A DNA stretch of 64,000 bases from Saccharothrix sp. GTDB taxonomy: Bacteria; Actinomycetota; Actinomycetes; Mycobacteriales; Pseudonocardiaceae. The DNA is taken from positions 275,104-339,103 of the forward strand of contig NZ_JAPSLK010000001.1 of the NCBI RefSeq assembly GCF_031180885.1. Reading direction: 5' to 3'. Shown here piece after piece: positions 1 through 64,000 of the stretch (position 1 is the first letter of the stretch; the number at the start of each line of letters is the position of its first letter). A program made the position numbers and the translations under genes. Below the pieces are notes generated by a model. That model did no database searches. It saw only the letters and a program-made list of their open reading frames with translations, and was not told the DNA's origin.

Positions 1-437
1 AGACGACCCGGCCGACGGTCGGCGCGATGGCGGTCGGGGTGGCGCGGGCGGCTTACGAGTACGCGCTGGCGTACGCGAAGGACCGCGAGGCGTTCGGGCG
101 GAAGATCATCGAGAACCAGTCCATCGCGTTCGACCTGGCGAACATGAAGATGGAGATCGACGCGGCCCGCCTGCTGGTGTGGCGGGCGGCGTGGATGGGG
201 CGCAACAACGTCCCGTTCACGGCGGGCGAGGGGTCGATGTCCAAGCTCAAGGCCGGCGAGGTGTCGGTGTGGGCTACGGAGCGCGCGATCCACATCCTTG
301 GTGGGGCTGGGTACACGCGGGAACACCCGGTGGAACGGATGCACCGGGACGCGAAGATCTTCACCATCTTCGAGGGGACTTCCGAGATCCAGCGGTTGGT
401 GGTGGCGCGGGCGATCTCGGGGATGCACATCCGGTGA
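1..437 (+). CDS. acyl-CoA dehydrogenase, C-terminal part (5' end outside window)
   Basis: This is the C-terminal third of an acyl-CoA dehydrogenase, a flavoenzyme that oxidises acyl-CoA to trans-2-enoyl-CoA. The reading frame is open to the window edge, so the ATG at position 27 is internal. Visible family marks are RPTVGAMAVGVARAAYE, the DREAFGRKI helix region, the FAD-contacting segment around HILGGAGYTREHPVER and the FEGTSEIQR motif that supplies FAD and active-site contacts near the C-terminus. The gene lies 1.7 kb from a branched-chain 2-oxoacid dehydrogenase operon. This suggests a role in branched-chain or short-chain acyl-CoA breakdown, but chain-length specificity cannot be read from the C-terminus alone. 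The catalytic Glu and N-terminal domain are not in the window. Confidence 0.93.
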   Translation, partial: TTRPTVGAMAVGVARAAYEYALAYAKDREAFGRKIIENQSIAFDLANMKMEIDAARLLVWRAAWMGRNNVPFTAGEGSMSKLKAGEVSVWATERAIHILGGAGYTREHPVERMHRDAKIFTIFEGTSEIQRLVVARAISGMHIR

Positions 438-443
438 TGTGAC

Positions 444-499
444 AGGCGGGGGACGGGGCGAGGTCTTCCGGGCGCGGACAACCCCGCCCCTTCGCCTTC
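444..499. terminator. imperfect GC-rich hairpin between convergent genes
   Basis: The short gap between the acyl-CoA dehydrogenase stop and the convergent MerR-gene stop holds a G-rich left arm and a C-rich right arm (AGGCGGGGGACGGGG against CCCCGCCCCTTCGCCT). They pair imperfectly. A bidirectional terminator is likely from position, but there is no clear T tract. Confidence 0.35.
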
Positions 500-1411
500 T
501 CAGCCGCCGGCTTCGGAGAGCCACCTGCGTTCGGCGGTGGTGTCGGGGACCGGGGGCCAGTTGTTGATCTTGGCCAGCAGGGCCCAGTAGCGCTCTGCCC
601 TGGGTTCGCCGAACTCGTCCAGCCAGCGGGACAGGTCGTCGCCTACCGGGACGCCCAGGACCTCGGACCAGCGGGTGTTGATCTCGGCGGCGATGTGGCG
701 GCCTTCGGGGGAGGTTGGGGGGATGTCTGCCGCCAGGGCTTCGCGGGCCCTGGTCATGGCGTATTGGAAGACCTCCATCTGTTCGGCGCTGGGACCCGAC
801 AGGTCGGCGCCCTCGGCGCGCATTTCCTGGTGGCGGACGGACATCCTTCGGATGGAGGCTCGAAAGTCCTTGTCGCGCACCAGGTTGGCCAGTTCGATCC
901 ACGCCTCCAACTGTTCCGGCGTCGGGTCGTCGGGCAGTTCCACTCGAACCGAGCGCATCCGGTCGTGGAAGGTCGGGTCCAAGTCCAGGCCGCCGAAGAC
1001 CTCGTCGAAGAAGTCGTCGAGGATCGCCTGGCGCTCCTCCTCCGACAGCCGCGCCAATTCGTGCACCATCTGCACCTCCCCGGTCCGGGCCACCACGCGC
1101 AGCACGGCCCGGCGCAGCCGGAGCGTGCGCAACTGCGCGTCGATGGCCTCCGCGTGCGTCCGGGCCACCTCGGCCACGGACACCTCGCTCGCCAGCACGC
1201 GGTGCGCGGTGGGCAGGTCGACGCCCAGGTCGCGCAGGGTGCGGACGAGCTTGAGCCGCGCCAGCCCGTCGACGTCGTAGGTGCGGAAGCCGCCCGTGGT
1301 CCGCCCCGCCACCGGGACCAGGCCCGAGTCGGAGTAGAACCGGATCGTCCTGGTGGACAGGCCGGTCAGCCGCGCCAGTTCGCCGATCGAGTAGTGCGTC
1401 ACGCCGACCAC
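500..1411 (-). CDS. MerR family transcriptional regulator
   Basis: A 303-residue MerR-type regulator. The N-terminal winged helix has YSIGELARLTGLSTRTIRFY followed by the GL.P..R...G.R.Y wing, then LKLVRTLRDLGVDL, all typical of the family. A long helical dimerisation region and a roughly 170-residue C-terminal domain follow, larger than in metal-sensing MerR proteins and without a Cys metal site, so the effector is probably organic. The GTG at 1411 is chosen because GGAGAG lies about six bases upstream; a second in-frame GTG three codons on is possible. A palindrome sits just upstream in the position expected for autoregulation. The target genes are unknown; the gene is convergent with the acyl-CoA dehydrogenase gene and divergent from a broken gene. 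Confidence 0.85.
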   Translation of the reverse strand: MVGVTHYSIGELARLTGLSTRTIRFYSDSGLVPVAGRTTGGFRTYDVDGLARLKLVRTLRDLGVDLPTAHRVLASEVSVAEVARTHAEAIDAQLRTLRLRRAVLRVVARTGEVQMVHELARLSEEERQAILDDFFDEVFGGLDLDPTFHDRMRSVRVELPDDPTPEQLEAWIELANLVRDKDFRASIRRMSVRHQEMRAEGADLSGPSAEQMEVFQYAMTRAREALAADIPPTSPEGRHIAAEINTRWSEVLGVPVGDDLSRWLDEFGEPRAERYWALLAKINNWPPVPDTTAERRWLSEAGG

Positions 1412-1420
1412 CCTGAACTC

Positions 1421-1440
1421 TCCAGTTGCTGGAACTTCAA
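1421..1440 (-). promoter_or_regulatory. candidate MerR operator/promoter
   Basis: TCCAGTTGCTGGA (1421-1433) is an inverted repeat with five-base arms and a three-base centre. On the minus strand it follows TTGAAG, which resembles a -35 box, and precedes the GTG start by about ten bases. Actinobacterial MerR regulators commonly bind such a palindrome in their own promoter; this is inference from position. Confidence 0.45.
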
Positions 1441-1475
1441 CCGAATAACGCGATGATCCGGCACGATCACCACCC

Positions 1476-2128
1476 GTGCGCGCCTACCTCGACACCTACG
1501 GACCGGCAACGGCGGCGTTCGGGGCCACGGTGCTCGTGTTGTTCTTCCTGCGCGTCGCCCGGCACCTGGAGCGGGGCACGGAAACGCCCGACAAGGGGCC
1601 CAAGCCGGTGACGGTCGGCACGCGCGGGTCGGTGGGCGGGGCGGTGGTTGCTGGTGGCCGGGGTGACCGCGACCGCGACCGGGTTCGGGCTGCACTGGCT
1701 GCTGGGGCGGCCGCGGCTGCCCACGGCGACCAGTTTCACCACCACCGAGCTGCTGGACCTGCTCAAGATCGGGCTCGCGGTGGTCGGCGGGCTCGGTGCG
1801 GTGGTGGCGCTGGCGGTCGCGTACCGGCGGCAGCAGGTGTCCGAGGCCGCGCACCACATCGCGACCCGGCAGGAGGAGCGGGACGACGTCAAGCTGCTCA
1901 ACGAGCGGTACGCCAAGGCCGCCGAGCAGCTCGGGCACGACAGCTTCGCCGTGCGGCTGGCGGGCGTGTACGCGATGGGCGCGCTGGCCGACGACTGGGA
2001 GCGGCAGCGGCAGACGTGCGTCGAGGTGCTGTGCGGTTACGTACGCCACCGTGGAGGAGTTCGCGGAAGCGTTGCGGCGCAAGAAGGACGCCGGAGGCCC
2101 GCAGGCCCCCGGCGTCGATCCTTCCTAG
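1476..2128 (+). pseudogene. broken membrane protein gene of the pentapeptide-repeat-associated type
   Basis: Three reading frames must be joined to read this gene. The first piece (GTG at 1476) starts MRAYLDTYGPATAAFG and gives one membrane helix. Near 1625-1645 the frame shifts to one reading LLVAGVTATATGFGLHWLL and a second helix. It continues through LLDLLKIGLAVVGGLGA, a helical linker and VRLAGVYAMGALADDWERQ to CVEVLCGYV. This block is familiar from actinobacterial membrane proteins that carry pentapeptide repeats downstream. Here the frame is lost again near 2035 and the last 90 bases read YATVEEFAEALRRKK before a TAG. The usual C-terminal repeats are absent. Either this is a decayed gene, or two sequencing errors coincide; the missing 3' part argues for decay. 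Confidence 0.65.
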
Positions 2129-3549
2129 TACGTCAGCGCCACGCCCGGGTCGGACAGCAGGCGGCCCACGTCGGCCAGGAACTGCGAGCCCTGCTGGCCG
2201 TCGACGACGCGGTGGTCGAAGCTGAGCGCCAACTGGCACACCTTGCGCGGCACGACCTGGCCGTCCACCACCCACGGCATGTCGCGGATCGCGCCGAACG
2301 CGAGGATCGCGGACTCGCCCGGGTTGATGATGGGCGTGCCGGTGTCGACGCCGAAGACGCCGACGTTGGTGATGGTGATGGTGCCGCCGAGCATGTCGGC
2401 GGGCGCGGTCTTGCCGTCGCGGGCCGTGGTGGCCAGTTCGTCCAGCGCCACGGCCAGCTCGCGCAGCGACATCCGGTCGGCGTCGCGGACCTTGGGCACC
2501 ACCAGGCCGCGCGGGGTGGCGGCGGCGATGCCCAGGTGGACGTAGTCCTTGTAGACGATCTCGTTCGCCGCCGCGTCCCACGTCGCGTTGACGTCGGGGG
2601 TGCGGCGGGTCGCCAGGACCACGGCCTTCGCGCAGAACGCGAGCGGGGTGAGCTTCACGCCGCGGAACTCCGGCGTGTCCTTCAGCCGCGCGCGCAGCTC
2701 CATCATCGGCGTGACGTCGATGGTCAGGAACTCCGTGACGTGCGGTGCGGTGAACGCGCTGTCCACCATCGCCTGCGCGGTCGCCTTGCGGACGCCCTTG
2801 ATCGGCACGCGACGCTCCCGCGCGCCGGTCGCCACGGGGGCCGCGGCGGGCGTCACCGCGGGCGCGGCGACGGCCTGTTCGACGTCCTCGCGGGTGATGA
2901 CCCCGTTCGGACCGCTGCCGGTCAGCGCGTACAGGTCGACGCCCAGGTCCTTGGCCAGCTTGCGGACCGGGGGCTTCGCCAGCGGCACGTAGCCGCCGGG
3001 CGACCGGGAACCGCTCGCGGCCGGAGCGGAGCCCGCCGGCGCGGGGCTCGTCGGGACAGCGGCGGCCGGTGCCACGGCAGCGGGTGCGGCGGGTGCCGGC
3101 GCGACAGCGGCCGGAGCCGGGGCGACCGGAGCAGCGGCGGCCGGAGCCGGGGCGGCCGGCGGGGCGACGCGGGGCCGGCGCTTGGCCGGGCCCGACTTCG
3201 GACCGTAGCCGACCAGGTTGGCCACCCGGCCCTCGGTCGCGTCCGGAGCCGTGCCGTTGATCGCCGGAGCGCCCGCGACCGGAGCCGGGGCCGCCGCGCC
3301 GGACGGGTCGACGTCGATGGTGATGATCGGCACGCCGACCTCCACCGTCTGCCCCACCTCGGCGAGCAGCTCGGTCACCACGCCGTCCCACGGGCACGGC
3401 AGCTCGACCGCCGCCTTGGCGGTCTCGATCTCCACGATGATGTCGTTGACCTTGACCGTGTCACCGGGCTGGACGTGCCAGGTGAGGATTTCAGCCTCGG
3501 TCAGCCCCTCCGCCGTGTCCGGCAGGGGGAATTGCTTGAACTGCGGCAT
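2125..3549 (-). CDS. bkdC: branched-chain 2-oxoacid dehydrogenase E2 (dihydrolipoamide acyltransferase)
   Basis: A 474-residue E2 core of a 2-oxoacid dehydrogenase complex, which moves the acyl group from E1 onto CoA. Residues 1-82 are a single lipoyl domain with the lipoylation motif ETAKA (Lys45). A long Ala/Pro-rich flexible linker (about 83-183) follows, then the E3/E1-binding domain (about 186-226, KPPVRKLAKDLGVDL). The catalytic domain runs to the end with the SFDHRVVDG motif; His446 and Asp450 are the expected catalytic pair. One lipoyl domain and operon order E1alpha-E1beta-E2 favour a branched-chain enzyme over the pyruvate complex. The gene begins 13 bases after the E1beta stop. No E3 gene is nearby, so E3 must be shared. 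Confidence 0.9.
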   Translation of the reverse strand: MPQFKQFPLPDTAEGLTEAEILTWHVQPGDTVKVNDIIVEIETAKAAVELPCPWDGVVTELLAEVGQTVEVGVPIITIDVDPSGAAAPAPVAGAPAINGTAPDATEGRVANLVGYGPKSGPAKRRPRVAPPAAPAPAAAAPVAPAPAAVAPAPAAPAAVAPAAAVPTSPAPAGSAPAASGSRSPGGYVPLAKPPVRKLAKDLGVDLYALTGSGPNGVITREDVEQAVAAPAVTPAAAPVATGARERRVPIKGVRKATAQAMVDSAFTAPHVTEFLTIDVTPMMELRARLKDTPEFRGVKLTPLAFCAKAVVLATRRTPDVNATWDAAANEIVYKDYVHLGIAAATPRGLVVPKVRDADRMSLRELAVALDELATTARDGKTAPADMLGGTITITNVGVFGVDTGTPIINPGESAILAFGAIRDMPWVVDGQVVPRKVCQLALSFDHRVVDGQQGSQFLADVGRLLSDPGVALTY

Positions 3550-3562
3550 CCCAAGTGTCCCC

Positions 3563-4585
3563 TTACCAGGCCAGTGAACGGTCGACGGCGTGCAGCACCC
3601 GGTCCAGGTCGGGGAGGAACTCCTCCTCGAGCTTCGACGGCGGGTACGGCGTGTCGAACCCGGTCACCCGCAGCACCGGCGCCTGCAGGGAGTAGAAGCA
3701 CTCCTGCTGCACCTTGGCCGCGATCTCGCTGGTGATGGACGACTCGCTGGGCGCCTCGGACACCACGACCAGCCGGCCGGTGCGCCGCACCGACTCGTAG
3801 ACCGGGGGCAGGTCCAGCGGGGACAGCGTGCGCAGGTCGATGACCTCCAGCGACCGCCCCTCCTCCTCGGCCGCCGCGGCGGCGTCGAGGGCGGTGCGGA
3901 CCATCGGCCCGTACGCGACCAGGGTGGCGTCCGTGCCGGTGCGCAGCACGCGCGACTGGAACAGCGGCGAGGGCGCGGTGGTCGTGTCGACCTCGCCCTT
4001 CTCGTAGTACCGGCGCTTGGGCTCGAAGAACAGGATCGGGTCGTCGGACGCGATGGCCTGCTGGATCATCCAGTAGGCGTCGGCCGGGTTGGAGCACGAC
4101 ACGACCTTGAGGCCCGCGGTGTGCGCGAAGTACGACTCGGGGGACTCGGAGTGGTGCTCGACCGCGCCGATGCCGCCGCCGAACGGCACCCGGATCACCA
4201 TGGGCAGCTTGAGCCGGCCCTGGGTGCGGAAGTGCAGCTTGGCGACCTGCGACACGATCTGGTCGAAGCCGGGGAAGATGAAGCCCTCGAACTGGATCTC
4301 GCACACCGGGCGGTAGCCGCGGATGGCGAGGCCGACGGCCGTGCCGATGATGCCCGACTCCGCGAGCGGGGTGTCGAGCACGCGCTGCTCGCCGAAGTCC
4401 TTCTGCAGGCCGTCGGTGATCCGGAAGACGCCGCCGAGCTTGCCGACGTCCTCGCCCATCACGATGACCTTGGGGTCGGCTTCCATCGCCGCGCGCAGGC
4501 CGTTGTTGATGGCCTTGGCGATGGTCATGGTCTGCACCGCGGCGGGGGCGGCGGACGTGGGTCGGTCCATCGTCGGAGCAGCCAT
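3563..4585 (-). CDS. bkdB: branched-chain 2-oxoacid dehydrogenase E1 beta subunit
   Basis: A 340-residue E1 beta subunit, which with E1 alpha forms the thiamine-diphosphate-dependent decarboxylase of the complex. Recognisable segments are VIVMGEDVGKLGGVFRIT, the LAESGIIGTAVGLAIRGYRP stretch that carries the Glu contacting thiamine diphosphate, FEGFIFPGFDQI, and the C-terminal transketolase-like domain with EVIDLRTLSPLD. Length is normal. Its ATG shares one base with the TGA of the E1 alpha gene, so translation is probably coupled. Catalysis would give isobutyryl-, isovaleryl- or 2-methylbutyryl-dihydrolipoyl E2 from valine, leucine and isoleucine keto acids. In actinomycetes such acyl-CoAs also prime branched fatty acids and polyketides. 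The substrate is inferred from family and order, not from residues. Confidence 0.9.
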   Translation of the reverse strand: MAAPTMDRPTSAAPAAVQTMTIAKAINNGLRAAMEADPKVIVMGEDVGKLGGVFRITDGLQKDFGEQRVLDTPLAESGIIGTAVGLAIRGYRPVCEIQFEGFIFPGFDQIVSQVAKLHFRTQGRLKLPMVIRVPFGGGIGAVEHHSESPESYFAHTAGLKVVSCSNPADAYWMIQQAIASDDPILFFEPKRRYYEKGEVDTTTAPSPLFQSRVLRTGTDATLVAYGPMVRTALDAAAAAEEEGRSLEVIDLRTLSPLDLPPVYESVRRTGRLVVVSEAPSESSITSEIAAKVQQECFYSLQAPVLRVTGFDTPYPPSKLEEEFLPDLDRVLHAVDRSLAW

Positions 4586-5778
4586 CAGTGCTCACCTCCC
4601 GCGAAACCGGCGTGGTAGGCCAGGAACTCGTCGCGCTGCGCCTCGAGGACGGGGTTGCCCTCGGCGTAGACCTCGCTGAAGATCCGCTCGGCGGGCGGGT
4701 CGGGCAGGTTGACGCAGTAGTCGCGCAGCTCGATCGCGATCTGCTCGGCCTCGGCCTCGACGGAGTCGAAGAAGTCCTGGTCGGCCCACTGCTGCTTGAC
4801 CAGGTGCACCTTGACCCGCTCGATGGGGTCCTTCAGCTTCCACAGCTCCAGCTCGTCGGAGAGCCGGTAGCGGGAGGGGTCGTCGGACGTGGTGTGCGCG
4901 TCCATGCGGTAGGTGAAGGCCTCGATGAGGATCGGGCCGTTGCCGTGCCGGCACTCGTCCAGCGCCCACCTGGTGACCGCGAGGGTGGCCATGACGTCGT
5001 TGCCGTCGACCCGGATGCCGGGGAACCCGTAGCCGCGCGCCCGCTGGTAGAGCGGGAGGCGGGACTGGCGCTCGGTGGGCTCGGAGATGGCCCACTGGTT
5101 GTTCTGGCAGAAGAACACCAGCGGCGCGTCGTACACCGCGGCCCAGACGAAGCCCTCGTGGACGTCACCCTGGCTGGTCGCGCCGTCGCCGAAGAAGACC
5201 ATGGTGGCTTCGCCGTCGTCGTCGCCGACCTTGCCGTCGAACTTCTGGCCCATCGCGTAGCCGGCGGCGTTGAGCACCTGGTTGCCGATCACGATGGTGT
5301 ACGGGTGGAAGCGGTGCTTCACCGGGTCCCACGTGCCGTTGTCGGTGCCGCGGAAGATGCCGAGCAGGTCCGTCGGCTTGACGCCGCGGCACCACGCGAT
5401 GCCGTGCTCGCGGTAGCTCGGGAAGGCCATGTCGTCGGGCCGCATGGCCCGGCCGGCGCCGATCTGCGCGGCCTCCTGGCCCAGCAGCGGCACCCAGATG
5501 CCGAGCTGGCCCTTGCGCTGCAACGCGTTCGCCTCGCGGTCGACCCGGCGCACCAGGACCATGTCGCGGTACAGCCCGCGCAGCTCCTCGGCCGTGATGT
5601 CGATGTCGAAGTCCGGGTGGTGCACGCGCTCGCCCTCGGGGGTGAGCAGCTGCACCAGGTCGGCGCCGCCCTCGTCTGTCGCTCGCAAGCCTGCGATCAC
5701 CTGTTCCGCGGTCGGTTTGGCGGCGGTCGCCGGTGGGCTGTCCGGCCCCGGGTGCGTCCATTTCTCAGGGGACGACAT
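4585..5778 (-). CDS. bkdA: branched-chain 2-oxoacid dehydrogenase E1 alpha subunit
   Basis: A 397-residue E1 alpha subunit, first gene of the operon. The thiamine diphosphate and magnesium motif starts GDGATSQGDVHEGF near residue 190 and ends in CQNN about 28 residues later, the standard GDG-NN spacing. The later segment YRMDAHTTSDDPSRYR corresponds to the conserved loop that holds the phosphorylation site in mitochondrial enzymes. The N-terminal 45 residues are a variable extension. ATG at 5778 is supported by GAGGAG about nine bases upstream on the minus strand. The pyruvate dehydrogenase E1 alpha family is a close alternative, and database labels for this clade vary; a nearby acyl-CoA dehydrogenase and the E2 domain layout favour the branched-chain role. 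Confidence 0.9.
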   Translation of the reverse strand: MSSPEKWTHPGPDSPPATAAKPTAEQVIAGLRATDEGGADLVQLLTPEGERVHHPDFDIDITAEELRGLYRDMVLVRRVDREANALQRKGQLGIWVPLLGQEAAQIGAGRAMRPDDMAFPSYREHGIAWCRGVKPTDLLGIFRGTDNGTWDPVKHRFHPYTIVIGNQVLNAAGYAMGQKFDGKVGDDDGEATMVFFGDGATSQGDVHEGFVWAAVYDAPLVFFCQNNQWAISEPTERQSRLPLYQRARGYGFPGIRVDGNDVMATLAVTRWALDECRHGNGPILIEAFTYRMDAHTTSDDPSRYRLSDELELWKLKDPIERVKVHLVKQQWADQDFFDSVEAEAEQIAIELRDYCVNLPDPPAERIFSEVYAEGNPVLEAQRDEFLAYHAGFAGGEH

Positions 5779-6220
5779 TGCGCCTTACTCCTCGTCTTCG
5801 AGGCCGCCAAGTCGCTTGTGACGACCTTGCGCGGCGGCACCGCCAGTCGCCGCCACCCTGGGTTGGGGAGGTCGGACAACCGTCGGCGCTGGCGGTGTTC
5901 CTATCCACATCCTGACACGCGCTCACCCGGCTTGGTGAGCCCCGTCCCACTTTGTAACAGTCGGCGCACCCTCCTGAACAGGGAGAACTGTAGGAAGCCC
6001 AATCTTCGGCAGTCCGACCGAGGTGTTCGTTTTGCGGACATCCGCGTCCCGGTTACCGATCGTTAACCACCGTCCGTACGCCGGTGAACACGTCCGGTCG
6101 GCTTCGACCCCCGCCGAAGAGCTGGGTCCTTCCCGGTCGGCAACGGTGGACGTCCGAAGGTCGGGTTTTCAAGGGGTTGCCCGGCTGGTGAACACGCCAA
6201 CCCGTGATTGGATTCGACGT
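5779..6220. other. intergenic region between divergent bkdA and M20 peptidase genes
   Basis: These 442 bases must hold the promoters of both neighbours. I see no convincing gene: frames extending the peptidase upstream of 6221 lack its family similarity. A perfect seven-base inverted repeat, GCTCACC and GGTGAGC with a six-base spacer, lies at 5921-5940, some 150 bases before bkdA, and could be an operator for the operon. The rest shows nothing distinctive. Confidence 0.5.
5921..5940. promoter_or_regulatory. inverted repeat upstream of bkdA, candidate operator
   Basis: GCTCACC at 5921-5927 and GGTGAGC at 5934-5940 form a perfect 20-base palindrome with a six-base centre in the bkdA promoter region. 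The binding protein is unknown; a bkd-specific Lrp or PadR-type regulator is not in the window. Confidence 0.35.
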
Positions 6221-7633
6221 GTGGACCGTTCTGCGCTGACCCGTACCGTCCGAGGGCTCTGGGACGACGACATCCTCCCCAGCCTGTCCGAACTCGTCGC
6301 CGTGCCGGCGATCTCCCCGGCGTTCGACCCGGCCTGGGAGGAGCACGGGCACCTCGCCGCCGCGATCGAGCACGTGCGCGCTTGGCTGGTCGGTCGTGAC
6401 CCGGGCGCGACCGTCGAGGTGGTCACGCTGCCCGGCCGGACGCCGTTGTTGCTGGTCGACGTGCCGGCAACGGCCGACACCCGGGACACCGTGCTGATGT
6501 ACGGCCACCTGGACAAGCAGCCGCCGGTGGCGAACTGGTCCGAGGGCCTCGGCCCGTGGACGCCGGTCGTGCGGGACGGCCGCCTCTACGGGCGCGGCGC
6601 GGCCGACGACGGCTACTCCGGGTACGCGGCGATCGCGGCGATCGAGGCGGTGCGCGCGGCGGGTGGGCAGCACGCCCGGTGCGTCGTGCTGCTGGAGACC
6701 GGCGAGGAGTCCGGCAGCCCCGACCTGCCCGCCTACCTGGAGCACCTCAAGCCCCGGCTGGGCGAGGTGTCGCTGGTGGTGTGCCTGGACTCGGGCGGCA
6801 ACGACTACGACCGGATGTGGCTGACCACGTCCCTGCGCGGGCTGACCCAGGTCACGTTCACCGTGCGGGTGCTGGAGAGCGGGATGCACTCGGGCATGGC
6901 CAGCGGCATCGTGCCCAGCTCGTTCCGGATCGCCCGGCAGCTGCTGGACCGGCTGGAGGACTCCGCGACCGGCGAGGTGCTGGTGCGCGAGATGCACGTG
7001 GACGTCCCGGAGAACCGGGTCGCCGAGGTCCGCGACGCGGTCGCCGCCGCGCCCGGCGTGCTGGCCGGGTCGGTGCCGTGGGCCGGGTCCACGGGTCCGA
7101 TGGCGCAGGACGAGGTGGAGCTGGCGCTCAACGCCGGGTGGCGGCCGACCCTGTCGGTGACCGGCGCGGACGGCCTGCCCGCCCCGGACGACGCGGGCAA
7201 CGTGCTGCGGCCGTTCACGACCCTGGTGCTGAGCTTCCGCCTGCCGCCGACCGCCGACTCGAAGGCGGCCCTGGACGCGGTGGTCGAGAAGCTGACCACG
7301 GACGTGCCCTACGGCGCGACGGTCGAGCTGTCGCGGGTCGAGCACGCGGACGGCTGGAACGCGCCCGAGCTGGCCCCGTGGCTGCGGGAGACCCTGGACC
7401 TGGTCGGCAAGGAGGTGTTCGACGCGCCGTGGCGGACGGTGGCGTTGGGCGGCTCGATCCCGTTCATGGGGCTGCTGCACGAGGCGTACCCGCAGGCCCA
7501 GTTCCTGGTCACCGGCGCGGTGGGTCCGGACAGCAACTGCCACGTGCCGGACGAGTGGCTGAACCTGGCCCACGCGGCCCGGATCACCGAGGGCGTCGCG
7601 CACGTCCTCGATTCACACGCCAAGCGCAAGTGA
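6221..7633 (+). CDS. M20 family metallopeptidase (dipeptidase-like)
   Basis: A 470-residue member of the M20/ArgE/DapE/CNDP family of di-zinc hydrolases that cut dipeptides or deacylate amino acids in the cytoplasm. The first metal motif is VLMYGHLDKQP; the bridging aspartate is in LYGRGAADDGYSGY; the catalytic glutamate pair is in LLETGEESGSPDL. A lid/dimerisation domain follows (about residues 175-330) and the last metal region is near AVGPDSNCHVPDEW. There is no signal peptide. The start at GTG 6221 is chosen because MDRSALTRTVRGLW begins the conserved part. No ribosome binding site precedes it and an AT-richer stretch (GATTGGAT) lies just upstream, so the mRNA may be leaderless. The substrate cannot be read from sequence. 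Confidence 0.85.
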   Translation: MDRSALTRTVRGLWDDDILPSLSELVAVPAISPAFDPAWEEHGHLAAAIEHVRAWLVGRDPGATVEVVTLPGRTPLLLVDVPATADTRDTVLMYGHLDKQPPVANWSEGLGPWTPVVRDGRLYGRGAADDGYSGYAAIAAIEAVRAAGGQHARCVVLLETGEESGSPDLPAYLEHLKPRLGEVSLVVCLDSGGNDYDRMWLTTSLRGLTQVTFTVRVLESGMHSGMASGIVPSSFRIARQLLDRLEDSATGEVLVREMHVDVPENRVAEVRDAVAAAPGVLAGSVPWAGSTGPMAQDEVELALNAGWRPTLSVTGADGLPAPDDAGNVLRPFTTLVLSFRLPPTADSKAALDAVVEKLTTDVPYGATVELSRVEHADGWNAPELAPWLRETLDLVGKEVFDAPWRTVALGGSIPFMGLLHEAYPQAQFLVTGAVGPDSNCHVPDEWLNLAHAARITEGVAHVLDSHAKRK

Positions 7634-7834
7634 CAGGCGGAAGCGGGCGAGCCGGCGGAGGTCGGCCGCCCGCCTCCACCCTGCCGCGGCGGACACGGAC
7701 GAGCGTCCTCGTGCGCGGCTCGGGTGAGGAGGTCGCAGGAGCCGCCCACCCTCGGTAACGGTCCGTTGCCGGCGAGCAGCGACGCCGGGCGTGATCTGTG
7801 ACCCTAACCCGTCGGTAACCGCTTTACTGGATCG

Positions 7835-10528
<2,694 letters not shown>

Positions 10529-10570
10529 TTTAGCCCAAACGCCTGAACATCTTGTGCTTGAAAGGCCTCT

Positions 10571-10593
10571 GTGACGCAAGATTCATGCGTCAC
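10571..10593. promoter_or_regulatory. palindrome upstream of the amino acid ABC operon
   Basis: GTGACGCA (10571-10578) and TGCGTCAC (10586-10593) are perfect eight-base arms around a seven-base centre, about 90 bases before the GTG of the binding-protein gene. Position and symmetry suggest an operator controlling the transporter. No regulator gene lies next to it. Confidence 0.45.
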
Positions 10594-10684
10594 TTCGGGC
10601 TGTAACACGCGCGTGCTGTGCACCACGTCACCCAAGTGGCAGTATGCCGAACACTCGACCGACACAGTTACGAGGAGTGACGCC

Positions 10685-11506
10685 GTGGCCCGTCGTACCA
10701 GGAACGTGCTCGCCTTGTTCCCCGCGATCGCCCTAGCGGTCGTGGTGGCGGGCTGCGCCGAAAAGGTCAACACCGGCTCGTCTGGGGACAGCGGGTCGAA
10801 CAACATCTCCCTGGTCAAGAGCGGCAAGCTGGTCACCTGCACGCACCTGTCCTACAAGCCCTTCCAGTTCTCGGAGGGCGACAAGACGGTCGGCTTCGAC
10901 GTCGACCTGGTGGACCTGGTGGCCAAGGAGCTGGGCGTCACCCAGGAGATCTTCGACACCCCGTTCGAGAACATCACCTCCGGCACGGTCTTCGCCACCA
11001 ACGAGTGCGACCTGGCCGCCGCCGGCATGACGATCACCGAAGAGCGCAAGAAGGCGATCGACTTCTCGGACCCGTACTTCGACGCCTCGCAGGCCCTGCT
11101 GGTGAAGAAGGACTCGCCGATCAAGGACCTGCCCGACCTCAAGGGCAAGCGCCTGGGCGTCCAGCAGGACACCACCGGTGAGGAGTACGCCAACAAGAAC
11201 GCCGCGGCCCACGGCTACACCGTCGTGGAGTTCGAGGACCTGCCGCTGATGGAGACCGCCGTCCGCACCGGCGCCGTCGACGCGGCCATCAACGACAACG
11301 GCGTGCTCTACGACTACGTCAAGGAGTTCCCGGACACCGCGGTGACCAAGGAGTTCGCCACCGGCGAGGCGTACGGCATCGGCATGAAGAAGGGCAACAC
11401 CGCCCTCCAGGCCAAGGTCAACGAGGTGCTGAAGAAGGCCAAGGAGAACGGCGAGTACGACCGGATCTACGAGAAGTGGTTCGGCAAGAAGCCGGAGAAG
11501 AAGTGA
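10685..11506 (+). CDS. polar amino acid ABC transporter, substrate-binding lipoprotein
   Basis: A 273-residue extracellular solute-binding protein of family 3 (glutamate/glutamine/polar amino acid type). A lipoprotein signal peptide ends in VVAGC, placing the lipidated cysteine at residue 24, so the mature protein is anchored outside the membrane. Family marks are FSEGDKTVGFDVDLVD, the AAAGMTITEERKKAIDFS signature and LPDLKGKRLGVQQDTTGEEY. GTG at 10685 is preferred over upstream codons because GAGGAG precedes it and the lipobox then falls correctly. It is the first gene of a three-gene transporter operon. A strong hairpin follows it, which would raise binding-protein mRNA over permease mRNA. 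Acidic or amide amino acids are the probable ligand, by family only. Confidence 0.92.
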   Translation: MARRTRNVLALFPAIALAVVVAGCAEKVNTGSSGDSGSNNISLVKSGKLVTCTHLSYKPFQFSEGDKTVGFDVDLVDLVAKELGVTQEIFDTPFENITSGTVFATNECDLAAAGMTITEERKKAIDFSDPYFDASQALLVKKDSPIKDLPDLKGKRLGVQQDTTGEEYANKNAAAHGYTVVEFEDLPLMETAVRTGAVDAAINDNGVLYDYVKEFPDTAVTKEFATGEAYGIGMKKGNTALQAKVNEVLKKAKENGEYDRIYEKWFGKKPEKK

Positions 11507-11523
11507 CCGGCTGAACCGCCCAC

Positions 11524-11552
11524 GGGGCCGGTGCTCACGCCGCACCGGCCCC
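11524..11552 (+). terminator. hairpin between binding-protein and permease genes (partial terminator)
   Basis: GGGGCCGGTG (11524-11533) pairs perfectly with CACCGGCCCC (11543-11552) around a nine-base loop; GGCTCTTGT follows with no real T run. Such intercistronic hairpins after binding-protein genes usually stabilise the upstream message or partly stop transcription. Confidence 0.7.
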
Positions 11553-11590
11553 GGCTCTTGTCCGACCCCCTGCTAGGAGTGCCGAGAGAA

Positions 11591-12415
11591 ATGGCCATGT
11601 CCAAACGCCGGCGGGCGATCATGTTCCGCCGGGCGCAGTACGCGCTGCTGATCGTGATCGTCGCGCTGATCGCGGTGTTCGCGGACTGGGAAGACATCCG
11701 CCGGTCGTTCTTCAACGTCGACACCGCGGCCAAGATGTTCCCGACCGTCATCCAGACGGCCCTGGTGAACACCATCATCTACAGCGCATTCGGCTTCGCG
11801 ATCGGCCTCGGCCTCGGCCTGCTGCTGGCGCTGATGAAGCTGTCGCCGGTGGCGCCCTGGCGGTGGATCGCGACCGCGTACATCGAGTTCTTCCGCGGTG
11901 TGCCGGCGCTGCTGGTGTTCGTGGCGCTGAGCGTGGCGGTGCCGCTGGCGTTCGGCCTCAAGTTCGACATCAACTCGACCGCGGGGCTCGCGCTGGGCAT
12001 CGTCGGGTCGGCCTACATCGCCGAGACGATCCGCGCGGGCATCCTGGCGGTGCCCAAGGGCCAGATCGAGGCGGCGCGGTCGCTGGGCATGTCGCCCGGC
12101 CGGACCCTGGTGACGGTGACCATCCCGCAGGCGTTCCGGATCATCCTGCCCCCGCTGACCAACGAGCTGATCATGCTGATCAAGGACTCGTCGCTGATCA
12201 GCGTCGTGGGCCTGACCGCGGCGGACTACGAGCTGACCAAGTTCGGCCGGGAGACGCTGAGCCGGTCCCCGTCGCTGACGCCGCTGCTGGTCGCGGGCCT
12301 GTGCTACCTGATCATCACGCTGCCGCTGGGCCACCTGTCGCGGCACTTGGAGAAGCGGACGGGCGGCCGGAAGATCGGCACGCCGGAGTCGACCGGGCTG
12401 GGGGTGTCGGCGTGA
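11591..12415 (+). CDS. polar amino acid ABC transporter permease
   Basis: A 274-residue integral membrane permease of the HisM/GlnP type, with helices at about residues 17-32, 60-80, 100-120, 130-150 and 225-245. The cytoplasmic EAA loop that docks the ATPase is clear ([20 protein letters not shown]). The N-terminus [16 protein letters not shown] is positively charged as expected for the inside. ATG at 11591 follows AGGAG and GAGAGAA; an ATG two codons on is possible. The stop overlaps the GTG start of the ATPase gene by four bases (GTGA), so the two are translationally coupled. One permease gene only, so it should act as a homodimer. Confidence 0.92.
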
Positions 12416-13191
12416 AGTCGTCCGACGTGGTGACCGACGTCGCGGTGGAGATCACCGGGCTGAAGAAGTCGTTCGGGCCGCTGGAGGTGCTCAAGGGCAT
12501 CGACGTGTCGGTCGCGCGCGGCGAGGTCGTGTGCATCATCGGGCCGTCGGGCTCGGGCAAGTCGACGCTGCTGCGGTGCGTGAACCTGCTGGAGGAGCCG
12601 ACCGACGGAAAGATCGTCGTGAACGGTGTCGAGCTGACCGACCCGGACTGCGACATCGACGCGGCCCGGACGCGGATCGGCATGGTGTTCCAGGGGTTCA
12701 ACCTGTTCTCGCACCTGAGCGTGCTGAACAACCTGACCGTGGCGCAGCGGAAGGTGCTCAAGCGCGGCGAGAAGCAGGCGCAGGAGATCGCGCTGCGCAA
12801 CCTGGAGCGGGTCGGGCTGTCGGAGAAGGTCAACGCGATGCCGGCGCAGCTGTCCGGTGGGCAGCAGCAGCGGGTGGCGATCGCTCGGGCGCTGTCGATG
12901 GACCCGTCGGTGATGCTGTTCGACGAGCCGACCTCGGCGCTGGACCCCGAGCTGGTCGGGGACGTGCTGGGCGTGATGCGGGCGCTGGCCGACGAGGGCA
13001 TGACCATGCTCGTGGTGACGCACGAGATGCAGTTCGCGCGCGAGGTGGCGGACCGGGTGCTGTTCATGGACGGCGGGTACGTGGTCGAGGAGGGCCCGGC
13101 GGCGCAGGTCATCGGGGACCCGCAGCACGAGCGGACGAAGTCGTTCCTGGCACGCGTGCTCGACCCGACGCACCAGGGGCCTTCGGCGTGA
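12412..13191 (+). CDS. polar amino acid ABC transporter ATP-binding protein
   Basis: A 259-residue ATPase of the GlnQ/HisP class that energises the transporter. Walker A is GPSGSGKST, the Q loop lies in [14 protein letters not shown], the ABC signature is LSGGQQQR, Walker B is [12 protein letters not shown] and the switch histidine is in VVTHEM. The start is the GTG at 12412, overlapping the permease stop by four bases. Longer upstream readings would run through the permease gene in another frame and are rejected. Last gene of the operon. Confidence 0.95.
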
Positions 13192-13308
13192 CGTCGCCCA
13201 CGGCCGCTTTCGCCATGAGCGCGGCAGGCCGGCGGCCTTCGGCGTAACTTTCCGCTTTTTGGCGCGTTCGCTTGCGGGCGATCTTGGTCTGCCCCCATTG
13301 TCGATCAC

Positions 13309-15906
13309 ATGACCGAGACGGGGGCGCGCGGGCTGGACGTGTTCGACCCCAGCCCGCCGCGCGCCTACCGGATGCCCGCGGCGGACGTGCTGCGCGGGTT
13401 GGGCGAGGGCGCGTTCCGGCTGGGGTTGCGGCGGCCTTCGGTGCCACCGGTGATCCGGGTGGAGGACCGGTTCCTGACCGGGGTGCTCGACCTGCGGGCG
13501 GTGGAGCTGAACTACCTGCTGGAGTTCGTGCGGTGCCGGTTCGAGGAGGTGCCGGACCTGCGGCAGGGGCGGTTGGCCGGGGTGGTGTTCTCCGGGTGCC
13601 GGTTGCCGGGGTTGTGGGGGCGGAACCTCAGCAGCGCCAACGAGGTGTCGTTGTCGGGGAGCACGGTCGAAGGGCTGGTGGACCTGACCGACGCCGACAT
13701 CGCGGGGTCGTTGGTGTTGCGCGATGCCCGGTTGGTTGCGCCGACTCCCGGTGGCCTGGCGCTGCACGCCGATCGCGTGAAGCTGGCCGGGGCGTTGCTG
13801 GCGCAGGGGGTTTCGGTCTCCGGTGAGCTGCGGATGGCCGGGGCTCAGGTGGGCGGGAACTGCAATTTCTCGAGTGGGTCGTTGAACAATCCCCATGCGC
13901 ACTCGGTGAACGCGACCGGAATGCACGTGGGCGGGAACCTGTTGTTCAACAATTCTACGATCTTCGGCACGGTGCTGCTGGCGAACGCGCGGGTGGACTC
14001 GGCGTTGACTCTGCGGGGTGCGTCGGTGGCGGCGGGGAAGGTCGACGAGGAGGCGGGGCTGGACCCGCACGCGGACCCGACGTCGACGGTGGTGCTGGAC
14101 CGGGTGACGGTGGACGGGGACGTGCAGCTGGACCGGGAGTTCAGCAGCGCGGGGACGGTCCGGATGGTGAACGCGCGGCTGGGCGGGACGTTGTCGCTGT
14201 CCGGCGGGCACTTCGACGCCGAGGACCACGCACTCGGGGACGGCGTTGATTCGGCTGAGGCAGCGGCCGAGTCGGGCAGTGACGAGCCTGATGGCGGTGA
14301 GTCGGACGGCGCCGAGCCGGGCAGTGCCAAGTCGGCCGGTGCCGAGCCGGGCGGCGACAACCAAGCCGGCGCCGGGCCGAGCAACGTCAAGCAAGCCGGC
14401 GCCGGGCCGGGCAGTGGTGAGCCGGGTGGGAACGGGTTCGGTGGCGGGGCGGCTGGTGGTGGGGCCGGGAGTTCCGGGTGGGTGGCTCGGGTGGAGGCTG
14501 CTCGGACTGCCGCGGCGGGACTCGCCGGCACCGTTCGCGCGAGGGTGGGTAAGGAGTCGGGAGAGACGGCGCCGGTGCGTGCCGAGAGCGCGTTGGAGCC
14601 CAGCGAACCGGTCGCCAAGAAGGCGGGCGCGGCCTCCGGCCCCCGTCTCCATCGTCTCATGGGGGACCGACAGAGCGGTGGGGAGCGGGTTGCGGAGCCC
14701 ACTGGGTTCGGGCGGGCGTTGCACCTGGACGGGGCTCAGGTCGGTGGGGACCTCATCGCTCGGCAGGCCTTCGTGCGGGGGCAGATCCGGATGGTGGATC
14801 TTCAGGTCAAGGGCAGTCTGACCTTGGACGGGTCCGCGTTGGACAACCCTCGGGCGGATGCCGTTCTCGGGAACCGGTCGAACATCGGGAGCAATCTGAC
14901 TGCTCGCGAGGTCGAGGTCGCGGGTGGGTTGGAGCTGCGAGGGGTGCGGATCGGGGCGAATCTCGACCTCCGCGGCAGTCGGATCACGCAGCCCGGGCGG
15001 TATCGGCACATGCCTGCGGGCAAGCCCTCGCTGGACGTGGGTGGGGCGGTCATCGGGCGGGATTTGATCTGTGCGGGCGGGGCGAAGGAGTTCGTGGCGC
15101 ACGGGGGTGTGCGGGCTCGGCGGGCGCAGGTCGGGCGGATGGCCAACTTCAGCGGGGCGGTGTTGGGGGACAAGCTCGACAGCCATGCGCTCAACGCGCT
15201 GGGGCTCCAAGTTCAGGAACTCGTCCTCACGCCTGTCAGTCCGCCGCGCGGCGACGTCACCCTGCGCCAGGTCCGCTGCACCTCGCTCGACGACAACGAG
15301 AACTTCTGGTCGGCCACCGGCTGGATCGACCTCGAAGAGTTCCGCTACGACTCCCTGCGCAACCCGATCGACCTGCGCGACGACGACGAGGTCGACCGCC
15401 GCCTCCGCTGGCTCCGCCAGGCCATGCGGCGCGCCTACCGGCCCGGCCCGTACGACCAGTTCGCCGACATGCTCCGCGCGTGCGGCAACGACGAGCACGC
15501 CGCCACCGTCCTGGTCGAGAAGCAGCGCCTGCGGTACCGGGCGGTGGCCGAGGGGCGTCGGTGGCTGCGGCCGCTCGTCCTCCTCTGGAGCTGGTTGCAG
15601 CGGTCGATGGTCGGGTACGGGTACCGGCCGGCTCGCGCGCTCGCGTGGCTCGTGGTGTCCTGGGTGTTGGGCAGTGTCTGGTTCTCCGTCGGCGAGCCGC
15701 TGGAGGTGATCAACTCCGATGACCGCCTGCCGTGGAACCCCTGGCTGTTCACGATCGACCTGGTGGTGCCGATCGTCGACTTCGGCAACAAGAACCGGTG
15801 GCAGCTGGCCGGGGCCTCCCAGTGGATCGGGGCCGGGTTGATCGTCACGGGGTGGGTCCTGGCCACGACGGTCGCGGCCGGCCTCACTCGGATGCTCAAG
15901 CGCTGA
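13309..15906 (+). CDS. large membrane-anchored beta-helix protein with a low-complexity insert
   Basis: An 865-residue protein of unknown function. Residues about 40-300 and 465-640 are made of short beta-strand repeats such as VDLTDADIAGSLVLRDARL and LHLDGAQVGGDLIARQAF, a pattern resembling pentapeptide-repeat or bactofilin-like beta-helices. Residues about 306-460 interrupt the helix with a Gly/Ala/Ser/Glu/Pro-rich stretch (GAEPGSAKSAGAEPGG and variants), probably a disordered loop. After a helical linker with FADMLRACGNDEHAATVL, two membrane helices (about 778-795 and 838-858) close the protein near the C-terminus. Relatives in Streptomyces are sometimes called membrane-associated oxidoreductases, but I see no cofactor site. 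It could be a surface scaffold or sensor. The gene stands alone. Confidence 0.75.
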   Translation: MTETGARGLDVFDPSPPRAYRMPAADVLRGLGEGAFRLGLRRPSVPPVIRVEDRFLTGVLDLRAVELNYLLEFVRCRFEEVPDLRQGRLAGVVFSGCRLPGLWGRNLSSANEVSLSGSTVEGLVDLTDADIAGSLVLRDARLVAPTPGGLALHADRVKLAGALLAQGVSVSGELRMAGAQVGGNCNFSSGSLNNPHAHSVNATGMHVGGNLLFNNSTIFGTVLLANARVDSALTLRGASVAAGKVDEEAGLDPHADPTSTVVLDRVTVDGDVQLDREFSSAGTVRMVNARLGGTLSLSGGHFDAEDHALGDGVDSAEAAAESGSDEPDGGESDGAEPGSAKSAGAEPGGDNQAGAGPSNVKQAGAGPGSGEPGGNGFGGGAAGGGAGSSGWVARVEAARTAAAGLAGTVRARVGKESGETAPVRAESALEPSEPVAKKAGAASGPRLHRLMGDRQSGGERVAEPTGFGRALHLDGAQVGGDLIARQAFVRGQIRMVDLQVKGSLTLDGSALDNPRADAVLGNRSNIGSNLTAREVEVAGGLELRGVRIGANLDLRGSRITQPGRYRHMPAGKPSLDVGGAVIGRDLICAGGAKEFVAHGGVRARRAQVGRMANFSGAVLGDKLDSHALNALGLQVQELVLTPVSPPRGDVTLRQVRCTSLDDNENFWSATGWIDLEEFRYDSLRNPIDLRDDDEVDRRLRWLRQAMRRAYRPGPYDQFADMLRACGNDEHAATVLVEKQRLRYRAVAEGRRWLRPLVLLWSWLQRSMVGYGYRPARALAWLVVSWVLGSVWFSVGEPLEVINSDDRLPWNPWLFTIDLVVPIVDFGNKNRWQLAGASQWIGAGLIVTGWVLATTVAAGLTRMLKR
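14362..14409 (+). repeat. short direct repeat inside the low-complexity insert
   Basis: CAAGCCGGCGCCGGGCCG occurs at 14362-14379 and again, identical, at 14392-14409 (period 30 bases, ten codons). It encodes part of the QAGAGPSNVK-type repeats, so the disordered insert has grown by slippage or duplication within the frame. Confidence 0.85.
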
Positions 15907-15979
15907 CCGCGCAATTGCGGGTGCGGCTTGCCGGTTTGGGGGATTTCCACATCGGACGTTCCAGTGCTGAGGTCGAACC

Positions 15980-18361
15980 ATGGTCGTCGTCGAGTCCACC
16001 GACTTGTTCGTCGGCTCCCTGCAGGTCGTCCGCGTGCGCACCCCCGACCACGAGGGACCGGTGCACGTCCACGTCGAGGGTGCGGGAGTCCGCAGTGCGC
16101 GCCACGGCACGGACGTCGAGCCCGGGCTGTTCGGCTACGAGGTCCCGGTCGACGTGTCCGCGCACCCGCCCGGCACGGTGCTGCCCGCGCGGGCCGTCGT
16201 GCGGCACGGCGAAGAGCACCACGAGGTCGACTTCGAGCTGACCGTCGCCGAACCCGGCCGGACCCTCCACCTGGTCGCCCAGGCGACGGCGGTGACCGAG
16301 GTCCGCCCCCACCTCGAACTGGCGCTGGCCGACCCGTCCTACCGGTTCGGGCTGCTCGCCGGCGTCGTCGAGCCCTACCTGGACACCCGCCCCCAGGACC
16401 GGGAACCGCTGGCCGCCCTGGTCGACCAGAACCGGGTGGAACTCGTCGACCGCCTCCTGCCCGCCAACAGCGGTCCCGTCGAGGCCGCCGAGACCCTCGC
16501 GGACGCCGAGCGCGCGGCCTACCGGCAGCTGAGCAGCGGCCACGCGGCGCTGGTCGGCGGCGGGCGCTGGTTCACCCAGATCCACCACGACTGGAACTCG
16601 CGGTACTCGTCGCCGCGGTTCGTGTGCTCGCTGCCGCAGGACGTGCCGGTGCCGCAGGGGATCGAGGTGCGCGCGGCGACGCGGGTGGTGGAGGAGGCGG
16701 AGGCGTTCGCATCGCTCGTCGCGGAACCGCCTGAGGACGTGCTGGCGCACGCCCGCGCCCGGCTCGCGGACGACGCGGACCCACAGGTGTCGTTGCGGGA
16801 GGCCCACTTCCTGGCCACCGAGGTGCGGGCGCGGGTGCTGCGCGCACTGTCGTCCATTGTGGACACCTCAGGTGACGGTGTGCCGGTGGTGGTGTGGAAC
16901 CCGTTGGCGCGCAAGCGGTCCGGCATGGTCGAGGTGCGGCTGGAGGACGACCTGGCCGACGTGTCCGTGGTGTCGGCGGACGGCTTGCACCCGTGCGTCC
17001 ACGAAGGTCACACGGTGGTGTTCCACGCGGGGGACGTGCCCGCGTTGGGGTGGAAGGTCTTCCACCTCACCGGCGGGACGTCGCAGGGCTGGACGCGCGG
17101 CGGCGGCGCGCAGATCGCGAACTCCGCCCACCTGCTGACCGTCGACCCGGCGCGCGGCGGTGTGGTGGCCGGCCTGGTGCGGCTGGTGGACGAGGCCGAA
17201 CTGCTCGCGCCCGCCGTCGGCAACGACCTCGGCGCGACCACCCCGGCGACGGTGACCGTGTGGCACAGCCCGGTCGGCGAGCGGGCCGTGGTGCGCGGGC
17301 GGACCGGTGGTGTGGCGTACGCGCAGACCGTGACGCTGTGGGAAGGCGTCGACTGGGTGGACTGCGTGACGTCCGTGGACTACCTGCGGGACGAGGTCCG
17401 GATCACCTGGCCCGGGGTCGAGGAGGTGCTGCGGCCGGCGGACTTCCCGCAGCAGCAGACCGTGGAGTACGCCGTGCCGTGCGGTGATCCGGCGCGGGCG
17501 GTGGAGGAGTGCGCGCACCCGTTGACGGCCGTGGTGGGGGTGGACGGGTCCGGGCGGCTGCCCGCGTCCGGGTCGCTGGACGAGCCGGTGGACGTCGGTC
17601 CGATCGTCGTGTCCTGCGAGCCCGATGTGCCGCTCTTTTCCGACCACCTGCGGCACGAGCGCGGTCCGGCGCCGGGTCGGCCGCCGGTGGGTGTGCGGTT
17701 CCGGGGTGACGGTGAGGTGGTGGTGACGTCGGCGGCCGAGGAGGAGTTGGCCGGGCGGGTTCGGCTGGTCGCGCCGCCGGGGTGGTCGGTCGCGCCCGAG
17801 GAGCTGCCGTTCACGCTGCCGCCCGGCGGGTCGACGCGGTCGGAGGTGTCGATCGGGCGGCCGCGGTGGGCGGCACCGGGCATGTACCCGGTGCGAGCGC
17901 AGGTCGACGCCGGGCGGGTCGTGGACGCCGAGCGGGTCGTGGACGCCGAGCGGGCCGAGGACGCCTGGCGGGTCGTGGAGGACGTGCTGCTGGTGGAGGT
18001 CCCGGAGTGGGGCGGGTCCTTGCTGGAGGACGGGCCGGTGCAGCCGCTGTGGATCGCGCGGGCGCCGGAGCCGCTGCGGCTGCGTCCCGGCGAGCGGGCC
18101 GCGGTGCCGGTGGCGGTGGCTTCGGCGCTGTGGGCGCCGGTCGCGGTCGAGGTGCGGCTGGTGAGCCCTTGGGAGACATGGGACTTCGCGCGGCCCCTGG
18201 TGTGCGGCGGCGAAGTGCCGGCGCGGGGGCGGATGGAGTTCGCGTTCGAGGTGGTGGTGCCGCGGTGGGCCACCACCGGGCGGTGGTGGCTGCGGGCCAA
18301 GGCGGCGGGAGCGGGACTGGTGCGCAGGTCGGCCGCCGTGCCGCTGGAGGTCGTGGACTAG
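15980..18361 (+). CDS. GH38-like protein apparently lacking the catalytic core
   Basis: A 793-residue protein related to the non-catalytic parts of GH38 alpha-mannosidases. Residues about 295-480 match the C-terminal beta-sandwich domain (VVVWNPLARKRSGMVEVRL, QTVTLWEGVDWVDCV) and residues about 575-650 look like a NEW3-type domain. Residues about 95-150 (LALADPSYRFGLLAGV, EPYLDTRPQDREPLAALV) resemble the helix region that in GH38 enzymes follows the first catalytic strand. The HTHWDREW-type metal motif that should precede it, and the later DxFGH nucleophile motif, are missing. It may be a pseudoenzyme or carbohydrate-binding protein. No signal peptide is seen. A strong terminator follows. Confidence 0.6.
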   Translation: MVVVESTDLFVGSLQVVRVRTPDHEGPVHVHVEGAGVRSARHGTDVEPGLFGYEVPVDVSAHPPGTVLPARAVVRHGEEHHEVDFELTVAEPGRTLHLVAQATAVTEVRPHLELALADPSYRFGLLAGVVEPYLDTRPQDREPLAALVDQNRVELVDRLLPANSGPVEAAETLADAERAAYRQLSSGHAALVGGGRWFTQIHHDWNSRYSSPRFVCSLPQDVPVPQGIEVRAATRVVEEAEAFASLVAEPPEDVLAHARARLADDADPQVSLREAHFLATEVRARVLRALSSIVDTSGDGVPVVVWNPLARKRSGMVEVRLEDDLADVSVVSADGLHPCVHEGHTVVFHAGDVPALGWKVFHLTGGTSQGWTRGGGAQIANSAHLLTVDPARGGVVAGLVRLVDEAELLAPAVGNDLGATTPATVTVWHSPVGERAVVRGRTGGVAYAQTVTLWEGVDWVDCVTSVDYLRDEVRITWPGVEEVLRPADFPQQQTVEYAVPCGDPARAVEECAHPLTAVVGVDGSGRLPASGSLDEPVDVGPIVVSCEPDVPLFSDHLRHERGPAPGRPPVGVRFRGDGEVVVTSAAEEELAGRVRLVAPPGWSVAPEELPFTLPPGGSTRSEVSIGRPRWAAPGMYPVRAQVDAGRVVDAERVVDAERAEDAWRVVEDVLLVEVPEWGGSLLEDGPVQPLWIARAPEPLRLRPGERAAVPVAVASALWAPVAVEVRLVSPWETWDFARPLVCGGEVPARGRMEFAFEVVVPRWATTGRWWLRAKAAGAGLVRRSAAVPLEVVD

Positions 18362-18393
18362 CGGCGGCGGTCGTGGGCTAGCGACGGCGGATG

Positions 18394-18428
18394 AGCCCGC
18401 CCGGCGCGATGGCCGGGCGGGCTTTCTG
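18394..18428. terminator. strong bidirectional terminator
   Basis: AGCCCGCCCGGC (18394-18405) and GCCGGGCGGGCT (18412-18423) form a perfect 12-base stem with a six-base loop, followed by TTTCT on the plus strand. It sits between the GH38-like gene and the convergent symporter gene and can serve both. Confidence 0.85.
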
Positions 18429-18447
18429 CCGAGTCCTCAGTGGACGG

Positions 18448-20082
18448 TCAGTGCACGGCGACCGGCTTGACCCGCGGGCTGTCCTCGTCGACGTGGTAGT
18501 CGTCGGCCTGGGTCTCGTCGGTGCCGTTGAACACCCGAAGCCGCCGGGCCACGACCGTCACCAGGACGGCGACCAGCAGGTTCGCCACGACGGCCACCGC
18601 GCCCACGTAGATCTGGAGCGTGGAGCCGGCGAACGGGTGCCAGCCGAACAGCGACAGCTTGTCCAGCGCCAGCGCGGAACCACCGAAGTGCGGGCGCTTC
18701 CCGTCGGCGCTGGGGATGCCGTAGAGCAGCCACATGCCCCAGCCCATGCCGACGACCCAGCCGGCGATCAGGCCGTAGACGTGGAACCACCGGGTGTAGA
18801 GGGCGATCGCCACGGCGGGCAGCGTCTGGAGGATCATGACGCCGCCGATGAGCTGCAGGTCGATGGAGAACTGCGGGTCGATGAACACGATGAACGCGAC
18901 CGCGCCGAACTTCACCACCAGCGAGGCGAGCTTGGCCTGCTTGGCCTCCTGCGCCGGGGTGGCGTCCTTCTTCAGGTACTCCTTGTAGATGTTGCGGGTC
19001 CACAGGTTCGCCGCGGCGATGGACATGATCGCCGCCGGCACCAGCGCGCCGATGCCGATCGCGGCGAACGCGACGCCCGCGAACCAGGACGGGAACTCCT
19101 GGCCGAACAGCTCCGGCACGATGGTGTTGGTGTCCGGGCGGCCGGTGGCCTCGTTGGTGATCGGCTTGACGCCCGCGATGATCGCGACGAAGCCCAGCAT
19201 CGCGAGCAGGCCCAGCAGCAGCGAGTACGCGGGCAGCGCCACCATGTTGCGCTTGATGACGTTGCGCCCGCGGGAGGCAAGGATGCCGGTCAGCGAGTGC
19301 GGGTAGAGGAACAGCGCCAGTGCCGAGCCCAGCGCCAAGGTGGCGTACTGGAGCTGGTTGTTGCCGTTCAACAGGATGCCGTCGCCCTTGGCCGGCGTGG
19401 CGTCGAACTTGGCCTGGGCGCTGTCGAAGATCGCGCCCCAGCCGCCGAACTTCGCGGGCAGGTAGATCACCGCGACCAGGATCACCAGGTAGATCAGGGT
19501 GTCCTTGACGAACGCGATGAGCGCCGGCGCGCGCAGGCCCGACTGGTAGGTGTACAGCGCCAGGATGACGAACGCGATGAACAGCGGCGCGTGGCCGAGG
19601 ATGCCGGCGCCGTTGAGGCCCATGCTGCGCAGCACGGCCTCCAGGCCGACGAGCTGCAGCGCGATGTACGGCATGGTGGCGACGATGCCGGTGATCGCGA
19701 CCAGCAGCGCCAGCCAGTGCGAGCCGTAGCGGCCGCGGACGAAGTCGGCCGGCGTCACGTAGCCGTGGACGCGGGACACCGACCACATGCGGACCAGCGG
19801 CAAGAAGACGATCGGGTACAGGATCACCGTGTACGGCAAGGCGAAGAAGCCCATCGCGCCCGCGCCGAACACGAGCGCGGGGACGGCGACGAACGTGTAC
19901 GCCGTGTAGAGGTCACCGCCGACGAGGAACCACGTGATCCACGACCCGAACTTCCGCCCGCCCAGGCCCCACTCGTCGAGGTGGTCGAGCGTGTCGCCCG
20001 CCTTCCAGCGCGCCGCGACGAAACCGAGCACGGTGACCAGCAGGAACAACGCGCTGAACACCACGAGTTCGGTCCACTGCAT
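18448..20082 (-). CDS. mctP: sodium:solute symporter, monocarboxylate type
   Basis: A 544-residue solute:sodium symporter with about 13 membrane helices. It resembles MctP monocarboxylate uptake permeases: DEWGLGGRKFGSWITWFLVGGDLYT near the N-terminus, then GYVTPADFVRGRYGS and the PYIALQLVGLEAVLRSMG helix. The cytoplasmic tail is acidic. It is preceded on the minus strand by a DUF3311-type small membrane gene whose TAG directly abuts this ATG, an arrangement seen repeatedly for this transporter class. Known substrates of the family are lactate, pyruvate, acetate and similar acids; the neighbouring GntR, 5-oxoprolinase and pyroglutamyl-peptidase-like genes raise the possibility that 5-oxoproline, also a monocarboxylate, is carried. 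That link is inference. Confidence 0.88.
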   Translation of the reverse strand: MQWTELVVFSALFLLVTVLGFVAARWKAGDTLDHLDEWGLGGRKFGSWITWFLVGGDLYTAYTFVAVPALVFGAGAMGFFALPYTVILYPIVFLPLVRMWSVSRVHGYVTPADFVRGRYGSHWLALLVAITGIVATMPYIALQLVGLEAVLRSMGLNGAGILGHAPLFIAFVILALYTYQSGLRAPALIAFVKDTLIYLVILVAVIYLPAKFGGWGAIFDSAQAKFDATPAKGDGILLNGNNQLQYATLALGSALALFLYPHSLTGILASRGRNVIKRNMVALPAYSLLLGLLAMLGFVAIIAGVKPITNEATGRPDTNTIVPELFGQEFPSWFAGVAFAAIGIGALVPAAIMSIAAANLWTRNIYKEYLKKDATPAQEAKQAKLASLVVKFGAVAFIVFIDPQFSIDLQLIGGVMILQTLPAVAIALYTRWFHVYGLIAGWVVGMGWGMWLLYGIPSADGKRPHFGGSALALDKLSLFGWHPFAGSTLQIYVGAVAVVANLLVAVLVTVVARRLRVFNGTDETQADDYHVDEDSPRVKPVAVH

Positions 20083-20349
20083 CTACTTCGCCCCCTCGTC
20101 CAGGTCGTCCACACCGAGCAGGTCGGGCTTGCCCGTCACGGTCGGCTGATCCTTCGTCTTCACGTAGACGATGCCGACGCAGAGGACGCCCAGCGGGACC
20201 CAGACGAACTGGTACCAGTAGAAGAACGGCAGCCCGAGCAACCGGGGTTCGTCGGAGTTGAACCACGGTGTGATCAGCATGAGCAGGGGAACCAGCAGCA
20301 GCAGGTTCCACCAGCTCCAGCGCAGGCTGGATTGTCGAGCAGACGGCAT
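20083..20349 (-). CDS. DUF3311-type small membrane protein, symporter partner
   Basis: An 88-residue protein with two membrane helices (about 13-28 and 44-64) and a charged C-terminal tail. WWNLLLLVPLLMLITPWFN and PFFYWYQFVWVPLGVLC are typical of DUF3311 proteins, which are encoded beside sodium:solute symporters and are thought to be accessory subunits. ATG at 20349 gives the normal family length; upstream codons lack similarity. Its stop TAG is followed without a gap by the symporter ATG. A 121-base space separates it from the GntR gene upstream on the same strand, so it may be in one operon with that regulator or have its own promoter. Confidence 0.85.
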   Translation of the reverse strand: MPSARQSSLRWSWWNLLLLVPLLMLITPWFNSDEPRLLGLPFFYWYQFVWVPLGVLCVGIVYVKTKDQPTVTGKPDLLGVDDLDEGAK

Positions 20350-20470
20350 GTGTGCCCTCCGTGCGGCCCGGATGACAAGGGTGTCGCGCGATGCTAGGCC
20401 CCGGGGAGTACGGCCGTCACGGTGTCCGGTGGATTGCCTGTCGGTGACGTAGTTGAATCGTGACCCTTTT

Positions 20471-21169
20471 TCACTCACCGCGCAGGGCCGTCACCAACTG
20501 CTGTTCCGCCGTCTCAAAATAGGCCGCGAGCGAGTCGACGGCGTTCTGGATCGCGCCCTTCTCGAGGTGGGCGACGATCTCCACGTTGAGCGGCAGGTAG
20601 GCCTCGTGGAAGCGCTTGGGGTCGGCCATGACGTGGAAGGCCAGGCGGAGCTCGGCGAGGAGGCGCTCCATCTCCTCGTTCAGGCGGGCGCTCCCGGCGA
20701 GCGCGGTGAGGGCCTGGTGGAACTTGATGTTGTGGGTGCCGACGGCGGTCCAGTCGCCCGCGGTGGCGGCTTCGACCGCGTTGTCGACCGCGGTGCGGAC
20801 GGCTCTGCGGGCTTCGTCGTCGGCTTGGGGGTAGGAGCGGGCGGCACCGCACTCGATGACGCGGCGGGCGGCGTAGAGGTCGGCGATGTCGTGCCAGTCG
20901 GGCTTACGGACGAAGACGCCCTTGCTGTACTCGTGCACCAGCAAGCGCTCGTGGGTGAGCAGGCGGAAGGCTTCGCGGAGGGTGTTGCGGGAGACGCGGA
21001 GGGCGTCGCCGAGCGCCTTCTCGTTGAGCTGCCGGCCGGGGCGGATCTCGCCGCTCAGGACGCTGGCGCGGAGCTTGTCGGCGACCTTCTCGGCGGTGCT
21101 GGAACGGTCGATGTCGGCGCGGTCGCCGGCGAGGGTCCGCAGCCAGTCGTCCGCGTCCAGGCTCGTCAT
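20471..21169 (-). CDS. GntR family regulator, FadR/FCD subfamily
   Basis: A 232-residue regulator. Residues about 23-88 form the winged helix (ADKLRASVLSGEIRPGRQLN, LGDALRVSRNTLREAFRLL). Residues about 95-225 form the all-helical FCD ligand domain with Asp in LYAARRVIECGAA region, His in HNIKFHQALT and a further His near IVAHLEKGA, the usual metal-binding set that positions a carboxylate ligand. It is divergent from pxpA, and two perfect palindromes of the FadR type lie in the gap. It probably represses pxpA and itself and responds to a small carboxylic acid; 5-oxoproline is the obvious candidate from context. The symporter pair lies downstream on the same strand. Confidence 0.9.
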   Translation of the reverse strand: MTSLDADDWLRTLAGDRADIDRSSTAEKVADKLRASVLSGEIRPGRQLNEKALGDALRVSRNTLREAFRLLTHERLLVHEYSKGVFVRKPDWHDIADLYAARRVIECGAARSYPQADDEARRAVRTAVDNAVEAATAGDWTAVGTHNIKFHQALTALAGSARLNEEMERLLAELRLAFHVMADPKRFHEAYLPLNVEIVAHLEKGAIQNAVDSLAAYFETAEQQLVTALRGE

Positions 21170-21210
21170 GCGGTGAGTCTATCGGTGAACAGGTCAATCG
21201 GAGTATTGCT

Positions 21211-21227
21211 GGATTGTTGAACAATCC
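21211..21227. promoter_or_regulatory. GntR operator candidate 1
   Basis: GGATTGTTGAACAATCC is a perfect inverted repeat with eight-base arms around one base, in the 99-base gap between the GntR gene and pxpA. The TTGTNNACAA-like core is typical of FadR-subfamily operators. Confidence 0.7.
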
Positions 21228-21229
21228 CT

Positions 21230-21243
21230 ACATTGAACAATGT
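21230..21243. promoter_or_regulatory. GntR operator candidate 2
   Basis: ACATTGAACAATGT has perfect six-base arms around AA and starts 19 bases after the first palindrome, about two helical turns, so two dimers could bind on the same DNA face. It shares the TTGAACAAT core with the first site. Confidence 0.65.
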
Positions 21244-21268
21244 TCCGGCGCGGGAGGAGGGGTGGGGT

Positions 21269-22042
21269 GTGGATCTCAATGCCGATCTCGGGGAAGGGTT
21301 CGGGCGGTGGGGGGTCGGGGATGACCTTCGGTTGTTGGGGGTTGTCACCAGTGCCAACGTCGCCTGCGGGTTCCACGCCGGCGATCCGGTGATCATGCGG
21401 CGGACCTGTGAGGCTGCCGCTGCTCGTGGGGTCGCCGTCGGGGCGCATGTCGGGTACCGGGACCTTGCCGGGTTCGGGCGGCGGTTTGTGGATGTCGAGC
21501 CCGCCGTTCTCACCGCCGAAGTGCTGTATCAGCTTGGCGCGTTGGACGCCTGTGCTCGCGCGGCCGGGACGCGGATCGCCTATGTGAAACCGCATGGGGC
21601 GCTTTACAACGCGCTTGGCACGCACGAGGCACAGGCCGATGCGGTGGTTGACGCGGTTCGGGCGTTCGACCCCTCCCTTCCCGTCCTCGGTCTGCCCGGC
21701 GCGGTGTGGTTGAAGCGGGCCGAGGTGGCGGGGTTGCCGGTCCGGTACGAAGCCTTCGCCGACCGCGCCTACACCGCGATGGGGACGTTGGTCGACCGGC
21801 GTCGACCCGGGTCCGTGCTGCACTCGGCGGTGGAGATCGCGGAGCGGTGCGTGGGGATCGCTGTCGACGGGCACGTGCGGTCGATCGACGGGCACCTGGT
21901 CCGGCTGCGGGTCGACTCGATCTGCGTCCACGGCGACACACCGGGAGCCGTGGGGATCGCTCGGGCGGTTCGGGACGCGTTGACCGAGGCGGGGGTGGGG
22001 CTGGCTGCAATGGACACCGGCGGGGCGCGGTTGAGTGCCTGA
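21269..22042 (+). CDS. pxpA: 5-oxoprolinase subunit PxpA (LamB/YcsF family)
   Basis: A 257-residue PxpA protein, part of the ATP-dependent bacterial 5-oxoprolinase that opens pyroglutamate to glutamate. Family blocks are all present: MDLNADLGEGFGRWG, TSANVACGFHAGDP, GAHVGYRDLAGFGRR, YVKPHGALYN, EAFADRAYT and ICVHGDTPGA. GTG at 21269 is chosen because GGGAGGAGG lies eight bases upstream and this gives the usual N-terminus. PxpB and PxpC, which normally complete the enzyme, are not in the window, so they must lie elsewhere or the protein acts alone. It is divergent from the GntR regulator and followed by a secreted pyroglutamyl-peptidase-like gene. Confidence 0.92.
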   Translation: MDLNADLGEGFGRWGVGDDLRLLGVVTSANVACGFHAGDPVIMRRTCEAAAARGVAVGAHVGYRDLAGFGRRFVDVEPAVLTAEVLYQLGALDACARAAGTRIAYVKPHGALYNALGTHEAQADAVVDAVRAFDPSLPVLGLPGAVWLKRAEVAGLPVRYEAFADRAYTAMGTLVDRRRPGSVLHSAVEIAERCVGIAVDGHVRSIDGHLVRLRVDSICVHGDTPGAVGIARAVRDALTEAGVGLAAMDTGGARLSA

Positions 22043-22095
22043 GGTGTCAACGTTCGGGGGTGGTGACGGCTGTCGTCGTTCGCCAGGATCGGTGC

Positions 22096-23370
22096 GTGAT
22101 CAAGAGGATGCGCAGCGTGATGGCAGCAGCGGTGACGGTCGGGATGTTGGGCTTGCCGGGGGTGGCCTCGGCGCAAGAAGCGGCGGCGCAAGGAGCGGGA
22201 GGTTGCTTCGACACCGGTGTGCCGCTGACGGTTGAAGAGCAGCGGTTGGACGACTCGTTGGCGCCGGGGGCGCCGGCGGCGGGGCCGGAGCTGGTGCGGC
22301 TGGGTGGGTTCGAGTCGGTGGTTCGCGGGTTCGTGACGCGGTTGTGCGAGGTGCGGACGCGGGCCGGTGCGGACGCGTTGACCGCCGAAGTCGGGCGGGA
22401 GTTGTGGCGGAGTGCGGTCGATCGGGCCAAGGGTGAGCACGAGTGGGACGCCTATGACGACCGTCCCCTCTACTGGGCTCGGCTCCAGCTGACCTCCGCC
22501 GTCCGGCAGTGGCAGGCCCGGTTCCCGTTGTCGGCCGATGAACGCGCGCGGCTGGTGCGGCGTGTGGACTGGGCGTCGCGCGGGGTGGACGACGTGCGGT
22601 TCGGGGGCAACGGCCGGCGCATCCTGGTCACCGGGTTCGACCCGTTCCAGCTGACCGGCGCCTCCGTGCGGCGCAGCAACCCGGCCGGGGCGGCGGCGTT
22701 GCGGTTGGACGGGACGGTGGTGCAGACCGCGGACGGGCCGGCGCGGGTCGAGGCCGCTGTCTTGCCGGTGCTGTGGGGATCGTTCGACGAGGGGGTTGTG
22801 GAACGTTTCTACGGGGGGACGATTCTCCGGGGGTTGCGGCCGGATGCGCTGGTCACGGTGAGCCAAGGGCGGCCGGGGCGCTTCGACGTCGAGCGGTGGG
22901 CGACGCGGTGGCGCGGCGGGTTCGCGGACAACAACGGGATCGGGGTGAAGGGTCCCGTGCCGGACGCGGGCGGGTGGCCGCAGCCGGCGCTGGAGTTCAT
23001 CGAGACCTCCTTGCCGTGGCAGCGGATGGTGGACGCGGGCACGACCCCGTTCCCGGTCAACTTCAACCGGTCGTTCTGCGAGTGGCCCATCGGCACCACG
23101 CCGGGCACCGGCACGCCGGTCTGCCGCACCGACGAACCCACGCCCGGCGCGGTCGCGGCGGTCGGCAGCGGCGGTGACTACCTGTCCAACGAGTCCATGT
23201 ACCGGGCCAACCGGGTCCGCCTCGGCCTGGGCTCGACCGCCGCCGGCGGGCACCTGCACACCCCGGTCCTCCGGCAGCCGGTCGACCCGACCGCCCTCAC
23301 CGACGCCGCCTTCGAGGCCGAGCGCCGGGCGATCGCCGATCAGGTCCGCGCCCTGGTTTCAGTAGTCTGA
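22096..23370 (+). CDS. secreted pyroglutamyl-peptidase I-like protein
   Basis: A 424-residue protein with an N-terminal signal peptide (positive start, helix to about 24, GVASAQ cleavage region). Residues about 175-400 are related to pyroglutamyl peptidase I (C15), which removes N-terminal pyroglutamate: ILVTGFDPFQ, RRSNPAGAAALRLDG, VSQGRPGRFDVERW (Glu266), GGDYLSNESMYRA and HLHTP (His388). At the place of the catalytic cysteine the sequence reads LSN, so Ser364 stands where C15 enzymes have Cys. The N-terminal 150 residues have no match I recognise. GTG at 22096 follows AGGA eight bases upstream. It lies 53 bases after pxpA on the same strand and may be co-transcribed. Activity is uncertain. 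Confidence 0.75.
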   Translation: MIKRMRSVMAAAVTVGMLGLPGVASAQEAAAQGAGGCFDTGVPLTVEEQRLDDSLAPGAPAAGPELVRLGGFESVVRGFVTRLCEVRTRAGADALTAEVGRELWRSAVDRAKGEHEWDAYDDRPLYWARLQLTSAVRQWQARFPLSADERARLVRRVDWASRGVDDVRFGGNGRRILVTGFDPFQLTGASVRRSNPAGAAALRLDGTVVQTADGPARVEAAVLPVLWGSFDEGVVERFYGGTILRGLRPDALVTVSQGRPGRFDVERWATRWRGGFADNNGIGVKGPVPDAGGWPQPALEFIETSLPWQRMVDAGTTPFPVNFNRSFCEWPIGTTPGTGTPVCRTDEPTPGAVAAVGSGGDYLSNESMYRANRVRLGLGSTAAGGHLHTPVLRQPVDPTALTDAAFEAERRAIADQVRALVSVV

Positions 23371-23375
23371 CCACC

Positions 23376-24212
23376 GTGCGGCGCAGGCGGGCGGCGGTGG
23401 GTGTCGGACTGCTGTCGCTCGCCCTCCTCACGGGCTGCACCACCCCCGTCCCGGGCACGCCGGACGGCGAGGTGGTCCGGCCGTCGATCACCCCGAGCCC
23501 CGAGGAACTCCCCCAGCACGGCCAGTGCACCGACGGCGGGCTGAAGACCGTCCCGTGCACCGAGCCGCACGAGGGCGAAGTCGTCGCCATCGGCCAGTTC
23601 ACTGGACTGGGTGACGCCTACCCGAGCGAACGGGACCTGCGCCGCAGCGCCCTCCCCGCGTGCCGCACCGCCCTGGCCGTCTACCTCGGCAGCACCGACC
23701 ACGACGCGACCCGCCTCCAACCGCAGGTCCTGTGGGTGAGCCGGGACGGTTGGGCGCGCGGCGACCGCTGGCGGTTGTGCACGGTCGTCGAGATCGGCCC
23801 CGACGGTCAGCGCAAGAAGCGCACCGCACCGCTGAAAAGCCTGCTCAAAGCCGAAGGCTTCGCCCAGGTCCAGCTCTGCGCACAGGGCTCACCCGGCGTC
23901 GACGAACAGCTCAAGATCGTCACCTGCGACGCCCAGCACAAGGCGGAGGCCGTGCCCGGCGTGCTCAACCTCGGCGCGCACACCTCCCCCACCCCGTCCA
24001 AGGACCAGGTCGACGCCAAGGCCAAGGACCACTGCGCCAAGGCCGTCACGGGGTACGTCGGCGCGGAACGCCCGGACGTCTTCGCCTCCTGGCGCGCGTT
24101 CGGCAGCCAGGCCTGGTCCGAGGGCAACACCACGGTCGTCTGCTACGCCGAGGCGACCCGACCGTTCACCGGACGCCTGTGGGGCCTGGGCGACAAGCCG
24201 CTCCCCAGCTGA
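23376..24212 (+). CDS. septum-formation family lipoprotein
   Basis: A 278-residue lipoprotein: MRRRRAAVGVGLL followed by LLTGC places the lipidated Cys at residue 21. Two copies of the septum-formation domain pattern follow, each with a Cys pair and a Cx(E/A)xH-type core: VPCTEPHEGEVVAIGQF near residue 58 and VTCDAQHKAEAVPGVLNL near residue 188. These domains occur in surface proteins of mycobacteria and relatives and were named from cell-division mutants; their molecular role is unclear. GTG at 23376 is five bases after the previous stop, so it is probably in the same transcript. The even number of cysteines suggests disulfides outside the cell. Confidence 0.75.
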   Translation: MRRRRAAVGVGLLSLALLTGCTTPVPGTPDGEVVRPSITPSPEELPQHGQCTDGGLKTVPCTEPHEGEVVAIGQFTGLGDAYPSERDLRRSALPACRTALAVYLGSTDHDATRLQPQVLWVSRDGWARGDRWRLCTVVEIGPDGQRKKRTAPLKSLLKAEGFAQVQLCAQGSPGVDEQLKIVTCDAQHKAEAVPGVLNLGAHTSPTPSKDQVDAKAKDHCAKAVTGYVGAERPDVFASWRAFGSQAWSEGNTTVVCYAEATRPFTGRLWGLGDKPLPS

Positions 24213-24219
24213 CCCACAG

Positions 24220-24253
24220 GCTGTGCACAGCTCCATCCACAGGTTGTGGACAA
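24220..24253. promoter_or_regulatory. pair of DnaA-box-like sequences
   Basis: CCATCCACA (24233-24241) and, reversed, TTGTCCACA (plus strand TGTGGACAA, 24245-24253) face each other in the 41-base gap between convergent genes. The second matches the actinobacterial DnaA box exactly. A 12-base palindrome, GCTGTGCACAGC, precedes them at 24220-24231. They could titrate DnaA or act in local regulation. Confidence 0.5.
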
Positions 24254-24799
24254 CTACCGCCGACGCAGGGCCACGACCACCAGCAGCACCCCGACCGCGA
24301 CCGGCGCGCCGCTCTCCAGCACCGGCCTGAGCACGGGCAACGCCGGGAAGTACCCCAGTTCGTAGACCACCGACGCGCCCACCGCGGTCAGTCCACCGAC
24401 CAGCGGCGCGCTTGGGGACAGCCGCCCCAAGGTCATCAACCCCACCAGGAGTCCCGCCAGTCCCAGGCCCACCAGCCCGCGCCAGCGCAACTCGTCGAAC
24501 TGGTCGATCCCGTACCCCCACGCGAACGCACCCGCAGCAACCAGAGCGGGTCCCAGGATCACGCCGAGGACGTGCCACCACCACCTCGTGCGCGGGCGGT
24601 CAGGTGCTCGCGGCGGCACCGGCGACCCGTTCTCGGGCGGCGAGTCGCCCGGCGCCACGGGGTAGTACCGCACGATGCCGGTCTGCGGTCCCACCTGCAC
24701 GTCCCGCGGCCCGTCGAAGTGGAGGCCGCCGGGCAGATCCTCCTGCTGGGTCACACTCCATTGGTACCTCCGGACCAGCCGGAAATCACGGGGAGTCAC
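24254..24799 (-). CDS. hypothetical membrane protein with four helices
   Basis: A protein of about 181 residues that I do not recognise. The N-terminal 80 residues are soluble (RRYQWSVTQQEDLPGG, GIVRYYPVAPGDSPP) and Pro-rich. Four membrane helices follow at roughly WWHVLGVILGPALVAAGAF, GLVGLGLAGLLVGLMTLG, PLVGGLTAVGASVVYELG and APVAVGVLLVVVALRRR. The start is uncertain: GTG at 24799 gives MTPRDFRLV, and GTG at 24754 gives MTQQEDLPGG. Longer readings would cross a terminator hairpin at 24807-24838 that ends the upstream pckG unit, so they are rejected. It resembles small actinobacterial proteins of the DUF2537 kind in size and layout, but this is weak. Confidence 0.6.
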   Translation of the reverse strand: MTPRDFRLVRRYQWSVTQQEDLPGGLHFDGPRDVQVGPQTGIVRYYPVAPGDSPPENGSPVPPRAPDRPRTRWWWHVLGVILGPALVAAGAFAWGYGIDQFDELRWRGLVGLGLAGLLVGLMTLGRLSPSAPLVGGLTAVGASVVYELGYFPALPVLRPVLESGAPVAVGVLLVVVALRRR

Positions 24800-24806
24800 C
24801 AAAAAG

Positions 24807-24838
24807 AGACCCGGTGGACGCCGTTGTCCACCGGGTCT
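24807..24838 (-). terminator. Rho-independent terminator reading on the minus strand
   Basis: AGACCCGGTGGAC (24807-24819) and GTCCACCGGGTCT (24826-24838) form a perfect 13-base stem with a six-base loop. On the minus strand it is followed by CTTTTTGG, so it ends transcription coming from pckG. Confidence 0.85.
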
Positions 24839-24874
24839 GTGCACTGTGTTGGCTGGTGCCGCCTCCGGAGTCGC

Positions 24875-24975
24875 GGCGAGGCCGCCTGGAAGTCGGCCCA
24901 TCGCGGCGCGTTTCGCTCCGATCGAAGAGCGTGATCGGAGCGAAACGCGCCGCGACAGGCCGACGCGGCCTCGCC
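24875..24975. repeat. very long nested hairpin just after pckG
   Basis: A 101-base imperfect palindrome. The inner stem is a perfect 23-base pairing (24901-24923 with 24933-24955) around a nine-base loop GAAGAGCGT. After a two-base mismatch on each side, GTCGGCC (24892-24898) pairs with GGCCGAC (24958-24964), and GGCGAGGCCGC (24875-24885) pairs with GCGGCCTCGCC (24965-24975), with CTGGAA bulged on the left. In all 41 base pairs. It begins ten bases beyond the pckG stop and is followed by a normal terminator, so pckG mRNA would end in two hairpins. Confidence 0.9.
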
Positions 24976-24985
24976 CCGAACGACC

Positions 24986-26797
24986 TCAGCCGAGGCGCTG
25001 CTTCAGGGCCTCCAGCTCGTCGCGCAGCGAGGTCGGGACCTTGTCGCCGATCTTCGCGAACCACTCCTCGATCATCGGGATCTCGGCGCGCCACTCGTCG
25101 GCGTTGAACTCCAGCGCCGCCTCGACGTCCTCGCGCGGCGCGTCCAGGCCGGTCAGGTCCAGTTCGTCGGCGGTCGGGACGTGGCCGATCGGGGTCTCCT
25201 GCGCGGCGGCCTTGCCCTCGATGCGCTCGATGGCCCACTTCAGCACGCGCGAGTTCTCACCGAACCCGGGCCACAGGAAGCGCTTGTCCTCGCCCCGGCG
25301 GAACCAGTTGACGTAGAAGATCTTCGGCAGCTTGTCCGCGTCGGCCGACTTGCCGGTGTCGATCCAGTGCTGGAAGTAGTCACCGGCGTTGTAGCCGATG
25401 AACGGCAGCATCGCCATCGGGTCGCGGCGCACCACGCCGACCTGGCCGACCGCCGCCGCGGTGGTCTCGCTGGACAGCGTCGCGCCCATGAACACACCGT
25501 GCTGCCAGTCGCGGGACTGGGTGATCAGCGGGACCGTGGTGGCGCGGCGGCCGCCGAAGAAGATCGCCGAGATCGGGACGCCGTTCGGGTCCTCCCACTC
25601 GGGGGCCTTGATGTCGCACTGGGCGATCGGCGTGCAGTAGCGCGAGTTCGGGTGCGAGGACAGCTCGTCCGAGTCCGGCGTCCAGTCCTGCTTCTTCCAC
25701 GAGGTCAGGTGGGCCGGCGGCGCGCCCATGCCCTCCCACCACACGTCGCCGTCGTCGGTCAGCGCCACGTTGGTGAACAGCGAGTTGCCCTTCTCGATGG
25801 TGCGCATCGCGTTGGGGTTGGTGTGGTAGTCGGTGCCCGGCGCGACGCCGAAGAAGCCGTTCTCCGGGTTCACCGCGTACAGGCGGCCGTCCTCGCCGAA
25901 CCGCATCCACGCGATGTCGTCGCCGAGGGTCTCGACCTTCCAGCCCGGGATGGTCGGCTCCAGCATGGCGAGGTTGGTCTTGCCGCAGGCGCTCGGGAAC
26001 GCGGCGGCGATGTAGTACGCCTTGTTCTCCGGCGAGGTCAGCTTGAGGATCAGCATGTGCTCGGCGAGCCAGCCCTCGTCGCGCGCCATCACCGAGGCGA
26101 TGCGCAGCGAGTAGCACTTCTTGCCCAGCAGGGCGTTGCCGCCGTAACCCGAGCCGAACGACCAGATCGTCCGCTCCTCGGGGAAGTGGGTGATGTACTT
26201 CGTCTCGTTGCACGGCCACGGCACGTCCGCCTGGCCGGGCTCCAGCGGCGCGCCGATCGAGTGCAGCGCCTTGACGAACTCGGCGTCCTCGCCGAAGCGC
26301 GCCAGGGCCTTGGTGCCCATGCGGGTCATGATGTGCATGGAGACGACGACGTACTCGGAGTCGGTGATCTCGACGCCCAGCATCGGCTTCTCGGCGTCCA
26401 GCGGGCCCATGCAGAAGGGGATCACGTACATCGTGCGACCGCGCATCGAGCCGCGGTACAGCTCGGTCATGATCGCCTTCATCTCGGCCGGGTCCATCCA
26501 GTTGTTCGTGGCGCCGGCGTCGGCCTCGTCCACGGAACAGATGAAGGTGCGCTCTTCGACCCGGGCGACGTCGGTCGGGTCGGAGGCGGCCCAGAACGAG
26601 TTGGGTTTCTTCTTCAGCGGGACGAACGTCCCGGCGTCCACGAGTTTCGCGGTGAGGCGGTTCCATTCGTCCTGGGAACCGTCGGCCCAGACCACCTCGT
26701 CGGGGCAGGTCAGCTCGGCGACCTCCCGCACCCAGGACAGCAGGCGCGCGTGGTTGGTGGGTGCCTGGTCGAGACCGGGAATGGTCACTGCCGTCAT
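24986..26797 (-). CDS. pckG: phosphoenolpyruvate carboxykinase (GTP)
   Basis: A 603-residue GTP-dependent phosphoenolpyruvate carboxykinase, which makes phosphoenolpyruvate from oxaloacetate in gluconeogenesis. The signature [13 protein letters not shown], holding the active-site cysteine and the GTP P-loop, is near residue 270. Other conserved pieces are [47 protein letters not shown] and [18 protein letters not shown]. Length is normal for the GTP family. The start [11 protein letters not shown] at 26797 is preferred; GGAG lies ten bases upstream and an earlier in-frame ATG adds only an Arg-rich stretch. It is monocistronic, with about 390 bases of upstream DNA and a double hairpin downstream. 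Confidence 0.96.
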
Positions 26798-27187
26798 CTC
26801 GTCTCGTCTCCTAGCTGAGCGCCAGCCCACGTGGACGCCGTTGTCCTGGTGGGACGTCCTCGGGAATGGCTCCGCCCGCCCGGTGGAGGGCGTGCCGTTT
26901 AAGGGGATAGACGGAGGTTAGCCGGGTTAATCCTCGGTAACGCACATCTGACCTGTCGGCTCTCTCACAAAACCGATTCTGGAATCGATTCAGCACCCGA
27001 TCATCACAAACCCGGCTGTGACCTGGGCTTTAGTTCCCGGAATGCAAGGGCATGGGGGTGCGGCGGTGACCACACGGTGAGGTTGCGACTTCGTAACGTT
27101 GTGAGAGCGCTCTCATGTTGCGGCGCAAGAATTGCACGAAGAATGTCCGACTTTGCCCACTGCTGTTCGGCGGGTCGGTCGCGCGGT
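26798..27187. other. pckG upstream region with a LacI-type operator
   Basis: A gene-free 390-base stretch that is relatively AT-rich. It must carry the pckG promoter. CGATTC-TG-GAATCG at 26974-26987 is a six-base-arm palindrome about 180 bases before pckG. Further out a perfect 14-base palindrome is described separately. I see no coding signal in any frame. Confidence 0.55.
27102..27115. promoter_or_regulatory. perfect LacI-family operator
   Basis: TGAGAGCGCTCTCA is a 14-base perfect palindrome with the central CG typical of LacI-family sites, close to the CebR-type operators that control glycosidase and sugar-uptake genes in actinomycetes. No intact sugar gene lies next to it; the nearest starts are pckG (305 bases on the minus side) and two small coding fragments. 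Confidence 0.65.
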
Positions 27188-27391
27188 TCAGCGGGCGAAA
27201 AAGTGGTGGTGCACGGCCGAGATGGCCTCTTCGGGATCGATGCCGAACGCGCGGGCGTGGGACGCGTAACGGGCGGCGGCGAGGTCGAGCGATTCGACCG
27301 GCACCGGGGGCGGCGCGGGGAGTGGCGCTGGGAGTGGCGCGGAGGCCGGCGGGTCGGGCGCGACCACAGGCGGCGGGGCGGGCGCGACCAC
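27188..27391 (-). CDS. small protein or C-terminal fragment, Pro/Ala-rich
   Basis: A reading frame of 67 residues. The first 30 are Pro/Ala repeats; the last 35 (VESLDLAAARYASHARAFG, IDPEEAISAVHHHFFAR) form a probable helical module with strong G/C third-position bias, which supports real coding. I recognise no family. GTG at 27391 is the nearest start; the frame stays open further upstream, so this may be the 3' end of a gene whose beginning was lost. It faces another coding scrap starting 32 bases away on the plus strand. Confidence 0.4.
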   Translation of the reverse strand: MVAPAPPPVVAPDPPASAPLPAPLPAPPPVPVESLDLAAARYASHARAFGIDPEEAISAVHHHFFAR

Positions 27392-27423
27392 GGCGGACGA
27401 GCCGGCGGATCGGCGGCAGTGGC

Positions 27424-27624
27424 GTGCCCACCGGCAGTTCGCCGGTGCGGACCAGGTGCTATACGCCGCTTGGGAGCGGGTCGTCCGGCGGTGTGCAGGT
27501 CGCGCTGTTCAGCGGGGTGGGCACGGTCAAGTGCGCGCGGGAGCAGTTCGCCGGGGTCGGCGTCTACGCGCCCCGGCTGACGTTCGACCGGGCCGGCGAC
27601 ATCACCGAGATCACCGGCCGCTAA
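27424..27624 (+). CDS. small hypothetical protein, possible gene remnant
   Basis: A 66-residue frame from GTG 27424 with strong G/C third-position bias throughout. The C-terminal part (VQVALFSGVGTVKCAREQF, GVGVYAPRLTFDRAGDITE) looks like the beta-rich end of a longer protein. No family is recognised and no ribosome binding site is evident. Together with the facing minus-strand fragment and the isolated LacI operator nearby, it suggests a locus that has been largely deleted. It converges on an acidic repeat protein gene six bases downstream. Confidence 0.4.
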   Translation: MPTGSSPVRTRCYTPLGSGSSGGVQVALFSGVGTVKCAREQFAGVGVYAPRLTFDRAGDITEITGR

Positions 27625-27630
27625 CCGCCC

Positions 27631-28338
27631 CTAGTTGGGGCTGATCCACTGCCCGGTCACGGAATCGATGCGCACGACCCCGCTGACCGTCACCTTGCGC
27701 TCCTCGGCCGCCGCCCACACCTCGTCGCTGTCCTCGGCGACGCCGTCGCGGCCGTCGGGCACGTACTTGCCGTTCTCGTCGATGCGGCCGTGCTCGACCT
27801 CGGTCCACTCGTCCTCGCCGGTGTGCTTGGACATCGTGACCTCGCCGGCGGCGGTGATCTCGGTGGCCAGGTCGGCCTCGCCGTCGCCGTCGACGTCGGT
27901 GAACAGCCAGGTGTCGCCCTGCTCGTCCTTCACCACCGCGGTGTCGGCGGTGCCGTCGCCGTCGGTGTCCTCGGTGGCCGGGCCGACGTTCTGGTCCGCG
28001 CCGTCCTCGACGTCCACGACGATGGACTTGCCCGCGTTGGTGTTGGTCTGCTGGGAGTGGTCGTCGGACGGCTCGACGGCGATCCACTCGCCGGAGCCCT
28101 CGTCGAACCGGGCCTGGCCGACCAGCTCGCCGTCCTTGTCGAACGTGCTCATCAGGTCCGCGTCGCCGTCACCGTCGGTGTCGCTGAACGCGAGGTGCCC
28201 GCCGTCGTCGGTCTCGACCACGGCGCTCTCGTCCACGCCGTCGTCGTTCAGGTCGTAGTTCGCCTCGGCGGTGTACTCCTCGTCCTCGACGGTGACCTTC
28301 AGCTCGCCGTCGGAAGCGCCTGTCTCGTCGACGTACAC
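27631..28338 (-). CDS. acidic Asp/Gly-rich repeat protein (DUF6802-like)
   Basis: A 235-residue, very acidic protein built from repeats such as DLNDDGVDESAVV, DTDGDGDADLMST, DTDGDGTADTAVV and DVDGDGEADLATE. These DxDxDG loops look like calcium-binding motifs of the type seen in thrombospondin type 3 or FG-GAP-like repeats, each followed by a short beta hairpin. No signal peptide is evident. The start GTG at 28338 is chosen because GGAGGG lies about nine bases upstream; a longer reading adds a Cys/Ala-rich stretch without support. Similar proteins are found across actinobacteria and are uncharacterised. Calcium binding is inferred from the motif only. Confidence 0.65.
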   Translation of the reverse strand: MYVDETGASDGELKVTVEDEEYTAEANYDLNDDGVDESAVVETDDGGHLAFSDTDGDGDADLMSTFDKDGELVGQARFDEGSGEWIAVEPSDDHSQQTNTNAGKSIVVDVEDGADQNVGPATEDTDGDGTADTAVVKDEQGDTWLFTDVDGDGEADLATEITAAGEVTMSKHTGEDEWTEVEHGRIDENGKYVPDGRDGVAEDSDEVWAAAEERKVTVSGVVRIDSVTGQWISPN

Positions 28339-28417
28339 CGGATCCCACCCTCCTGCTGCCGCACAAGTACCGGTAGGACTCACGTTATGCCTGTTCGGTT
28401 CCGCTGCGGAACCCGCA

Positions 28418-28987
28418 TCACTCTTTGTCGGGACGTGAACCGATGAGGAGCAGGCAGAACGTCGTCACCGCCGCAACGAGGCCGGCGAGCAGGAGCATCG
28501 GGTGCAGACCGGACGGCGTGGCGGTGCTCGCGGCCTGGGGAACGGTGGTCGTGGGCGACACGGTTTCGGTGGTGACGGCCGGGGTTGTCGCAATCACTTG
28601 CGGTGACTGGATCTGCGGTGGTGGCGGTGCCTGCGGGGCTTGGGGCTCGGGGGTGTCTTCGGGCAGCACGGTGATCTGCGCGCGCATGTCGGGGTGGATC
28701 GAGCAGTAGTACGAGTAGGTGCCGGCGACGGTGAAGGTGTAGGTCCAGGACTGGCCCGTTTCGAGCATCGGCGACTGGAGCGCGGCGGGACCCGCGGAGG
28801 TGACCACGTCGTGCGGGGCCTGGTCCTCATTGGTCCACGTCACGGTGTCGCCGACCCGGATGGTCATGGTCGCGGGCTGGTAGGCGTACTGGCGGATCGG
28901 GACGGCGTGGGTCCCGCCGGCGTGCGGCTGGACGGCGTGCGCGGGTGGGGCGGACAGTGCCAGGAGCAGGGCGACGAGCGCGAGCAT
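28418..28987 (-). CDS. secreted cupredoxin with C-terminal membrane anchor
   Basis: A 189-residue protein with a signal peptide (MLALVALLLALSAPPAHA), a blue-copper domain of about 95 residues and, after a Pro/Thr/Gln-rich stalk, a C-terminal membrane helix followed by RPDKE. The four copper ligands are visible: His59 in APHDVV, then Cys95, His98 and Met101 in YYCSIHPDM. It would hold one copper ion outside the cell, tethered to the membrane. It is the last gene of the cupredoxin/CopD group, starting 57 bases after the preceding stop. Family members act as small electron carriers or copper-handling proteins; which applies here is not shown. Confidence 0.85.
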   Translation of the reverse strand: MLALVALLLALSAPPAHAVQPHAGGTHAVPIRQYAYQPATMTIRVGDTVTWTNEDQAPHDVVTSAGPAALQSPMLETGQSWTYTFTVAGTYSYYCSIHPDMRAQITVLPEDTPEPQAPQAPPPPQIQSPQVIATTPAVTTETVSPTTTVPQAASTATPSGLHPMLLLAGLVAAVTTFCLLLIGSRPDKE

Positions 28988-29044
28988 GGCGGGTTCTCCG
29001 GGGAGGTGGGCGACCCGGGCGTCGTCGGCCGGGTCGCGGCGCGA

Positions 29045-29926
29045 TCAGCAGGTCGCCTGCTCCAGCAGCGGGGTGAGCATCTGGTCCAGGAGCACGGTGT
29101 GCTGCTTGACGTAGTTGTCGAACGCCAACGCGTCGTTCATCTGCTGCAACGGGGACGTCTGCAGGTGCGCGGCCTTGAGGTGGGCGATGAACGGTTCGAG
29201 CACCTGTGCGTGGGTGTCGCTCGCGAGCAGCGGGTCGAGCACTTGGCCCAGCATCACCGTGTGCTGCTTGACGTAGTTGTCGAACGCCAACGCGTCGTTG
29301 ACCTGCTGGAGGGGCGAGGTCTCCAGGTGCGCGGCCTTGATGTGCGCGAGGAGCGGTGCCAGGGATTCCTTGGGCACGCAGTCCGCGGGCGGTGCGGTGG
29401 TCGTGGTGGTCGGGGCGGTGGTGGTCGTCGGCGGGTGGGTCGGGTGGCCGGTGGTGGTCGTCGTCGGGGGTGCGGTGGTCGTGGTGGAGCCGGTGACCGT
29501 GACGCTCGCCTTCATGTCCGGGTGGACCGAGCAGTAGTACTGGTAGGAGCCGGGCTTGGTGAAGGTGAAGCTGAAGGACTGGCCCTTCTGCAGCGTCGGC
29601 GAGGTGAACTTCTCCGGGCCCGAGGTGACCACCACGTTGTGCGGCGCGGTGTCCTGGTTGGTCCAGGTGACCGTGTCACCGACGTTCACGGTGATGCTCG
29701 CCGGGCTGTAGGCGTAGCCCGAGATGGCCACCTGGTGCGCGGCCGCCGCGGCGGGTTGGGCGCCTTGCGCGTGGCCGGCCCGCGCCGCGAGGCCCACCTC
29801 CGCGGCCACGGGCGGTGCGGTCGGCGCCACCGCCGCCGCGGCGAGGCCGAACACCGCCCCCGCGATGCCGAGCGCGGCGAGCGCGAGCGCGAACCCGCCG
29901 CCCCGCCGGTTGTTGTCATCGTCCAC
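29045..29926 (-). CDS. cupredoxin fused to a duplicated helical module
   Basis: A 293-residue exported protein. Residues about 12-30 are the membrane/signal helix. A cupredoxin domain (about 62-145) has ligands His96 (APHNVV) and Cys132, His135, Met138 (YYCSVHPDM). A Thr/Pro linker (about 147-180) leads to two tandem 54-residue units, each containing SPLQQ.NDALAFDNYVKQH. Cys183 and Cys293 flank the pair and could form a disulfide. The repeat unit has no name I know. GTG at 29926 has AAGGAG upstream, and a longer reading runs through the CopD gene in another frame. The coupling of a copper site to a helical repeat suggests a partner-binding role. Confidence 0.82.
   Translation of the reverse strand: MDDDNNRRGGGFALALAALGIAGAVFGLAAAAVAPTAPPVAAEVGLAARAGHAQGAQPAAAAAHQVAISGYAYSPASITVNVGDTVTWTNQDTAPHNVVVTSGPEKFTSPTLQKGQSFSFTFTKPGSYQYYCSVHPDMKASVTVTGSTTTTAPPTTTTTGHPTHPPTTTTAPTTTTTAPPADCVPKESLAPLLAHIKAAHLETSPLQQVNDALAFDNYVKQHTVMLGQVLDPLLASDTHAQVLEPFIAHLKAAHLQTSPLQQMNDALAFDNYVKQHTVLLDQMLTPLLEQATC
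29097..29299 (-). repeat. exact 41-base direct repeat within the cupredoxin-fusion gene
   Basis: The 41 bases at 29097-29137 recur identically at 29259-29299, a period of 162 bases or 54 codons. They encode the NDALAFDNYVKQHTV core of both helical units. Identity at silent sites suggests a recent duplication or gene conversion. Confidence 0.9.
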
Positions 29927-29952
29927 AGTGGACTCCTTGGTTCTCGCAGGGA

Positions 29953-30852
29953 TCACCGGCCGGGACTGGCGGTGACGAGGAAGGCCGCCGCGCCGAGGAC
30001 GGCGACCGCCAGCACGGTCTCCAGGGCGACCGAGCGGGCGAAGGGCGCGACGGTGGTGGCGGTCGCGAGCCGGCGGTCCACCCACCGCTTGCTGAACAGG
30101 CCCGCGGCGAGCAGGACGCCGAAGAGCGCGAGCTTGACCAGCAGGATCCGGGCGTAGTCGGTGGCGACCTGGAAACCGTTGAGGCGCCAGGCGAGCAGCG
30201 CGCCGGCGGCGGTGAGGGCGGTGACCGAACCCAGGGCCAGCGTCGAGTACTTCGGCACGACCGCGCGCAGGGTGTCGGGGTCGCGGCCGGGCAGGACGCC
30301 GGTCAGCAGGACGGCCAGGCCGCCGACCCACAGGCTCACCGCGACCAGGTGGACCAGGACCGCGGCCTCCGCCCACCAGCCCAGGTCGGGGGCGTGCCCG
30401 GTCATGCCGCTGGTGCGGACCAGCCCGAACGCGACCGCGCCCGTCCCCACCCGCCACGGCAGGGACGTGACGGCGGTGCGGCCCCGGCGCAGGAGGTCGA
30501 CCAGGACCACGGCGGCGAGGACCCAGAGCAGGGTGCGGGCGGTCCACGCGCGGCCGAAGGGGATGTCGAGCACCGCGCGGACCGTGCCCGCGGTGAGGTC
30601 CTGGGGTGCGGCGCGGGCGATCCAGGCGGCGGTCAGCAGGAGACCCGCGACCGTGCCCGCGGCACCCAGCAGCCAGGCGACGGTGAGCAGGCGTTTCGGG
30701 CGGCGTTCCTGCGCGCCGTCGGGCCAGGGGAACGCGAGGAACGCGGTGCCGCCGAGGAAGAGGACTGTGCCGGTGTAGTCGACGAGGCGGGCGAGGGTGA
30801 GCCAGGAGCGGGTCGGTTCGGCGGATGCTGCGGCCAAGATCGTGGGATTCAT
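29953..30852 (-). CDS. CopD-domain copper resistance/transport membrane protein
   Basis: A 299-residue protein with eight or nine membrane helices and the CopD domain in its C-terminal half. Useful marks are LVDYTGTVLFLGGTAFLAF, the AVLVHLVAVSLWVGGLAVL helix, in which His is conserved, and VKLALFGVLLAAGLFSKRWV. CopD proteins are linked to copper uptake into or across the membrane. The ATG at 30852 overlaps the upstream TGA by four bases. Downstream, two exported cupredoxins follow with gaps of 26 and 57 bases, so copper delivery to or from these proteins is a reasonable joint role. No CopC domain is fused or adjacent. Confidence 0.85.
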   Translation of the reverse strand: MNPTILAAASAEPTRSWLTLARLVDYTGTVLFLGGTAFLAFPWPDGAQERRPKRLLTVAWLLGAAGTVAGLLLTAAWIARAAPQDLTAGTVRAVLDIPFGRAWTARTLLWVLAAVVLVDLLRRGRTAVTSLPWRVGTGAVAFGLVRTSGMTGHAPDLGWWAEAAVLVHLVAVSLWVGGLAVLLTGVLPGRDPDTLRAVVPKYSTLALGSVTALTAAGALLAWRLNGFQVATDYARILLVKLALFGVLLAAGLFSKRWVDRRLATATTVAPFARSVALETVLAVAVLGAAAFLVTASPGR

Positions 30853-31457
30853 GGATTGCTCACCAATCCGACGATCCGACCGTCCGGCTGGACGAGCAGG
30901 CCGCAGCCGCCGAGGAGGTCGTTGAGCTGCTGGTTGTCGGTGGTCGTGACGAGAGCGGGTGGGGCGGCGGTGGGGAGGACACCGGTCAAGCCCGACGGCA
31001 GCGGGAGGTTCGTCACCAGCGGGAGGTCGCTCACGGCCGGCAGGGGCAGCGGGAGGTCGGCCAGCAGCGGCAGGTCGCCGACCAACGCGCCGAGTTGAGC
31101 GAGCAACGCGATGATCGCGTCGGTGTCGCACGGCGGAGTGTTGCCCGGCGGGGTCGGCCTCGGCGGGGTGGTGTCCGGGTGTGACGGCGTCGGGTGGGTC
31201 GGCGAGGGGTGGCTGGGCGACGGGTGGGTTACCGGCAGGCCCAAGCGGGGCGGGTTCCGCGGCAGTGACTGTCCGATGTGGACGATCGGTGGCGTGGTGG
31301 CCGTGGCGTGCTCGGGCAGGACGGCCGGTGGTCGGATCGCCTCCTGTTGGGTGGAGACCGGTGTCGGCACGCGACCCAGGCCCGACGCGTAGCCGAGCAC
31401 CACCACGACCGTGCCCACCAGGCTCGCCGCGACCACCTGGTCCCTGTTCACCTTCAC
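30849..31457 (-). CDS. membrane-anchored Pro-rich protein, first gene of the cupredoxin operon
   Basis: A 202-residue protein of unknown function. An N-terminal membrane helix (VVAASLVGTVVVVLGYASG) is followed by a long Pro/Thr/His/Ser-rich extracellular stalk (HPSPSHPSPTHPTPSHP) and a C-terminal region with Leu/Pro repeats (LPLLADLPLPLP) and two cysteines. The many His residues in the stalk could bind metal, in keeping with the copper context; this is inference. GTG at 31457 is chosen: the frame extends upstream but uses rare TTA codons there and loses G/C bias. Its TGA overlaps the CopD start, so it leads the four-gene operon. Confidence 0.7.
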   Translation of the reverse strand: MKVNRDQVVAASLVGTVVVVLGYASGLGRVPTPVSTQQEAIRPPAVLPEHATATTPPIVHIGQSLPRNPPRLGLPVTHPSPSHPSPTHPTPSHPDTTPPRPTPPGNTPPCDTDAIIALLAQLGALVGDLPLLADLPLPLPAVSDLPLVTNLPLPSGLTGVLPTAAPPALVTTTDNQQLNDLLGGCGLLVQPDGRIVGLVSNP

Positions 31458-31726
31458 CGTTGCCCCCGCGGACCTCGCCGGAATCAATCTCCGGATCAGC
31501 GAATCAGCCCCGCGTGAACGGGCATGTCGTAATCGTGTATCGGCCGTTAAGTGGGTCGCCGAATACACCTCCCGGCACCGGGCAAGAACGGCAACACCGA
31601 ATTTAATTTCCTCAACAACGAGCGCTGACCAGCACTAACGCTGTCGATCTTCGACCATCCGGGTGACACCGCGCACCCATTTCGGACAGCGGTCGTTGTG
31701 CCTTTTCCAGGCCACCGCAATACGTC

Positions 31727-33544
31727 TCAAACGCGGTCGCGGAGCGCCCGGATGCGGGACAGCAGGTCGTCCACCTTCGCCCGGCCGGCCTTCAGCTCGG
31801 TCACCTGCCGGGTCGCCGCGGCGAGCGCCTTCGACCGTTCGCCGGCCTCCATCCGCAGCGCCTTGTCCACCTCGCGCAGCTCCGCTTCGATGGCGTCCAC
31901 GCGCTTGCCCAGCGCGTCGTCCAGCGCCAGCGACAGCGCCTGCTCGGCCTCGATCAGCTGCTCCGCCACCAACTGGTCCACTGTGGACCGGGCGTCCGCG
32001 ATGGCGTCGGACAGCCACTGCTTGAGGTGCTGCTTGTCCGCCGAGTGCTTGCGGGTGCGGGCCATCCACCAGCCCGCGCCCAGGCCCAGCACGATGGTCA
32101 CCGGCAGGACGATCGGGTTCAGCGCGGCCACCCCGAGCCCGGCCAGCGGCAGCGCGGCCAGCCGGCCCGCGCCCAGGCCACCGGTCACGCCCATGAACAC
32201 CAGCAGCTTGTCCTCGGCGGTCGGCGCGCGCTTCTCCGGCGGGCGCAGCACGACCGGCGGCGTGGCGCCGCGCGCGAACTGGCCCCGGATCACGGCCAAC
32301 TCGTCGGGCGCGAACAGGTCCGCCAAGGCCGCGTCGGCGACCCGCTGCAAACGGTGCGCCAGGCCCGCGCTGATCCGCCCGGACACCATCTGGAGCGCCG
32401 CGTCGACCTGCTGCGGCAGCGCCGCCAGCTGCTCGCGCGACGCCGCGTCGATCGCCGACCGGAACCACGTCTGGACGTCGCGCATCTGCCGGCTGACCTC
32501 GTGGCTGCCCTCGACGCGCGCCCGCTGCACCTCGCCGCGCAACTTGACCTGCCAGCTCCGGGTGGACGACCGGCGCTGCGAGTTCAGCTCGTCGCGCCGC
32601 ACCCGCAGCGCCTCGGCCTCCTCCTCGCCCGACGACAACGCCCGCCGGTCCGCCTCGGTCCGCGCCACCAGCTCGTCCAGCACGGTCGCGAGGGCGCGCA
32701 GCGAGTTCGCCTCGCCGAGCATCGCCGCCCGGCCGACCACCATCTCCTGCAACGCCGCCTGCAACTCGCCGATACCGGACCGCTCGCGCAGCATCGCCGC
32801 CGCGTCCGGGTTCGGGGCCTTCGCGGCCATCTCGAACACCCGCGACGACACCGGGTGGAACACCGCGCCCGCGAACCGCGGCGCGTGCTCGGCCAGCAGG
32901 GCCTGGTCCGCCTCCAGCACGGTCCGCCAGCCGCGGAACTGGTCGACCTTGGTCAGCGCGAACACCACGGTCTCGACCCGCTCGCCCACGGTGCGCAGGA
33001 AGTCCAGCTCACCGCGGGTGAACGGGGCGGACGCGTCGACCACGAACAGCAGTGCGGTCGCGGAAGCCGCCGCCTCGGCCGCCAGCTCCCCGTGCACCGA
33101 GTCCAGCCCGCCGACCCCAGGAGTGTCCACAACGGACAGTCGTTCGAGCAGCGGGATCGGGGCCTCGACCTCGACGTACCGGGGCGGCAGCATCCCCGCC
33201 GGCAGCTCGTGCGCCGCCGACACCCAGTTCACCAGCTCGGCCCGCTCGAACGGCACCGGCGACATCGACCCCGCGTAGCAGGCGCGGGCGGCGAACTGCT
33301 CGCCGTGCCGGAACACCAGGTACGCCGCAGTGGCCACCTCGGCGTCCACCGGCGACAGGCCCGGTGTCGCCAGCAACGCGTTGACCAGGGACGACTTGCC
33401 CCGGTTGGTCTCGCCGACGACCACCACCGAGGCCGGACCGCCGCGCCGGGTCTCCACGAACGACGCCGCCGACGGGTCGATCGAGCGCACCAGGGCGGTC
33501 AGCCGCTCGCGGGTCTGCCGGACGGTCTGCGGGAGCGTGCTCAT
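31727..33544 (-). CDS. dynamin-like GTPase (IniC-like)
   Basis: A 605-residue bacterial dynamin-family GTPase. The GTP motifs are G1 GETNRGKSS (about residues 44-52), G3 DTPGVGG and G4 TKVD. A long helical stalk with coiled-coil stretches follows, and a hydrophobic hairpin (about 440-490, GLGAGRLAALPLAGLGVAA and VLPVTIVLGLGAGWWMA) should insert into the membrane. Such proteins remodel membranes; the mycobacterial IniA/IniC pair responds to cell-wall stress. Its ATG overlaps the stop of the GrpE-like gene by four bases, and that gene overlaps a second dynamin gene in the same way. The G1 motif has Asn-Arg where most have Gly-Ser type residues. Confidence 0.88.
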   Translation of the reverse strand: MSTLPQTVRQTRERLTALVRSIDPSAASFVETRRGGPASVVVVGETNRGKSSLVNALLATPGLSPVDAEVATAAYLVFRHGEQFAARACYAGSMSPVPFERAELVNWVSAAHELPAGMLPPRYVEVEAPIPLLERLSVVDTPGVGGLDSVHGELAAEAAASATALLFVVDASAPFTRGELDFLRTVGERVETVVFALTKVDQFRGWRTVLEADQALLAEHAPRFAGAVFHPVSSRVFEMAAKAPNPDAAAMLRERSGIGELQAALQEMVVGRAAMLGEANSLRALATVLDELVARTEADRRALSSGEEEAEALRVRRDELNSQRRSSTRSWQVKLRGEVQRARVEGSHEVSRQMRDVQTWFRSAIDAASREQLAALPQQVDAALQMVSGRISAGLAHRLQRVADAALADLFAPDELAVIRGQFARGATPPVVLRPPEKRAPTAEDKLLVFMGVTGGLGAGRLAALPLAGLGVAALNPIVLPVTIVLGLGAGWWMARTRKHSADKQHLKQWLSDAIADARSTVDQLVAEQLIEAEQALSLALDDALGKRVDAIEAELREVDKALRMEAGERSKALAAATRQVTELKAGRAKVDDLLSRIRALRDRV

Positions 33545-33906
33545 CGGGCCGTGTAGACCGTGACGATCGGCGCGCGCAGGGTGCGCCCGCGGTCGACGAA
33601 CCCCACCACCTCGGTCTCCGCGACCACGCCGTCCAGCGAAGCGTCGTCGGTGGGCACCGTGCCGCCCGCCTCGTGCCGGGACGGGTCGAACCGCTCGCCG
33701 TCGGGCCGCACGGCGGTCACGCCGATGCCCGCGAGCCCTTCCTCGATCCGCTCGACCACGCCCGACGACCGGGCGCGGTCCAACGCGTACAGGCAGAGCT
33801 GCACGAGGGCGCGCCGCTCGGCCAGCGCCTGGTCCAGCAGCTCACCGGCGATGGTCTCCACACCCGGGTCGGACGAAGCCTGCGCCGGTTGGGTTCCGTC
33901 CGTCAT
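33541..33906 (-). CDS. GrpE-like small protein between two dynamins
   Basis: A 121-residue protein. The first half is helical (VETIAGELLDQALAERRAL, YALDRARSSGVVERIEE), the second half is a small beta domain with TEVVGFVDRGRTLRAPIVTV, which matches the C-terminal beta domain of GrpE nucleotide-exchange factors. It is much shorter than housekeeping GrpE (about 200 residues) and no DnaK-type gene is adjacent. It overlaps both neighbouring dynamin genes by four bases at each end, so all three are translated together. It may be an adaptor for the GTPase pair or for an Hsp70-like partner encoded elsewhere. Confidence 0.72.
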   Translation of the reverse strand: MTDGTQPAQASSDPGVETIAGELLDQALAERRALVQLCLYALDRARSSGVVERIEEGLAGIGVTAVRPDGERFDPSRHEAGGTVPTDDASLDGVVAETEVVGFVDRGRTLRAPIVTVYTAR

Positions 33907-35420
33907 CCCCGCCCCCGGAGTTGTTGCCAGATCAGGAAGTACGCCCGGTGCACCACGTGCGCGACCCGGCTCTGCGCCGGCGTCGCCCCGAACGACGCGA
34001 AGGACCGCCACCAGCCGGCGCGCTCCAGCGCGTACGCGATCAGCTCCTGCGGCGGGCGTCCGCGCAGGCCGAGCTGTTCGGCCGGGTCGGGTGACGTGCC
34101 GAACCGCAGGACCTCGTCGGCCAGGTCCGCGGGCAGCGCGACCGCGCCGGACGCCACCAGCGTCAACGCCTCCAGCAGCCGCAACTGGTGCGCCTCGGGC
34201 TTGGCCAGCAGCACCTCGATGGCGTCGTGCACGCGCTGCCGCTCGCCGGGGTCGCCGGACGCGGCGGCCAGCGCGGTCACCGACGCCAGCGCGGCGGCGG
34301 CCTTGATCCCGTCGGCCCGGGACCGGAACACCGCGTTCAGCTTGCCGCGTACCCCGGCCAGGCCGGACGCGTCGAGCAGCTTGCGCCGCAACGCACCGGC
34401 GGTGATCGCGGGCTCCGCGTCGAGGGCGTTGAGGGCACAGCGGATGCCGTACAGGTCGAGCTTTTCCAGCAGCCGGGTGCGCACGCCCACCGGCACGTCG
34501 CAGTCCCAGCTCACGAACAGGTCCGCCGAGATCAGCATGGTCTCGCGGGTCGCGTCGTCCAGCTCGGCCAGCTTGCGCAGCGCGTCGGCGTCGGCCGAGG
34601 TGAACCCGCCGGTCTCGGCCGACTCCGCGACCAGGCCGATCACCGGCAGCACGTCCGCGACCCGCGGCTTGAGCGTGTGCGCCTGGCGTTCGGCGAGCAG
34701 CACCGCGGCCTTCCAGGTGTCGCCGTCCGCGCCGTCCACGGTCTCCGCCGCGATGGTGTCGGCCTTGTTCAGCACCGCGATCGCGTTCACCGGGCCGGCC
34801 TCGCGGCTGGCGGTGGCGGCGGTGAACGCGGCCAGCGCCTGCTGGTCGTCCTGCCGCACGCCCTGCGTGACCACGTAGAGGACGGCCTCCGCGCCCGCGA
34901 CCGCGCTGCGCGACACCGGGTCCAGCTCGTTGCCCAGCAACGCCTCCGTGCGCGCGACCGACGCGGCGTCCAGCGAGCCCAGGCCCGGGGTGTCGATCAC
35001 GGTCAGGTCCCGCAGCACCGCGTTGGTCAGGTAGGCCTCGATGTGCGACACCTGCTCGACGTCCACGCCGAGGTCGGCCGGGATGGCGCCGTTCGCGTCG
35101 AACGGCAGCACCTGCTTGCGCCCGTCGGTGAACACCACCTCGACGCGGTCGACGGTCCCGTACTGGAAGCGGGTGACCAGGCGGGTGCACTCGCCCACGT
35201 CCGTCGGCGCGACCCGGCGGCCGATCAGCGCGTTGACCAACGTCGACTTGCCCGACTTGATCCGCCCCGCCACCGCCACCTGCAACGGCGCGGACAACCG
35301 GCGCAGCACCTCGCGGAACCCGGCGGCGGTGGTCGGCGACACCTGCGGTTGCAGCCGCACGCACAGGTTCGCCACGGCCGCCGAGAGCGGCCCGGCGAGC
35401 TGCTGCGCCTGGGCTGTCAC
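33903..35420 (-). CDS. dynamin-like GTPase (IniA-like)
   Basis: A 505-residue dynamin-family GTPase, first gene of the three-gene unit. G1 is AGRIKSGKST, G3 DTPGLGS, and G4 NKAD in IAVLNKADTI. The stalk is helical with no obvious membrane hairpin, unlike the downstream paralogue, so the two may form a heteromeric pair with one membrane-inserting partner. GTG at 35420 gives MTAQAQQLAGPL; longer readings lack similarity. No good ribosome binding site is present and the message may be leaderless. The divergent plus-strand gene starts 87 bases away. Confidence 0.88.
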   Translation of the reverse strand: MTAQAQQLAGPLSAAVANLCVRLQPQVSPTTAAGFREVLRRLSAPLQVAVAGRIKSGKSTLVNALIGRRVAPTDVGECTRLVTRFQYGTVDRVEVVFTDGRKQVLPFDANGAIPADLGVDVEQVSHIEAYLTNAVLRDLTVIDTPGLGSLDAASVARTEALLGNELDPVSRSAVAGAEAVLYVVTQGVRQDDQQALAAFTAATASREAGPVNAIAVLNKADTIAAETVDGADGDTWKAAVLLAERQAHTLKPRVADVLPVIGLVAESAETGGFTSADADALRKLAELDDATRETMLISADLFVSWDCDVPVGVRTRLLEKLDLYGIRCALNALDAEPAITAGALRRKLLDASGLAGVRGKLNAVFRSRADGIKAAAALASVTALAAASGDPGERQRVHDAIEVLLAKPEAHQLRLLEALTLVASGAVALPADLADEVLRFGTSPDPAEQLGLRGRPPQELIAYALERAGWWRSFASFGATPAQSRVAHVVHRAYFLIWQQLRGRG

Positions 35421-35507
35421 GACGGAGATCGTGCCACGCGGGGTCGGGCCCCGGTTTCCGAACGGGCGCCTCGGGGTATTGCCAACGGCGAAGAGGGAGG
35501 TCACGTC

Positions 35508-35990
35508 ATGGAACAGGGTTATGCGGTCTTCCTGCTGCTCGGCGTGGTTCTGGTGCTGATCGACGGCCAGTTGATCTACCGCAGCGGCCGGGCCTACATG
35601 AACCGGGCGTACGGCGACCCGGAAGCGGCCCGGTCCATGACGGCCCTGGCCACCGTGCTGTTCCACCTCGTGGTGCTGGGCCTGCTGGCGCTGGTGTCGA
35701 TCATCACCGTGAACACCGGTGACCCGGTGAAGGACGTCGTGGTCAAGCTCGGCGTCGTGCTCCTGCTGCTGGCGCTGGTGCACGCGGTGACGATGATCAT
35801 CCTGGGCCGCATCCGGGACCGGCAGCTCCAGCAGCAGCTGGCCGACGAGATGGCCGAGGAGCACCGGCAGTACGAGCGCGAGCACGGGGTGCCGTCCCAG
35901 GCGGTGCGCGTCGAGCCGGTCCCGCCGGTGGACACGAGCCGGGTGGATCCCACGCGGATCGACCCGAAGCAGATCAAGACGACCCGCTGA
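35508..35990 (+). CDS. hypothetical membrane protein with three helices
   Basis: A 160-residue protein not assigned to a family. Helices lie at about residues 5-20 (AVFLLLGVVLVLIDG), 45-66 (TALATVLFHLVVLGLLALVS) and 78-98 (LGVVLLLLALVHAVTMIILG). A charged amphipathic helix (RDRQLQQQLADEMAEEH) and a repetitive tail with DTSRVDPTRIDPKQI follow in the cytoplasm. ATG at 35508 has GAGGGAGG seven bases upstream, a very strong start. It is divergent from the dynamin operon and may share its control region. A hairpin follows the stop. Confidence 0.7.
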   Translation: MEQGYAVFLLLGVVLVLIDGQLIYRSGRAYMNRAYGDPEAARSMTALATVLFHLVVLGLLALVSIITVNTGDPVKDVVVKLGVVLLLLALVHAVTMIILGRIRDRQLQQQLADEMAEEHRQYEREHGVPSQAVRVEPVPPVDTSRVDPTRIDPKQIKTTR

Positions 35991-35995
35991 CGCGA

Positions 35996-36016
35996 GGCCG
36001 CGACGCAGTCGCGGCC
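35996..36016. terminator. short hairpin after the three-helix membrane protein gene
   Basis: GGCCGCGAC (35996-36004) and GTCGCGGCC (36008-36016) are perfect nine-base arms with a three-base loop; CATCAGATTCAG follows with no T run. It is placed to end the upstream message before the kinase gene. Confidence 0.55.
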
Positions 36017-36097
36017 ATCAGATTCAGCCCAGAGGATTAGGTCGAGGTCAGACCGTGGCGCGACGCGCCCGGTCTGGCCTCTCTTTAGGCTGGTGGC

Positions 36098-37282
36098 GTG
36101 CGGCGGCTGAGCCTGTGGATGCGTGCTCACCCGGTGTTCGGGGACTCCCTGATCGCCGGGCTGCTGTTCTTGTTCGACCTGGGCGCGATGGTGTCCTACA
36201 GCGACGTCGTGACGCCGCCCACGCTGTTCTTCGTCGCGCTCATGCTCGTCGTCCCGGTGGCGTTCCGGCGCAAGTACCCGGTCGGGTCGAGCTACACCAT
36301 CCTGGCCGGCGGGCTCATCCAGCTGCTCACCCACGGCAACCTCGAGGACGGCCTGGCCGCCCGGCCGGCGGACTTCGCGTTGGCCGTAGCGCTGTACACG
36401 ATGGTCGCGTTCGTCGGGCGCAGACCGGCCCTGCTCTACGCCGGCTGGCTCGCGCTGGGCACGGTCGTGTGGACCTTGACGCAGGTCGGCGCGGTGCCCG
36501 AGGCCGTGTTCCTGGTCTTCCTGATCGTCGTGATCTTCGGGTTCAGCTGGGCGCTCGGCGAGTTCGTCGGGGCCCGGCGCGCCTACCAGCGCGAACTGGA
36601 GCAGCGGCTCAAGCTGCTGGAGACCGAGCGGGACCAGCAGGCGCGGATCGCGGTGGGCGAGGAGCGGTCCCGGATCGCGCGCGAGCTGCACGACGTGGTG
36701 GCGCACGCGGTGTCGGTGATGGTGGTGCAGGCCGACGGCGCGGGGTACGCGATCAAGTCGCAGCCCGAGCTGGCCGAGGCCGCGGTGCGGACCATCGCCG
36801 AGACCGGCCGGCAGGCGTTGACCGAGCTGCGCCGGCTGCTGGGCGTGCTGCGCCAGGAGGACCAGTCGGGCACGCAGTGGGCGCCGCAGCCGGGTGCCGC
36901 CGACCTGGCCGACCTGGCCGAGAACCTGCGCGCGGCCGGGCTGCCGGTGCGCCTGGAGACCTCCGGCGACCTCACCGACCTGCCCGCTGGGCTGGGGCTG
37001 GGGCTGTACCGGATCGTGCAGGAGGCGCTGACCAACACGCTCAAGCACGCCGGGACGGGCGCGTCGGCCGTGGTCCGGATCGCCCGTGCGGGTGAGCACG
37101 TGGCGCTGGAGGTCGTGGACGACGGGTTCGGCACGCCGCACGACCTGGTCGCGGTGTCCGGGGGCAACGGGTTGATCGGCATGCGCGAGCGGGCCGGTGT
37201 GCTGGGTGGCACGTTGGAGGCAGGTCCGAACCCCGGTGGTGGCTGGCGCGTCCGGGCCGTGCTGCCGGTGGTGCCGTCATAG
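36098..37282 (+). CDS. NarL-type sensor histidine kinase
   Basis: A 394-residue kinase of the HisKA_3 class. Five or six membrane helices fill residues 15-160 with little extracellular sequence, so the signal may be sensed in the membrane. A short coiled coil (YQRELEQRLKLLETERDQQA) leads to the phosphoacceptor His198 in ARELHDVVAHAVSVMV. The ATP-binding domain at the C-terminus has EALTNTLKHA, VDDGFGTP and GLIGMRERAGVLGG. The response regulator gene follows after a ten-base gap. Domain order resembles DesK/LiaS-type sensors; the stimulus is unknown. Confidence 0.92.
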   Translation: MRRLSLWMRAHPVFGDSLIAGLLFLFDLGAMVSYSDVVTPPTLFFVALMLVVPVAFRRKYPVGSSYTILAGGLIQLLTHGNLEDGLAARPADFALAVALYTMVAFVGRRPALLYAGWLALGTVVWTLTQVGAVPEAVFLVFLIVVIFGFSWALGEFVGARRAYQRELEQRLKLLETERDQQARIAVGEERSRIARELHDVVAHAVSVMVVQADGAGYAIKSQPELAEAAVRTIAETGRQALTELRRLLGVLRQEDQSGTQWAPQPGAADLADLAENLRAAGLPVRLETSGDLTDLPAGLGLGLYRIVQEALTNTLKHAGTGASAVVRIARAGEHVALEVVDDGFGTPHDLVAVSGGNGLIGMRERAGVLGGTLEAGPNPGGGWRVRAVLPVVPS

Positions 37283-37292
37283 GGTGGAGAGC

Positions 37293-37949
37293 GTGATCCG
37301 AGTACTGCTTGTGGACGACCAGGAACTCATGCGGATGGGCTTTCGCATGGTGCTCGGCGCACAGGAGGACATCGACGTGGTGGGCGAGGCCGGCGACGGT
37401 CTCGACGCCGTCCACATGTCCGAGTCGCTGAAGCCGGACGTGGTCCTGATGGACGTGCGGATGCCGGTGCTGGACGGGGTGGAGGCGACCAAGCGGATCG
37501 CCGCGGCCGGCACGGCGAAGGTCCTGGTCATGACGACCTTCGACATGGACGAGTACGCGCTGTCGGCGCTGCGCAACGGGGCCTCGGGGTTCCTGCTCAA
37601 GGACACCCCGCCCGGTGACCTGGTCTCCGCGCTGCGGGCGGTGGCGTCCGGGGACGCGGTGGTCTCGCCGTCGGTGACCAAGCGGCTGCTGAGCCGGTTC
37701 CTCGGGGAGAGCGGCGGGGAGCTGCGGGACGCGTCGGTGCTGGAGGTGCTGACCGAGCGGGAGCGCGAGGTGCTGGTGCTGATCGCCAAGGGGCTGTCCA
37801 ACACCGAGATCGCGCGCAAGCTGTTCCTGTCCGAGGCGACGGTGAAGACGCACGTGGGGCGCATCCTGGCCAAGCTCGACCTGCGGGACCGGGTGCAGGC
37901 CGTGGTGCTGGCCTACGAGACCGGCCTGGTCCGGCCCGGCGACGTCTGA
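37293..37949 (+). CDS. NarL/FixJ family response regulator
   Basis: A 218-residue regulator paired with the kinase just upstream. The receiver domain starts MIRVLLVDDQELMRMGF; Asp54 in LMDVRMP is the phosphorylation site, with Thr and Lys switch residues in VMTTF and GFLLKDTP. A LuxR-type helix-turn-helix (LTEREREVLVLIAKGLSNTE, FLSEATVKTHVGRILAKL) closes the protein. GTG at 37293 follows GGAGA with six bases between. Targets are unknown. The gene converges on the secreted double-repeat protein gene 20 bases away. Confidence 0.94.
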   Translation: MIRVLLVDDQELMRMGFRMVLGAQEDIDVVGEAGDGLDAVHMSESLKPDVVLMDVRMPVLDGVEATKRIAAAGTAKVLVMTTFDMDEYALSALRNGASGFLLKDTPPGDLVSALRAVASGDAVVSPSVTKRLLSRFLGESGGELRDASVLEVLTEREREVLVLIAKGLSNTEIARKLFLSEATVKTHVGRILAKLDLRDRVQAVVLAYETGLVRPGDV

Positions 37950-37969
37950 CCGGGCCGGACGCCCGCCCG

Positions 37970-38617
37970 TCAGACCTTCTCGATCAACGCCCGGCGGATG
38001 AGGAACTTGCCGGGCTCGCGGACCTGCTCGAAGGCCGCGTTGTTGAGCAGCGCGCAGCTGCCCGATGGGCCGACGACCGGGACCGTGGTGGACTTGCCGT
38101 TGTCCAGGTTGGTGATCTTCAGCTTCGTGCCGACCGGGAACTGGTTGCTGGTCGCGCCCGGCGCGCCGCCGTCCCCGGACAGGGTGACCGTGCTGCCGTT
38201 GCACACCTGCTGACCAGACGGTGCGGCTTGGTTCGACGTCGTGGCGGGGCGGGCCTGCGAGACGACCTCGACGGTGTTGCGGCGGATCAGGTTCTTGCCG
38301 GGCTCGCGGAGCTGCTCCATCGCCGCGTTGTTCAGCAGGGCGCAACTGCCCGAGACACCGACCACGGGCAGGGTCGCGGACTTCCCGTTGTCCAGGTTGG
38401 TGATCTTGAGCTGGGTGCCGGCGGGGAACTGGTTGCTGGTGACCCCGGGTGCTCCGCCCTCGGCGGAGAACGTCAGCGCCTGGCCCTGGCAGGCCGTTCC
38501 CGCCGATCCGCCGCCCAAGGCGAGGGCGGTGCCCGCGCCGGCGGCGACCACCGCGACGAGTCCCGCCGCGATGGTCCACCGCCGAGCACGACCCTGGTCT
38601 GGCATCCTGCGGCTCAT
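37970..38617 (-). CDS. secreted protein with two RlpA-like barrel repeats
   Basis: A 215-residue exported protein. After MSRRMPDQGRARRW a membrane/signal helix (TIAAGLVAVVAAGAGTALAL) leads to two copies of a 75-residue unit. Each has GGAPG.TSNQFP.GT, LKITNLDNGKS and GSCALLNNAA followed by REPGK.LIRR. The TNLDNGKS core resembles the double-psi beta-barrel of RlpA and expansins, which bind or cut peptidoglycan. The usual barrel aspartate near the second half is not seen, so binding without catalysis is more likely. Each copy has one cysteine early and one in GSC, probably disulfide-linked. GGGAGA precedes the ATG at 38617. Confidence 0.7.
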   Translation of the reverse strand: MSRRMPDQGRARRWTIAAGLVAVVAAGAGTALALGGGSAGTACQGQALTFSAEGGAPGVTSNQFPAGTQLKITNLDNGKSATLPVVGVSGSCALLNNAAMEQLREPGKNLIRRNTVEVVSQARPATTSNQAAPSGQQVCNGSTVTLSGDGGAPGATSNQFPVGTKLKITNLDNGKSTTVPVVGPSGSCALLNNAAFEQVREPGKFLIRRALIEKV

Positions 38618-38708
38618 CAGGTTCTCCCTTCGTGACCTGCTGAGCCGTACGGACCGGCGGAACGCGGTGGTTCAGCCAATAGGGGCCGACCGGGACCCCT
38701 GACTCGGG

Positions 38709-39617
38709 TCAGCGGTACTTCGACGCGTCCACGGTCGTCGGGTCCAACTTGGTCTTGACCACGTCCTCGTTCCAGCGGCCCCAGTCGGGTTGCGTGCCGT
38801 CGAGGTCGGTGAACCCGTACTCGCGCATGAGGGTCCAGGACGCCAGCGCCTGCCCGGTGAACCGGTGCCGGTCCGGGTCGGCGGCCAGCGCCGCGATCCC
38901 GCGACCCACGTAGTGCGGCGTCTCGGACATCACGAAGTGCGGCTCCTTCCGCACCGCGTCCCGCCAGTTCGCCTCGGTGACGCCGAAGCCCTCCAGCATC
39001 TCCTCCGACCGCAGGAACCCCGGCGTGACGGCGACGGAGGTCGCGCCGTGCTTGCCGATGTCCTTGGCCAGCACGCGACCCATCCGCCGGACCGCGACCT
39101 TCACCGAGTCGTAGGCCAGCATCCCCGAGTAGTACTCGTCGTCCTCCCCGTCGGTGACCTCGACGACCAGCCCGCCCGGCTCGCGGATCACCAGCGGCAG
39201 CAACCGGTGCAGCGCCACCAGGTGCGCGCGGACGCTGTTGTGCCACATGCCGAGCTGCTTCTCCAGGTCCACCTCCCAGAACGGCTGGAAGTCGACCGCC
39301 TGCTCGCCGCCCCACACGTCGTCCACCAGGACGTCCAGCTGTCCGTCCACTTCGGACTCGATGCGGTCGCGGAACGCGTCCACGTCCTCGATCACGGTGA
39401 AGTCGCACCGCACCGGGATGCCGCGCCCGCCCGCCGCGGTCACCAGTTCCGCGGTCTCCTCGATCGTCTCGTCCCGCCCGATGGGCGACTTGCCGGCACG
39501 CGTCGACCGGCCGCCGACGAACACCGTCGCCCCCAACGCCCCCAGTTCCACCGCGATGGCCCGACCCGCGCCGCGAGTGGCCCCCGTGACCGCCGCGACC
39601 TTGCCCTCCAAAGACAT
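38709..39617 (-). CDS. short-chain dehydrogenase/reductase (302 aa)
   Basis: A 302-residue SDR. The cofactor motif is TGATRGAGRAI near residue 11, GGRST after the second strand suggests NADP(H), and the catalytic pair is in LAYDSVKVAVRR. The usual NNAG is replaced by VDDVWGG, and there is an extended C-terminus after TGQALASWTLMREYGF. Serine of the triad is less clear (VTDGEDDEYYSG). Its ATG directly follows the TGA of the TetR gene, so the two are co-transcribed and the regulator probably controls this enzyme. The substrate is not evident. Confidence 0.85.
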   Translation of the reverse strand: MSLEGKVAAVTGATRGAGRAIAVELGALGATVFVGGRSTRAGKSPIGRDETIEETAELVTAAGGRGIPVRCDFTVIEDVDAFRDRIESEVDGQLDVLVDDVWGGEQAVDFQPFWEVDLEKQLGMWHNSVRAHLVALHRLLPLVIREPGGLVVEVTDGEDDEYYSGMLAYDSVKVAVRRMGRVLAKDIGKHGATSVAVTPGFLRSEEMLEGFGVTEANWRDAVRKEPHFVMSETPHYVGRGIAALAADPDRHRFTGQALASWTLMREYGFTDLDGTQPDWGRWNEDVVKTKLDPTTVDASKYR

Positions 39618-40187
39618 TCATCTCCCCTTCCACGCGTCCAACACCGCGTCCACGTCCTCCGCGAGCCGGTCGGCCAGCGCGCCGCGCGGCCGGACCGACC
39701 AGTCCATCGAGACCCCGAAGACCACCACCGTGAGCACCCGCGCCGCCCGTTCCGGCGCCGGCGCGTGCGGCAGGTCCGCCGCGCGCACCAGGGCGAGCAC
39801 CGTGCGCTCGGTCGCCGCGTAGTGCTCGGCCAGCAGCGCCCGCAGGTCCGGGTCGATCAGGTCCACACCGAGTTGGGCGAGGTGGTTGCCCGCCTCGACC
39901 GGGTCGGTCATGCCCTCGAACCAGGTCAGCAGCGCCCGGCGCAGGCCCTCGACCGGGTCCGGCCCCTGCGCCGCCGCGCGCATCCGGCGCTCGACGTCGG
40001 CGGTGGTCTGCCTGGTCAGCGCCTGGAGCAGGCCGGCCTTCGACCCGAACCGCTGCGCGACCGTGCCAACCGACACCCCGGCCTCGGCGGCGACGTCGGC
40101 GATGGTGAACCCGTGCCCCTTGCGGCCGATCACGGTGCCGGCGGCGGTGAGGAGCCGTTCGTCGGTGATGGTCTTCGGTCGTGGCAC
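39618..40187 (-). CDS. TetR family regulator
   Basis: A regulator of about 189 residues. The N-terminal HTH has TITDERLLTAAGTVIGRKG, FTIADVAAEAGVSVGTVAQRFG and SKAGLLQALTRQ, the TetR pattern. The C-terminal ligand domain is helical. GTG at 40187 gives the family-like MPRPKTITDERLL; an ATG at 40211 adds eight residues but lies inside a palindrome that is likely the operator, so I prefer the shorter form. The gene precedes the SDR gene without a gap and is divergent from a HAD phosphatase gene. Confidence 0.85.
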   Translation of the reverse strand: MPRPKTITDERLLTAAGTVIGRKGHGFTIADVAAEAGVSVGTVAQRFGSKAGLLQALTRQTTADVERRMRAAAQGPDPVEGLRRALLTWFEGMTDPVEAGNHLAQLGVDLIDPDLRALLAEHYAATERTVLALVRAADLPHAPAPERAARVLTVVVFGVSMDWSVRPRGALADRLAEDVDAVLDAWKGR

Positions 40188-40192
40188 ACGAG

Positions 40193-40214
40193 TTATTGAA
40201 CCATGATTCATTAA
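40193..40214. promoter_or_regulatory. candidate TetR operator in the divergent promoter
   Basis: TTATTGAA (40193-40200) and TTCATTAA (40207-40214) are inverted arms matching at seven of eight positions around CCATGA. They lie between the TetR start at 40187 and the divergent HAD gene at 40238, the usual place for an autoregulatory site. Confidence 0.5.
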
Positions 40215-40237
40215 TGTCGTCCATTAGGGTGAGACCA

Positions 40238-41032
40238 GTGAGTTGGAGACCTCGCCTCATCGCCCTGGACATCGACGGCACGATCACCCGCGTGGGCACC
40301 GAGGAGGTCGCCCCCGCCGTGCGCGCGGCCATCCACCGGGCCGTCGACCACGGCGCGCACGTCGTCCTGTCCACCGGCCGCAGCCTCATCGGGACCCGGC
40401 CGATCGTCGACGACCTGGACCTGCGCGGCACCACCGCGATCTGCTCCAACGGCGCGGTGTGGTGGGACACGACGACCCGCGAGGTGGTGCGCCAAGTCGC
40501 CTTCGACGCGCGACCGACCGTCGAACTGCTGCGCGAACTGTTCCCCGGCGCGGTGTTCGCCACCGAGGTGACCGGCGAGGGCAACCGGTCGCTGGGCCGG
40601 TTCCCCGAGGGCGACCTGTGGGGGCACGTGCGCGAGGTGGACCTGGCGGAGCTGACCGCCGAGCCCACGTCCCGGCTGGTCATGCGGTGGATCGACCGCA
40701 CGCCGGAGGAGGTGTCGCTGCGGCTGGCGGACGTCTCGCTGGGCGACGTGGCGTGGTGGGTGGACAACGCCGAGCCGTGGCTGACCGTCGCGCCGATGGG
40801 TGTGAGCAAGGGGTCGGCGCTGGAACTGCTGCGCGTGCGGCTGGGCGTCGCCGAGTCGGACACGCTGGCGATCGGCGACGGGCACAACGACGTGGAGATG
40901 CTGCGGTGGGCGGCGCACGGCGTGGCGATGGGCCAGGCGCCGGCGACCGTGCAGGAGGTGGCGGACTCCGTCACCGGGACCGTGCTGGAGGACGGCGCGG
41001 CAGCCGTCCTGGACCGGTGGTTCGCGGCCTAG
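40238..41032 (+). CDS. HAD superfamily hydrolase, Cof type
   Basis: A 264-residue HAD phosphatase of the Cof (type IIB) group. Motif I is ALDIDGTIT near residue 10, motif II STGRSL, and motif III/IV GVSKGSALELL with GDGHNDVEMLRWA, which bind phosphate and magnesium. A cap domain lies between about residues 80 and 190. These enzymes dephosphorylate sugar phosphates, nucleotides or flavin intermediates in the cytoplasm, with broad specificity. GTG at 40238 is chosen with weak AGGGTGA upstream; an ATG at 40214 is possible but overlaps the operator. Its stop overlaps the stop of the convergent gene in a shared CTAG. Confidence 0.9.
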   Translation: MSWRPRLIALDIDGTITRVGTEEVAPAVRAAIHRAVDHGAHVVLSTGRSLIGTRPIVDDLDLRGTTAICSNGAVWWDTTTREVVRQVAFDARPTVELLRELFPGAVFATEVTGEGNRSLGRFPEGDLWGHVREVDLAELTAEPTSRLVMRWIDRTPEEVSLRLADVSLGDVAWWVDNAEPWLTVAPMGVSKGSALELLRVRLGVAESDTLAIGDGHNDVEMLRWAAHGVAMGQAPATVQEVADSVTGTVLEDGAAAVLDRWFAA

Positions 41033-41481
41033 CGCGGGTCCGCGACCTCCGCCGGCACGGCGCAGGCCACACCGACCGACGCCAGCCGGTCGACGATCGG
41101 AACACCGTCGGCGACCGGGGGCGTCCACACCGGGGCGCGCCCGGCGGCCAGGTCGTCGGCGTACCGGGCGCGTGCGTCGACCAGGGTGCGCCAATCCGTC
41201 AGCCACGCGGCGGTCGGCTCGTCGCGTGCGATGAGGTCCGGCCCGAGCGCCCGAACCGCGTCGACCATCGCCACGACGGCGTCGTTGCGCGCGCGGATCA
41301 CCGCCACCGGGTCGCCGACCGCCGCGCGCACGTCCCGCGCCATCACGGCGCACGCCTCCTCCACCGCCGCGGCGACCTCGGAGTTGTCGACCAGCTCGGG
41401 CCGGTCGTGGTTCGCGTAGGAGACGAAGCCGAACACGGTCAGCGCGCCCAGCACGCCCAGCACGAGGGGTCCTGATCCCAT
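41029..41481 (-). CDS. hypothetical membrane-anchored protein
   Basis: A 150-residue protein of unknown function with an N-terminal signal or membrane helix (PLVLGVLGALTVFGFVSYA) and a helical, Ala/Asp-rich extracytoplasmic domain (EVAAAVEEACAVMARDVRAA, WLTDWRTLVDARARYADDLA) with two cysteines. Its ATG follows the multicopper oxidase stop with no gap, so they are one transcript. It might be a chaperone or partner for that oxidase; nothing in the sequence shows this directly. It converges on the HAD gene, sharing the last four bases. Confidence 0.65.
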   Translation of the reverse strand: MGSGPLVLGVLGALTVFGFVSYANHDRPELVDNSEVAAAVEEACAVMARDVRAAVGDPVAVIRARNDAVVAMVDAVRALGPDLIARDEPTAAWLTDWRTLVDARARYADDLAAGRAPVWTPPVADGVPIVDRLASVGVACAVPAEVADPR

Positions 41482-42933
41482 TCAGCCTCCGTGGTGGGCG
41501 TGGCCGGCACCGGTGAGGGACAGGGTGCGGGACGTGCGGTCTTCGGTGCCCGGTTCGACGATCACGAACTGGCCCATCATGCCCTTGTCCTCGTGCTTGA
41601 GGATGTGGCAGTGGTACATGTACGGCATGGTCGGGTCGGTGTGGTGGCCGAATTCGACGGCCAGGCGCACCTTGGTCTTGCCGGGCACGTAGACGGTGTC
41701 CTTGGGGCCGCGCAGGTGGGGAGGGGGTTCCTCGCCGTCGATGTCGAGGATGCGGAACGCCACCTCGTGCACGTGGAAGTTGTGGTCGTAGGTGATGTTG
41801 TCGATCTCCCACACCTCGCGCGCGCCGGCCGGGACGACCTCGTCGATGCGGGCCATGTCCATGTCCTGCCCGTTGATGTTCGTGCCGCCCAGCTCGAACG
41901 TCCTGGTCTTCGCGCCGGGCTCGATGCGCGGCCGGGCGGACAGGGTGGCGGGCAGGACCGGGCTCGGGGCGAGGGTGCCGGCGGCGCGCAGTTCCAGCAG
42001 GTCGTACTCGCCGTCCTCGATCGCCGAGTCGCCGTCGAAGCCCTTGAGCAGCGCGGTTTCGCCGGGCTTGAACTCCACCACGACCTCGAACCGCTCACCG
42101 GGGCTGATCTTCACCCGGTCGACGGTCACCGGTTCGGGGAGCAGGCCCGCGTCCGACGCGATCACCTGGAACTCGCGGTTGTCGGCGAAGCCCAGGGTGA
42201 AGACGTGCGCGTTGGCGCCGTTGAGAATGCGGAACCGGATTCGGGACGCCTTGACCTCGAAGAACGGGCTGTGCGTGCCGTTGACGAGGATCTGGTCGCC
42301 GAGCAGTCCCCAGGTGCCGCCGAAGTCCTCCTTCAACTGACCGTCGGCGTCGAAGACCTTGTCCTGCACGATGAGCGGCACGTCGTCCACGCCGTAGGTG
42401 TGCGGCAGTTCGGCGGAGTGCTCGTCGTCGATGATGAACATGCCGGCGAGGCCCCGGTAGACGTGCTCGGCCGTCGCGCCGTGCGGGTGCGGGTGGTACC
42501 AGGTGGTGGCGGCGGGCTGGTCCACCGTCCACTGCGGGGTCCACGTGCCGCCGGCGGAGATCATCTGGTGCGGGCCGCCGTCCATCGCGGCCGGCAGGCG
42601 CATGCCGTGCCAGTGCAGGGTGGACGCCTCGGGCAGCAGGTTGGTGACGGCCATGGCGACGCGGTCGCCCCGGCGGGCGCGCAGGGTCGGGCCGAGGTAC
42701 GTGCCGTTGATGCCCCACGTGCGGGCGGGTTTGCCCGGCAGGAACTCGGTCTCCCCCGGCCGCAGCGCGAGCGGGTAGCGCTTCACGCCGTCCGCGCCGG
42801 GCTGCGGGTCCAGCACCGGCGGGATGCGCAGCGGGTTGGTGAACTTCAGGGTGCCGGTGTTGCCTTCGGCGCCGCTGCCGCAGCCCGCCAGGGCGGCGAG
42901 GGCCATCAGTCCGAGGAAGCCGCGTCGTCTCAT
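41482..42933 (-). CDS. multicopper oxidase (lipoprotein)
   Basis: A 483-residue multicopper oxidase. A signal peptide with LAALAGC points to a lipoprotein with Cys18. All four copper-binding motifs are present: TLHWHG, WYHPHPHG, NFHVHEV and the C-terminal YHCHILKHEDKGMM, which supplies the type 1 Cys, His and Met plus trinuclear His ligands. Three cupredoxin domains match CotA/CueO-type enzymes. Likely activities are oxidation of cuprous ions, phenols or bilirubin-like substrates outside the cell. The His-rich tail GAGHAHHGG may bind copper. It is followed without a gap by a small membrane-anchored protein gene, and preceded 83 bases away by a DapA-like gene. Confidence 0.93.
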   Translation of the reverse strand: MRRRGFLGLMALAALAGCGSGAEGNTGTLKFTNPLRIPPVLDPQPGADGVKRYPLALRPGETEFLPGKPARTWGINGTYLGPTLRARRGDRVAMAVTNLLPEASTLHWHGMRLPAAMDGGPHQMISAGGTWTPQWTVDQPAATTWYHPHPHGATAEHVYRGLAGMFIIDDEHSAELPHTYGVDDVPLIVQDKVFDADGQLKEDFGGTWGLLGDQILVNGTHSPFFEVKASRIRFRILNGANAHVFTLGFADNREFQVIASDAGLLPEPVTVDRVKISPGERFEVVVEFKPGETALLKGFDGDSAIEDGEYDLLELRAAGTLAPSPVLPATLSARPRIEPGAKTRTFELGGTNINGQDMDMARIDEVVPAGAREVWEIDNITYDHNFHVHEVAFRILDIDGEEPPPHLRGPKDTVYVPGKTKVRLAVEFGHHTDPTMPYMYHCHILKHEDKGMMGQFVIVEPGTEDRTSRTLSLTGAGHAHHGG

Positions 42934-43016
42934 GCCCCGGAATGCTGCTGGTCAGCGGCTTTCGAAGCGTCGGCCCGGGACGGTAATCCCGGACCTGCGC
43001 CCACGGCGGTACGACG

Positions 43017-43877
43017 TCAGCCCAGGGCGGTAGCCCGGCGCACGGCCTCCTCGACGTTCGCCTGGGCCGCGGGCAGCAGCGGCAGGCGGACCTCGGCGGT
43101 GGGGATGCGGCCCTGCGCGTGCAGGACGCCCTTGATCACGGTCGGGTTCGGCTCGGCGAACAACGCCCTCGACAGCGCGCTGAGCGGGCCGGTGAGCGCG
43201 CGGGTCGTGGTGCTGTCGCCCTTCTCCCAGGCCTGGACCAGCTCGACGAACCGGCTGGTCGCGACGTGCGCGGAGGCCACGATGCCGCCGTGGCCGCCGA
43301 GCGCGAGCAGCGGCGAGAGGAACGCGTCCTCGCCGCCGAGCACGGCGAAGCCGGCGGGCGGGTCGGCGAGCAGGTCCACGGTGTCGTCGGTGACGCCGCC
43401 GGGCGCGTGCTTGACGCCGACGACGTTCGGCAGCGCGGCGATCCGGCGCAGCGTCGCGGCCGACAGGTGCTGGCCGGTGCGGTAGGGGATGTCGTAGACG
43501 ACCAGGGGCACCGGGCTCTCCGCGGCGACCTTGGTGAAGTAGGCGACCACGCCCTCCTCGCCCGGCCGCAGGAACGGCGGCACCAGGGTCAGGGCGGCGG
43601 TCGCGCCCCGGCCGGCCGCGTCGCGCAGGGCCTCGGGGGTGTTCGCGCCGATCAGCAGCTGCGCGCCGCGCTCGTGGCAGACCCGGGCGGTGAGGTTGAG
43701 CACCGCCCGCTGCTCGGCCGGGGTGAGCGCGCCGGGCTCGCCGGTGGTGCCGAGCGCGACCAGGCCCGTCGCCCCGTCCGCGAGCACCTGGTCGGCCAGG
43801 GCCTCCAGCGCGTCGAGGGCCACTCGGTCCTCGCGGTCGAACGGGGTGATCAGCGGGACGAACAGGCCGGTCAGCAT
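43017..43877 (-). CDS. DapA-like aldolase (dihydrodipicolinate synthase family)
   Basis: A 286-residue class I aldolase/lyase of the DapA/NAL family. Key residues are in place: LGTTGE (Thr44, Thr45), Tyr128 in VVYDIPYRTG and the Schiff-base Lys156 in VVGVKHAPGG. Length is normal. Lysine biosynthesis is possible, but no dap genes are near and the divergent LysR regulator points to a catabolic or inducible role, such as cleavage of a 2-keto-3-deoxy acid or sialic-acid-like substrate. ATG at 43877 gives the conserved MLTGLFVPLITPFD. It is upstream of the multicopper oxidase gene on the same strand. Confidence 0.88.
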   Translation of the reverse strand: MLTGLFVPLITPFDREDRVALDALEALADQVLADGATGLVALGTTGEPGALTPAEQRAVLNLTARVCHERGAQLLIGANTPEALRDAAGRGATAALTLVPPFLRPGEEGVVAYFTKVAAESPVPLVVYDIPYRTGQHLSAATLRRIAALPNVVGVKHAPGGVTDDTVDLLADPPAGFAVLGGEDAFLSPLLALGGHGGIVASAHVATSRFVELVQAWEKGDSTTTRALTGPLSALSRALFAEPNPTVIKGVLHAQGRIPTAEVRLPLLPAAQANVEEAVRRATALG

Positions 43878-43947
43878 GGTGCCAGGATGCGGTCCGCGAA
43901 CGTGTAGCACCAGTTCGCGTTCCTCAACGGAAACGTAAGCTGGACTG

Positions 43948-44826
43948 ATGCTCGACGTCCGTCGCCTGCGCCTGCTGCGCGATCTGGCCCACCTGGGCAC
44001 GATCGCGGCGGTCGCTCAAGCTCATGCCTACACACCCTCGGCAGTCTCCCAGCAATTGGCGGCGCTGCAACGCGAAGCGGGCGTGCCCCTGCTGGAGCAC
44101 ACCGGTCGGCGGGTGACGCTCACGGCCGCCGGGACGGAGTTGGTCCGGCACACCGAGTCGATCCTGGCCACCTTGGAGGCGGCGTCGGCGACCTTGTCGG
44201 CGGCCCGCGAGGGCGTGTCCGGGACCGTTCGGATCGGGGCGTTCCCCACCGCCGTGCGCACCCTGCTGCCGACCGCGCTGGTGTCGCTGGCGCGCGACCA
44301 CCCGGCGCTGGACCTGATGGTGAGCGAGCTGGACCCGGTCGAGATGCCCGACGCGCTGCGCGACGGCAGGTTGGACGTGGCGCTGGTGCACGACTACGAC
44401 ATCGCGCCGGTCGCGCCGGACCCCGGGCTGGACTCCGTGCCGCTGCTGGACGAGACGGTGTTCCTGGCGGTGCCGTCGTCGTTCGAGACGGGGCCGGCCC
44501 CGGTGGCGTCGGCGCGCGAGGCCGCGTGGGTGGCCGGGACGCCCGGGACGCTGTGCCACACCATGGCGACCCGGGTGTGCGAGGCCCACGGGTTCACCCC
44601 GCGGGTTCGGCACCACGTGGACGACTTCACTGCGGTGTTGGCCCTGGTCGCGGCCGGTCAGGGGGTGGCTCTCGTGCCGCAACTGGGTGCCGCGCAACCG
44701 TTTGCGGGGGTGCGCTTGGTGCCGCTGGACGTGTGCCGGCGGACCGCCATCGCGTACCGCCGGGGCGGGGGCGGCCACCCGGCGATCGCCGCGTGCGTCG
44801 CGGCCCTGCGGGAGGCGGTGGACTGA
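43948..44826 (+). CDS. LysR family regulator
   Basis: A 292-residue LysR regulator. The N-terminal HTH is clear (LRLLRDLAHLGTIAAVAQAH, YTPSAVSQQLAALQREAG), followed by LLEHTGRRVTLTAAG and a two-lobed effector domain (GTVRIGAFPTAVRTLLP, DGRLDVALVHDYD). It is divergent from the DapA-like gene with a 70-base gap, the standard LysR arrangement, so it probably controls that gene. The gap contains GTTCCTCAACGGAAAC, a loosely symmetric sequence that could be the site. Confidence 0.9.
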   Translation: MLDVRRLRLLRDLAHLGTIAAVAQAHAYTPSAVSQQLAALQREAGVPLLEHTGRRVTLTAAGTELVRHTESILATLEAASATLSAAREGVSGTVRIGAFPTAVRTLLPTALVSLARDHPALDLMVSELDPVEMPDALRDGRLDVALVHDYDIAPVAPDPGLDSVPLLDETVFLAVPSSFETGPAPVASAREAAWVAGTPGTLCHTMATRVCEAHGFTPRVRHHVDDFTAVLALVAAGQGVALVPQLGAAQPFAGVRLVPLDVCRRTAIAYRRGGGGHPAIAACVAALREAVD

Positions 44827-44956
44827 GCCCCGGGTCGCCCGACGGCACTGGGACCGCCTACATCCCGTGCGGTAGTTCTCGACCCGGGGCGGTACGTGCG
44901 CGGTGTCGGCGGTGGGCTGACGCGGGGGACGGGGGTGGCCGAGCAGGGTTCTCGGC

Positions 44957-45772
44957 ATGAAGCGACTCGTTGTGGCGGTGCTGGCGGCGGCAGGTGTGGC
45001 GGTGGCGCCCGGGCAGGCCGTGGCCCATGAACAGCAGCAGGTGGACATCGCGGTCGGGGTCGGGGGCTTCGCCGCGCCCGACACGATCCGGGCCGGTGCG
45101 GTGAGGTTCAAGGTGTCCAACACCGATCCGGCCGGGGCGTGGCTGGGGATGGTGCGGCTCAAGGCCGGGGTTTCGCGGGAGCAGTACCTGGCCGATCTCA
45201 CCCGGGCGATGGGGCCCGACCCGGTCGAAGGCGGCAAGGCCGTGGCCAAGGACGCCGAGATGTTGGGCGGGGTGGCGGTGGCGCGGGTGCCGGCCTCCGT
45301 GACCATGCGGGTGTCGCCGGGCGACTACCTGTTGGTCGACTTCCGGGACGTCGGACTGCCCGGCCTCGCCGAGCGCATCCGACCCGTGCGGGTCGTGGCC
45401 GGCCACGGGCAAGCACCGCCGCGCGCCGAACAGGTGATCATCGTGTTGGACGGGCGGTATGTCGCGCCCGCGGTGATCAGGGGGTCGGTGCGGGTGGTCA
45501 ACCTGTCGCCGCACGTCAACGAGGCGATGGTGATGCCGGTACGGCCCGGCACGACCGACGCCGACCTCGAAGCGTTCTTCCGGCGGACCGGTCCCGCGCC
45601 CTTCACCGGCGGGCCGACCGGCGTCGTGCCGCTGTCGCCCGGCCGGTCCGCGGTGCTCGACGTCGACCTCCCCGCCGGCGACTACGCCCTCGTCACCTGG
45701 GTCACCGACACCCGGACGGGCAGGATGTTCGCGGCGGACGGGATGCGTGCGCTGGTGAGGGTGGAGGGCTGA
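44957..45772 (+). CDS. secreted protein with two cupredoxin-like halves, TCS partner
   Basis: A 271-residue exported protein (signal MKRLVVAVLAAAGVAVAP ending near AVAHE). Two similar beta-rich halves (about 30-135 and 145-265) share an APDTIRAGAVRFKVSNTDP / APAVIRGSVRVVNLSPH pattern and end in PGDYLLVDF / AGDYALVTWVTD, as in copper-free plastocyanin-like folds. No Cys/His/Met copper set is present. The kinase gene starts one base after the stop, and the response regulator overlaps the kinase, so the three form one operon. It may be a surface sensor for the kinase or its output. Function is unknown. Confidence 0.7.
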   Translation: MKRLVVAVLAAAGVAVAPGQAVAHEQQQVDIAVGVGGFAAPDTIRAGAVRFKVSNTDPAGAWLGMVRLKAGVSREQYLADLTRAMGPDPVEGGKAVAKDAEMLGGVAVARVPASVTMRVSPGDYLLVDFRDVGLPGLAERIRPVRVVAGHGQAPPRAEQVIIVLDGRYVAPAVIRGSVRVVNLSPHVNEAMVMPVRPGTTDADLEAFFRRTGPAPFTGGPTGVVPLSPGRSAVLDVDLPAGDYALVTWVTDTRTGRMFAADGMRALVRVEG

Positions 45773-45773
45773 C

Positions 45774-46892
45774 GTGTCGCGGGTGCCACTGGCCGACGTC
45801 GCGCTGGGCGGCGGGCTCGCCGTCCTCGTGCTGGGGACGAGCTTCCTGGAGGTGGGGCCGCCCGGCCCGGCCGGGTCCACCGGGTGGGGCGCGATCGGGT
45901 TGGCGGTGGTGCTCGGCGCGGCCCTCGCGGTGCGCCGGCGGATGCCCGTGCTGACGCTGGTCGCGGCCAACGCGGTGACGGCTCTGTGGTTCGCGCTGGA
46001 CTACCACGGCCGGCTGGTCACCACGTCCGCCCTGATCGGCTGCTACACCCTGGCCGCCTACCGGGGCTGGAAGGCCGGCGTGCTCGGCGGGATCGGCACG
46101 GCGGCGGTCACCGTGCTCACCGTCCGGTTCACCCTCGGCGGCCAGTGGTTCTCCGACCAGGTCCTCAACGCGATCCCGCTGGAAGCGGCGGCGACCGCCC
46201 TCGGCGCGGCGGTCTTCTCCCACCGGGCCTTCGCGGCCGGCGCGCGGGAACGGGCCGAGCGCATCGCGCAGGCCCGGTCCGACCAGGCCAAGGCGCAGGC
46301 CGCCGAGGAACGCCTGGTCATCGCCCGCGAACTGCATGACGTGTTCGGGCACACCATGGCCGCGATCAGCGTGCAGGCCGGGGTGGCGGTGCACGTCATG
46401 CAACGCCGACCCGAGCAGGTCGTGGAAGCCTTGAACGCCATCAAGCGGATCAGCGACGACGGGCTCGCCGAAGTCCGCGTGCTGCTGGGCGTGATGCGCT
46501 CCGACGAACCGCGCACCCTCACCGCGTCCGGTGGCCTGAAGCACCTGGACAAGCTGCTGGACGTGCCCGGCGTCTCGGTCGACCTCGCCGCCAACGACCC
46601 CCGACCGCTCCCGCTCGCCGTGGACCTGGCCGCGTTCCGGATCATCCAGGAGTCCCTGACCAACGTCCGCCGACACGCCCGCGCCACCCGCGTCCGCCTG
46701 GAGTTGACCTATGGTGCGTCCGAACTGGAGGTCGTCATCAGGGACAACGGCACCGGGGCGGGCACCGGCACCGGCCACGGCATCGAGGGCATGACCGCGC
46801 GGGCGCACGCCCTCGGCGGCACCCTCACCGCCGGACCGGTCGAGGGCGGCTTCGAGGTGCGGTGCGTGCTGCCGGTGGAGGGGGACGCGTGA
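45774..46892 (+). CDS. NarL-type sensor histidine kinase
   Basis: A 372-residue HisKA_3 kinase. About six membrane helices occupy residues 5-150. A short linker with ARSDQAKAQAAEERLVI leads to His188 in ARELHDVFGHTMAAIS. The ATP-binding domain ends the protein with ESLTNVRRHA, IRDNGTGAGTGTG and GIEGMTARAHALGG. It starts at GTG 45774, one base after the secreted-protein stop, and its TGA overlaps the response regulator GTG by four bases. Confidence 0.93.
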   Translation: MSRVPLADVALGGGLAVLVLGTSFLEVGPPGPAGSTGWGAIGLAVVLGAALAVRRRMPVLTLVAANAVTALWFALDYHGRLVTTSALIGCYTLAAYRGWKAGVLGGIGTAAVTVLTVRFTLGGQWFSDQVLNAIPLEAAATALGAAVFSHRAFAAGARERAERIAQARSDQAKAQAAEERLVIARELHDVFGHTMAAISVQAGVAVHVMQRRPEQVVEALNAIKRISDDGLAEVRVLLGVMRSDEPRTLTASGGLKHLDKLLDVPGVSVDLAANDPRPLPLAVDLAAFRIIQESLTNVRRHARATRVRLELTYGASELEVVIRDNGTGAGTGTGHGIEGMTARAHALGGTLTAGPVEGGFEVRCVLPVEGDA

Positions 46893-47536
46893 TCAGGGTG
46901 CTCATCGCCGACGACCAGGCACTGGTCCGCGGCGGCTTCCGGGTCCTGGTGGACAGCGAACCGGACATGACGGTGGTCGGAGAGGCCGCCGACGGCGGCA
47001 CGGCGGCGGCGCTGTGCGCCGAGTTGAAGCCCGACGTGGTCCTGATGGACATCCAGATGCCCGGCGTGGACGGCTTGGAAGGCATCCGTCGCATCGCGGC
47101 GGACCCGGAGTCGACCGGCGTGCGGGTCCTGATCCTCACCACGTTCGACGAGGACGACTACGTGGTCGAAGGCCTCACGGCGGGCGCCAGCGGCTTCCTC
47201 CTGAAGAACACCGACCCGGCCCAACTACTGCACGGCATCCGGGTAGTGGCGGGTGGTGAGGAACTCCTGTCGCCGGGCCTGACCAAGCGCCTGCTGTCCC
47301 GCAACGCACCGAGGTCCACGGTCGACCACGACACCTTCGCCCAGCTCACCGCCCGGGAACGCGAGGTCGTGGCGCTGGCCGCGCAGGGGTTGAGCAATGA
47401 GGAGATCACCCGGGAACTGGTGATCAGCCCGGCCACCACCAAGACCCACATCAGCCGTGCCCTGGCCAAGCTCGGGGCGCGGGACCGAGCCCAACTGGTG
47501 GCCCTCGCCTACCAACACGGCCTGGTGAAGCCCTAG
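46889..47536 (+). CDS. NarL/FixJ family response regulator
   Basis: A 215-residue regulator with receiver (MIRVLIADDQALVRGGF, Asp54 in LMDIQMPG, Thr in LTTFDEDDY, Lys in GFLLKNTDP) and LuxR-type DNA-binding domain (LTAREREVVALAAQGLSNEE, TTKTHISRALAKLGARDRAQ). It is coupled by a GTGA overlap to the kinase. Overall it is close to the other regulator at 37293, so the two systems are paralogous. The gene is followed by the repeat island, with no ordinary terminator between. Confidence 0.94.
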   Translation: MIRVLIADDQALVRGGFRVLVDSEPDMTVVGEAADGGTAAALCAELKPDVVLMDIQMPGVDGLEGIRRIAADPESTGVRVLILTTFDEDDYVVEGLTAGASGFLLKNTDPAQLLHGIRVVAGGEELLSPGLTKRLLSRNAPRSTVDHDTFAQLTAREREVVALAAQGLSNEEITRELVISPATTKTHISRALAKLGARDRAQLVALAYQHGLVKP

Positions 47537-47561
47537 CTGTCCACCACGTGCACCGCTCTTC

Positions 47562-47690
47562 CGCGCACAGCGCGTCGTCCTTCGGCGCGCAGCGCGTCGT
47601 CCTTCGGCACGCAGCGCTCGTCCTTCGGCACGCAGCGCTCGTCCTTCGGCGCGCAGCGCGGCGCTTTGGGCGCGCAGCGCCGTCGGGCAG
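47562..47690. repeat. tandem 21-22-base repeats
   Basis: About six imperfect copies of a unit like CGCGCAGCGCGTCGTCCTTCG follow the response regulator gene. Copies 3 and 4 (CACGCAGCGCTCGTCCTTCG) are identical; copies 5 and 6 diverge after the GCAGCGC anchor. Each unit can form a small GC hairpin. All six frames are open through it, which produces spurious reading frames. Confidence 0.85.
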
Positions 47691-47716
47691 TGCCGCCGGG
47701 GCACACACTTCAACTT

Positions 47717-47885
47717 GGGCTTCTTGCTTGTGTCATCCCCGTATGGCCCGCCCGAAGGGCTACCACATTTTCGGCCGGGTGCAGCCGAAAATTTTGTGAG
47801 GAACGAGCAAAATTTTCAGCGGCACCCGGCCGAAAATGTGGTCGGCTTTGCCGGGTCATGCGGGGATGGCACAAGCAAGAAGCCC
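47717..47885 (+). repeat. long hairpin element E1 (about 80-base arms)
   Basis: The left arm (47717-47796) pairs with the right arm (47808-47885) around an 11-base loop TGAGGAACGAG. Roughly 85 percent of positions pair. The outer part begins GGGCTTCTTGCTTGTG and ends CACAAGCAAGAAGCCC; the inner part has AAAATTTTG against CAAAATTTT, strikingly AT-rich for this genome. Several left/right differences (three in the outer third) are T versus C or G versus A such that G-U pairs remain in a plus-strand transcript. Small open frames here (PYGPPEGLPHFRPGAAENF) are by-products of the repeat. Confidence 0.92.
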
Positions 47886-47940
47886 CCGCAGTTGTAGTTG
47901 TGTCATCCTTGGCGGCTCGCCCGCCGGCGAGGCTCTTTAA

Positions 47941-48110
47941 TCTTTAGACCGGCGCTTCGCTGCTCAAGTCCACGCTTCGCGCGTGTAGACGCAACGCGCT
48001 CCGCACTGCTGGAGAATGAACGCGCTTCGCGCTCTTGAACAGCGCTGACGCGCTCTCAAGCTTGAACGCGCCGGCGCGCTCTCAAGATCAAAAGCGGCCT
48101 GGAGAACCAC
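47941..48110. repeat. cluster of short GCGC palindromes between the two hairpin elements
   Basis: This stretch repeats sequences like ACGCGCTTCGCGCTC, CACGCTTCGCGCGTG and CGCGCTCTCAAG (twice, shortly after one another near 48050 and 48075). Each can fold as a GCGC-TTCG-type mini hairpin. There is no coding signal. Confidence 0.7.
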
Positions 48111-48125
48111 CAATGGGGGAGGGAA

Positions 48126-48283
48126 GGGCGTCGGTTCCCCACCGTATGGCCCGACAAAGCCAACCACAGATTCACCGGGTGCCGCTAAAAACTTTTGCTC
48201 GTTCCTCGCAAAACTTTTTGGCTGCACCCGGTGAATCTGTGGTAGCCCTTCGGGCAGGCCATACGGTGGGGGAACCGAAGCCC
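48126..48283 (-). repeat. long hairpin element E2, inverted copy of E1
   Basis: Left arm 48126-48197 pairs with right arm 48209-48283 around the loop CTCGTTCCTCG, whose complement CGAGGAACGAG matches the E1 loop in ten of eleven bases. E2 is therefore oriented opposite to E1. Arms share GGTGCCGC/GCAGCC and GTATGGCC blocks with E1, but the mid-stem differs: GATTCAC (48169-48175) pairs with GTGAATC (48231-48237), where E1 has TTTTCGGC (47768-47775) with GCCGAAAA (47829-47836). Pairing is thus kept although sequence changed on both arms. Confidence 0.92.
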
Positions 48284-48305
48284 CGCCGTGGCTGGGAGCA
48301 GCCCG

Positions 48306-48343
48306 CCGCGCGGAGCGCGGCCTAAAAGCAGCCGCTGCGCGGC
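48306..48343. repeat. two small perfect palindromes after E2
   Basis: CCGCGC-GGA-GCGCGG at 48306-48320 and GCCGC-TGC-GCGGC at 48331-48343, separated by CTAAAAGCA. They continue the pattern of short hairpins in the repeat island. Confidence 0.7.
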
Positions 48344-48436
48344 GAAAAGCGGAGAGCGGGGTTGCGGCGGCACGAAGGTGTGGTTTGCGTGAGGGTGTCC
48401 GTGGCGTGGGTGGCGGGATGCGGGTGGGCGGCTCGT

Positions 48437-48476
48437 GTGGGCGGTGTGCGGCTCTCGGGTGGGCGGTGTGCGGCTC
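48437..48476 (+). repeat. 22-base-period direct repeat
   Basis: GTGGGCGGTGTGCGGCTC occurs at 48437-48454 and 48459-48476, exactly. The surrounding 120 bases are G-rich on this strand (GGTGGGCGG-type runs), which might form G-quadruplex-like structure. No gene is seen between E2 and 48728. Confidence 0.75.
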
Positions 48477-48534
48477 GGACGGGCGGTGCCGGTGGCCGGC
48501 TGCGGGGGCGGTCGTGACTTGGCGGACACTGCCC

Positions 48535-48572
48535 GGTCCCCTGAGGGGTAGCGGGTGAAGTCTCAGGGGACC
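48535..48572. promoter_or_regulatory. inverted repeat upstream of the ABC ATPase gene
   Basis: GGTCCCCTGAG (48535-48545) and CTCAGGGGACC (48562-48572) are perfect 11-base arms with a 16-base spacer; ACTCAGGG follows directly as an extra half site. It is 155 bases before the ATG at 48728. A repressor site or a transcript hairpin are both possible. Confidence 0.5.
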
Positions 48573-48727
48573 ACTCAGGGTGATCACGGATTACTACACC
48601 CGAGGTAGCGCCGACGATAAGACTGAAGTCGCACCCACGAGTCAACTACAGACCGATGTGGTCGACCCCCTGAACCGGGCAGAGTTCTCGCCGAGATCGG
48701 GGGATGTGCCAGTCCAGGGGAGAAACC

Positions 48728-49642
48728 ATGATCGAGGCGATCGGCCTCACCAAGCGCTACGGGAACACGGTGGCGGTGGACAACCTGTCGTTCACCGTCG
48801 CGCCGGGCCGCGTCACCGGGTTCCTCGGGCCCAACGGCGCCGGCAAGTCCACCACCATGCGGATGATCCTCGGCCTCGACCGGCCGACGTCGGGCAAGGT
48901 GCTCATCGACGGCAAGCCCTACACGCAGCTCGACCGTCCACTCCGGACCGTCGGCGCGCTGCTGGACGCCAAGTGGGTGCACCCCAACCGGTCCGCGCGG
49001 GCGCACCTGGACTGGCTCGCCAAGTCCAACGGCCTGCCCGGCAAGCGGGTGGACGAGGTGCTGGACCTGGTCGGCCTGACCAAGGTCGCCAAGCGGCGCG
49101 CGGGCGGGTTCTCGCTGGGCATGTCGCAGCGGTTGGGCATCGCGGGCGCGCTGCTCGGCGACCCGAAGGTGTTGCTGTTCGACGAGCCGGTCAACGGCCT
49201 GGACCCGGAGGGCATCCTCTGGATCCGCCAGTTCATGCAGGGCCTGGCCGCCGAGGGCCGCACCGTGCTGGTGTCCAGCCACCTGCTGTCGGAGATGGCG
49301 CTCACCGCGTCCGACCTGGTCGTGATCGGCCGGGGCAAGCTGATCTCGCAGTCGACGACGACCGAGTTCGTGGAGCGCTCGACCGAGAACGCGGTGCGGG
49401 TGCGCAGCCCGCACGCCGACAAGCTCGGCGCGATGCTGGTGGACAAGGGGTTCACCGTCCGCGAGGGCGAGGACGGCGCGCTCACCGTGACGGGTGCGAC
49501 CAGTGACCAGGTGGGTGACATCGCGGCCTCCGCCGGCGTGGTGCTGCACGAGCTGAGCCCTCAGCGAGGTTCGCTGGAAGAGGCGTTCATGCAGCTCACC
49601 GGTGATTCTGTCGAGTACCACGCGGCCGAGACGGGGAAGTGA
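48728..49642 (+). CDS. ABC transporter ATP-binding protein (ABC-2 type)
   Basis: A 304-residue ATPase of the drug/natural-product export type. Walker A is GPNGAGKST, the signature region is FSLGMSQRLGIAGALL (degenerate for LSGGQ, as usual in this group), Walker B is VLLFDEPVNGLDPEG and the switch His is in VSSHLLSEM. A C-terminal domain of about 80 residues (SPHADKLGAMLVDKGFTV) ends in LHELSPQRGSLEEAFMQLT, typical of bacitracin/antibiotic-type exporters. ATG at 48728 has GGGGAGAAA just upstream. Its stop overlaps the permease gene by four bases. Confidence 0.93.
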   Translation: MIEAIGLTKRYGNTVAVDNLSFTVAPGRVTGFLGPNGAGKSTTMRMILGLDRPTSGKVLIDGKPYTQLDRPLRTVGALLDAKWVHPNRSARAHLDWLAKSNGLPGKRVDEVLDLVGLTKVAKRRAGGFSLGMSQRLGIAGALLGDPKVLLFDEPVNGLDPEGILWIRQFMQGLAAEGRTVLVSSHLLSEMALTASDLVVIGRGKLISQSTTTEFVERSTENAVRVRSPHADKLGAMLVDKGFTVREGEDGALTVTGATSDQVGDIAASAGVVLHELSPQRGSLEEAFMQLTGDSVEYHAAETGK

Positions 49643-50412
49643 CGACCGAGATGACTCTGCTCGCTGTCGAACGGATCAAGCTGTTCACCACGCGCTCGCC
49701 GTGGTGGTGCATGGTGCTCGCGCTGGGCCTGTCGATCGGCTTCACCGCGATCATCGCGGCGAACTCGACCGAGGGTGCGATGCCGGTGGTCGCGTCGGCG
49801 TTCACGCACCAGTTCGGCCTGATGGTGATCATGGTGATGGCCGCGCTGGCGATCACCACCGAGTACCGGTTCGGGACGATCAAGGCGACGTTCCAGGCGG
49901 TGCCCGACCGGATCTCGCCGCTGGTGGCCAAGGGCGTCGTGGTGGCGCTGCTGTCCGCCGTGGTCGGCCTGCTGGTCGGGTTCGGCTCGTGGGGCCTGAG
50001 TTGGCTGATCGTCTCCGACCGCTCGCAGCTCGCGCTGGAGAGCGCGAACGACTGGCGGCACGTCCTGGGCGTCTCGCTGGTGTTCGCGGCCGGTTCGCTG
50101 CTCGCACTCGGTGTGGGCACGCTGGTCCGCCAGACCGCCGGCGCGGTGTCGATCATCCTGGTGTTCGCGCTGCTGGTGGAGAACCTGGTCACGCTGATCC
50201 CCAAGATCGGCGACGACATCCAGAAGTGGCTGCCGTTCACCGTGGCCAACAAGTTCGTGCTGGGCGAGGCGGACAGCAGCGGCCTGCCGGAGGGCGCCGG
50301 CCCGCCGGTGCCGGGCGAGCTGTCGCCGTGGGGGTCGCTGGCCTACTTCACGGCCATCGCGCTGGCGTTCTTCGTCGTGTCCCTGGTGGTCGCGAAGCGC
50401 CGGGACGCCTAG
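49639..50412 (+). CDS. ABC-2 type permease
   Basis: A 257-residue membrane protein with six helices, partner of the upstream ATPase. It starts with an amphipathic segment (LAVERIKLFTTRSPWW) common to ABC-2 permeases, then helices around residues 20-38, 55-75, 95-115, 140-160, 168-185 and 230-250. TEYRFGTIKATFQAVPDR is the cytoplasmic coupling loop. GTG at 49639 overlaps the ATPase stop (GTGA). The exported substrate is unknown; exporters like this move peptides, antibiotics or lipids. Confidence 0.88.
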   Translation: MTTEMTLLAVERIKLFTTRSPWWCMVLALGLSIGFTAIIAANSTEGAMPVVASAFTHQFGLMVIMVMAALAITTEYRFGTIKATFQAVPDRISPLVAKGVVVALLSAVVGLLVGFGSWGLSWLIVSDRSQLALESANDWRHVLGVSLVFAAGSLLALGVGTLVRQTAGAVSIILVFALLVENLVTLIPKIGDDIQKWLPFTVANKFVLGEADSSGLPEGAGPPVPGELSPWGSLAYFTAIALAFFVVSLVVAKRRDA

Positions 50413-50468
50413 TCGTTCGACCCCGTCCGGCCGGAATCGGGGCCGGCCGGGCGGGTGCGGGGGAAGGG

Positions 50469-50509
50469 GGAAGCTCGGGTCGCCTTTCGGGGAGGTGACC
50501 CGAGCTTCC
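50469..50509 (+). terminator. hairpin between permease gene and second ATPase gene
   Basis: GGAAGCTCGGGTC (50469-50481) pairs perfectly with GACCCGAGCTTCC (50497-50509); CC/GG two bases inside extend the stem. No T run follows. It separates the first ATPase/permease pair from the second ATPase gene. Confidence 0.65.
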
Positions 50510-50549
50510 GTCGCTTACGTTCGCCGTAGCGGATCGGACAGGAGCTGTC

Positions 50550-51449
50550 ATGATCGAAGCGACCGGACTCACCAAGCACTACGGCACCACCGTCGCCGTG
50601 GACGACCTGTCGTTCACCGTCCAGGCCGGCCGGGTCACCGGGTTCCTCGGCCCCAACGGCGCGGGCAAGTCCACCACCATGCGGATGATCCTCGGGCTCG
50701 ACCGCCCGACCCGCGGCAAGGTCCTCATCGACGGCAAGCGCTACCACGAGCTGCACCGGCCGCTGCGCACCGTCGGCGCCCTGCTGGACGCGAAGTGGGT
50801 GCACCCCAACCGGTCCGCGCGGGCCCACCTGCTGTGGCTCGCCCGGTCCAACGGCATCCCCGCCCGGCGGGTGGACGAGGTGCTCGACCTGGTCGGCCTC
50901 ACCCAGGTGGCCAAGCGGCGCGCCGGCGGGTTCTCGCTGGGCATGTCGCAGCGGCTGGGCATCGCGGGCGCGCTGCTCGGCGACCCGCGGGTGCTGCTGT
51001 TCGACGAGCCGGTCAACGGGCTGGACCCGGAGGGCATCCAGTGGATCCGGCAGTTCATGCACCGGCTCGCCGACCAGGGGCGGACCGTGTTCGTGTCCAG
51101 CCACCTGCTGTCGGAGATGGCGCAGACCGCCCAGGAGCTGATCGTCATCGGGCGCGGCCGGCTGATCGCGCAGACCAGCACCGAGCAGTTCATCCGGGAC
51201 GCCACCGAGGACGCGGTGCGGGTCCGCTCACCCCAGCTGGACCGGCTGCGCGAGCTGCTGCCCGGCGGGGCGCGGGTGACCGACGGCGACGGCGCCCTGC
51301 TCGTGCACGGCCTGGAGCCCGCCCGCATCGGCGAGCTGGCCGCCCTCAACGGCATCACGCTGCACGAGCTGAGCCCGCAGCGCGGGTCGCTGGAGGAAGC
51401 GTTCATCCAGCTGACCAAGGAATCCGTCGAGTACCACGCGCACGAGTAG
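50550..51449 (+). CDS. second ABC ATP-binding protein, close paralogue without permease
   Basis: A 299-residue ATPase nearly matching the one at 48728: Walker A GPNGAGKST, signature FSLGMSQRLGIAGALL and Walker B VLLFDEPVNGLDPEG are identical, and long stretches such as VGALLDAKWVHPNRSARAHL are shared. The C-terminal regulatory region differs more (SPQLDRLRELLPGGARVTDG). It starts at ATG 50550 with AGGAG upstream. No permease gene follows: the next gene is a protease on the opposite strand nine bases on. It may serve the permease at 49639 or one elsewhere. Local duplication is likely. Confidence 0.92.
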   Translation: MIEATGLTKHYGTTVAVDDLSFTVQAGRVTGFLGPNGAGKSTTMRMILGLDRPTRGKVLIDGKRYHELHRPLRTVGALLDAKWVHPNRSARAHLLWLARSNGIPARRVDEVLDLVGLTQVAKRRAGGFSLGMSQRLGIAGALLGDPRVLLFDEPVNGLDPEGIQWIRQFMHRLADQGRTVFVSSHLLSEMAQTAQELIVIGRGRLIAQTSTEQFIRDATEDAVRVRSPQLDRLRELLPGGARVTDGDGALLVHGLEPARIGELAALNGITLHELSPQRGSLEEAFIQLTKESVEYHAHE

Positions 51450-51458
51450 CCGCCGAAT

Positions 51459-52670
51459 TCACCACCGCGTGCGTTTCCAGAATTCTTCCGGGGGCGGTGG
51501 AATTTCCGCGGGTACCGGCGGCGGAGGCTCCGGCCGGCGCGTTCTGGACAACAGCAGACCGGCGACCGCGGTGCCGACCAGAATCGCCAGCAGGCCGCCG
51601 AACGCGATACCGGCGCGGGCGCCGCCGCTCCACGCGGGGCCGTTGAGCGCGCGTTCGGCGACCGGCGGGGCGGCCGTCGTCGGGACCGGTGCCGCGGTGG
51701 TGCGCGGCGGCGGGGCGAGTGGGTTGCGCTCCACGTCGGCGACGTCCGCGGTGATCGCCGCGACCGGGTCGACCTGGCCGAACCCGGTGGCGTCGTCGCG
51801 GCCCGGCACGCCGGCGTCGGTCGCGGTCGTGATCAGCCGGTTCACCACGCTGGCCGCGTTCATGTCCGGGTAGGTGGCGCGGACCAGGGCCGCCGCGCCG
51901 GAGACCAGGGCGGTCGCCGCGGACGTGCCGTCCATCTCGGCGTACCCGGTGTCGACCACGGACTTCGGCACCGCGGACACGATGCCCTTCGCGGGCGCGG
52001 CCAGCACCGCCTCCGGGCCGGTGTTGGACGAGCCCCACGGCACCAGGTCCCGCTCGGTCCCCGCGACGGCCAGCACGCCGCGGATGTTGGCGGGCGCGCC
52101 GATGTGCTCGACGCCGTCGTTGCCGGTGCCCGCGACCACCACGACGTCGTGGTCGAACGCGTGGTTGACCGCGCGCAGCAGGTCGGGGGTGAGGGTGGCC
52201 TCGGTGGTCAGGGACAGGTTGATTACGTCGGCGCCGTTGTCGACGGCCCAGGTGATGCCCTCGGCGACCGCCGCGGTGGTGAACTTCGCCCCGTCCGACC
52301 CCACCGAGACGGGCAGGATCGTGGCCTCCGGCGCGACGCCCAGCGCGCCGCCGTCGTGGCCCCGGCCGGCGATCAGGGCGGCCATCGCGGTGCCGTGCCC
52401 GTCGGTGTCCTCGGTGCCCTTCGTGCCGGTCGCGGACGCGAAGCCGACGCCCGGCAGCACCGCGCCGCCGGCCAGGTCGGGGACGGTGTCGTCCACGCCG
52501 GAGTCGACGACGGCCACCACGACGCCCCGGCCGCGCGAGTACTCGTGCGCGGCGGGCACCGCCAGCGCGTCGAGGTGCCACTGCTGGTCCCGGATCGTCT
52601 GCGCGTGCGCCGCCGGCGGCGGGGCGCAGAGCGCGATCAGGATCGCGGCGAGCAACGCCCGGCGGGTCAT
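51459..52670 (-). CDS. mycosin-like S8 serine protease, membrane-anchored
   Basis: A 403-residue subtilisin-family protease of the type VII secretion-associated mycosin kind. A signal peptide (MTRRALLAAILIALCAPP) is followed by the protease domain with Asp56 in VAVVDSGVDD, His92 in DTDGHGTAMA and Ser250 in MDGTSAAT. A Pro/Ala/Thr linker and a membrane helix (AGIAFGGLLAILVGTAVAGLLL) precede a Pro-rich cytoplasmic tail. ATG at 52670 is used; upstream codons add a stretch unlike a signal peptide. Mycosins process ESX substrates, but no EccB/C/D, EspG or WXG100 gene is in the window, so it is an orphan here. Confidence 0.9.
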   Translation of the reverse strand: MTRRALLAAILIALCAPPPAAHAQTIRDQQWHLDALAVPAAHEYSRGRGVVVAVVDSGVDDTVPDLAGGAVLPGVGFASATGTKGTEDTDGHGTAMAALIAGRGHDGGALGVAPEATILPVSVGSDGAKFTTAAVAEGITWAVDNGADVINLSLTTEATLTPDLLRAVNHAFDHDVVVVAGTGNDGVEHIGAPANIRGVLAVAGTERDLVPWGSSNTGPEAVLAAPAKGIVSAVPKSVVDTGYAEMDGTSAATALVSGAAALVRATYPDMNAASVVNRLITTATDAGVPGRDDATGFGQVDPVAAITADVADVERNPLAPPPRTTAAPVPTTAAPPVAERALNGPAWSGGARAGIAFGGLLAILVGTAVAGLLLSRTRRPEPPPPVPAEIPPPPEEFWKRTRW

Positions 52671-52903
52671 CGCCCAATTCCCCCTGTGGTCGAGGTCACA
52701 AGATATTCCATGTCTGCGATGTTTCGACGGAGTTCCGTCCGGCAATCGGAGTAAGGGCCTCGTTAAGAGCCCGTGAACTCCCGCACAGCACCATGACAGG
52801 AACGGCTGAACCCGGTCAGATGGAAAGCAGGGAATCGTGAGGCGGCGAAGGTCCGCACGCGAATTCCCATACCCCCGTCAAGGAACCCTCCGGAGGTGAA
52901 CCC

Positions 52904-53485
52904 GTGACGGTGCTTGATCCGGACCTGAACGCCGACTCGTCGGCGGCCGGGTCGAAGAAGCTGCCACGGCAACGCGACCACGCCCTTCGCGTCGAACCGA
53001 TGATGGCACTGGAATGGTCGCACGCGATCGAACCCGCGGGCGGCGTCGGCATCGCCACCACCCCTGCGCAGAGCCGCCGAGCCTGGATCCACCGGGCCGA
53101 CGAGCAGCAGGTGCTGGCGTTGTTCCGGGCTGTGGGCGCGGACGCCCCGGCCCCGTGGTGGCTGCGGGCGCTGGCCCGCGGCAAGCTCGCGTCCAGGGCG
53201 GCGGGCTTCGCCGTCGAGGACGAGGTCACCGACCTGCTGGCCGACCGGCCGGGCTGGGTCTTCGTGCCGTGGGCGGCCGACGGCGAGGTCGGCTACTGGG
53301 AGTTCGTGCCCTCCGAGAGCGGCGTCTACGGGCCCGCCGAACCCACGACCGTGCAGTTCACCGACCGGCACCCCGGCTGGGTCGACCTGCTGCCGGTGCA
53401 CCGCGGACCGGGCACGCGGCAGCCGATCGCCTTCACGCCGGCCGCGCTGCGTGAGCAGATCGAGGACCTGGAGAACATCGCGTAA
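52904..53485 (+). CDS. hypothetical protein
   Basis: A 193-residue soluble protein I do not recognise. The first 55 residues look flexible. The rest is a compact alpha/beta domain with Trp-rich segments (APWWLRALARGKLASRAA, DRPGWVFVPWAADGEVGYWE, FTDRHPGWVDLLPVHRGPG). There is no signal peptide or membrane helix. The GTG start at 52904 has GGAGGTGA five bases upstream, an almost ideal ribosome binding site, so it should be well translated. It lies 26 bases before trmB on the same strand and may be co-transcribed; it is divergent from the mycosin gene. Confidence 0.7.
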   Translation: MTVLDPDLNADSSAAGSKKLPRQRDHALRVEPMMALEWSHAIEPAGGVGIATTPAQSRRAWIHRADEQQVLALFRAVGADAPAPWWLRALARGKLASRAAGFAVEDEVTDLLADRPGWVFVPWAADGEVGYWEFVPSESGVYGPAEPTTVQFTDRHPGWVDLLPVHRGPGTRQPIAFTPAALREQIEDLENIA

Positions 53486-53511
53486 CCGGTCGCTGCTTAG
53501 GCTGTGCGCCT

Positions 53512-54219
53512 GTGACGTCCAGCCAGCGCCCGCCGCACCACCGTTCCGTCGTCAGCTACGTGCAGCGCGGGGAGCGGATGACCGTCGGGCAGCAGCGCGC
53601 GTGGGACCGCCACTGGGAGCGCTTGGGCCGCGAGGTCAAGGCGCTCCCGGCCGGTCCCGTCGACTTCGCCGCGTGGTTCGAGCGCGACGCCCCCGTGCTG
53701 CTGGAGATCGGCTCGGGCATGGGCGAGACGACCGCTCAGCTGGTCGCGGCCGCGCCGGACGTGAACTACGTCGCCGTCGAGGTCTACAAGCCGGGCCTGG
53801 CGCAGCTGCTGATGCGCGCCGAGGCGCTGGGCGCCACGAACCTGCGGGTGCTGCGCGGCGACGCCGTGGACCTGCTGACCGAGCACGTCGAGCCGGACTC
53901 GTTGAGCGGCGTGCGGATCTTCTTCCCCGACCCGTGGCCCAAGAAGAAGCACCACAAGCGGCGGTTGGTGCAGCCGGAGTTCGTGCACCTGGTGGCCACG
54001 CGGCTCAAGCCGGGCGGCACGCTGCACCTGGCGACGGACTGGGAGCACTACGCCGAGCAGATGCTCGAGGTGTGCTCCGCCGAGCCGCTGCTGCGCAACC
54101 GGTACGACGGGTGGGCGCCGCGGCCGGAGTGGCGACCGGTGACGAAGTTCGAGCAGCGGGCGGTCGAGGAGGACCGGGTCAGCCACGACCTGATGTTCGA
54201 CCGGATTGAGACCACCTGA
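53512..54219 (+). CDS. trmB: tRNA (guanine-N7-)-methyltransferase
   Basis: A 235-residue TrmB, which methylates G46 in the variable loop of tRNA using S-adenosylmethionine. The SAM-binding motif is LLEIGSGMGETTAQL near residue 64, followed by YVAVEVYKPGLAQLL. The catalytic/tRNA-binding signature FFPDPWPKKKHHKRRLVQP lies near residue 143, and LHLATDWEHYAEQML completes the domain. An N-terminal extension (about 25 residues, RSVVSYVQRGERMT) is usual in actinobacteria. GTG at 53512 is used. It follows a hypothetical gene on the same strand. Confidence 0.95.
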   Translation: MTSSQRPPHHRSVVSYVQRGERMTVGQQRAWDRHWERLGREVKALPAGPVDFAAWFERDAPVLLEIGSGMGETTAQLVAAAPDVNYVAVEVYKPGLAQLLMRAEALGATNLRVLRGDAVDLLTEHVEPDSLSGVRIFFPDPWPKKKHHKRRLVQPEFVHLVATRLKPGGTLHLATDWEHYAEQMLEVCSAEPLLRNRYDGWAPRPEWRPVTKFEQRAVEEDRVSHDLMFDRIETT

Positions 54220-54364
54220 CCGTGTCATAAAGTCACGTCATCGAGTGGTCGATACGGCGACGGTCGGTCGTTTCGTCACTCCATCGAGTGGGCTTTGTTG
54301 ATCACCCGATGTGCCCCGTCTGGCAGTGACGGGTGACGCCGTTCCGCAACTACGGTTGCCGCCC
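54220..54364. promoter_or_regulatory. region upstream of the NOS-like gene with a repeated decamer
   Basis: CATCGAGTGG occurs at 54239-54248 and 54282-54291, same orientation, 43 bases apart (about four helical turns). The second copy is part of CACTC-CATC-GAGTG, a small palindrome. These may be binding sites in the promoter of the following gene. Confidence 0.4.
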
Positions 54365-55486
54365 GTGACCGTCGTAGACAACGAACCGATAACGCTCGAC
54401 ATCGACGCGGCGGAGGGCTTCCTCCGCATGTTCCACATCGCCCACCCCGAGGCCGGCCCCGTCGGCCCCCGCCTGTCGGAGGTCCGCGACGAGATCGCGG
54501 AGACCGGCACCTACCGGCACACCACCGCCGAGCTGGCCTACGGCGCCCGCATCGCCCTGCGCGACAGCGGCTGGTGCACCAGCGGCGTCCCGTGGCGCCG
54601 GCTCAAGGTCCGCGACCTGCGCGGCTACCGCAACGCCGCCGCCGTGGCCGGCGAGTGCGTGGAGCACCTGCGGCTGGCCACCAACGACGGCGAGGTCCGC
54701 CCGCTGGTCACCGTGTTCGCCCCGGACACCCCCACCGCGCCCGGCCCGTGCATCTGGAACGAGCAGCTCGTCCGGTACGCGGGCTACGCCGACGGCACCG
54801 GCGACCGGCGCTACGCCGCGTTCACCGACGTCGTCCAGGGCATGGGCTGGCGGCCACCGGAGAAACCGGGCCGCTTCGACGTGCTGCCGCTGGTCGTGGA
54901 GACCGCGCACGAGGGGCCCAAGCTGTTCACCATCCCGCCGGACGTGGTGCACGAGGTGTGCCTGGAGCACCCCGAACTGCCCTGGTTCGGCTCGCTGGGC
55001 CTGCGCTGGCACGCCGTGCCGCTGATCACCAACATGAAGCTGTGCATCGGCGGCGTCACCTATCCCGCCGCCCCGTTCAACACCTGGTTCGTCGGCTCCG
55101 AGGTGGGCACCCGCAGCCTCGCCGACGAGGGCGGCTACGGCGCCGCGCGGCCCGTCGCCGAGGCGCTGGGCCTGGACACCTCCGCCGAGCGCACCCTGTG
55201 GCGCGACCGCGCCGTCGTCGAGCTCAACCGGGCCGTCCTGCACTCCTTCGACCTCGCCGAGGTCACCATCACCGACCACCACGCCGAGTCGCTGCACCGG
55301 CTGTCCTGGCTGCGCTCCCGGCAGCGGGCGTCGGCCAACCGCCCCGCGTTCCGCCTCGAACCCGCCGCCGCCCGGCGGGCCCGCACCGGCGGCCCCGCGC
55401 GCTTTTCCGGCGCGGCGGTGGAAACCACCCAACCGCATTCCCCGAGCCGCCTCGCCGAACTGCTGCGCAGGCGTGCCGAGGGCTAG
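54365..55486 (+). CDS. nitric oxide synthase oxygenase homologue, divergent
   Basis: A 373-residue protein homologous to bacterial nitric oxide synthase oxygenase, a heme protein converting arginine to citrulline and NO. Conserved blocks include EIAETGTYRHTTAELAYGAR, HLRLATNDGEVRP, IWNEQLVRYAGYA, FDVLPLVVETAHEGP, HEVCLEHPELPWFGSLGLRW and PAAPFNTWFVGSEVGTR, where Glu246 should hold the substrate guanidinium. The heme region is altered: the usual WRNSNRCIGR reads LRDSGWCTSG. Cys71 can still be the ligand, but the proximal Trp six residues before it is Leu65. A 50-residue Arg/Ala-rich tail is extra. There is no reductase domain, as in other bacterial forms. GTG at 54365 gives the family-like start. 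Confidence 0.85.
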   Translation: MTVVDNEPITLDIDAAEGFLRMFHIAHPEAGPVGPRLSEVRDEIAETGTYRHTTAELAYGARIALRDSGWCTSGVPWRRLKVRDLRGYRNAAAVAGECVEHLRLATNDGEVRPLVTVFAPDTPTAPGPCIWNEQLVRYAGYADGTGDRRYAAFTDVVQGMGWRPPEKPGRFDVLPLVVETAHEGPKLFTIPPDVVHEVCLEHPELPWFGSLGLRWHAVPLITNMKLCIGGVTYPAAPFNTWFVGSEVGTRSLADEGGYGAARPVAEALGLDTSAERTLWRDRAVVELNRAVLHSFDLAEVTITDHHAESLHRLSWLRSRQRASANRPAFRLEPAAARRARTGGPARFSGAAVETTQPHSPSRLAELLRRRAEG

Positions 55487-55492
55487 CCCGGC

Positions 55493-55591
55493 TCACCGCT
55501 GGGAATCGACCAGCACCCCGGCGATCGCCATCAGGACCAGCACCAACAGCCCCAACACCGCACCGGCCCACGTCGCCACGACCGTGAACAT
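55493..55591 (-). CDS. small single-helix membrane protein (32 aa)
   Basis: A 32-residue frame reading MFTVVATWAGAV then a hydrophobic stretch GLLVLVLMAIAGVLVDSQR, a single membrane helix. GGAGGAAC lies four to five bases upstream of the ATG, a good ribosome binding site. An in-frame ATG at 55675 would add 28 charged residues without support. The short length makes it uncertain. It is convergent with the NOS-like gene, six bases away, and divergent from a kinase gene. Confidence 0.5.
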   Translation of the reverse strand: MFTVVATWAGAVLGLLVLVLMAIAGVLVDSQR

Positions 55592-55760
55592 CCCGTTCCT
55601 CCGTTCCCCGACCCGCCCTTCCAGAGTCACCCCCGGAATCGTCATCCGACATCGGCCACCGGGGTATTTCGCCACGCGTTCGGGTCAGTCCCGCGGATGA
55701 CGCGCCACCCCGACCGGGGGAGGACGCGGGATCAGCCGCGAGGACATACGGTGACGTCCC

Positions 55761-56933
55761 GTGGACAGCACTCACCTCGGCTGGCGCACCCTGGCCAAGC
55801 GCCAGTGGCCGCTGGCGTGCGCGCTGCTCTTCTTCGCGGGCAGCGAGACCCTCAGCGAGGCGACGTCCTGGTGGCAGCTGCCCGGCACGGCCGTGGTGTG
55901 CGCGCTGGCCGTGCTGTCCCCGCGCCGGCCGTTCGACGCGGCCCTGGCCGCGGCCACCGCGCTGGTGGCGTCGTCGGTGGTGCTGGACGTGGTGGACCAG
56001 ACCGCCGGGCCGGCCGTGCTGGTGTCCGGCGTGACGCTGTCCGAGGGCGCGGCGACGATGGCGCTGACCGCGATCCTGGTGCGCCAGGCGTCGCTACCGC
56101 GCGTGCTCGTCGGCGTCGTGGCGCTCGTCCTCGCGGTGGGGTTCACCCAGCCACTCCGGCCGTCGTACTGGGAGCGGTACTACGCCGACGTCGACTACTC
56201 CGGTCCGACGTTCTGGCAGCAGGTCCTGGCGGGCGCGGTCCTGCTGGTGCTCTCGGTCGGCACCGGTCTGTACTTCCGGGCCCGCGACCGGGAGCGCGCC
56301 ACGACCCTGCGGGCCGAGGTGGCCGCCGCCCAGCACGCGGAGCGGATGGCGCTGGCCCGCGAGCTGCACGACGTGGTGGCGCACTACGTGACCGGGATCG
56401 TGGTCCACGCCCAGGCCGCGCAGGCGGTGCCCGCGGCGGCGCAGGAGGTGCTGCCGATCATCGCGCAGAGCGGCAACGAGGCGCTGACCGCGATGCGGCG
56501 CCTGGTCGGCACCCTGCGCGGGGCGGAGACGGATGCGGCGCCGGCCGCGACCAGCGACCTAGCCGACGACGTGCGGCAGGTGGTGGCGCAGTCCGGGCAG
56601 CCGGTGCGGTTGTCGCTGGAGCTGCCGTCGGAGGTGCCGCCGTCGCTGGGGCGTTCCGTGCTGCGGCTGGTGCAGGAGTCGCTGACCAACACGCGCAAGC
56701 ACGCCGAGGACGTGACCCGGGTGGACGTGTCGGTGGCCGTGCAGGGCGGGGCCGTGCACGTGGTGGTCGCGGACGACGGGCGCGCGTTCAAGGCGGCGCC
56801 GGTGGGCGGGTCCGGCGGGTTCGGGCTGGTGGGGATGCGGGAGCGGGTCGAACTGCTGGGCGGCACGTTCTCGGCGGGGCAACGGCCGACCGGCGGCTGG
56901 GAGGTCCGCGCGGCACTGCCCATCGCCGAGTGA
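55761..56933 (+). CDS. NarL-type sensor histidine kinase, orphan
   Basis: A 390-residue HisKA_3 kinase. Five or six membrane helices lie in residues 15-175, with a short outer loop (YWERYYADVDYSGPTFWQQ). A linker helix (RERATTLRAEVAAAQHAERM) leads to His203 in ARELHDVVAHYVTGIV. The ATPase domain has ESLTNTRKHA, VVADDGRAFKA and GLVGMRERVELLGG. It starts at GTG 55761. No response regulator follows; the next gene is an amidohydrolase six to twenty-three bases on. It may signal through another system's regulator, for example those at 37293 or 46889. Confidence 0.9.
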   Translation: MDSTHLGWRTLAKRQWPLACALLFFAGSETLSEATSWWQLPGTAVVCALAVLSPRRPFDAALAAATALVASSVVLDVVDQTAGPAVLVSGVTLSEGAATMALTAILVRQASLPRVLVGVVALVLAVGFTQPLRPSYWERYYADVDYSGPTFWQQVLAGAVLLVLSVGTGLYFRARDRERATTLRAEVAAAQHAERMALARELHDVVAHYVTGIVVHAQAAQAVPAAAQEVLPIIAQSGNEALTAMRRLVGTLRGAETDAAPAATSDLADDVRQVVAQSGQPVRLSLELPSEVPPSLGRSVLRLVQESLTNTRKHAEDVTRVDVSVAVQGGAVHVVVADDGRAFKAAPVGGSGGFGLVGMRERVELLGGTFSAGQRPTGGWEVRAALPIAE

Positions 56934-56956
56934 GGTAGGTGCGGCAGGATCGGGGC

Positions 56957-58258
56957 ATGTCGTTGCGCCTGCACGCCCCCGTGGTCCTGCCCTGCGATCC
57001 GTCCTGCACCGTGCTGCGGGACGCGGTGGTCGACGTCGTGGACGGTCGGATCACCCACGTCGGCCCGGCCGCCGACGCGCCCGCGTTCGACGGCGAGGTC
57101 CGCCGGCTGTCCGGCATCCTCATGCCCGGCCTGGTCAACACGCACGCGCACAGCCCGATGGTGGTCCTGCGCGGCCTTGGCGGCGACCTGCCGCTTCTGC
57201 GGTGGCTGCGCGAGGCCATGTGGCCCGCCGAGGCGAAGATGTCCCCGGACGACATCGGCGCGGGCATGCTGCTGGGCGCGGTGGAGATGCTGCGCAACGG
57301 CGTCACCACCAGCTCCGAGATGTACTTCCACGGCCCCCAGCTGACCCAGGCCGTGCTCGACGCCGGGTCGCGGGTGGTGTTCGGCGCGGCGATCATGGAC
57401 CTGCCCGGCCTGCCGTGGCGGCCGATGACCGACGAGATCACCCGGTGGATCGACGCCGACGGGCTGCGGTTCGGGCCGCACGAGCGGATCGAGCTGTCCT
57501 ACGGGCCGCACTCGGCGTACCTGATCGCGCCCGAGGCGCTGGGCGAGATCGCGGGCCTCGCGCGGGACCGGGGCGCGCTGCTGCAGATCCACGTGGCCGA
57601 GTCGCCGGAGGAGGACGTCGACCAGCGGGCCGCGTTCGGGTCGGTGCCGAAGCTGCTGGAGCAGGCCGGGGTGCTGGGCGGGCGGGTGCTGTCGGCGCAC
57701 TCGGTGCACCTGTCGCCCGAGGACGTGGAGATCTACGCGCGGCACGGCGTGGGTGTCGCGCACTGCCCGGGGTCCAACACCAAGCTGGCGTCCGGGATCG
57801 CGCCGATCCGGTCGTACCTGGACGCGGGCGTGTCGGTCGGGCTGGGCACGGACGGTCCCGCGTCCAACGACGACCTGGACCTGTTCGAGGAGGCGCGGCT
57901 GGCGGCCCTGCTGGCCCGCGTGACCACGCTCGACGCCACCGCCATGCGGGCCGCCGACGCCCTGCTGCTGGCCACCCGCGGCGGCGCGGCGGCGCTGGGG
58001 CGGGACGACATCGGCGCGCTGGAGGCGGGGCGCTGGGGTGACTTCGTGCACGTGGACGTGGACGACCCGGCGTTCGCGACCGGCTTGGACGCGCCGGACG
58101 AGCAGGTGCTGGCGAACCTGGTGTGGGCGTCGGGCACGCGGCGGGTCAAGGACGTGTGGGTGGCGGGCGAGCAGGTCGTGGCCGACGGCGAGACGACCCG
58201 CGTGGACCGCCGTGCGGCCCAGGCGGGCGTCGCGGCCGTCTCGAAGCGCCTCCGCTAG
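56957..58258 (+). CDS. amidohydrolase, adenosine-derivative deaminase type
   Basis: A 433-residue metal-dependent amidohydrolase of the TrzA/MtaD group, which deaminate S-adenosylhomocysteine, methylthioadenosine, 5'-deoxyadenosine or related compounds. Metal ligands are His63 and His65 in NTHAHSP, His in LQIHVAES, His in LSAHSVHLS and Asp in GLGTDGPASND; Glu in HVAESPEED is the probable proton shuttle. The C-terminal small beta domain ends VWVAGEQVVADGETTRVD. ATG at 56957 is preferred with GGATCGGGG upstream. It follows the orphan kinase on the same strand and may share its transcript. Substrate is not resolved. Confidence 0.88.
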   Translation: MSLRLHAPVVLPCDPSCTVLRDAVVDVVDGRITHVGPAADAPAFDGEVRRLSGILMPGLVNTHAHSPMVVLRGLGGDLPLLRWLREAMWPAEAKMSPDDIGAGMLLGAVEMLRNGVTTSSEMYFHGPQLTQAVLDAGSRVVFGAAIMDLPGLPWRPMTDEITRWIDADGLRFGPHERIELSYGPHSAYLIAPEALGEIAGLARDRGALLQIHVAESPEEDVDQRAAFGSVPKLLEQAGVLGGRVLSAHSVHLSPEDVEIYARHGVGVAHCPGSNTKLASGIAPIRSYLDAGVSVGLGTDGPASNDDLDLFEEARLAALLARVTTLDATAMRAADALLLATRGGAAALGRDDIGALEAGRWGDFVHVDVDDPAFATGLDAPDEQVLANLVWASGTRRVKDVWVAGEQVVADGETTRVDRRAAQAGVAAVSKRLR

Positions 58259-58292
58259 CTCGGGGTTCTGTTGGCGCGGTAAAGGCGCGGTG

Positions 58293-58964
58293 CTAGCGCG
58301 GTCGGGGGCGGATGACGATCTCTGTGACGTGGGCGTCGTCCGCCGCCGTGACCGCGGTGTGCACGGCCTCGGCGACCGATTCCGGGCGCAGGTAGAGGTT
58401 CGGCTGGTAGTCGCCGGCTTCCTGGTCGCGGACGCCGCGCTGCATGTCGGTGTCGGTGCGGCCGGGGTAGACGGTGGTGACCCGCAGGTCGGTCTCCTCG
58501 GCGCGGAGCACGTCGGCGTAGGCGCGCAGGGCGAACTTGCTGGCCGCGTAGACGCCCCAGTTGGCGTTGGCCTGCCGGCCCGCGCCGGAGTTGATCAGCA
58601 CGACGTGCCCGCGGGCGGCGCGCAGCAGCGGGAGGGCGAGCCGGGTCAGCTCCGCGACCGCGACGACGTTGAGGTCGAGGGTGCGGCGCCAGGTGTCGGT
58701 CGTCGCCTCGGCCAGCGGCCCGAGTTCGGCGATGCCCGCGCTGTGGACCAGGACGTCGAGCCGGTCCAGCTCGGCGACGGCTTCGGCGAGTTCGTCGTGG
58801 TCGGTCAGCTCGACGAACCACGGCGTGCCGACCCCGGCGTCGGCCAACGCCTGCTCGTCCCGGCCGCCGAGCAGCAGGTCGTGGGTGTCGGCGAGCCGGC
58901 GTGCGACGGCCAGCCCGATGCCTCGGGACGCGCCGGTGATCAGGGCAACGGGTCGATCGGTCAT
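58293..58964 (-). CDS. short-chain dehydrogenase/reductase (223 aa)
   Basis: A 223-residue classical SDR. The cofactor motif is TGASRGIGLAV near residue 10, GGRD after the second strand suggests NADP(H), HSAGIAE is the fourth-strand motif (His for Asn), and catalysis uses Ser in LINSGAGRQ with Tyr and Lys in YAASKFALRA. PGRTDTDMQ is the usual PG motif. The ATG overlaps the TGA of a short upstream frame by four bases. Substrate is unknown. Confidence 0.9.
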   Translation of the reverse strand: MTDRPVALITGASRGIGLAVARRLADTHDLLLGGRDEQALADAGVGTPWFVELTDHDELAEAVAELDRLDVLVHSAGIAELGPLAEATTDTWRRTLDLNVVAVAELTRLALPLLRAARGHVVLINSGAGRQANANWGVYAASKFALRAYADVLRAEETDLRVTTVYPGRTDTDMQRGVRDQEAGDYQPNLYLRPESVAEAVHTAVTAADDAHVTEIVIRPRPR

Positions 58965-59077
58965 GCCCCAGACCCTAGGTCGTGCCCGACCCGGACGTTG
59001 GGTTCGAGGTCGCGGGCGCGCAGCCAGTGGTCTTCGGAGAGGCCGTCCGGGCGGCGGCGGGCGAGGAAGTCGTCCAT
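58961..59077 (-). CDS. short hypothetical protein or gene remnant before the SDR
   Basis: A short frame reading MDDFLARRRPDGLSEDHWL followed by RARDLEPNVRVGHDLGSGA (38 residues). Its TGA overlaps the SDR ATG. The frame remains open upstream to 59203, with plausible sequence (GKLVIPVRPTTKALHPHLS), but the first part of that reading is the terminator hairpin of the preceding phoX-type gene, so a full-length gene cannot begin there. No ribosome binding site is seen. It looks like the tail of a truncated gene. Confidence 0.35.
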   Translation of the reverse strand: MDDFLARRRPDGLSEDHWLRARDLEPNVRVGHDLGSGA

Positions 59078-59165
59078 CGACAGGTGCGGGTGCAGGGCTT
59101 TGGTGGTCGGGCGGACCGGGATGACCAGCTTGCCGGTTTGTCGAGCGGAGTGAGGGTGGTGGGGT

Positions 59166-59200
59166 AAGCGGGCCCGGGTGAGTTGCGCCCGGGCCCGCTT
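59166..59200 (-). terminator. terminator after the first PhoX gene
   Basis: AAGCGGGCCCGGG (59166-59178) and CCCGGGCCCGCTT (59188-59200) form a perfect 13-base stem with a nine-base loop, starting four bases after the PhoX stop on the minus strand. Confidence 0.85.
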
Positions 59201-59204
59201 CACC

Positions 59205-61283
59205 TCAGCCGCAGATGCGGCCCTTGTCCTTCTTCCACGTCACCACGACCGACGGGCGCGGCTGGGTCGTGCCGCCGTCCGGCCAGTGCGACGCCGGGTT
59301 GTTCGCCGACGCGCCGTCGATCTCGCCCGGGTGCTGCACCGACACCAGGACGAAGTCGTCCTGCACGACCGGGCCGCAGGTCTCCGCGCCCTTCGGCACG
59401 GTCAGGAACTGCTTCACGCGGCCCCGGTACCGGCCCTCGACCGGCACCGCGAACAGGCCGTCGTTGGACTTCAGGGCGTTGCCGTCGGTGGAGATCCACA
59501 GGTTGCCCTGCGAGTCGAACGCGACGTTGTCCGGGCACGAGATCGGCGACACCTGGGTCTTGTCGTACCCGCCGAAGTACGTGTCCGCCGAGTTCGGGTC
59601 GCCGCACACCAGCAGCAGCTTCCACGAGAACGTGGTCGCCGTGTTGTCGCCGCGGCGCTCCTCCAGCTCCAGGACGTGGCCGTGGCGGTTGTTCAGGCGC
59701 GGGTTGGGCTCGGTGGCGCCTTCCTTGCCCGCCTTGCCGCGGTCGGAGTTGTTGGTGAGCGCGGCGTAGACGCGGCGGTTGCGGGGGTTGGGCTCGACGT
59801 CCTCGGGGCGGTCCATCTTGGTGGCGCCGACCTTGTCCGCGGCCTGGCGGGTGAAGATGTAGACCTCTTCGGCGGTGAAGCCCTCGACGAAGGACTTGTC
59901 GCCCGACGCCAGCGGGATCCACACGCCCGAGCCGTCGAACTCGCCGTCGGCCGGGAGCTTGCCGGTGCCGTCGATCTCGGCGGCCGGGCTGTCGCCGGTG
60001 AACTTCGCGACGTACAGGGTGCCCTTGTCGAGCAGCTTTTTGTTGTGCTCGCGGGCGTGGCGGCTGTTGCCCGGCTTGTACCGCTCGTCGGAGACGAACT
60101 TGTACATGTAGTCGAACCGCTCGTCGTCACCCATGTACGCGACCACGCGGCCGTCGCGGGCCACGATGACGTTCGCGCCCTCGTGCTTGAAGCGGCCCAG
60201 CGCGGTGTGCTTGACCGGGGTGGAGTTCGGGTCGAGCGGGTCGATCTCGACGACCCAGCCGAACCGGTTGGGCTCGTTGGGCTCCCGCGCCACGTCGAAC
60301 CGCTTGTCGAACCGCTCCCACTTGCGGGTGCTCGCGGCGCCGGACAGGCCGTAGCGGGCCAGGCGCGCCTTCTGGACCGGGTCGGTGACGGAGCCCGCGT
60401 TGGCGAAGTACTGGTTGAAGTTCTCCTCGCCGGACAGGATCGTGCCCCACGGCGTCACGCCGCCCGCGCAGTTGTTCAGCGTGCCGAAGACCTTGGTGCC
60501 GGTCGGGTCGGCGGAGGTCTTGAGGTACTGCGAACCGGCGGCCGGGCCGGTCAGCTCGAACTCCGACTTCACCGTGATGCGGCGGTTGAAGTGCTTGTCC
60601 ACCTTGGGCAGCAGCTTGCCGCTGCGGTGGTCGCGCTCGACCACGACGACCGACAGGCCGTGCGCGGCCCACGCGATCTCGGTCTGCTCCTTGGTCGGGT
60701 TGTTCGAGTCCCAGTTCTTGAACAGGAACTCCTCGGAGGTGTACTCGTGGTTGGACACCATGAGCCAGCGGTTCCAGTGGTTCAGCGGGACCAGGCCGCA
60801 GAAGTCGTTGTTGAACCCGAACTGCTTGGCCTGCGCGGCGGCGGTCTGGTTGTCGAAGTCGAACTCGGGCGCGCCCGGCAGCACCGGGTCGCCCCAGCGG
60901 ATCACGACCGCCGACTCGTAGCCCTCGGGCGTGACGATCCGGTCCTCGGTGTTCGGCGCGACCGGCTCGAAGTTCAGCCCGTCCCGGCCCCACCGGCGGC
61001 CCTGGGCCTCGACGTCGGCCTCGGGCTCGGCGGCGGCCGTGCCCGCGCCGGCCAGCCCGACGCCCGCGCCCGCGACGGCGAGCACCGCGCCGGCCTTGAG
61101 CAGGCCGCGCCGGCGCACGACCTCGCCGACCACGTCGCCGAAGTAGGCGTTGTCGGACGTGTTGGGTGCCTCGTGCGCGCAGGCGTCGCCGCAGCGGTAC
61201 TTGCAGGTGATCGCCGACCGCCCGAGGGGGTGGTTGGGCAGCAGGGGCAGCAGGCGCCGGCCCCGATCGGTGGACGAGGACAC
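59205..61283 (-). CDS. phoX: PhoX family alkaline phosphatase (692 aa)
   Basis: A 692-residue PhoX-type phosphatase, a calcium- and iron-dependent enzyme that releases phosphate from phosphoesters outside the cell. A twin-arginine signal is present but set unusually deep, near residue 60 (RRRGLLKAGAVLAVAGAG), after a conserved segment with two cysteines (CKYRCGDAC). Family motifs: PEGYESAVVIRWGDP, FNNDFCGLVPL, SNHEYTSEE, LNNCAGGVTPWGTILSGEEN, ALGRFKHEGANV, RPEDVEPNP and CPDNVAFDSQGNLWISTDG, which hold the metal ligands and active site. GTG at 61283 has GGAGG six bases upstream. A PHO-box-like repeat lies about 75 bases upstream. A close paralogue follows upstream on the same strand. Confidence 0.92.
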   Translation of the reverse strand: MSSSTDRGRRLLPLLPNHPLGRSAITCKYRCGDACAHEAPNTSDNAYFGDVVGEVVRRRGLLKAGAVLAVAGAGVGLAGAGTAAAEPEADVEAQGRRWGRDGLNFEPVAPNTEDRIVTPEGYESAVVIRWGDPVLPGAPEFDFDNQTAAAQAKQFGFNNDFCGLVPLNHWNRWLMVSNHEYTSEEFLFKNWDSNNPTKEQTEIAWAAHGLSVVVVERDHRSGKLLPKVDKHFNRRITVKSEFELTGPAAGSQYLKTSADPTGTKVFGTLNNCAGGVTPWGTILSGEENFNQYFANAGSVTDPVQKARLARYGLSGAASTRKWERFDKRFDVAREPNEPNRFGWVVEIDPLDPNSTPVKHTALGRFKHEGANVIVARDGRVVAYMGDDERFDYMYKFVSDERYKPGNSRHAREHNKKLLDKGTLYVAKFTGDSPAAEIDGTGKLPADGEFDGSGVWIPLASGDKSFVEGFTAEEVYIFTRQAADKVGATKMDRPEDVEPNPRNRRVYAALTNNSDRGKAGKEGATEPNPRLNNRHGHVLELEERRGDNTATTFSWKLLLVCGDPNSADTYFGGYDKTQVSPISCPDNVAFDSQGNLWISTDGNALKSNDGLFAVPVEGRYRGRVKQFLTVPKGAETCGPVVQDDFVLVSVQHPGEIDGASANNPASHWPDGGTTQPRPSVVVTWKKDKGRICG

Positions 61284-61354
61284 GCGGACCTCCGAGATCG
61301 CTTCAGGTGGGAACCTGGGCGAACGTAGGTTCACAACCACTCTTCCAGGGGACG

Positions 61355-61376
61355 GGAAGGTGAACGCGAAGCGAAC
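61355..61376 (-). promoter_or_regulatory. PHO box candidate upstream of first phoX gene
   Basis: On the minus strand two 11-base direct units, GTTCGCTTCGC and GTTCACCTTCC, are adjacent, as in actinobacterial PhoP sites (GTTCACC-type repeats of 11 bases). A further single unit, GTTCACAACCA, lies at 61329-61339 on the plus strand. This predicts induction by phosphate starvation. Confidence 0.7.
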
Positions 61377-61420
61377 ACCTCCCGCCCTTGCCGACCGGAA
61401 CCGGCTGGTCACGGGGTGTG

Positions 61421-63415
61421 TTAGTCCCCGATGAACCCGTCGCGCCACACGGCTACGACGGACGGCCGAGGCTGGGAGTCGCCGCCGTCGGGCCAGTGCG
61501 ACACCGGGTTGTCGGCCGACGCCCCGTCGACCTCGCCGGGGTGCTGCACGCAGACCGTCACCACGCGGTCCCCGATCACCGGCCCGCACGTCTCCGCCCC
61601 GCGCGGCACGGTGAGGAAAGCCTTGAGGTGACCGCGTTCCGGGCCGTGCAGCGGCATCGCGTACAGGCCGTCGTTGAGGCCGTTCAACGCGCCCGCCGAG
61701 TCGCTGGAGATCCACAGGTTGCCGTGCCGGTCGAACGCCACGTTGTCCGGGCTGGAGATCGGCGACACCTTGGTCTTGTCGTAGCCCGCGAAGTACGTGC
61801 TCGGGTCGGCCGGGTCGCCGCACACCAGGACCAGGTTCCAGGAGAAGTGCGGGGACAGCGCGTCTCCGCCGCGCTCGCGCAGTTCGAGGACCTGGCCGTG
61901 CTTGTTGAACGTGCGCGGGTTGGGTTCGGTGGCGCCTTCCTTGCCGGGCTTGCCGCGGTCGACGTTGTTGCTCAGGGCGCAGTAGACCGTGCCGGTGTGC
62001 GGGTGGGTCTGGATGTCCTCGGGGCGGTCCATCTTCGTGGCGCCGACCTTGTCCGCCGCCACCCTGGTGAACACGTAGACCTCTTCCGCGGTCATACCGT
62101 CCACATAGGACTTGTCGCCGCGGGCCAGCGGGATCCACTCGCCGCGGCCGTCGAACTTGCCGTCCGCGGGCAGCTTGCCGGTGCCGTCGATCTCCGCCGG
62201 GTCGCTGTCGCCCGTGAACCGGGCGACGTAGAGGGTGCCGTCGTCGAGCAGGGTCATGTTGTGCCGGCGGGCGGATTTGCTCTTGCCGGGGCGGACCTTG
62301 CCGGTGGAGACGAACTTGTAGATGTACTCGAACCGCTCGTCGTCGCCGGAGTAGGCGACCACGCGGCCGTCGCGCGCGATGCGGACGTTGGCGCACTCGT
62401 GCTTGAACCGGCCCAGCGCGGTGTGCTTGACCGGCGTGGACTCCGGGTCGTTCGGGTCGAGTTCGACGACCCAGCCGAATCTGTTGACCTCGTTGGGTTC
62501 CCGCGCGAGGTCGAACCGCTCGTCGAACCGCTCCCACTTGCGGGTGGTGGCGCCGGCGGGGATGCCGTAGCGGGTGCGGCGCGGGTCGGTGCCGCCGTTG
62601 GCGAAGTACTGGTTGAAGTTCTCCTCGCCGGACAGGATCGTGCCCCACGGCGTCACGCCGCCCGCGCAGTTGTTCAGCGTGCCGAACACCTTGGTGCCGG
62701 TCGGGTCGGCGGAGGTCTTGAGCAGGTCGGACCCGGCCGCCGGACCGCGCAGCTCGAACGGCGTCATCATGGTGATGCGCCGGTTGTAGCGGGAGAACGC
62801 CGGGGTCAGCCGGCCCCCGCGCTGCTCGACCTGGACCACGGACAGGCCGTGCGCGGCCCACGCGATCTCGACCTGCTCGCGGGTCGGGTTCGCCGGGTCG
62901 TAGCCGCGGAACATGAAGCTCTCGCTGGTGTACTCGTGGTTGGTGACCAGGAGGTTGGTGCGGGCCAACGAGTCCAGCGGGAGCAGGGCGGCGAAGTCGC
63001 AGTTGAAGCCGAACTGGCGGGCCTGGGCGGCGGCGGTCTGGTGGTCGAAGTCGAACTCGGGGGCGTCGGGGAACAACGGGTCGCCCCACCGGATCACGAC
63101 GGCCTGGCGGTAGCCCTCGGGGACCACCACCTCGTCCCGGGTGTTCGGCTGCACCGGGGTGAAGTTCAGACCGCGGGGGTGCCCGGCGGTCTCTGCCTCG
63201 GTCTCCGCCTCCGCGGACGCGATCACCGGGACGCTCGCCAACGCGGTCGCCACGACGCCCGCCCGGATCGCCGCACGCCGGCTGAGCAGGTCGCCGAAGT
63301 ACGGGTTCGCGGAGGTGTTGGGGGCGTCGTGGAAGCACGCGTCGCCGCAGCGGTAGCGGCAGGTCACCGCCGCGCGGCCCGGGGAGTGGTTGGGCAGCAG
63401 GGGAAGGTGTCGCAC
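61421..63415 (-). CDS. phoX: PhoX family alkaline phosphatase, paralogue (664 aa)
   Basis: A 664-residue PhoX phosphatase very similar to the downstream copy. It shares the N-terminal CRYRCGDAC segment, the twin-arginine-like LLSRRAAIRAGVVATA, PEGYRQAVVIRWGDP, LNNCAGGVTPWGTILSGEEN, ALGRFKHECANV, RPEDIQTHP and SPDNVAFDRHGNLWISSDS. Differences cluster in loops and in the C-terminus. GTG at 63415 has GGAGGA eight bases upstream. A PHO-box-like repeat lies about 50 bases upstream. The two copies have 137 bases between them with their own control signals, so each can be expressed separately. Confidence 0.92.
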   Translation of the reverse strand: MRHLPLLPNHSPGRAAVTCRYRCGDACFHDAPNTSANPYFGDLLSRRAAIRAGVVATALASVPVIASAEAETEAETAGHPRGLNFTPVQPNTRDEVVVPEGYRQAVVIRWGDPLFPDAPEFDFDHQTAAAQARQFGFNCDFAALLPLDSLARTNLLVTNHEYTSESFMFRGYDPANPTREQVEIAWAAHGLSVVQVEQRGGRLTPAFSRYNRRITMMTPFELRGPAAGSDLLKTSADPTGTKVFGTLNNCAGGVTPWGTILSGEENFNQYFANGGTDPRRTRYGIPAGATTRKWERFDERFDLAREPNEVNRFGWVVELDPNDPESTPVKHTALGRFKHECANVRIARDGRVVAYSGDDERFEYIYKFVSTGKVRPGKSKSARRHNMTLLDDGTLYVARFTGDSDPAEIDGTGKLPADGKFDGRGEWIPLARGDKSYVDGMTAEEVYVFTRVAADKVGATKMDRPEDIQTHPHTGTVYCALSNNVDRGKPGKEGATEPNPRTFNKHGQVLELRERGGDALSPHFSWNLVLVCGDPADPSTYFAGYDKTKVSPISSPDNVAFDRHGNLWISSDSAGALNGLNDGLYAMPLHGPERGHLKAFLTVPRGAETCGPVIGDRVVTVCVQHPGEVDGASADNPVSHWPDGGDSQPRPSVVAVWRDGFIGD

Positions 63416-63462
63416 GGTCTGGGTCCTCCGGGTCGGTTCGGGTCCACTGACCGTAGGCCGGC

Positions 63463-63484
63463 GTTCACCGGTTGTTAACCCACC
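63463..63484 (+). promoter_or_regulatory. PHO box candidate upstream of second phoX gene
   Basis: GTTCACCGGTT (63463-63473) and GTTAACCCACC (63474-63484) are adjacent 11-base direct units of the PhoP type. The site overlaps the end of the MFS gene and lies 48 bases before the PhoX start; orientation is opposite to the gene, which PhoP sites allow. Confidence 0.68.
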
Positions 63485-64000
63485 ACTTCTTCACCGACCA
63501 GCACGTCCGCGGGTGTGATCGGGCGGTCCTTCGTCCGGCCGATCGCGAGCAGCCCCGCCGCGAGGACGCACGCCACCGCCGCGACCACGAACGGTTGCGC
63601 CAGGTGTCCCACGAACGTCGCCGCGAGCGCGCCGCCGAGCCACCGCAGGAAGTTGTACCCGGCGCCGGCGACCGGGCGCGGGGCGGGGCTGATGCTCATG
63701 GCGGTGCCGGTGAACAGGGTGTTGAGCAGCCCGCTGACCAGGCCGCTGACGATCACCGCGACGACCAGCAGCGGCTTGTTCGGCACGGCCATGACCAGCA
63801 TGAGCGCGGCGAACGCGAGGACGGCGGCGATGGTGGCGCGGCGTTCGCCGAACCGGTCGGCGAGCCGGGGCGCGAGCCACGCGCTGGACACCGCCACGCA
63901 GACACCCCAGCCGAAGAAGATCAATCCGATCGCGACCGCGCTGTAGTGCAGCACGAACGGCGACCACGCGAGGACCGCGAAGAAAGCGCCGGTGTAGGGG
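63475..64000 (-). CDS. MFS transporter, C-terminal part (5' end outside window)
   Basis: The C-terminal half of a major facilitator superfamily transporter, open to the window end; the ATG at 63954 is internal because PYTGAFFAVLAWSPFVLHY reads in frame before it. Six membrane helices remain. The cytoplasmic loop LAPRLADRFGERRATI between helices is a typical MFS A-motif-like loop, and GAGYNFLRWLGGALAA resembles the helix-11 region of drug/H+ antiporters. It is probably an exporter of the 12- or 14-helix DHA type. A PHO-box-like repeat overlaps its stop codon and belongs to the phoX gene downstream. Confidence 0.85.
   Translation of the reverse strand, partial: PYTGAFFAVLAWSPFVLHYSAVAIGLIFFGWGVCVAVSSAWLAPRLADRFGERRATIAAVLAFAALMLVMAVPNKPLLVVAVIVSGLVSGLLNTLFTGTAMSISPAPRPVAGAGYNFLRWLGGALAATFVGHLAQPFVVAAVACVLAAGLLAIGRTKDRPITPADVLVGEEVVG

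What the first reader, a model, noticed from the sequence alone, without database searches (positions are those of the whole stretch)
47717..48283. Two very long hairpin elements in opposite orientation, with conserved loop and compensating stem changes
E1 (47717-47885) and E2 (48126-48283) have arms of about 72-80 bases around an 11-base loop that is nearly the same (GAGGAACGAG core) but lies on opposite strands. Outer and inner stem blocks are shared, while a mid-stem block differs in both arms so that pairing is kept: TTTTCGGC with GCCGAAAA in E1, GATTCAC with GTGAATC in E2. Several E1 mismatches become G-U pairs in the plus transcript. This is what selection for an RNA or cruciform structure, or a palindromic mobile element, would leave. 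No transposase is nearby. The element may be a dispersed family in this genus, and the small open frames it creates may have been annotated elsewhere as hypothetical proteins.
Basis: partly seen in the sequence, partly recalled or inferred. Interest (0 to 1): 0.82.

Follow-up and report, generated by a model that had tools for sequence, protein, structure and literature searches.

The report
Genome-wide paired cross-shaped RNA hairpin family
The two long hairpins are the two ends of one repeated element that is found many times over, mostly near the ends of genes, in Saccharothrix bacteria and some relatives, and the way its copies differ suggests that the folded shape of one strand (most likely RNA) is kept by selection while the sequence itself keeps changing.

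Summary
E1 (47717-47885) and E2 (48126-48283) are the ends of one composite repeat (about 47684-48352). A 29-base stem motif occurs 76 times in this draft genome and 235 times in a closed relative. A covariance model finds the family in 22 of 25 Saccharothrix genomes held and in other genera. Each end is a long stem with two small side arms. In 85 distinct relatives 96.5% of cells pair and 31 of 57 pairs change on both sides. Wobbles are strand-specific: 134 G-T to 4 A-C, 62 to 3 in a second clade. This argues against a plain cruciform and for a folded single strand, most likely RNA. A terminator-like hairpin with a T run follows on that strand in 93 of 140 (antisense 4). Copies lie near gene 3' ends and share sites between species, yet resemble their own genome's copies most. 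No Rfam family at gathering score; RAYT and reverse transcriptase do not explain it. Best reading: a dispersed 3'-end RNA module evolving in concert. Transcription, termination and mobility are unproven; solo copies show no clear orientation to flanking genes.

The parts
47684..48352 (.). composite unit: end 1, tail, centre, tail, end 2
   Evidence: extent of the alignments that recur whole in other copies, e.g. 47684-48352 in L012 and 47670-48351 in L023
47717..47885 (+). E1, end-type-1 hairpin; favoured (side-arm-A first) strand is +
   Evidence: model R1 47723-47879, 84.5 bits on +, 65.1 on -
47750..47760 (+). side arm A, GCCC-GAA-GGGC
   Evidence: sequence; matched changes in relatives at pair 30-37
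47844..47852 (+). side arm B, GGC-TTT-GCC
   Evidence: sequence; relatives have GTC-TTT-GAC
47797..47807 (+). tip loop of E1
47900..47945 (+). tail of E1: GTGTCATCCTTGGCGG, then terminator-like hairpin 47916-47931 and T-rich stretch
   Evidence: in the window alone the scan finds 3 terminator-like sites where shuffles give 1.4, so by itself this is not beyond chance
48126..48283 (-). E2, end-type-2 hairpin; favoured strand is -
   Evidence: model R1 82.6 bits on -, 70.2 on +
48093..48125 (-). tail of E2; only a weak terminator-like site (48111-48093)
   Evidence: site found; none found by the stricter script

Best explanation
E1 and E2 are the inward-reading ends of one copy of a dispersed element whose working form is a folded single strand, most likely RNA. 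Shown at sequence level: the element is repeated; each end folds into a long stem with two small side arms and a variable upper stem; pairing is kept through matched changes; wobbles are tolerated on one strand only; a terminator-like hairpin with a T run usually follows on that same strand; copies lie near gene 3' ends; sites and orientation are shared between species while sequences are most alike within a genome. Inferred: transcripts that run into either end fold into the hairpin and the tail ends transcription, so that a composite is a two-way 3'-end module between convergent genes; copies are kept alike within a genome by recombination or copying between them, and the first copies were spread by a machinery not identified here.
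For: Copy number. Covariation: 96.5% of 4844 cells paired, 31 of 57 pairs with changes on both sides, 0 of 500 shuffles as high, slid structures 36-45% paired. Strand-specific wobbles: 134 G-T to 4 A-C, 293 to 75 in a looser count, 62 to 3 in an independent clade. Terminator-like tail: 93 of 140 sense, 4 antisense, 6 shuffled. Position: 48 of 60 composite ends face a gene that reads into them, median 78 nt from its stop; 17 of 27 composites between convergent genes. Shared sites: 20 of 21 comparisons occupied, 13 of 13 in the same orientation.
Against: Solo hairpins in tandem contexts are 17 sense and 15 antisense to the flanking genes, and in convergent contexts the hairpin side is nearer to its gene in only 10 of 30, so solos are not placed like ordinary 3' UTR elements. 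The distance difference (median 65 against 260 nt, p 0.02) is not significant in the named species alone (p 0.34). 47 of 140 tails lack a terminator-like hairpin by my script, E2's tail among those without. The consensus scan of the window finds 3 terminator-like sites where shuffles give 1.4. No expression data. RNA energy rules form arm A in only 12 of 85, DNA parameters in 80 of 85.
Confidence: 0.5

Rival explanations
1. A non-autonomous mobile element (MITE-like or REP-like) whose two ends are recognised as folded single-stranded DNA or RNA by an enzyme acting in trans; the location at gene 3' ends only reflects where insertions are tolerated.
For: Dispersed copies in either orientation; one shared site with the unit in opposite orientation in G000 and G023 (L029, L079); a site occupied in S. 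tamanrassetensis (L138) and empty in S. obliqua (L156); DNA parameters favour the cross shape; in G007 26 of 39 hairpins point against replication, p 0.053.
Against: Shared sites and orientation between species; no target-site duplication or sharp left boundary found; Y1 transposase absent from G000 and G023; reverse transcriptase absent from G001, G003, G007; a gene inside one split unit is a creatininase, not a transposase.
Confidence: 0.3
2. No function: palindromes are kept perfect by template switching or gene conversion between arms and between copies.
For: Copies are most alike within a genome; 41 of 50 stem blocks in one species are perfectly matched.
Against: Neither process predicts the strand bias of wobbles in two clades, the kept side arms, or the tail on one strand.
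Confidence: 0.1
3. A structure of double-stranded DNA: the palindromes act as cruciforms or protein sites in the chromosome.
For: Long near-perfect palindromes; none of 39 hairpins of G007 in a 3.28 Mb stretch opposite dnaA.
Against: In a cruciform both strands fold, so a G-T on one is an A-C on the other; the strand bias argues against it. The gap may simply follow the core genome.
Confidence: 0.05

Closest known systems
SPRITE, the rho-independent terminator-like repeat of Streptococcus pneumoniae (with BOX and RUP)
   Same: dispersed intergenic repeat with terminator-like sequence (PMC10969869, passages; PMC3049150 seen in a listing only)
   Different: unrelated taxa; not compared by sequence; here two large cross-shaped ends in one composite unit
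REP / BIME / REPIN repeats
   Same: high-copy intergenic palindromes, mostly between convergent or same-direction genes, thought to be transcribed (PMC3733652, passages)
   Different: 20-40 bp palindromes tagged GTAG or CGTC, GTAG ones tied to RAYT; here 110-170 nt hairpins and no Y1 transposase in the two richest genomes checked
MITEs such as ERIC and Correia elements
   Same: non-coding repeats whose transcripts form stable stem-loops; some alter 3' ends or are cut by RNase III (PMC10969869, passages)
   Different: described there as typically AT-rich, with terminal inverted repeats and target duplications; here G+C-rich, no duplication found, sites shared between species
Rfam structured RNA families
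   Same: covarying structure on one strand
   Different: no match at gathering score; in the window only three microRNA models far below their gathering score

Membership tests
REP/REPIN mobilised by RAYT | Y1 (RAYT) transposase in the genome | tested here: not met
   PF01797: no match in G000 or G023; 5 of 25 genomes have one (G005, G006, G012, G017, G024)
REP/REPIN mobilised by RAYT | 20-40 bp palindrome with GTAG or CGTC tag | tested here: not met
   hairpins of about 110-170 nt; length compared with PMC3733652 (listing abstract); tag not searched for separately
MITE | terminal inverted repeats | tested here: inconclusive
   ends are related inverted hairpins in all 33 composites, but of two types and each itself a palindrome
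MITE | target-site duplication | tested here: inconclusive
   one occupied/empty pair (L138, L156) has no clean junction; left boundary of solos not sharp
MITE | related autonomous element with transposase | tested here: inconclusive
   none seen; only one gene inside a split unit examined, a creatininase; no systematic search for autonomous copies
Structured RNA | covarying base pairs on one strand | tested here: met
Structured RNA | transcription | not testable with these tools
   no RNA-seq
Intrinsic terminator element (SPRITE-like) | G+C stem followed by a T run on the same strand | tested here: met
   93 of 140 tails sense, 4 antisense, 6 shuffled; in the window E1's tail yes, E2's tail weak
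Known Rfam family | score at or above gathering | tested here: not met
   on 11 loci: only a glycine riboswitch and two tRNAs, elsewhere in the loci

The most novel reading that the evidence does not exclude
The copies are sites of a copying cycle in which a folded RNA or single-stranded DNA made from one element overwrites the others in place: the chromosomal positions are old and fixed, but the stem sequences turn over as a population inside each genome. It would be a self-homogenising family of structured RNA that spreads by homing onto its own sites rather than by new insertion.
Probability: 0.15. Interest if true: 0.87.

Novelty: new variant of a known kind. Interest (0 to 1): 0.68.

Why it matters
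Dispersed bacterial palindromes are usually explained as leftovers of transposition. Here dozens to hundreds of copies per genome in several species show strong strand-specific covariation, share chromosomal sites between species and yet are most alike within a genome. That makes a large natural data set for asking what keeps such repeats: a 3'-end RNA function, copying over existing sites, or both. No Rfam family covers it at gathering score, and the literature searches made here listed no account of it; in the S. espanaensis genome paper the words palindrom, repeat and inverted do not occur in the text held.

Tried and rejected
RAYT as mobiliser: absent from G000 and G023. Reverse transcriptase as mobiliser: found in 10 of 25 genomes including G000, G012, G021 and G023, but not in G001, G003 or G007, which carry many copies. 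Rfam: none at gathering score; in the window three microRNA models at E 3.8e-5 to 0.19, all far below gathering, taken as chance matches to a long hairpin. Plasmids: no match to the unit; viral contigs: none for one exact stem pattern. Orthologous place of the window's unit: G004 and G005 carry other sequence there and BLAST finds no element; in G007 similarity ends at the regulator gene; none is a clean empty site. Gene inside a split unit of S. obliqua (L171): creatininase, not a transposase. An own promoter: none in the sigma-70-type scan of 47500-48500, which does not cover other promoter types. I first took L214 and L247 for false positives of the model because I displayed the wrong stretch; searches show real hairpins there.

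Gene calls come from a simple codon-position script and miss short genes. Named loci come from one capped scan (82 stretches, three species); 76 of 82 gave hairpins at E up to 1e-6, so the shared-site count leans towards occupied sites, although the stretches cover only a few per cent of those genomes. Cells in covariation counts are not independent events, and the shuffle control does not keep relatedness. In one search, 15 of 150 distinct hairpins could not be oriented and were dropped; the upper stem was not found in 5 of 27, which were counted on the base stem alone. E-values of model R1 are rough; its structure was an RNAalifold rod. In one search only 30 of 39 G007 hairpins had loci, and whether each is solo was not checked.

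Full report
Observation. The two hairpins are real and as described. E1 pairs without a break over 34 base pairs from its base on the + strand if G-U is allowed. Within the 64-kb window the family model finds only this unit (the next hit has E 0.038), and scores E1 higher on + (84.5 against 65.1 bits) and E2 higher on - (82.6 against 70.2).

One unit, many copies. BLAST of the window region against fetched loci shows that E1 and E2 belong to one unit of about 670 bp, 47684-48352, that recurs nearly whole in L007, L012, L023, L029, L039 and others; other copies have only part of it or another second end. A 29-base stem motif of E1/E2, with up to 3 mismatches, occurs 76 times in this draft genome and 235 times in the closed genome G023, and 0 times read backwards. 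BLAST with E1 finds 7 of 25 genomes of the genus. A covariance model, R1, finds 22 of 25 at E up to 1e-3, and 27 of 200 genomes of the family, in 8 of 46 genera, at E up to 1e-8 with stricter filters. All 18 fetched loci from other genera match the model again; by eye most have the base stem, side arms and upper stem, and the tail motif is visible in about 10 of the 18. Named relatives are Saccharothrix tamanrassetensis, S. obliqua and S. algeriensis.

Architecture. From the base: a stem of about 25 pairs; a four-way junction with side arm A (loops GCA 55, GGA 21, GCCA 9 of 85) and side arm B (TTT in 49 of 85, otherwise short pyrimidine-rich loops); an upper stem of about 27 pairs; a tip loop. 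After the hairpin comes a tail, CATCCTTGGCGGYCTGCC or similar, then a small G+C hairpin and T-rich stretch. In three named species 33 composites and 47 solo hairpins were found in 76 loci. All 33 composites are two hairpins reading inward. In the 29 whose two ends could be typed, one end is of the GTGTCATCC type and the other of the GTGTTCTCC type, in either order (19 and 10); of 45 typed solos 43 are of the first type and 2 of the second.

Structure is selected, on one strand. In 85 distinct 137-nt hairpins from five species, 96.5% of 4844 cells pair, 31 of 57 pairs have changes on both sides, and pair 54-89 shows all four Watson-Crick types (GC 34, UA 23, AU 18, CG 10); 0 of 500 shuffles reached the observed value on any of the five measures, and structures slid by 1 to 3 columns pair in 36 to 45% of cells. 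Within S. tamanrassetensis 50 hairpins carry 28 different 14-base blocks, 41 of 50 perfectly matched by the other arm. Wobble cells are G-T 134 and A-C 4, in 21 and 4 pair columns; all five species lean the same way. Orientation was set by the side arm; in the alignment it was set by the model's better strand, but all 85 rows have side arm A first, so it does not rest on the wobbles. The looser count gives 293 to 75 over 135 oriented hairpins (106 with more G-T, 7 with more A-C, 22 equal), and 120 of 135 fold better as RNA on the favoured strand. A second clade with another base stem (GTGTCATCCCRNCGACCT; 81 pattern matches in G016, 61 in G010, 54 in G004, where one hairpin can match twice) gives 62 to 3 in 27 distinct hairpins, none with more A-C. 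In the window's own E1 family, with a cruder pairing, it is 82 to 35 over 28 copies and only 7 of 72 pairs show more than one Watson-Crick type. Matched arms alone could come from gene conversion or template switching, but these do not predict the strand bias. RNA energy rules favour a rod and DNA parameters the cross (arm A in 12 and 80 of 85), while pair 30-37 inside arm A changes on both sides (GC 44, CG 41), which supports the cross. RNA is favoured by the heavy use of wobbles; folded single-stranded DNA is not excluded.

Terminator-like tail. Of 140 tails long enough to test, 93 have a G+C hairpin followed by a T run in the direction of the favoured strand, 4 in the other direction and 6 after mononucleotide shuffling. 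In the window E1's tail has one at 47916-47931; E2's tail has only a weak site at 48111-48093 that my stricter script does not accept; and the window scan as a whole (3 sites, shuffles 1.4, sd 1.6) is not beyond chance.

Where copies lie. Composites with both neighbours called: 17 convergent, 9 tandem, 1 divergent of 27. Of 60 composite ends with a called neighbour, 48 face a gene that reads into them (median 78 nt from its end) and 12 face a gene start (median 427 nt). Solos in tandem contexts are 17 sense and 15 antisense to the flanking genes; sense ones lie closer to a stop (median 65 against 260 nt; p 0.02 overall, 0.34 in the named species, 0.009 in G007). In 30 convergent contexts the hairpin side is nearer in 10. 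So the 3'-end location is clear for composites, and the orientation of solos is not. The window's own unit lies between a LuxR-type response regulator (46862-47536, +) and an ABC transporter gene (48704-49642, +), so E2 faces a gene start. In G007 none of 39 hairpins lies in a 3.28 Mb stretch opposite dnaA, and 26 of 39 point against replication, p 0.053.

History. Among the named loci 21 comparisons had both flanks of an element in a locus of another species; 20 were occupied there and 1 empty, at 7 occupied sites; the loci were chosen for carrying the motif, so this leans towards occupied sites. All 13 comparisons of same-type hairpins at shared sites have the same orientation. Identity between orthologs is 0.69 to 0.89, while the best paralog in the first species reaches 0.94 to 1.00 in 12 of 13; the exception is L151 against L162. 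Between G000 and G023 one shared site has the unit in opposite orientation (L029, L079). One S. obliqua unit has a creatininase gene between its halves (L171). So many sites look old, and sequences look renewed within genomes.

What it is not. No Rfam family at gathering score in the 11 loci searched or the window. Y1 transposases are absent from G000 and G023; reverse transcriptases are absent from G001, G003 and G007. The unit has no match in the plasmid collection, and one exact stem pattern has none in viral contigs.

Mechanism. Best supported is a 3'-end RNA module: transcripts entering either end fold, and the tail ends transcription; copies evolve in concert. The folded structure and the tail are shown at sequence level; transcription, termination and homogenisation are inferred. 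The main rival is a non-autonomous mobile element recognised as a folded strand, which would explain the indifferent orientation of solos better.

Compared with the known. It works like terminator-like and REP-like repeats (SPRITE, REP/BIME, ERIC, Correia: PMC10969869 and PMC3733652, passages seen; PMC2267715 passages). It fails the RAYT and length tests for REPs and differs from them in its composite, two-type, cross-shaped design. Literature searches listed no description of it; most subscription papers are not in that library.

Noticed in passing
L171:965-2126 (S. obliqua): A creatininase gene (PF02633) lies between an end-type-2 and an end-type-1 hairpin, where S. tamanrassetensis and S. 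algeriensis have a short composite at the same site.
   Followed up: partly
window 47553-47680 and 48432-48475: Short tandem-like direct repeats (21-22 bp units such as TCGTCCTTCGGCGCGCAGCGC) flank the unit; they do not belong to the hairpins.
   Followed up: no
G007:C1:3506757-6789368: None of 39 hairpins lies in this 35% of the chromosome opposite dnaA.
   Followed up: partly
L216, L219, L298: In the second clade paired hairpins have their favoured strands pointing outward (- then +), the opposite of the window's clade; seen in these three loci only.
   Followed up: no
window 47852-47915 and the same place in other copies: The start of the tail repeats the 5' base strand of its own hairpin (GTGTCATCC), so the 3' base strand could pair with either one; a possible switch between two folds.
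   Followed up: no
L029 and L079: The same intergenic site in G000 and G023 carries the unit in opposite orientations.
   Followed up: partly
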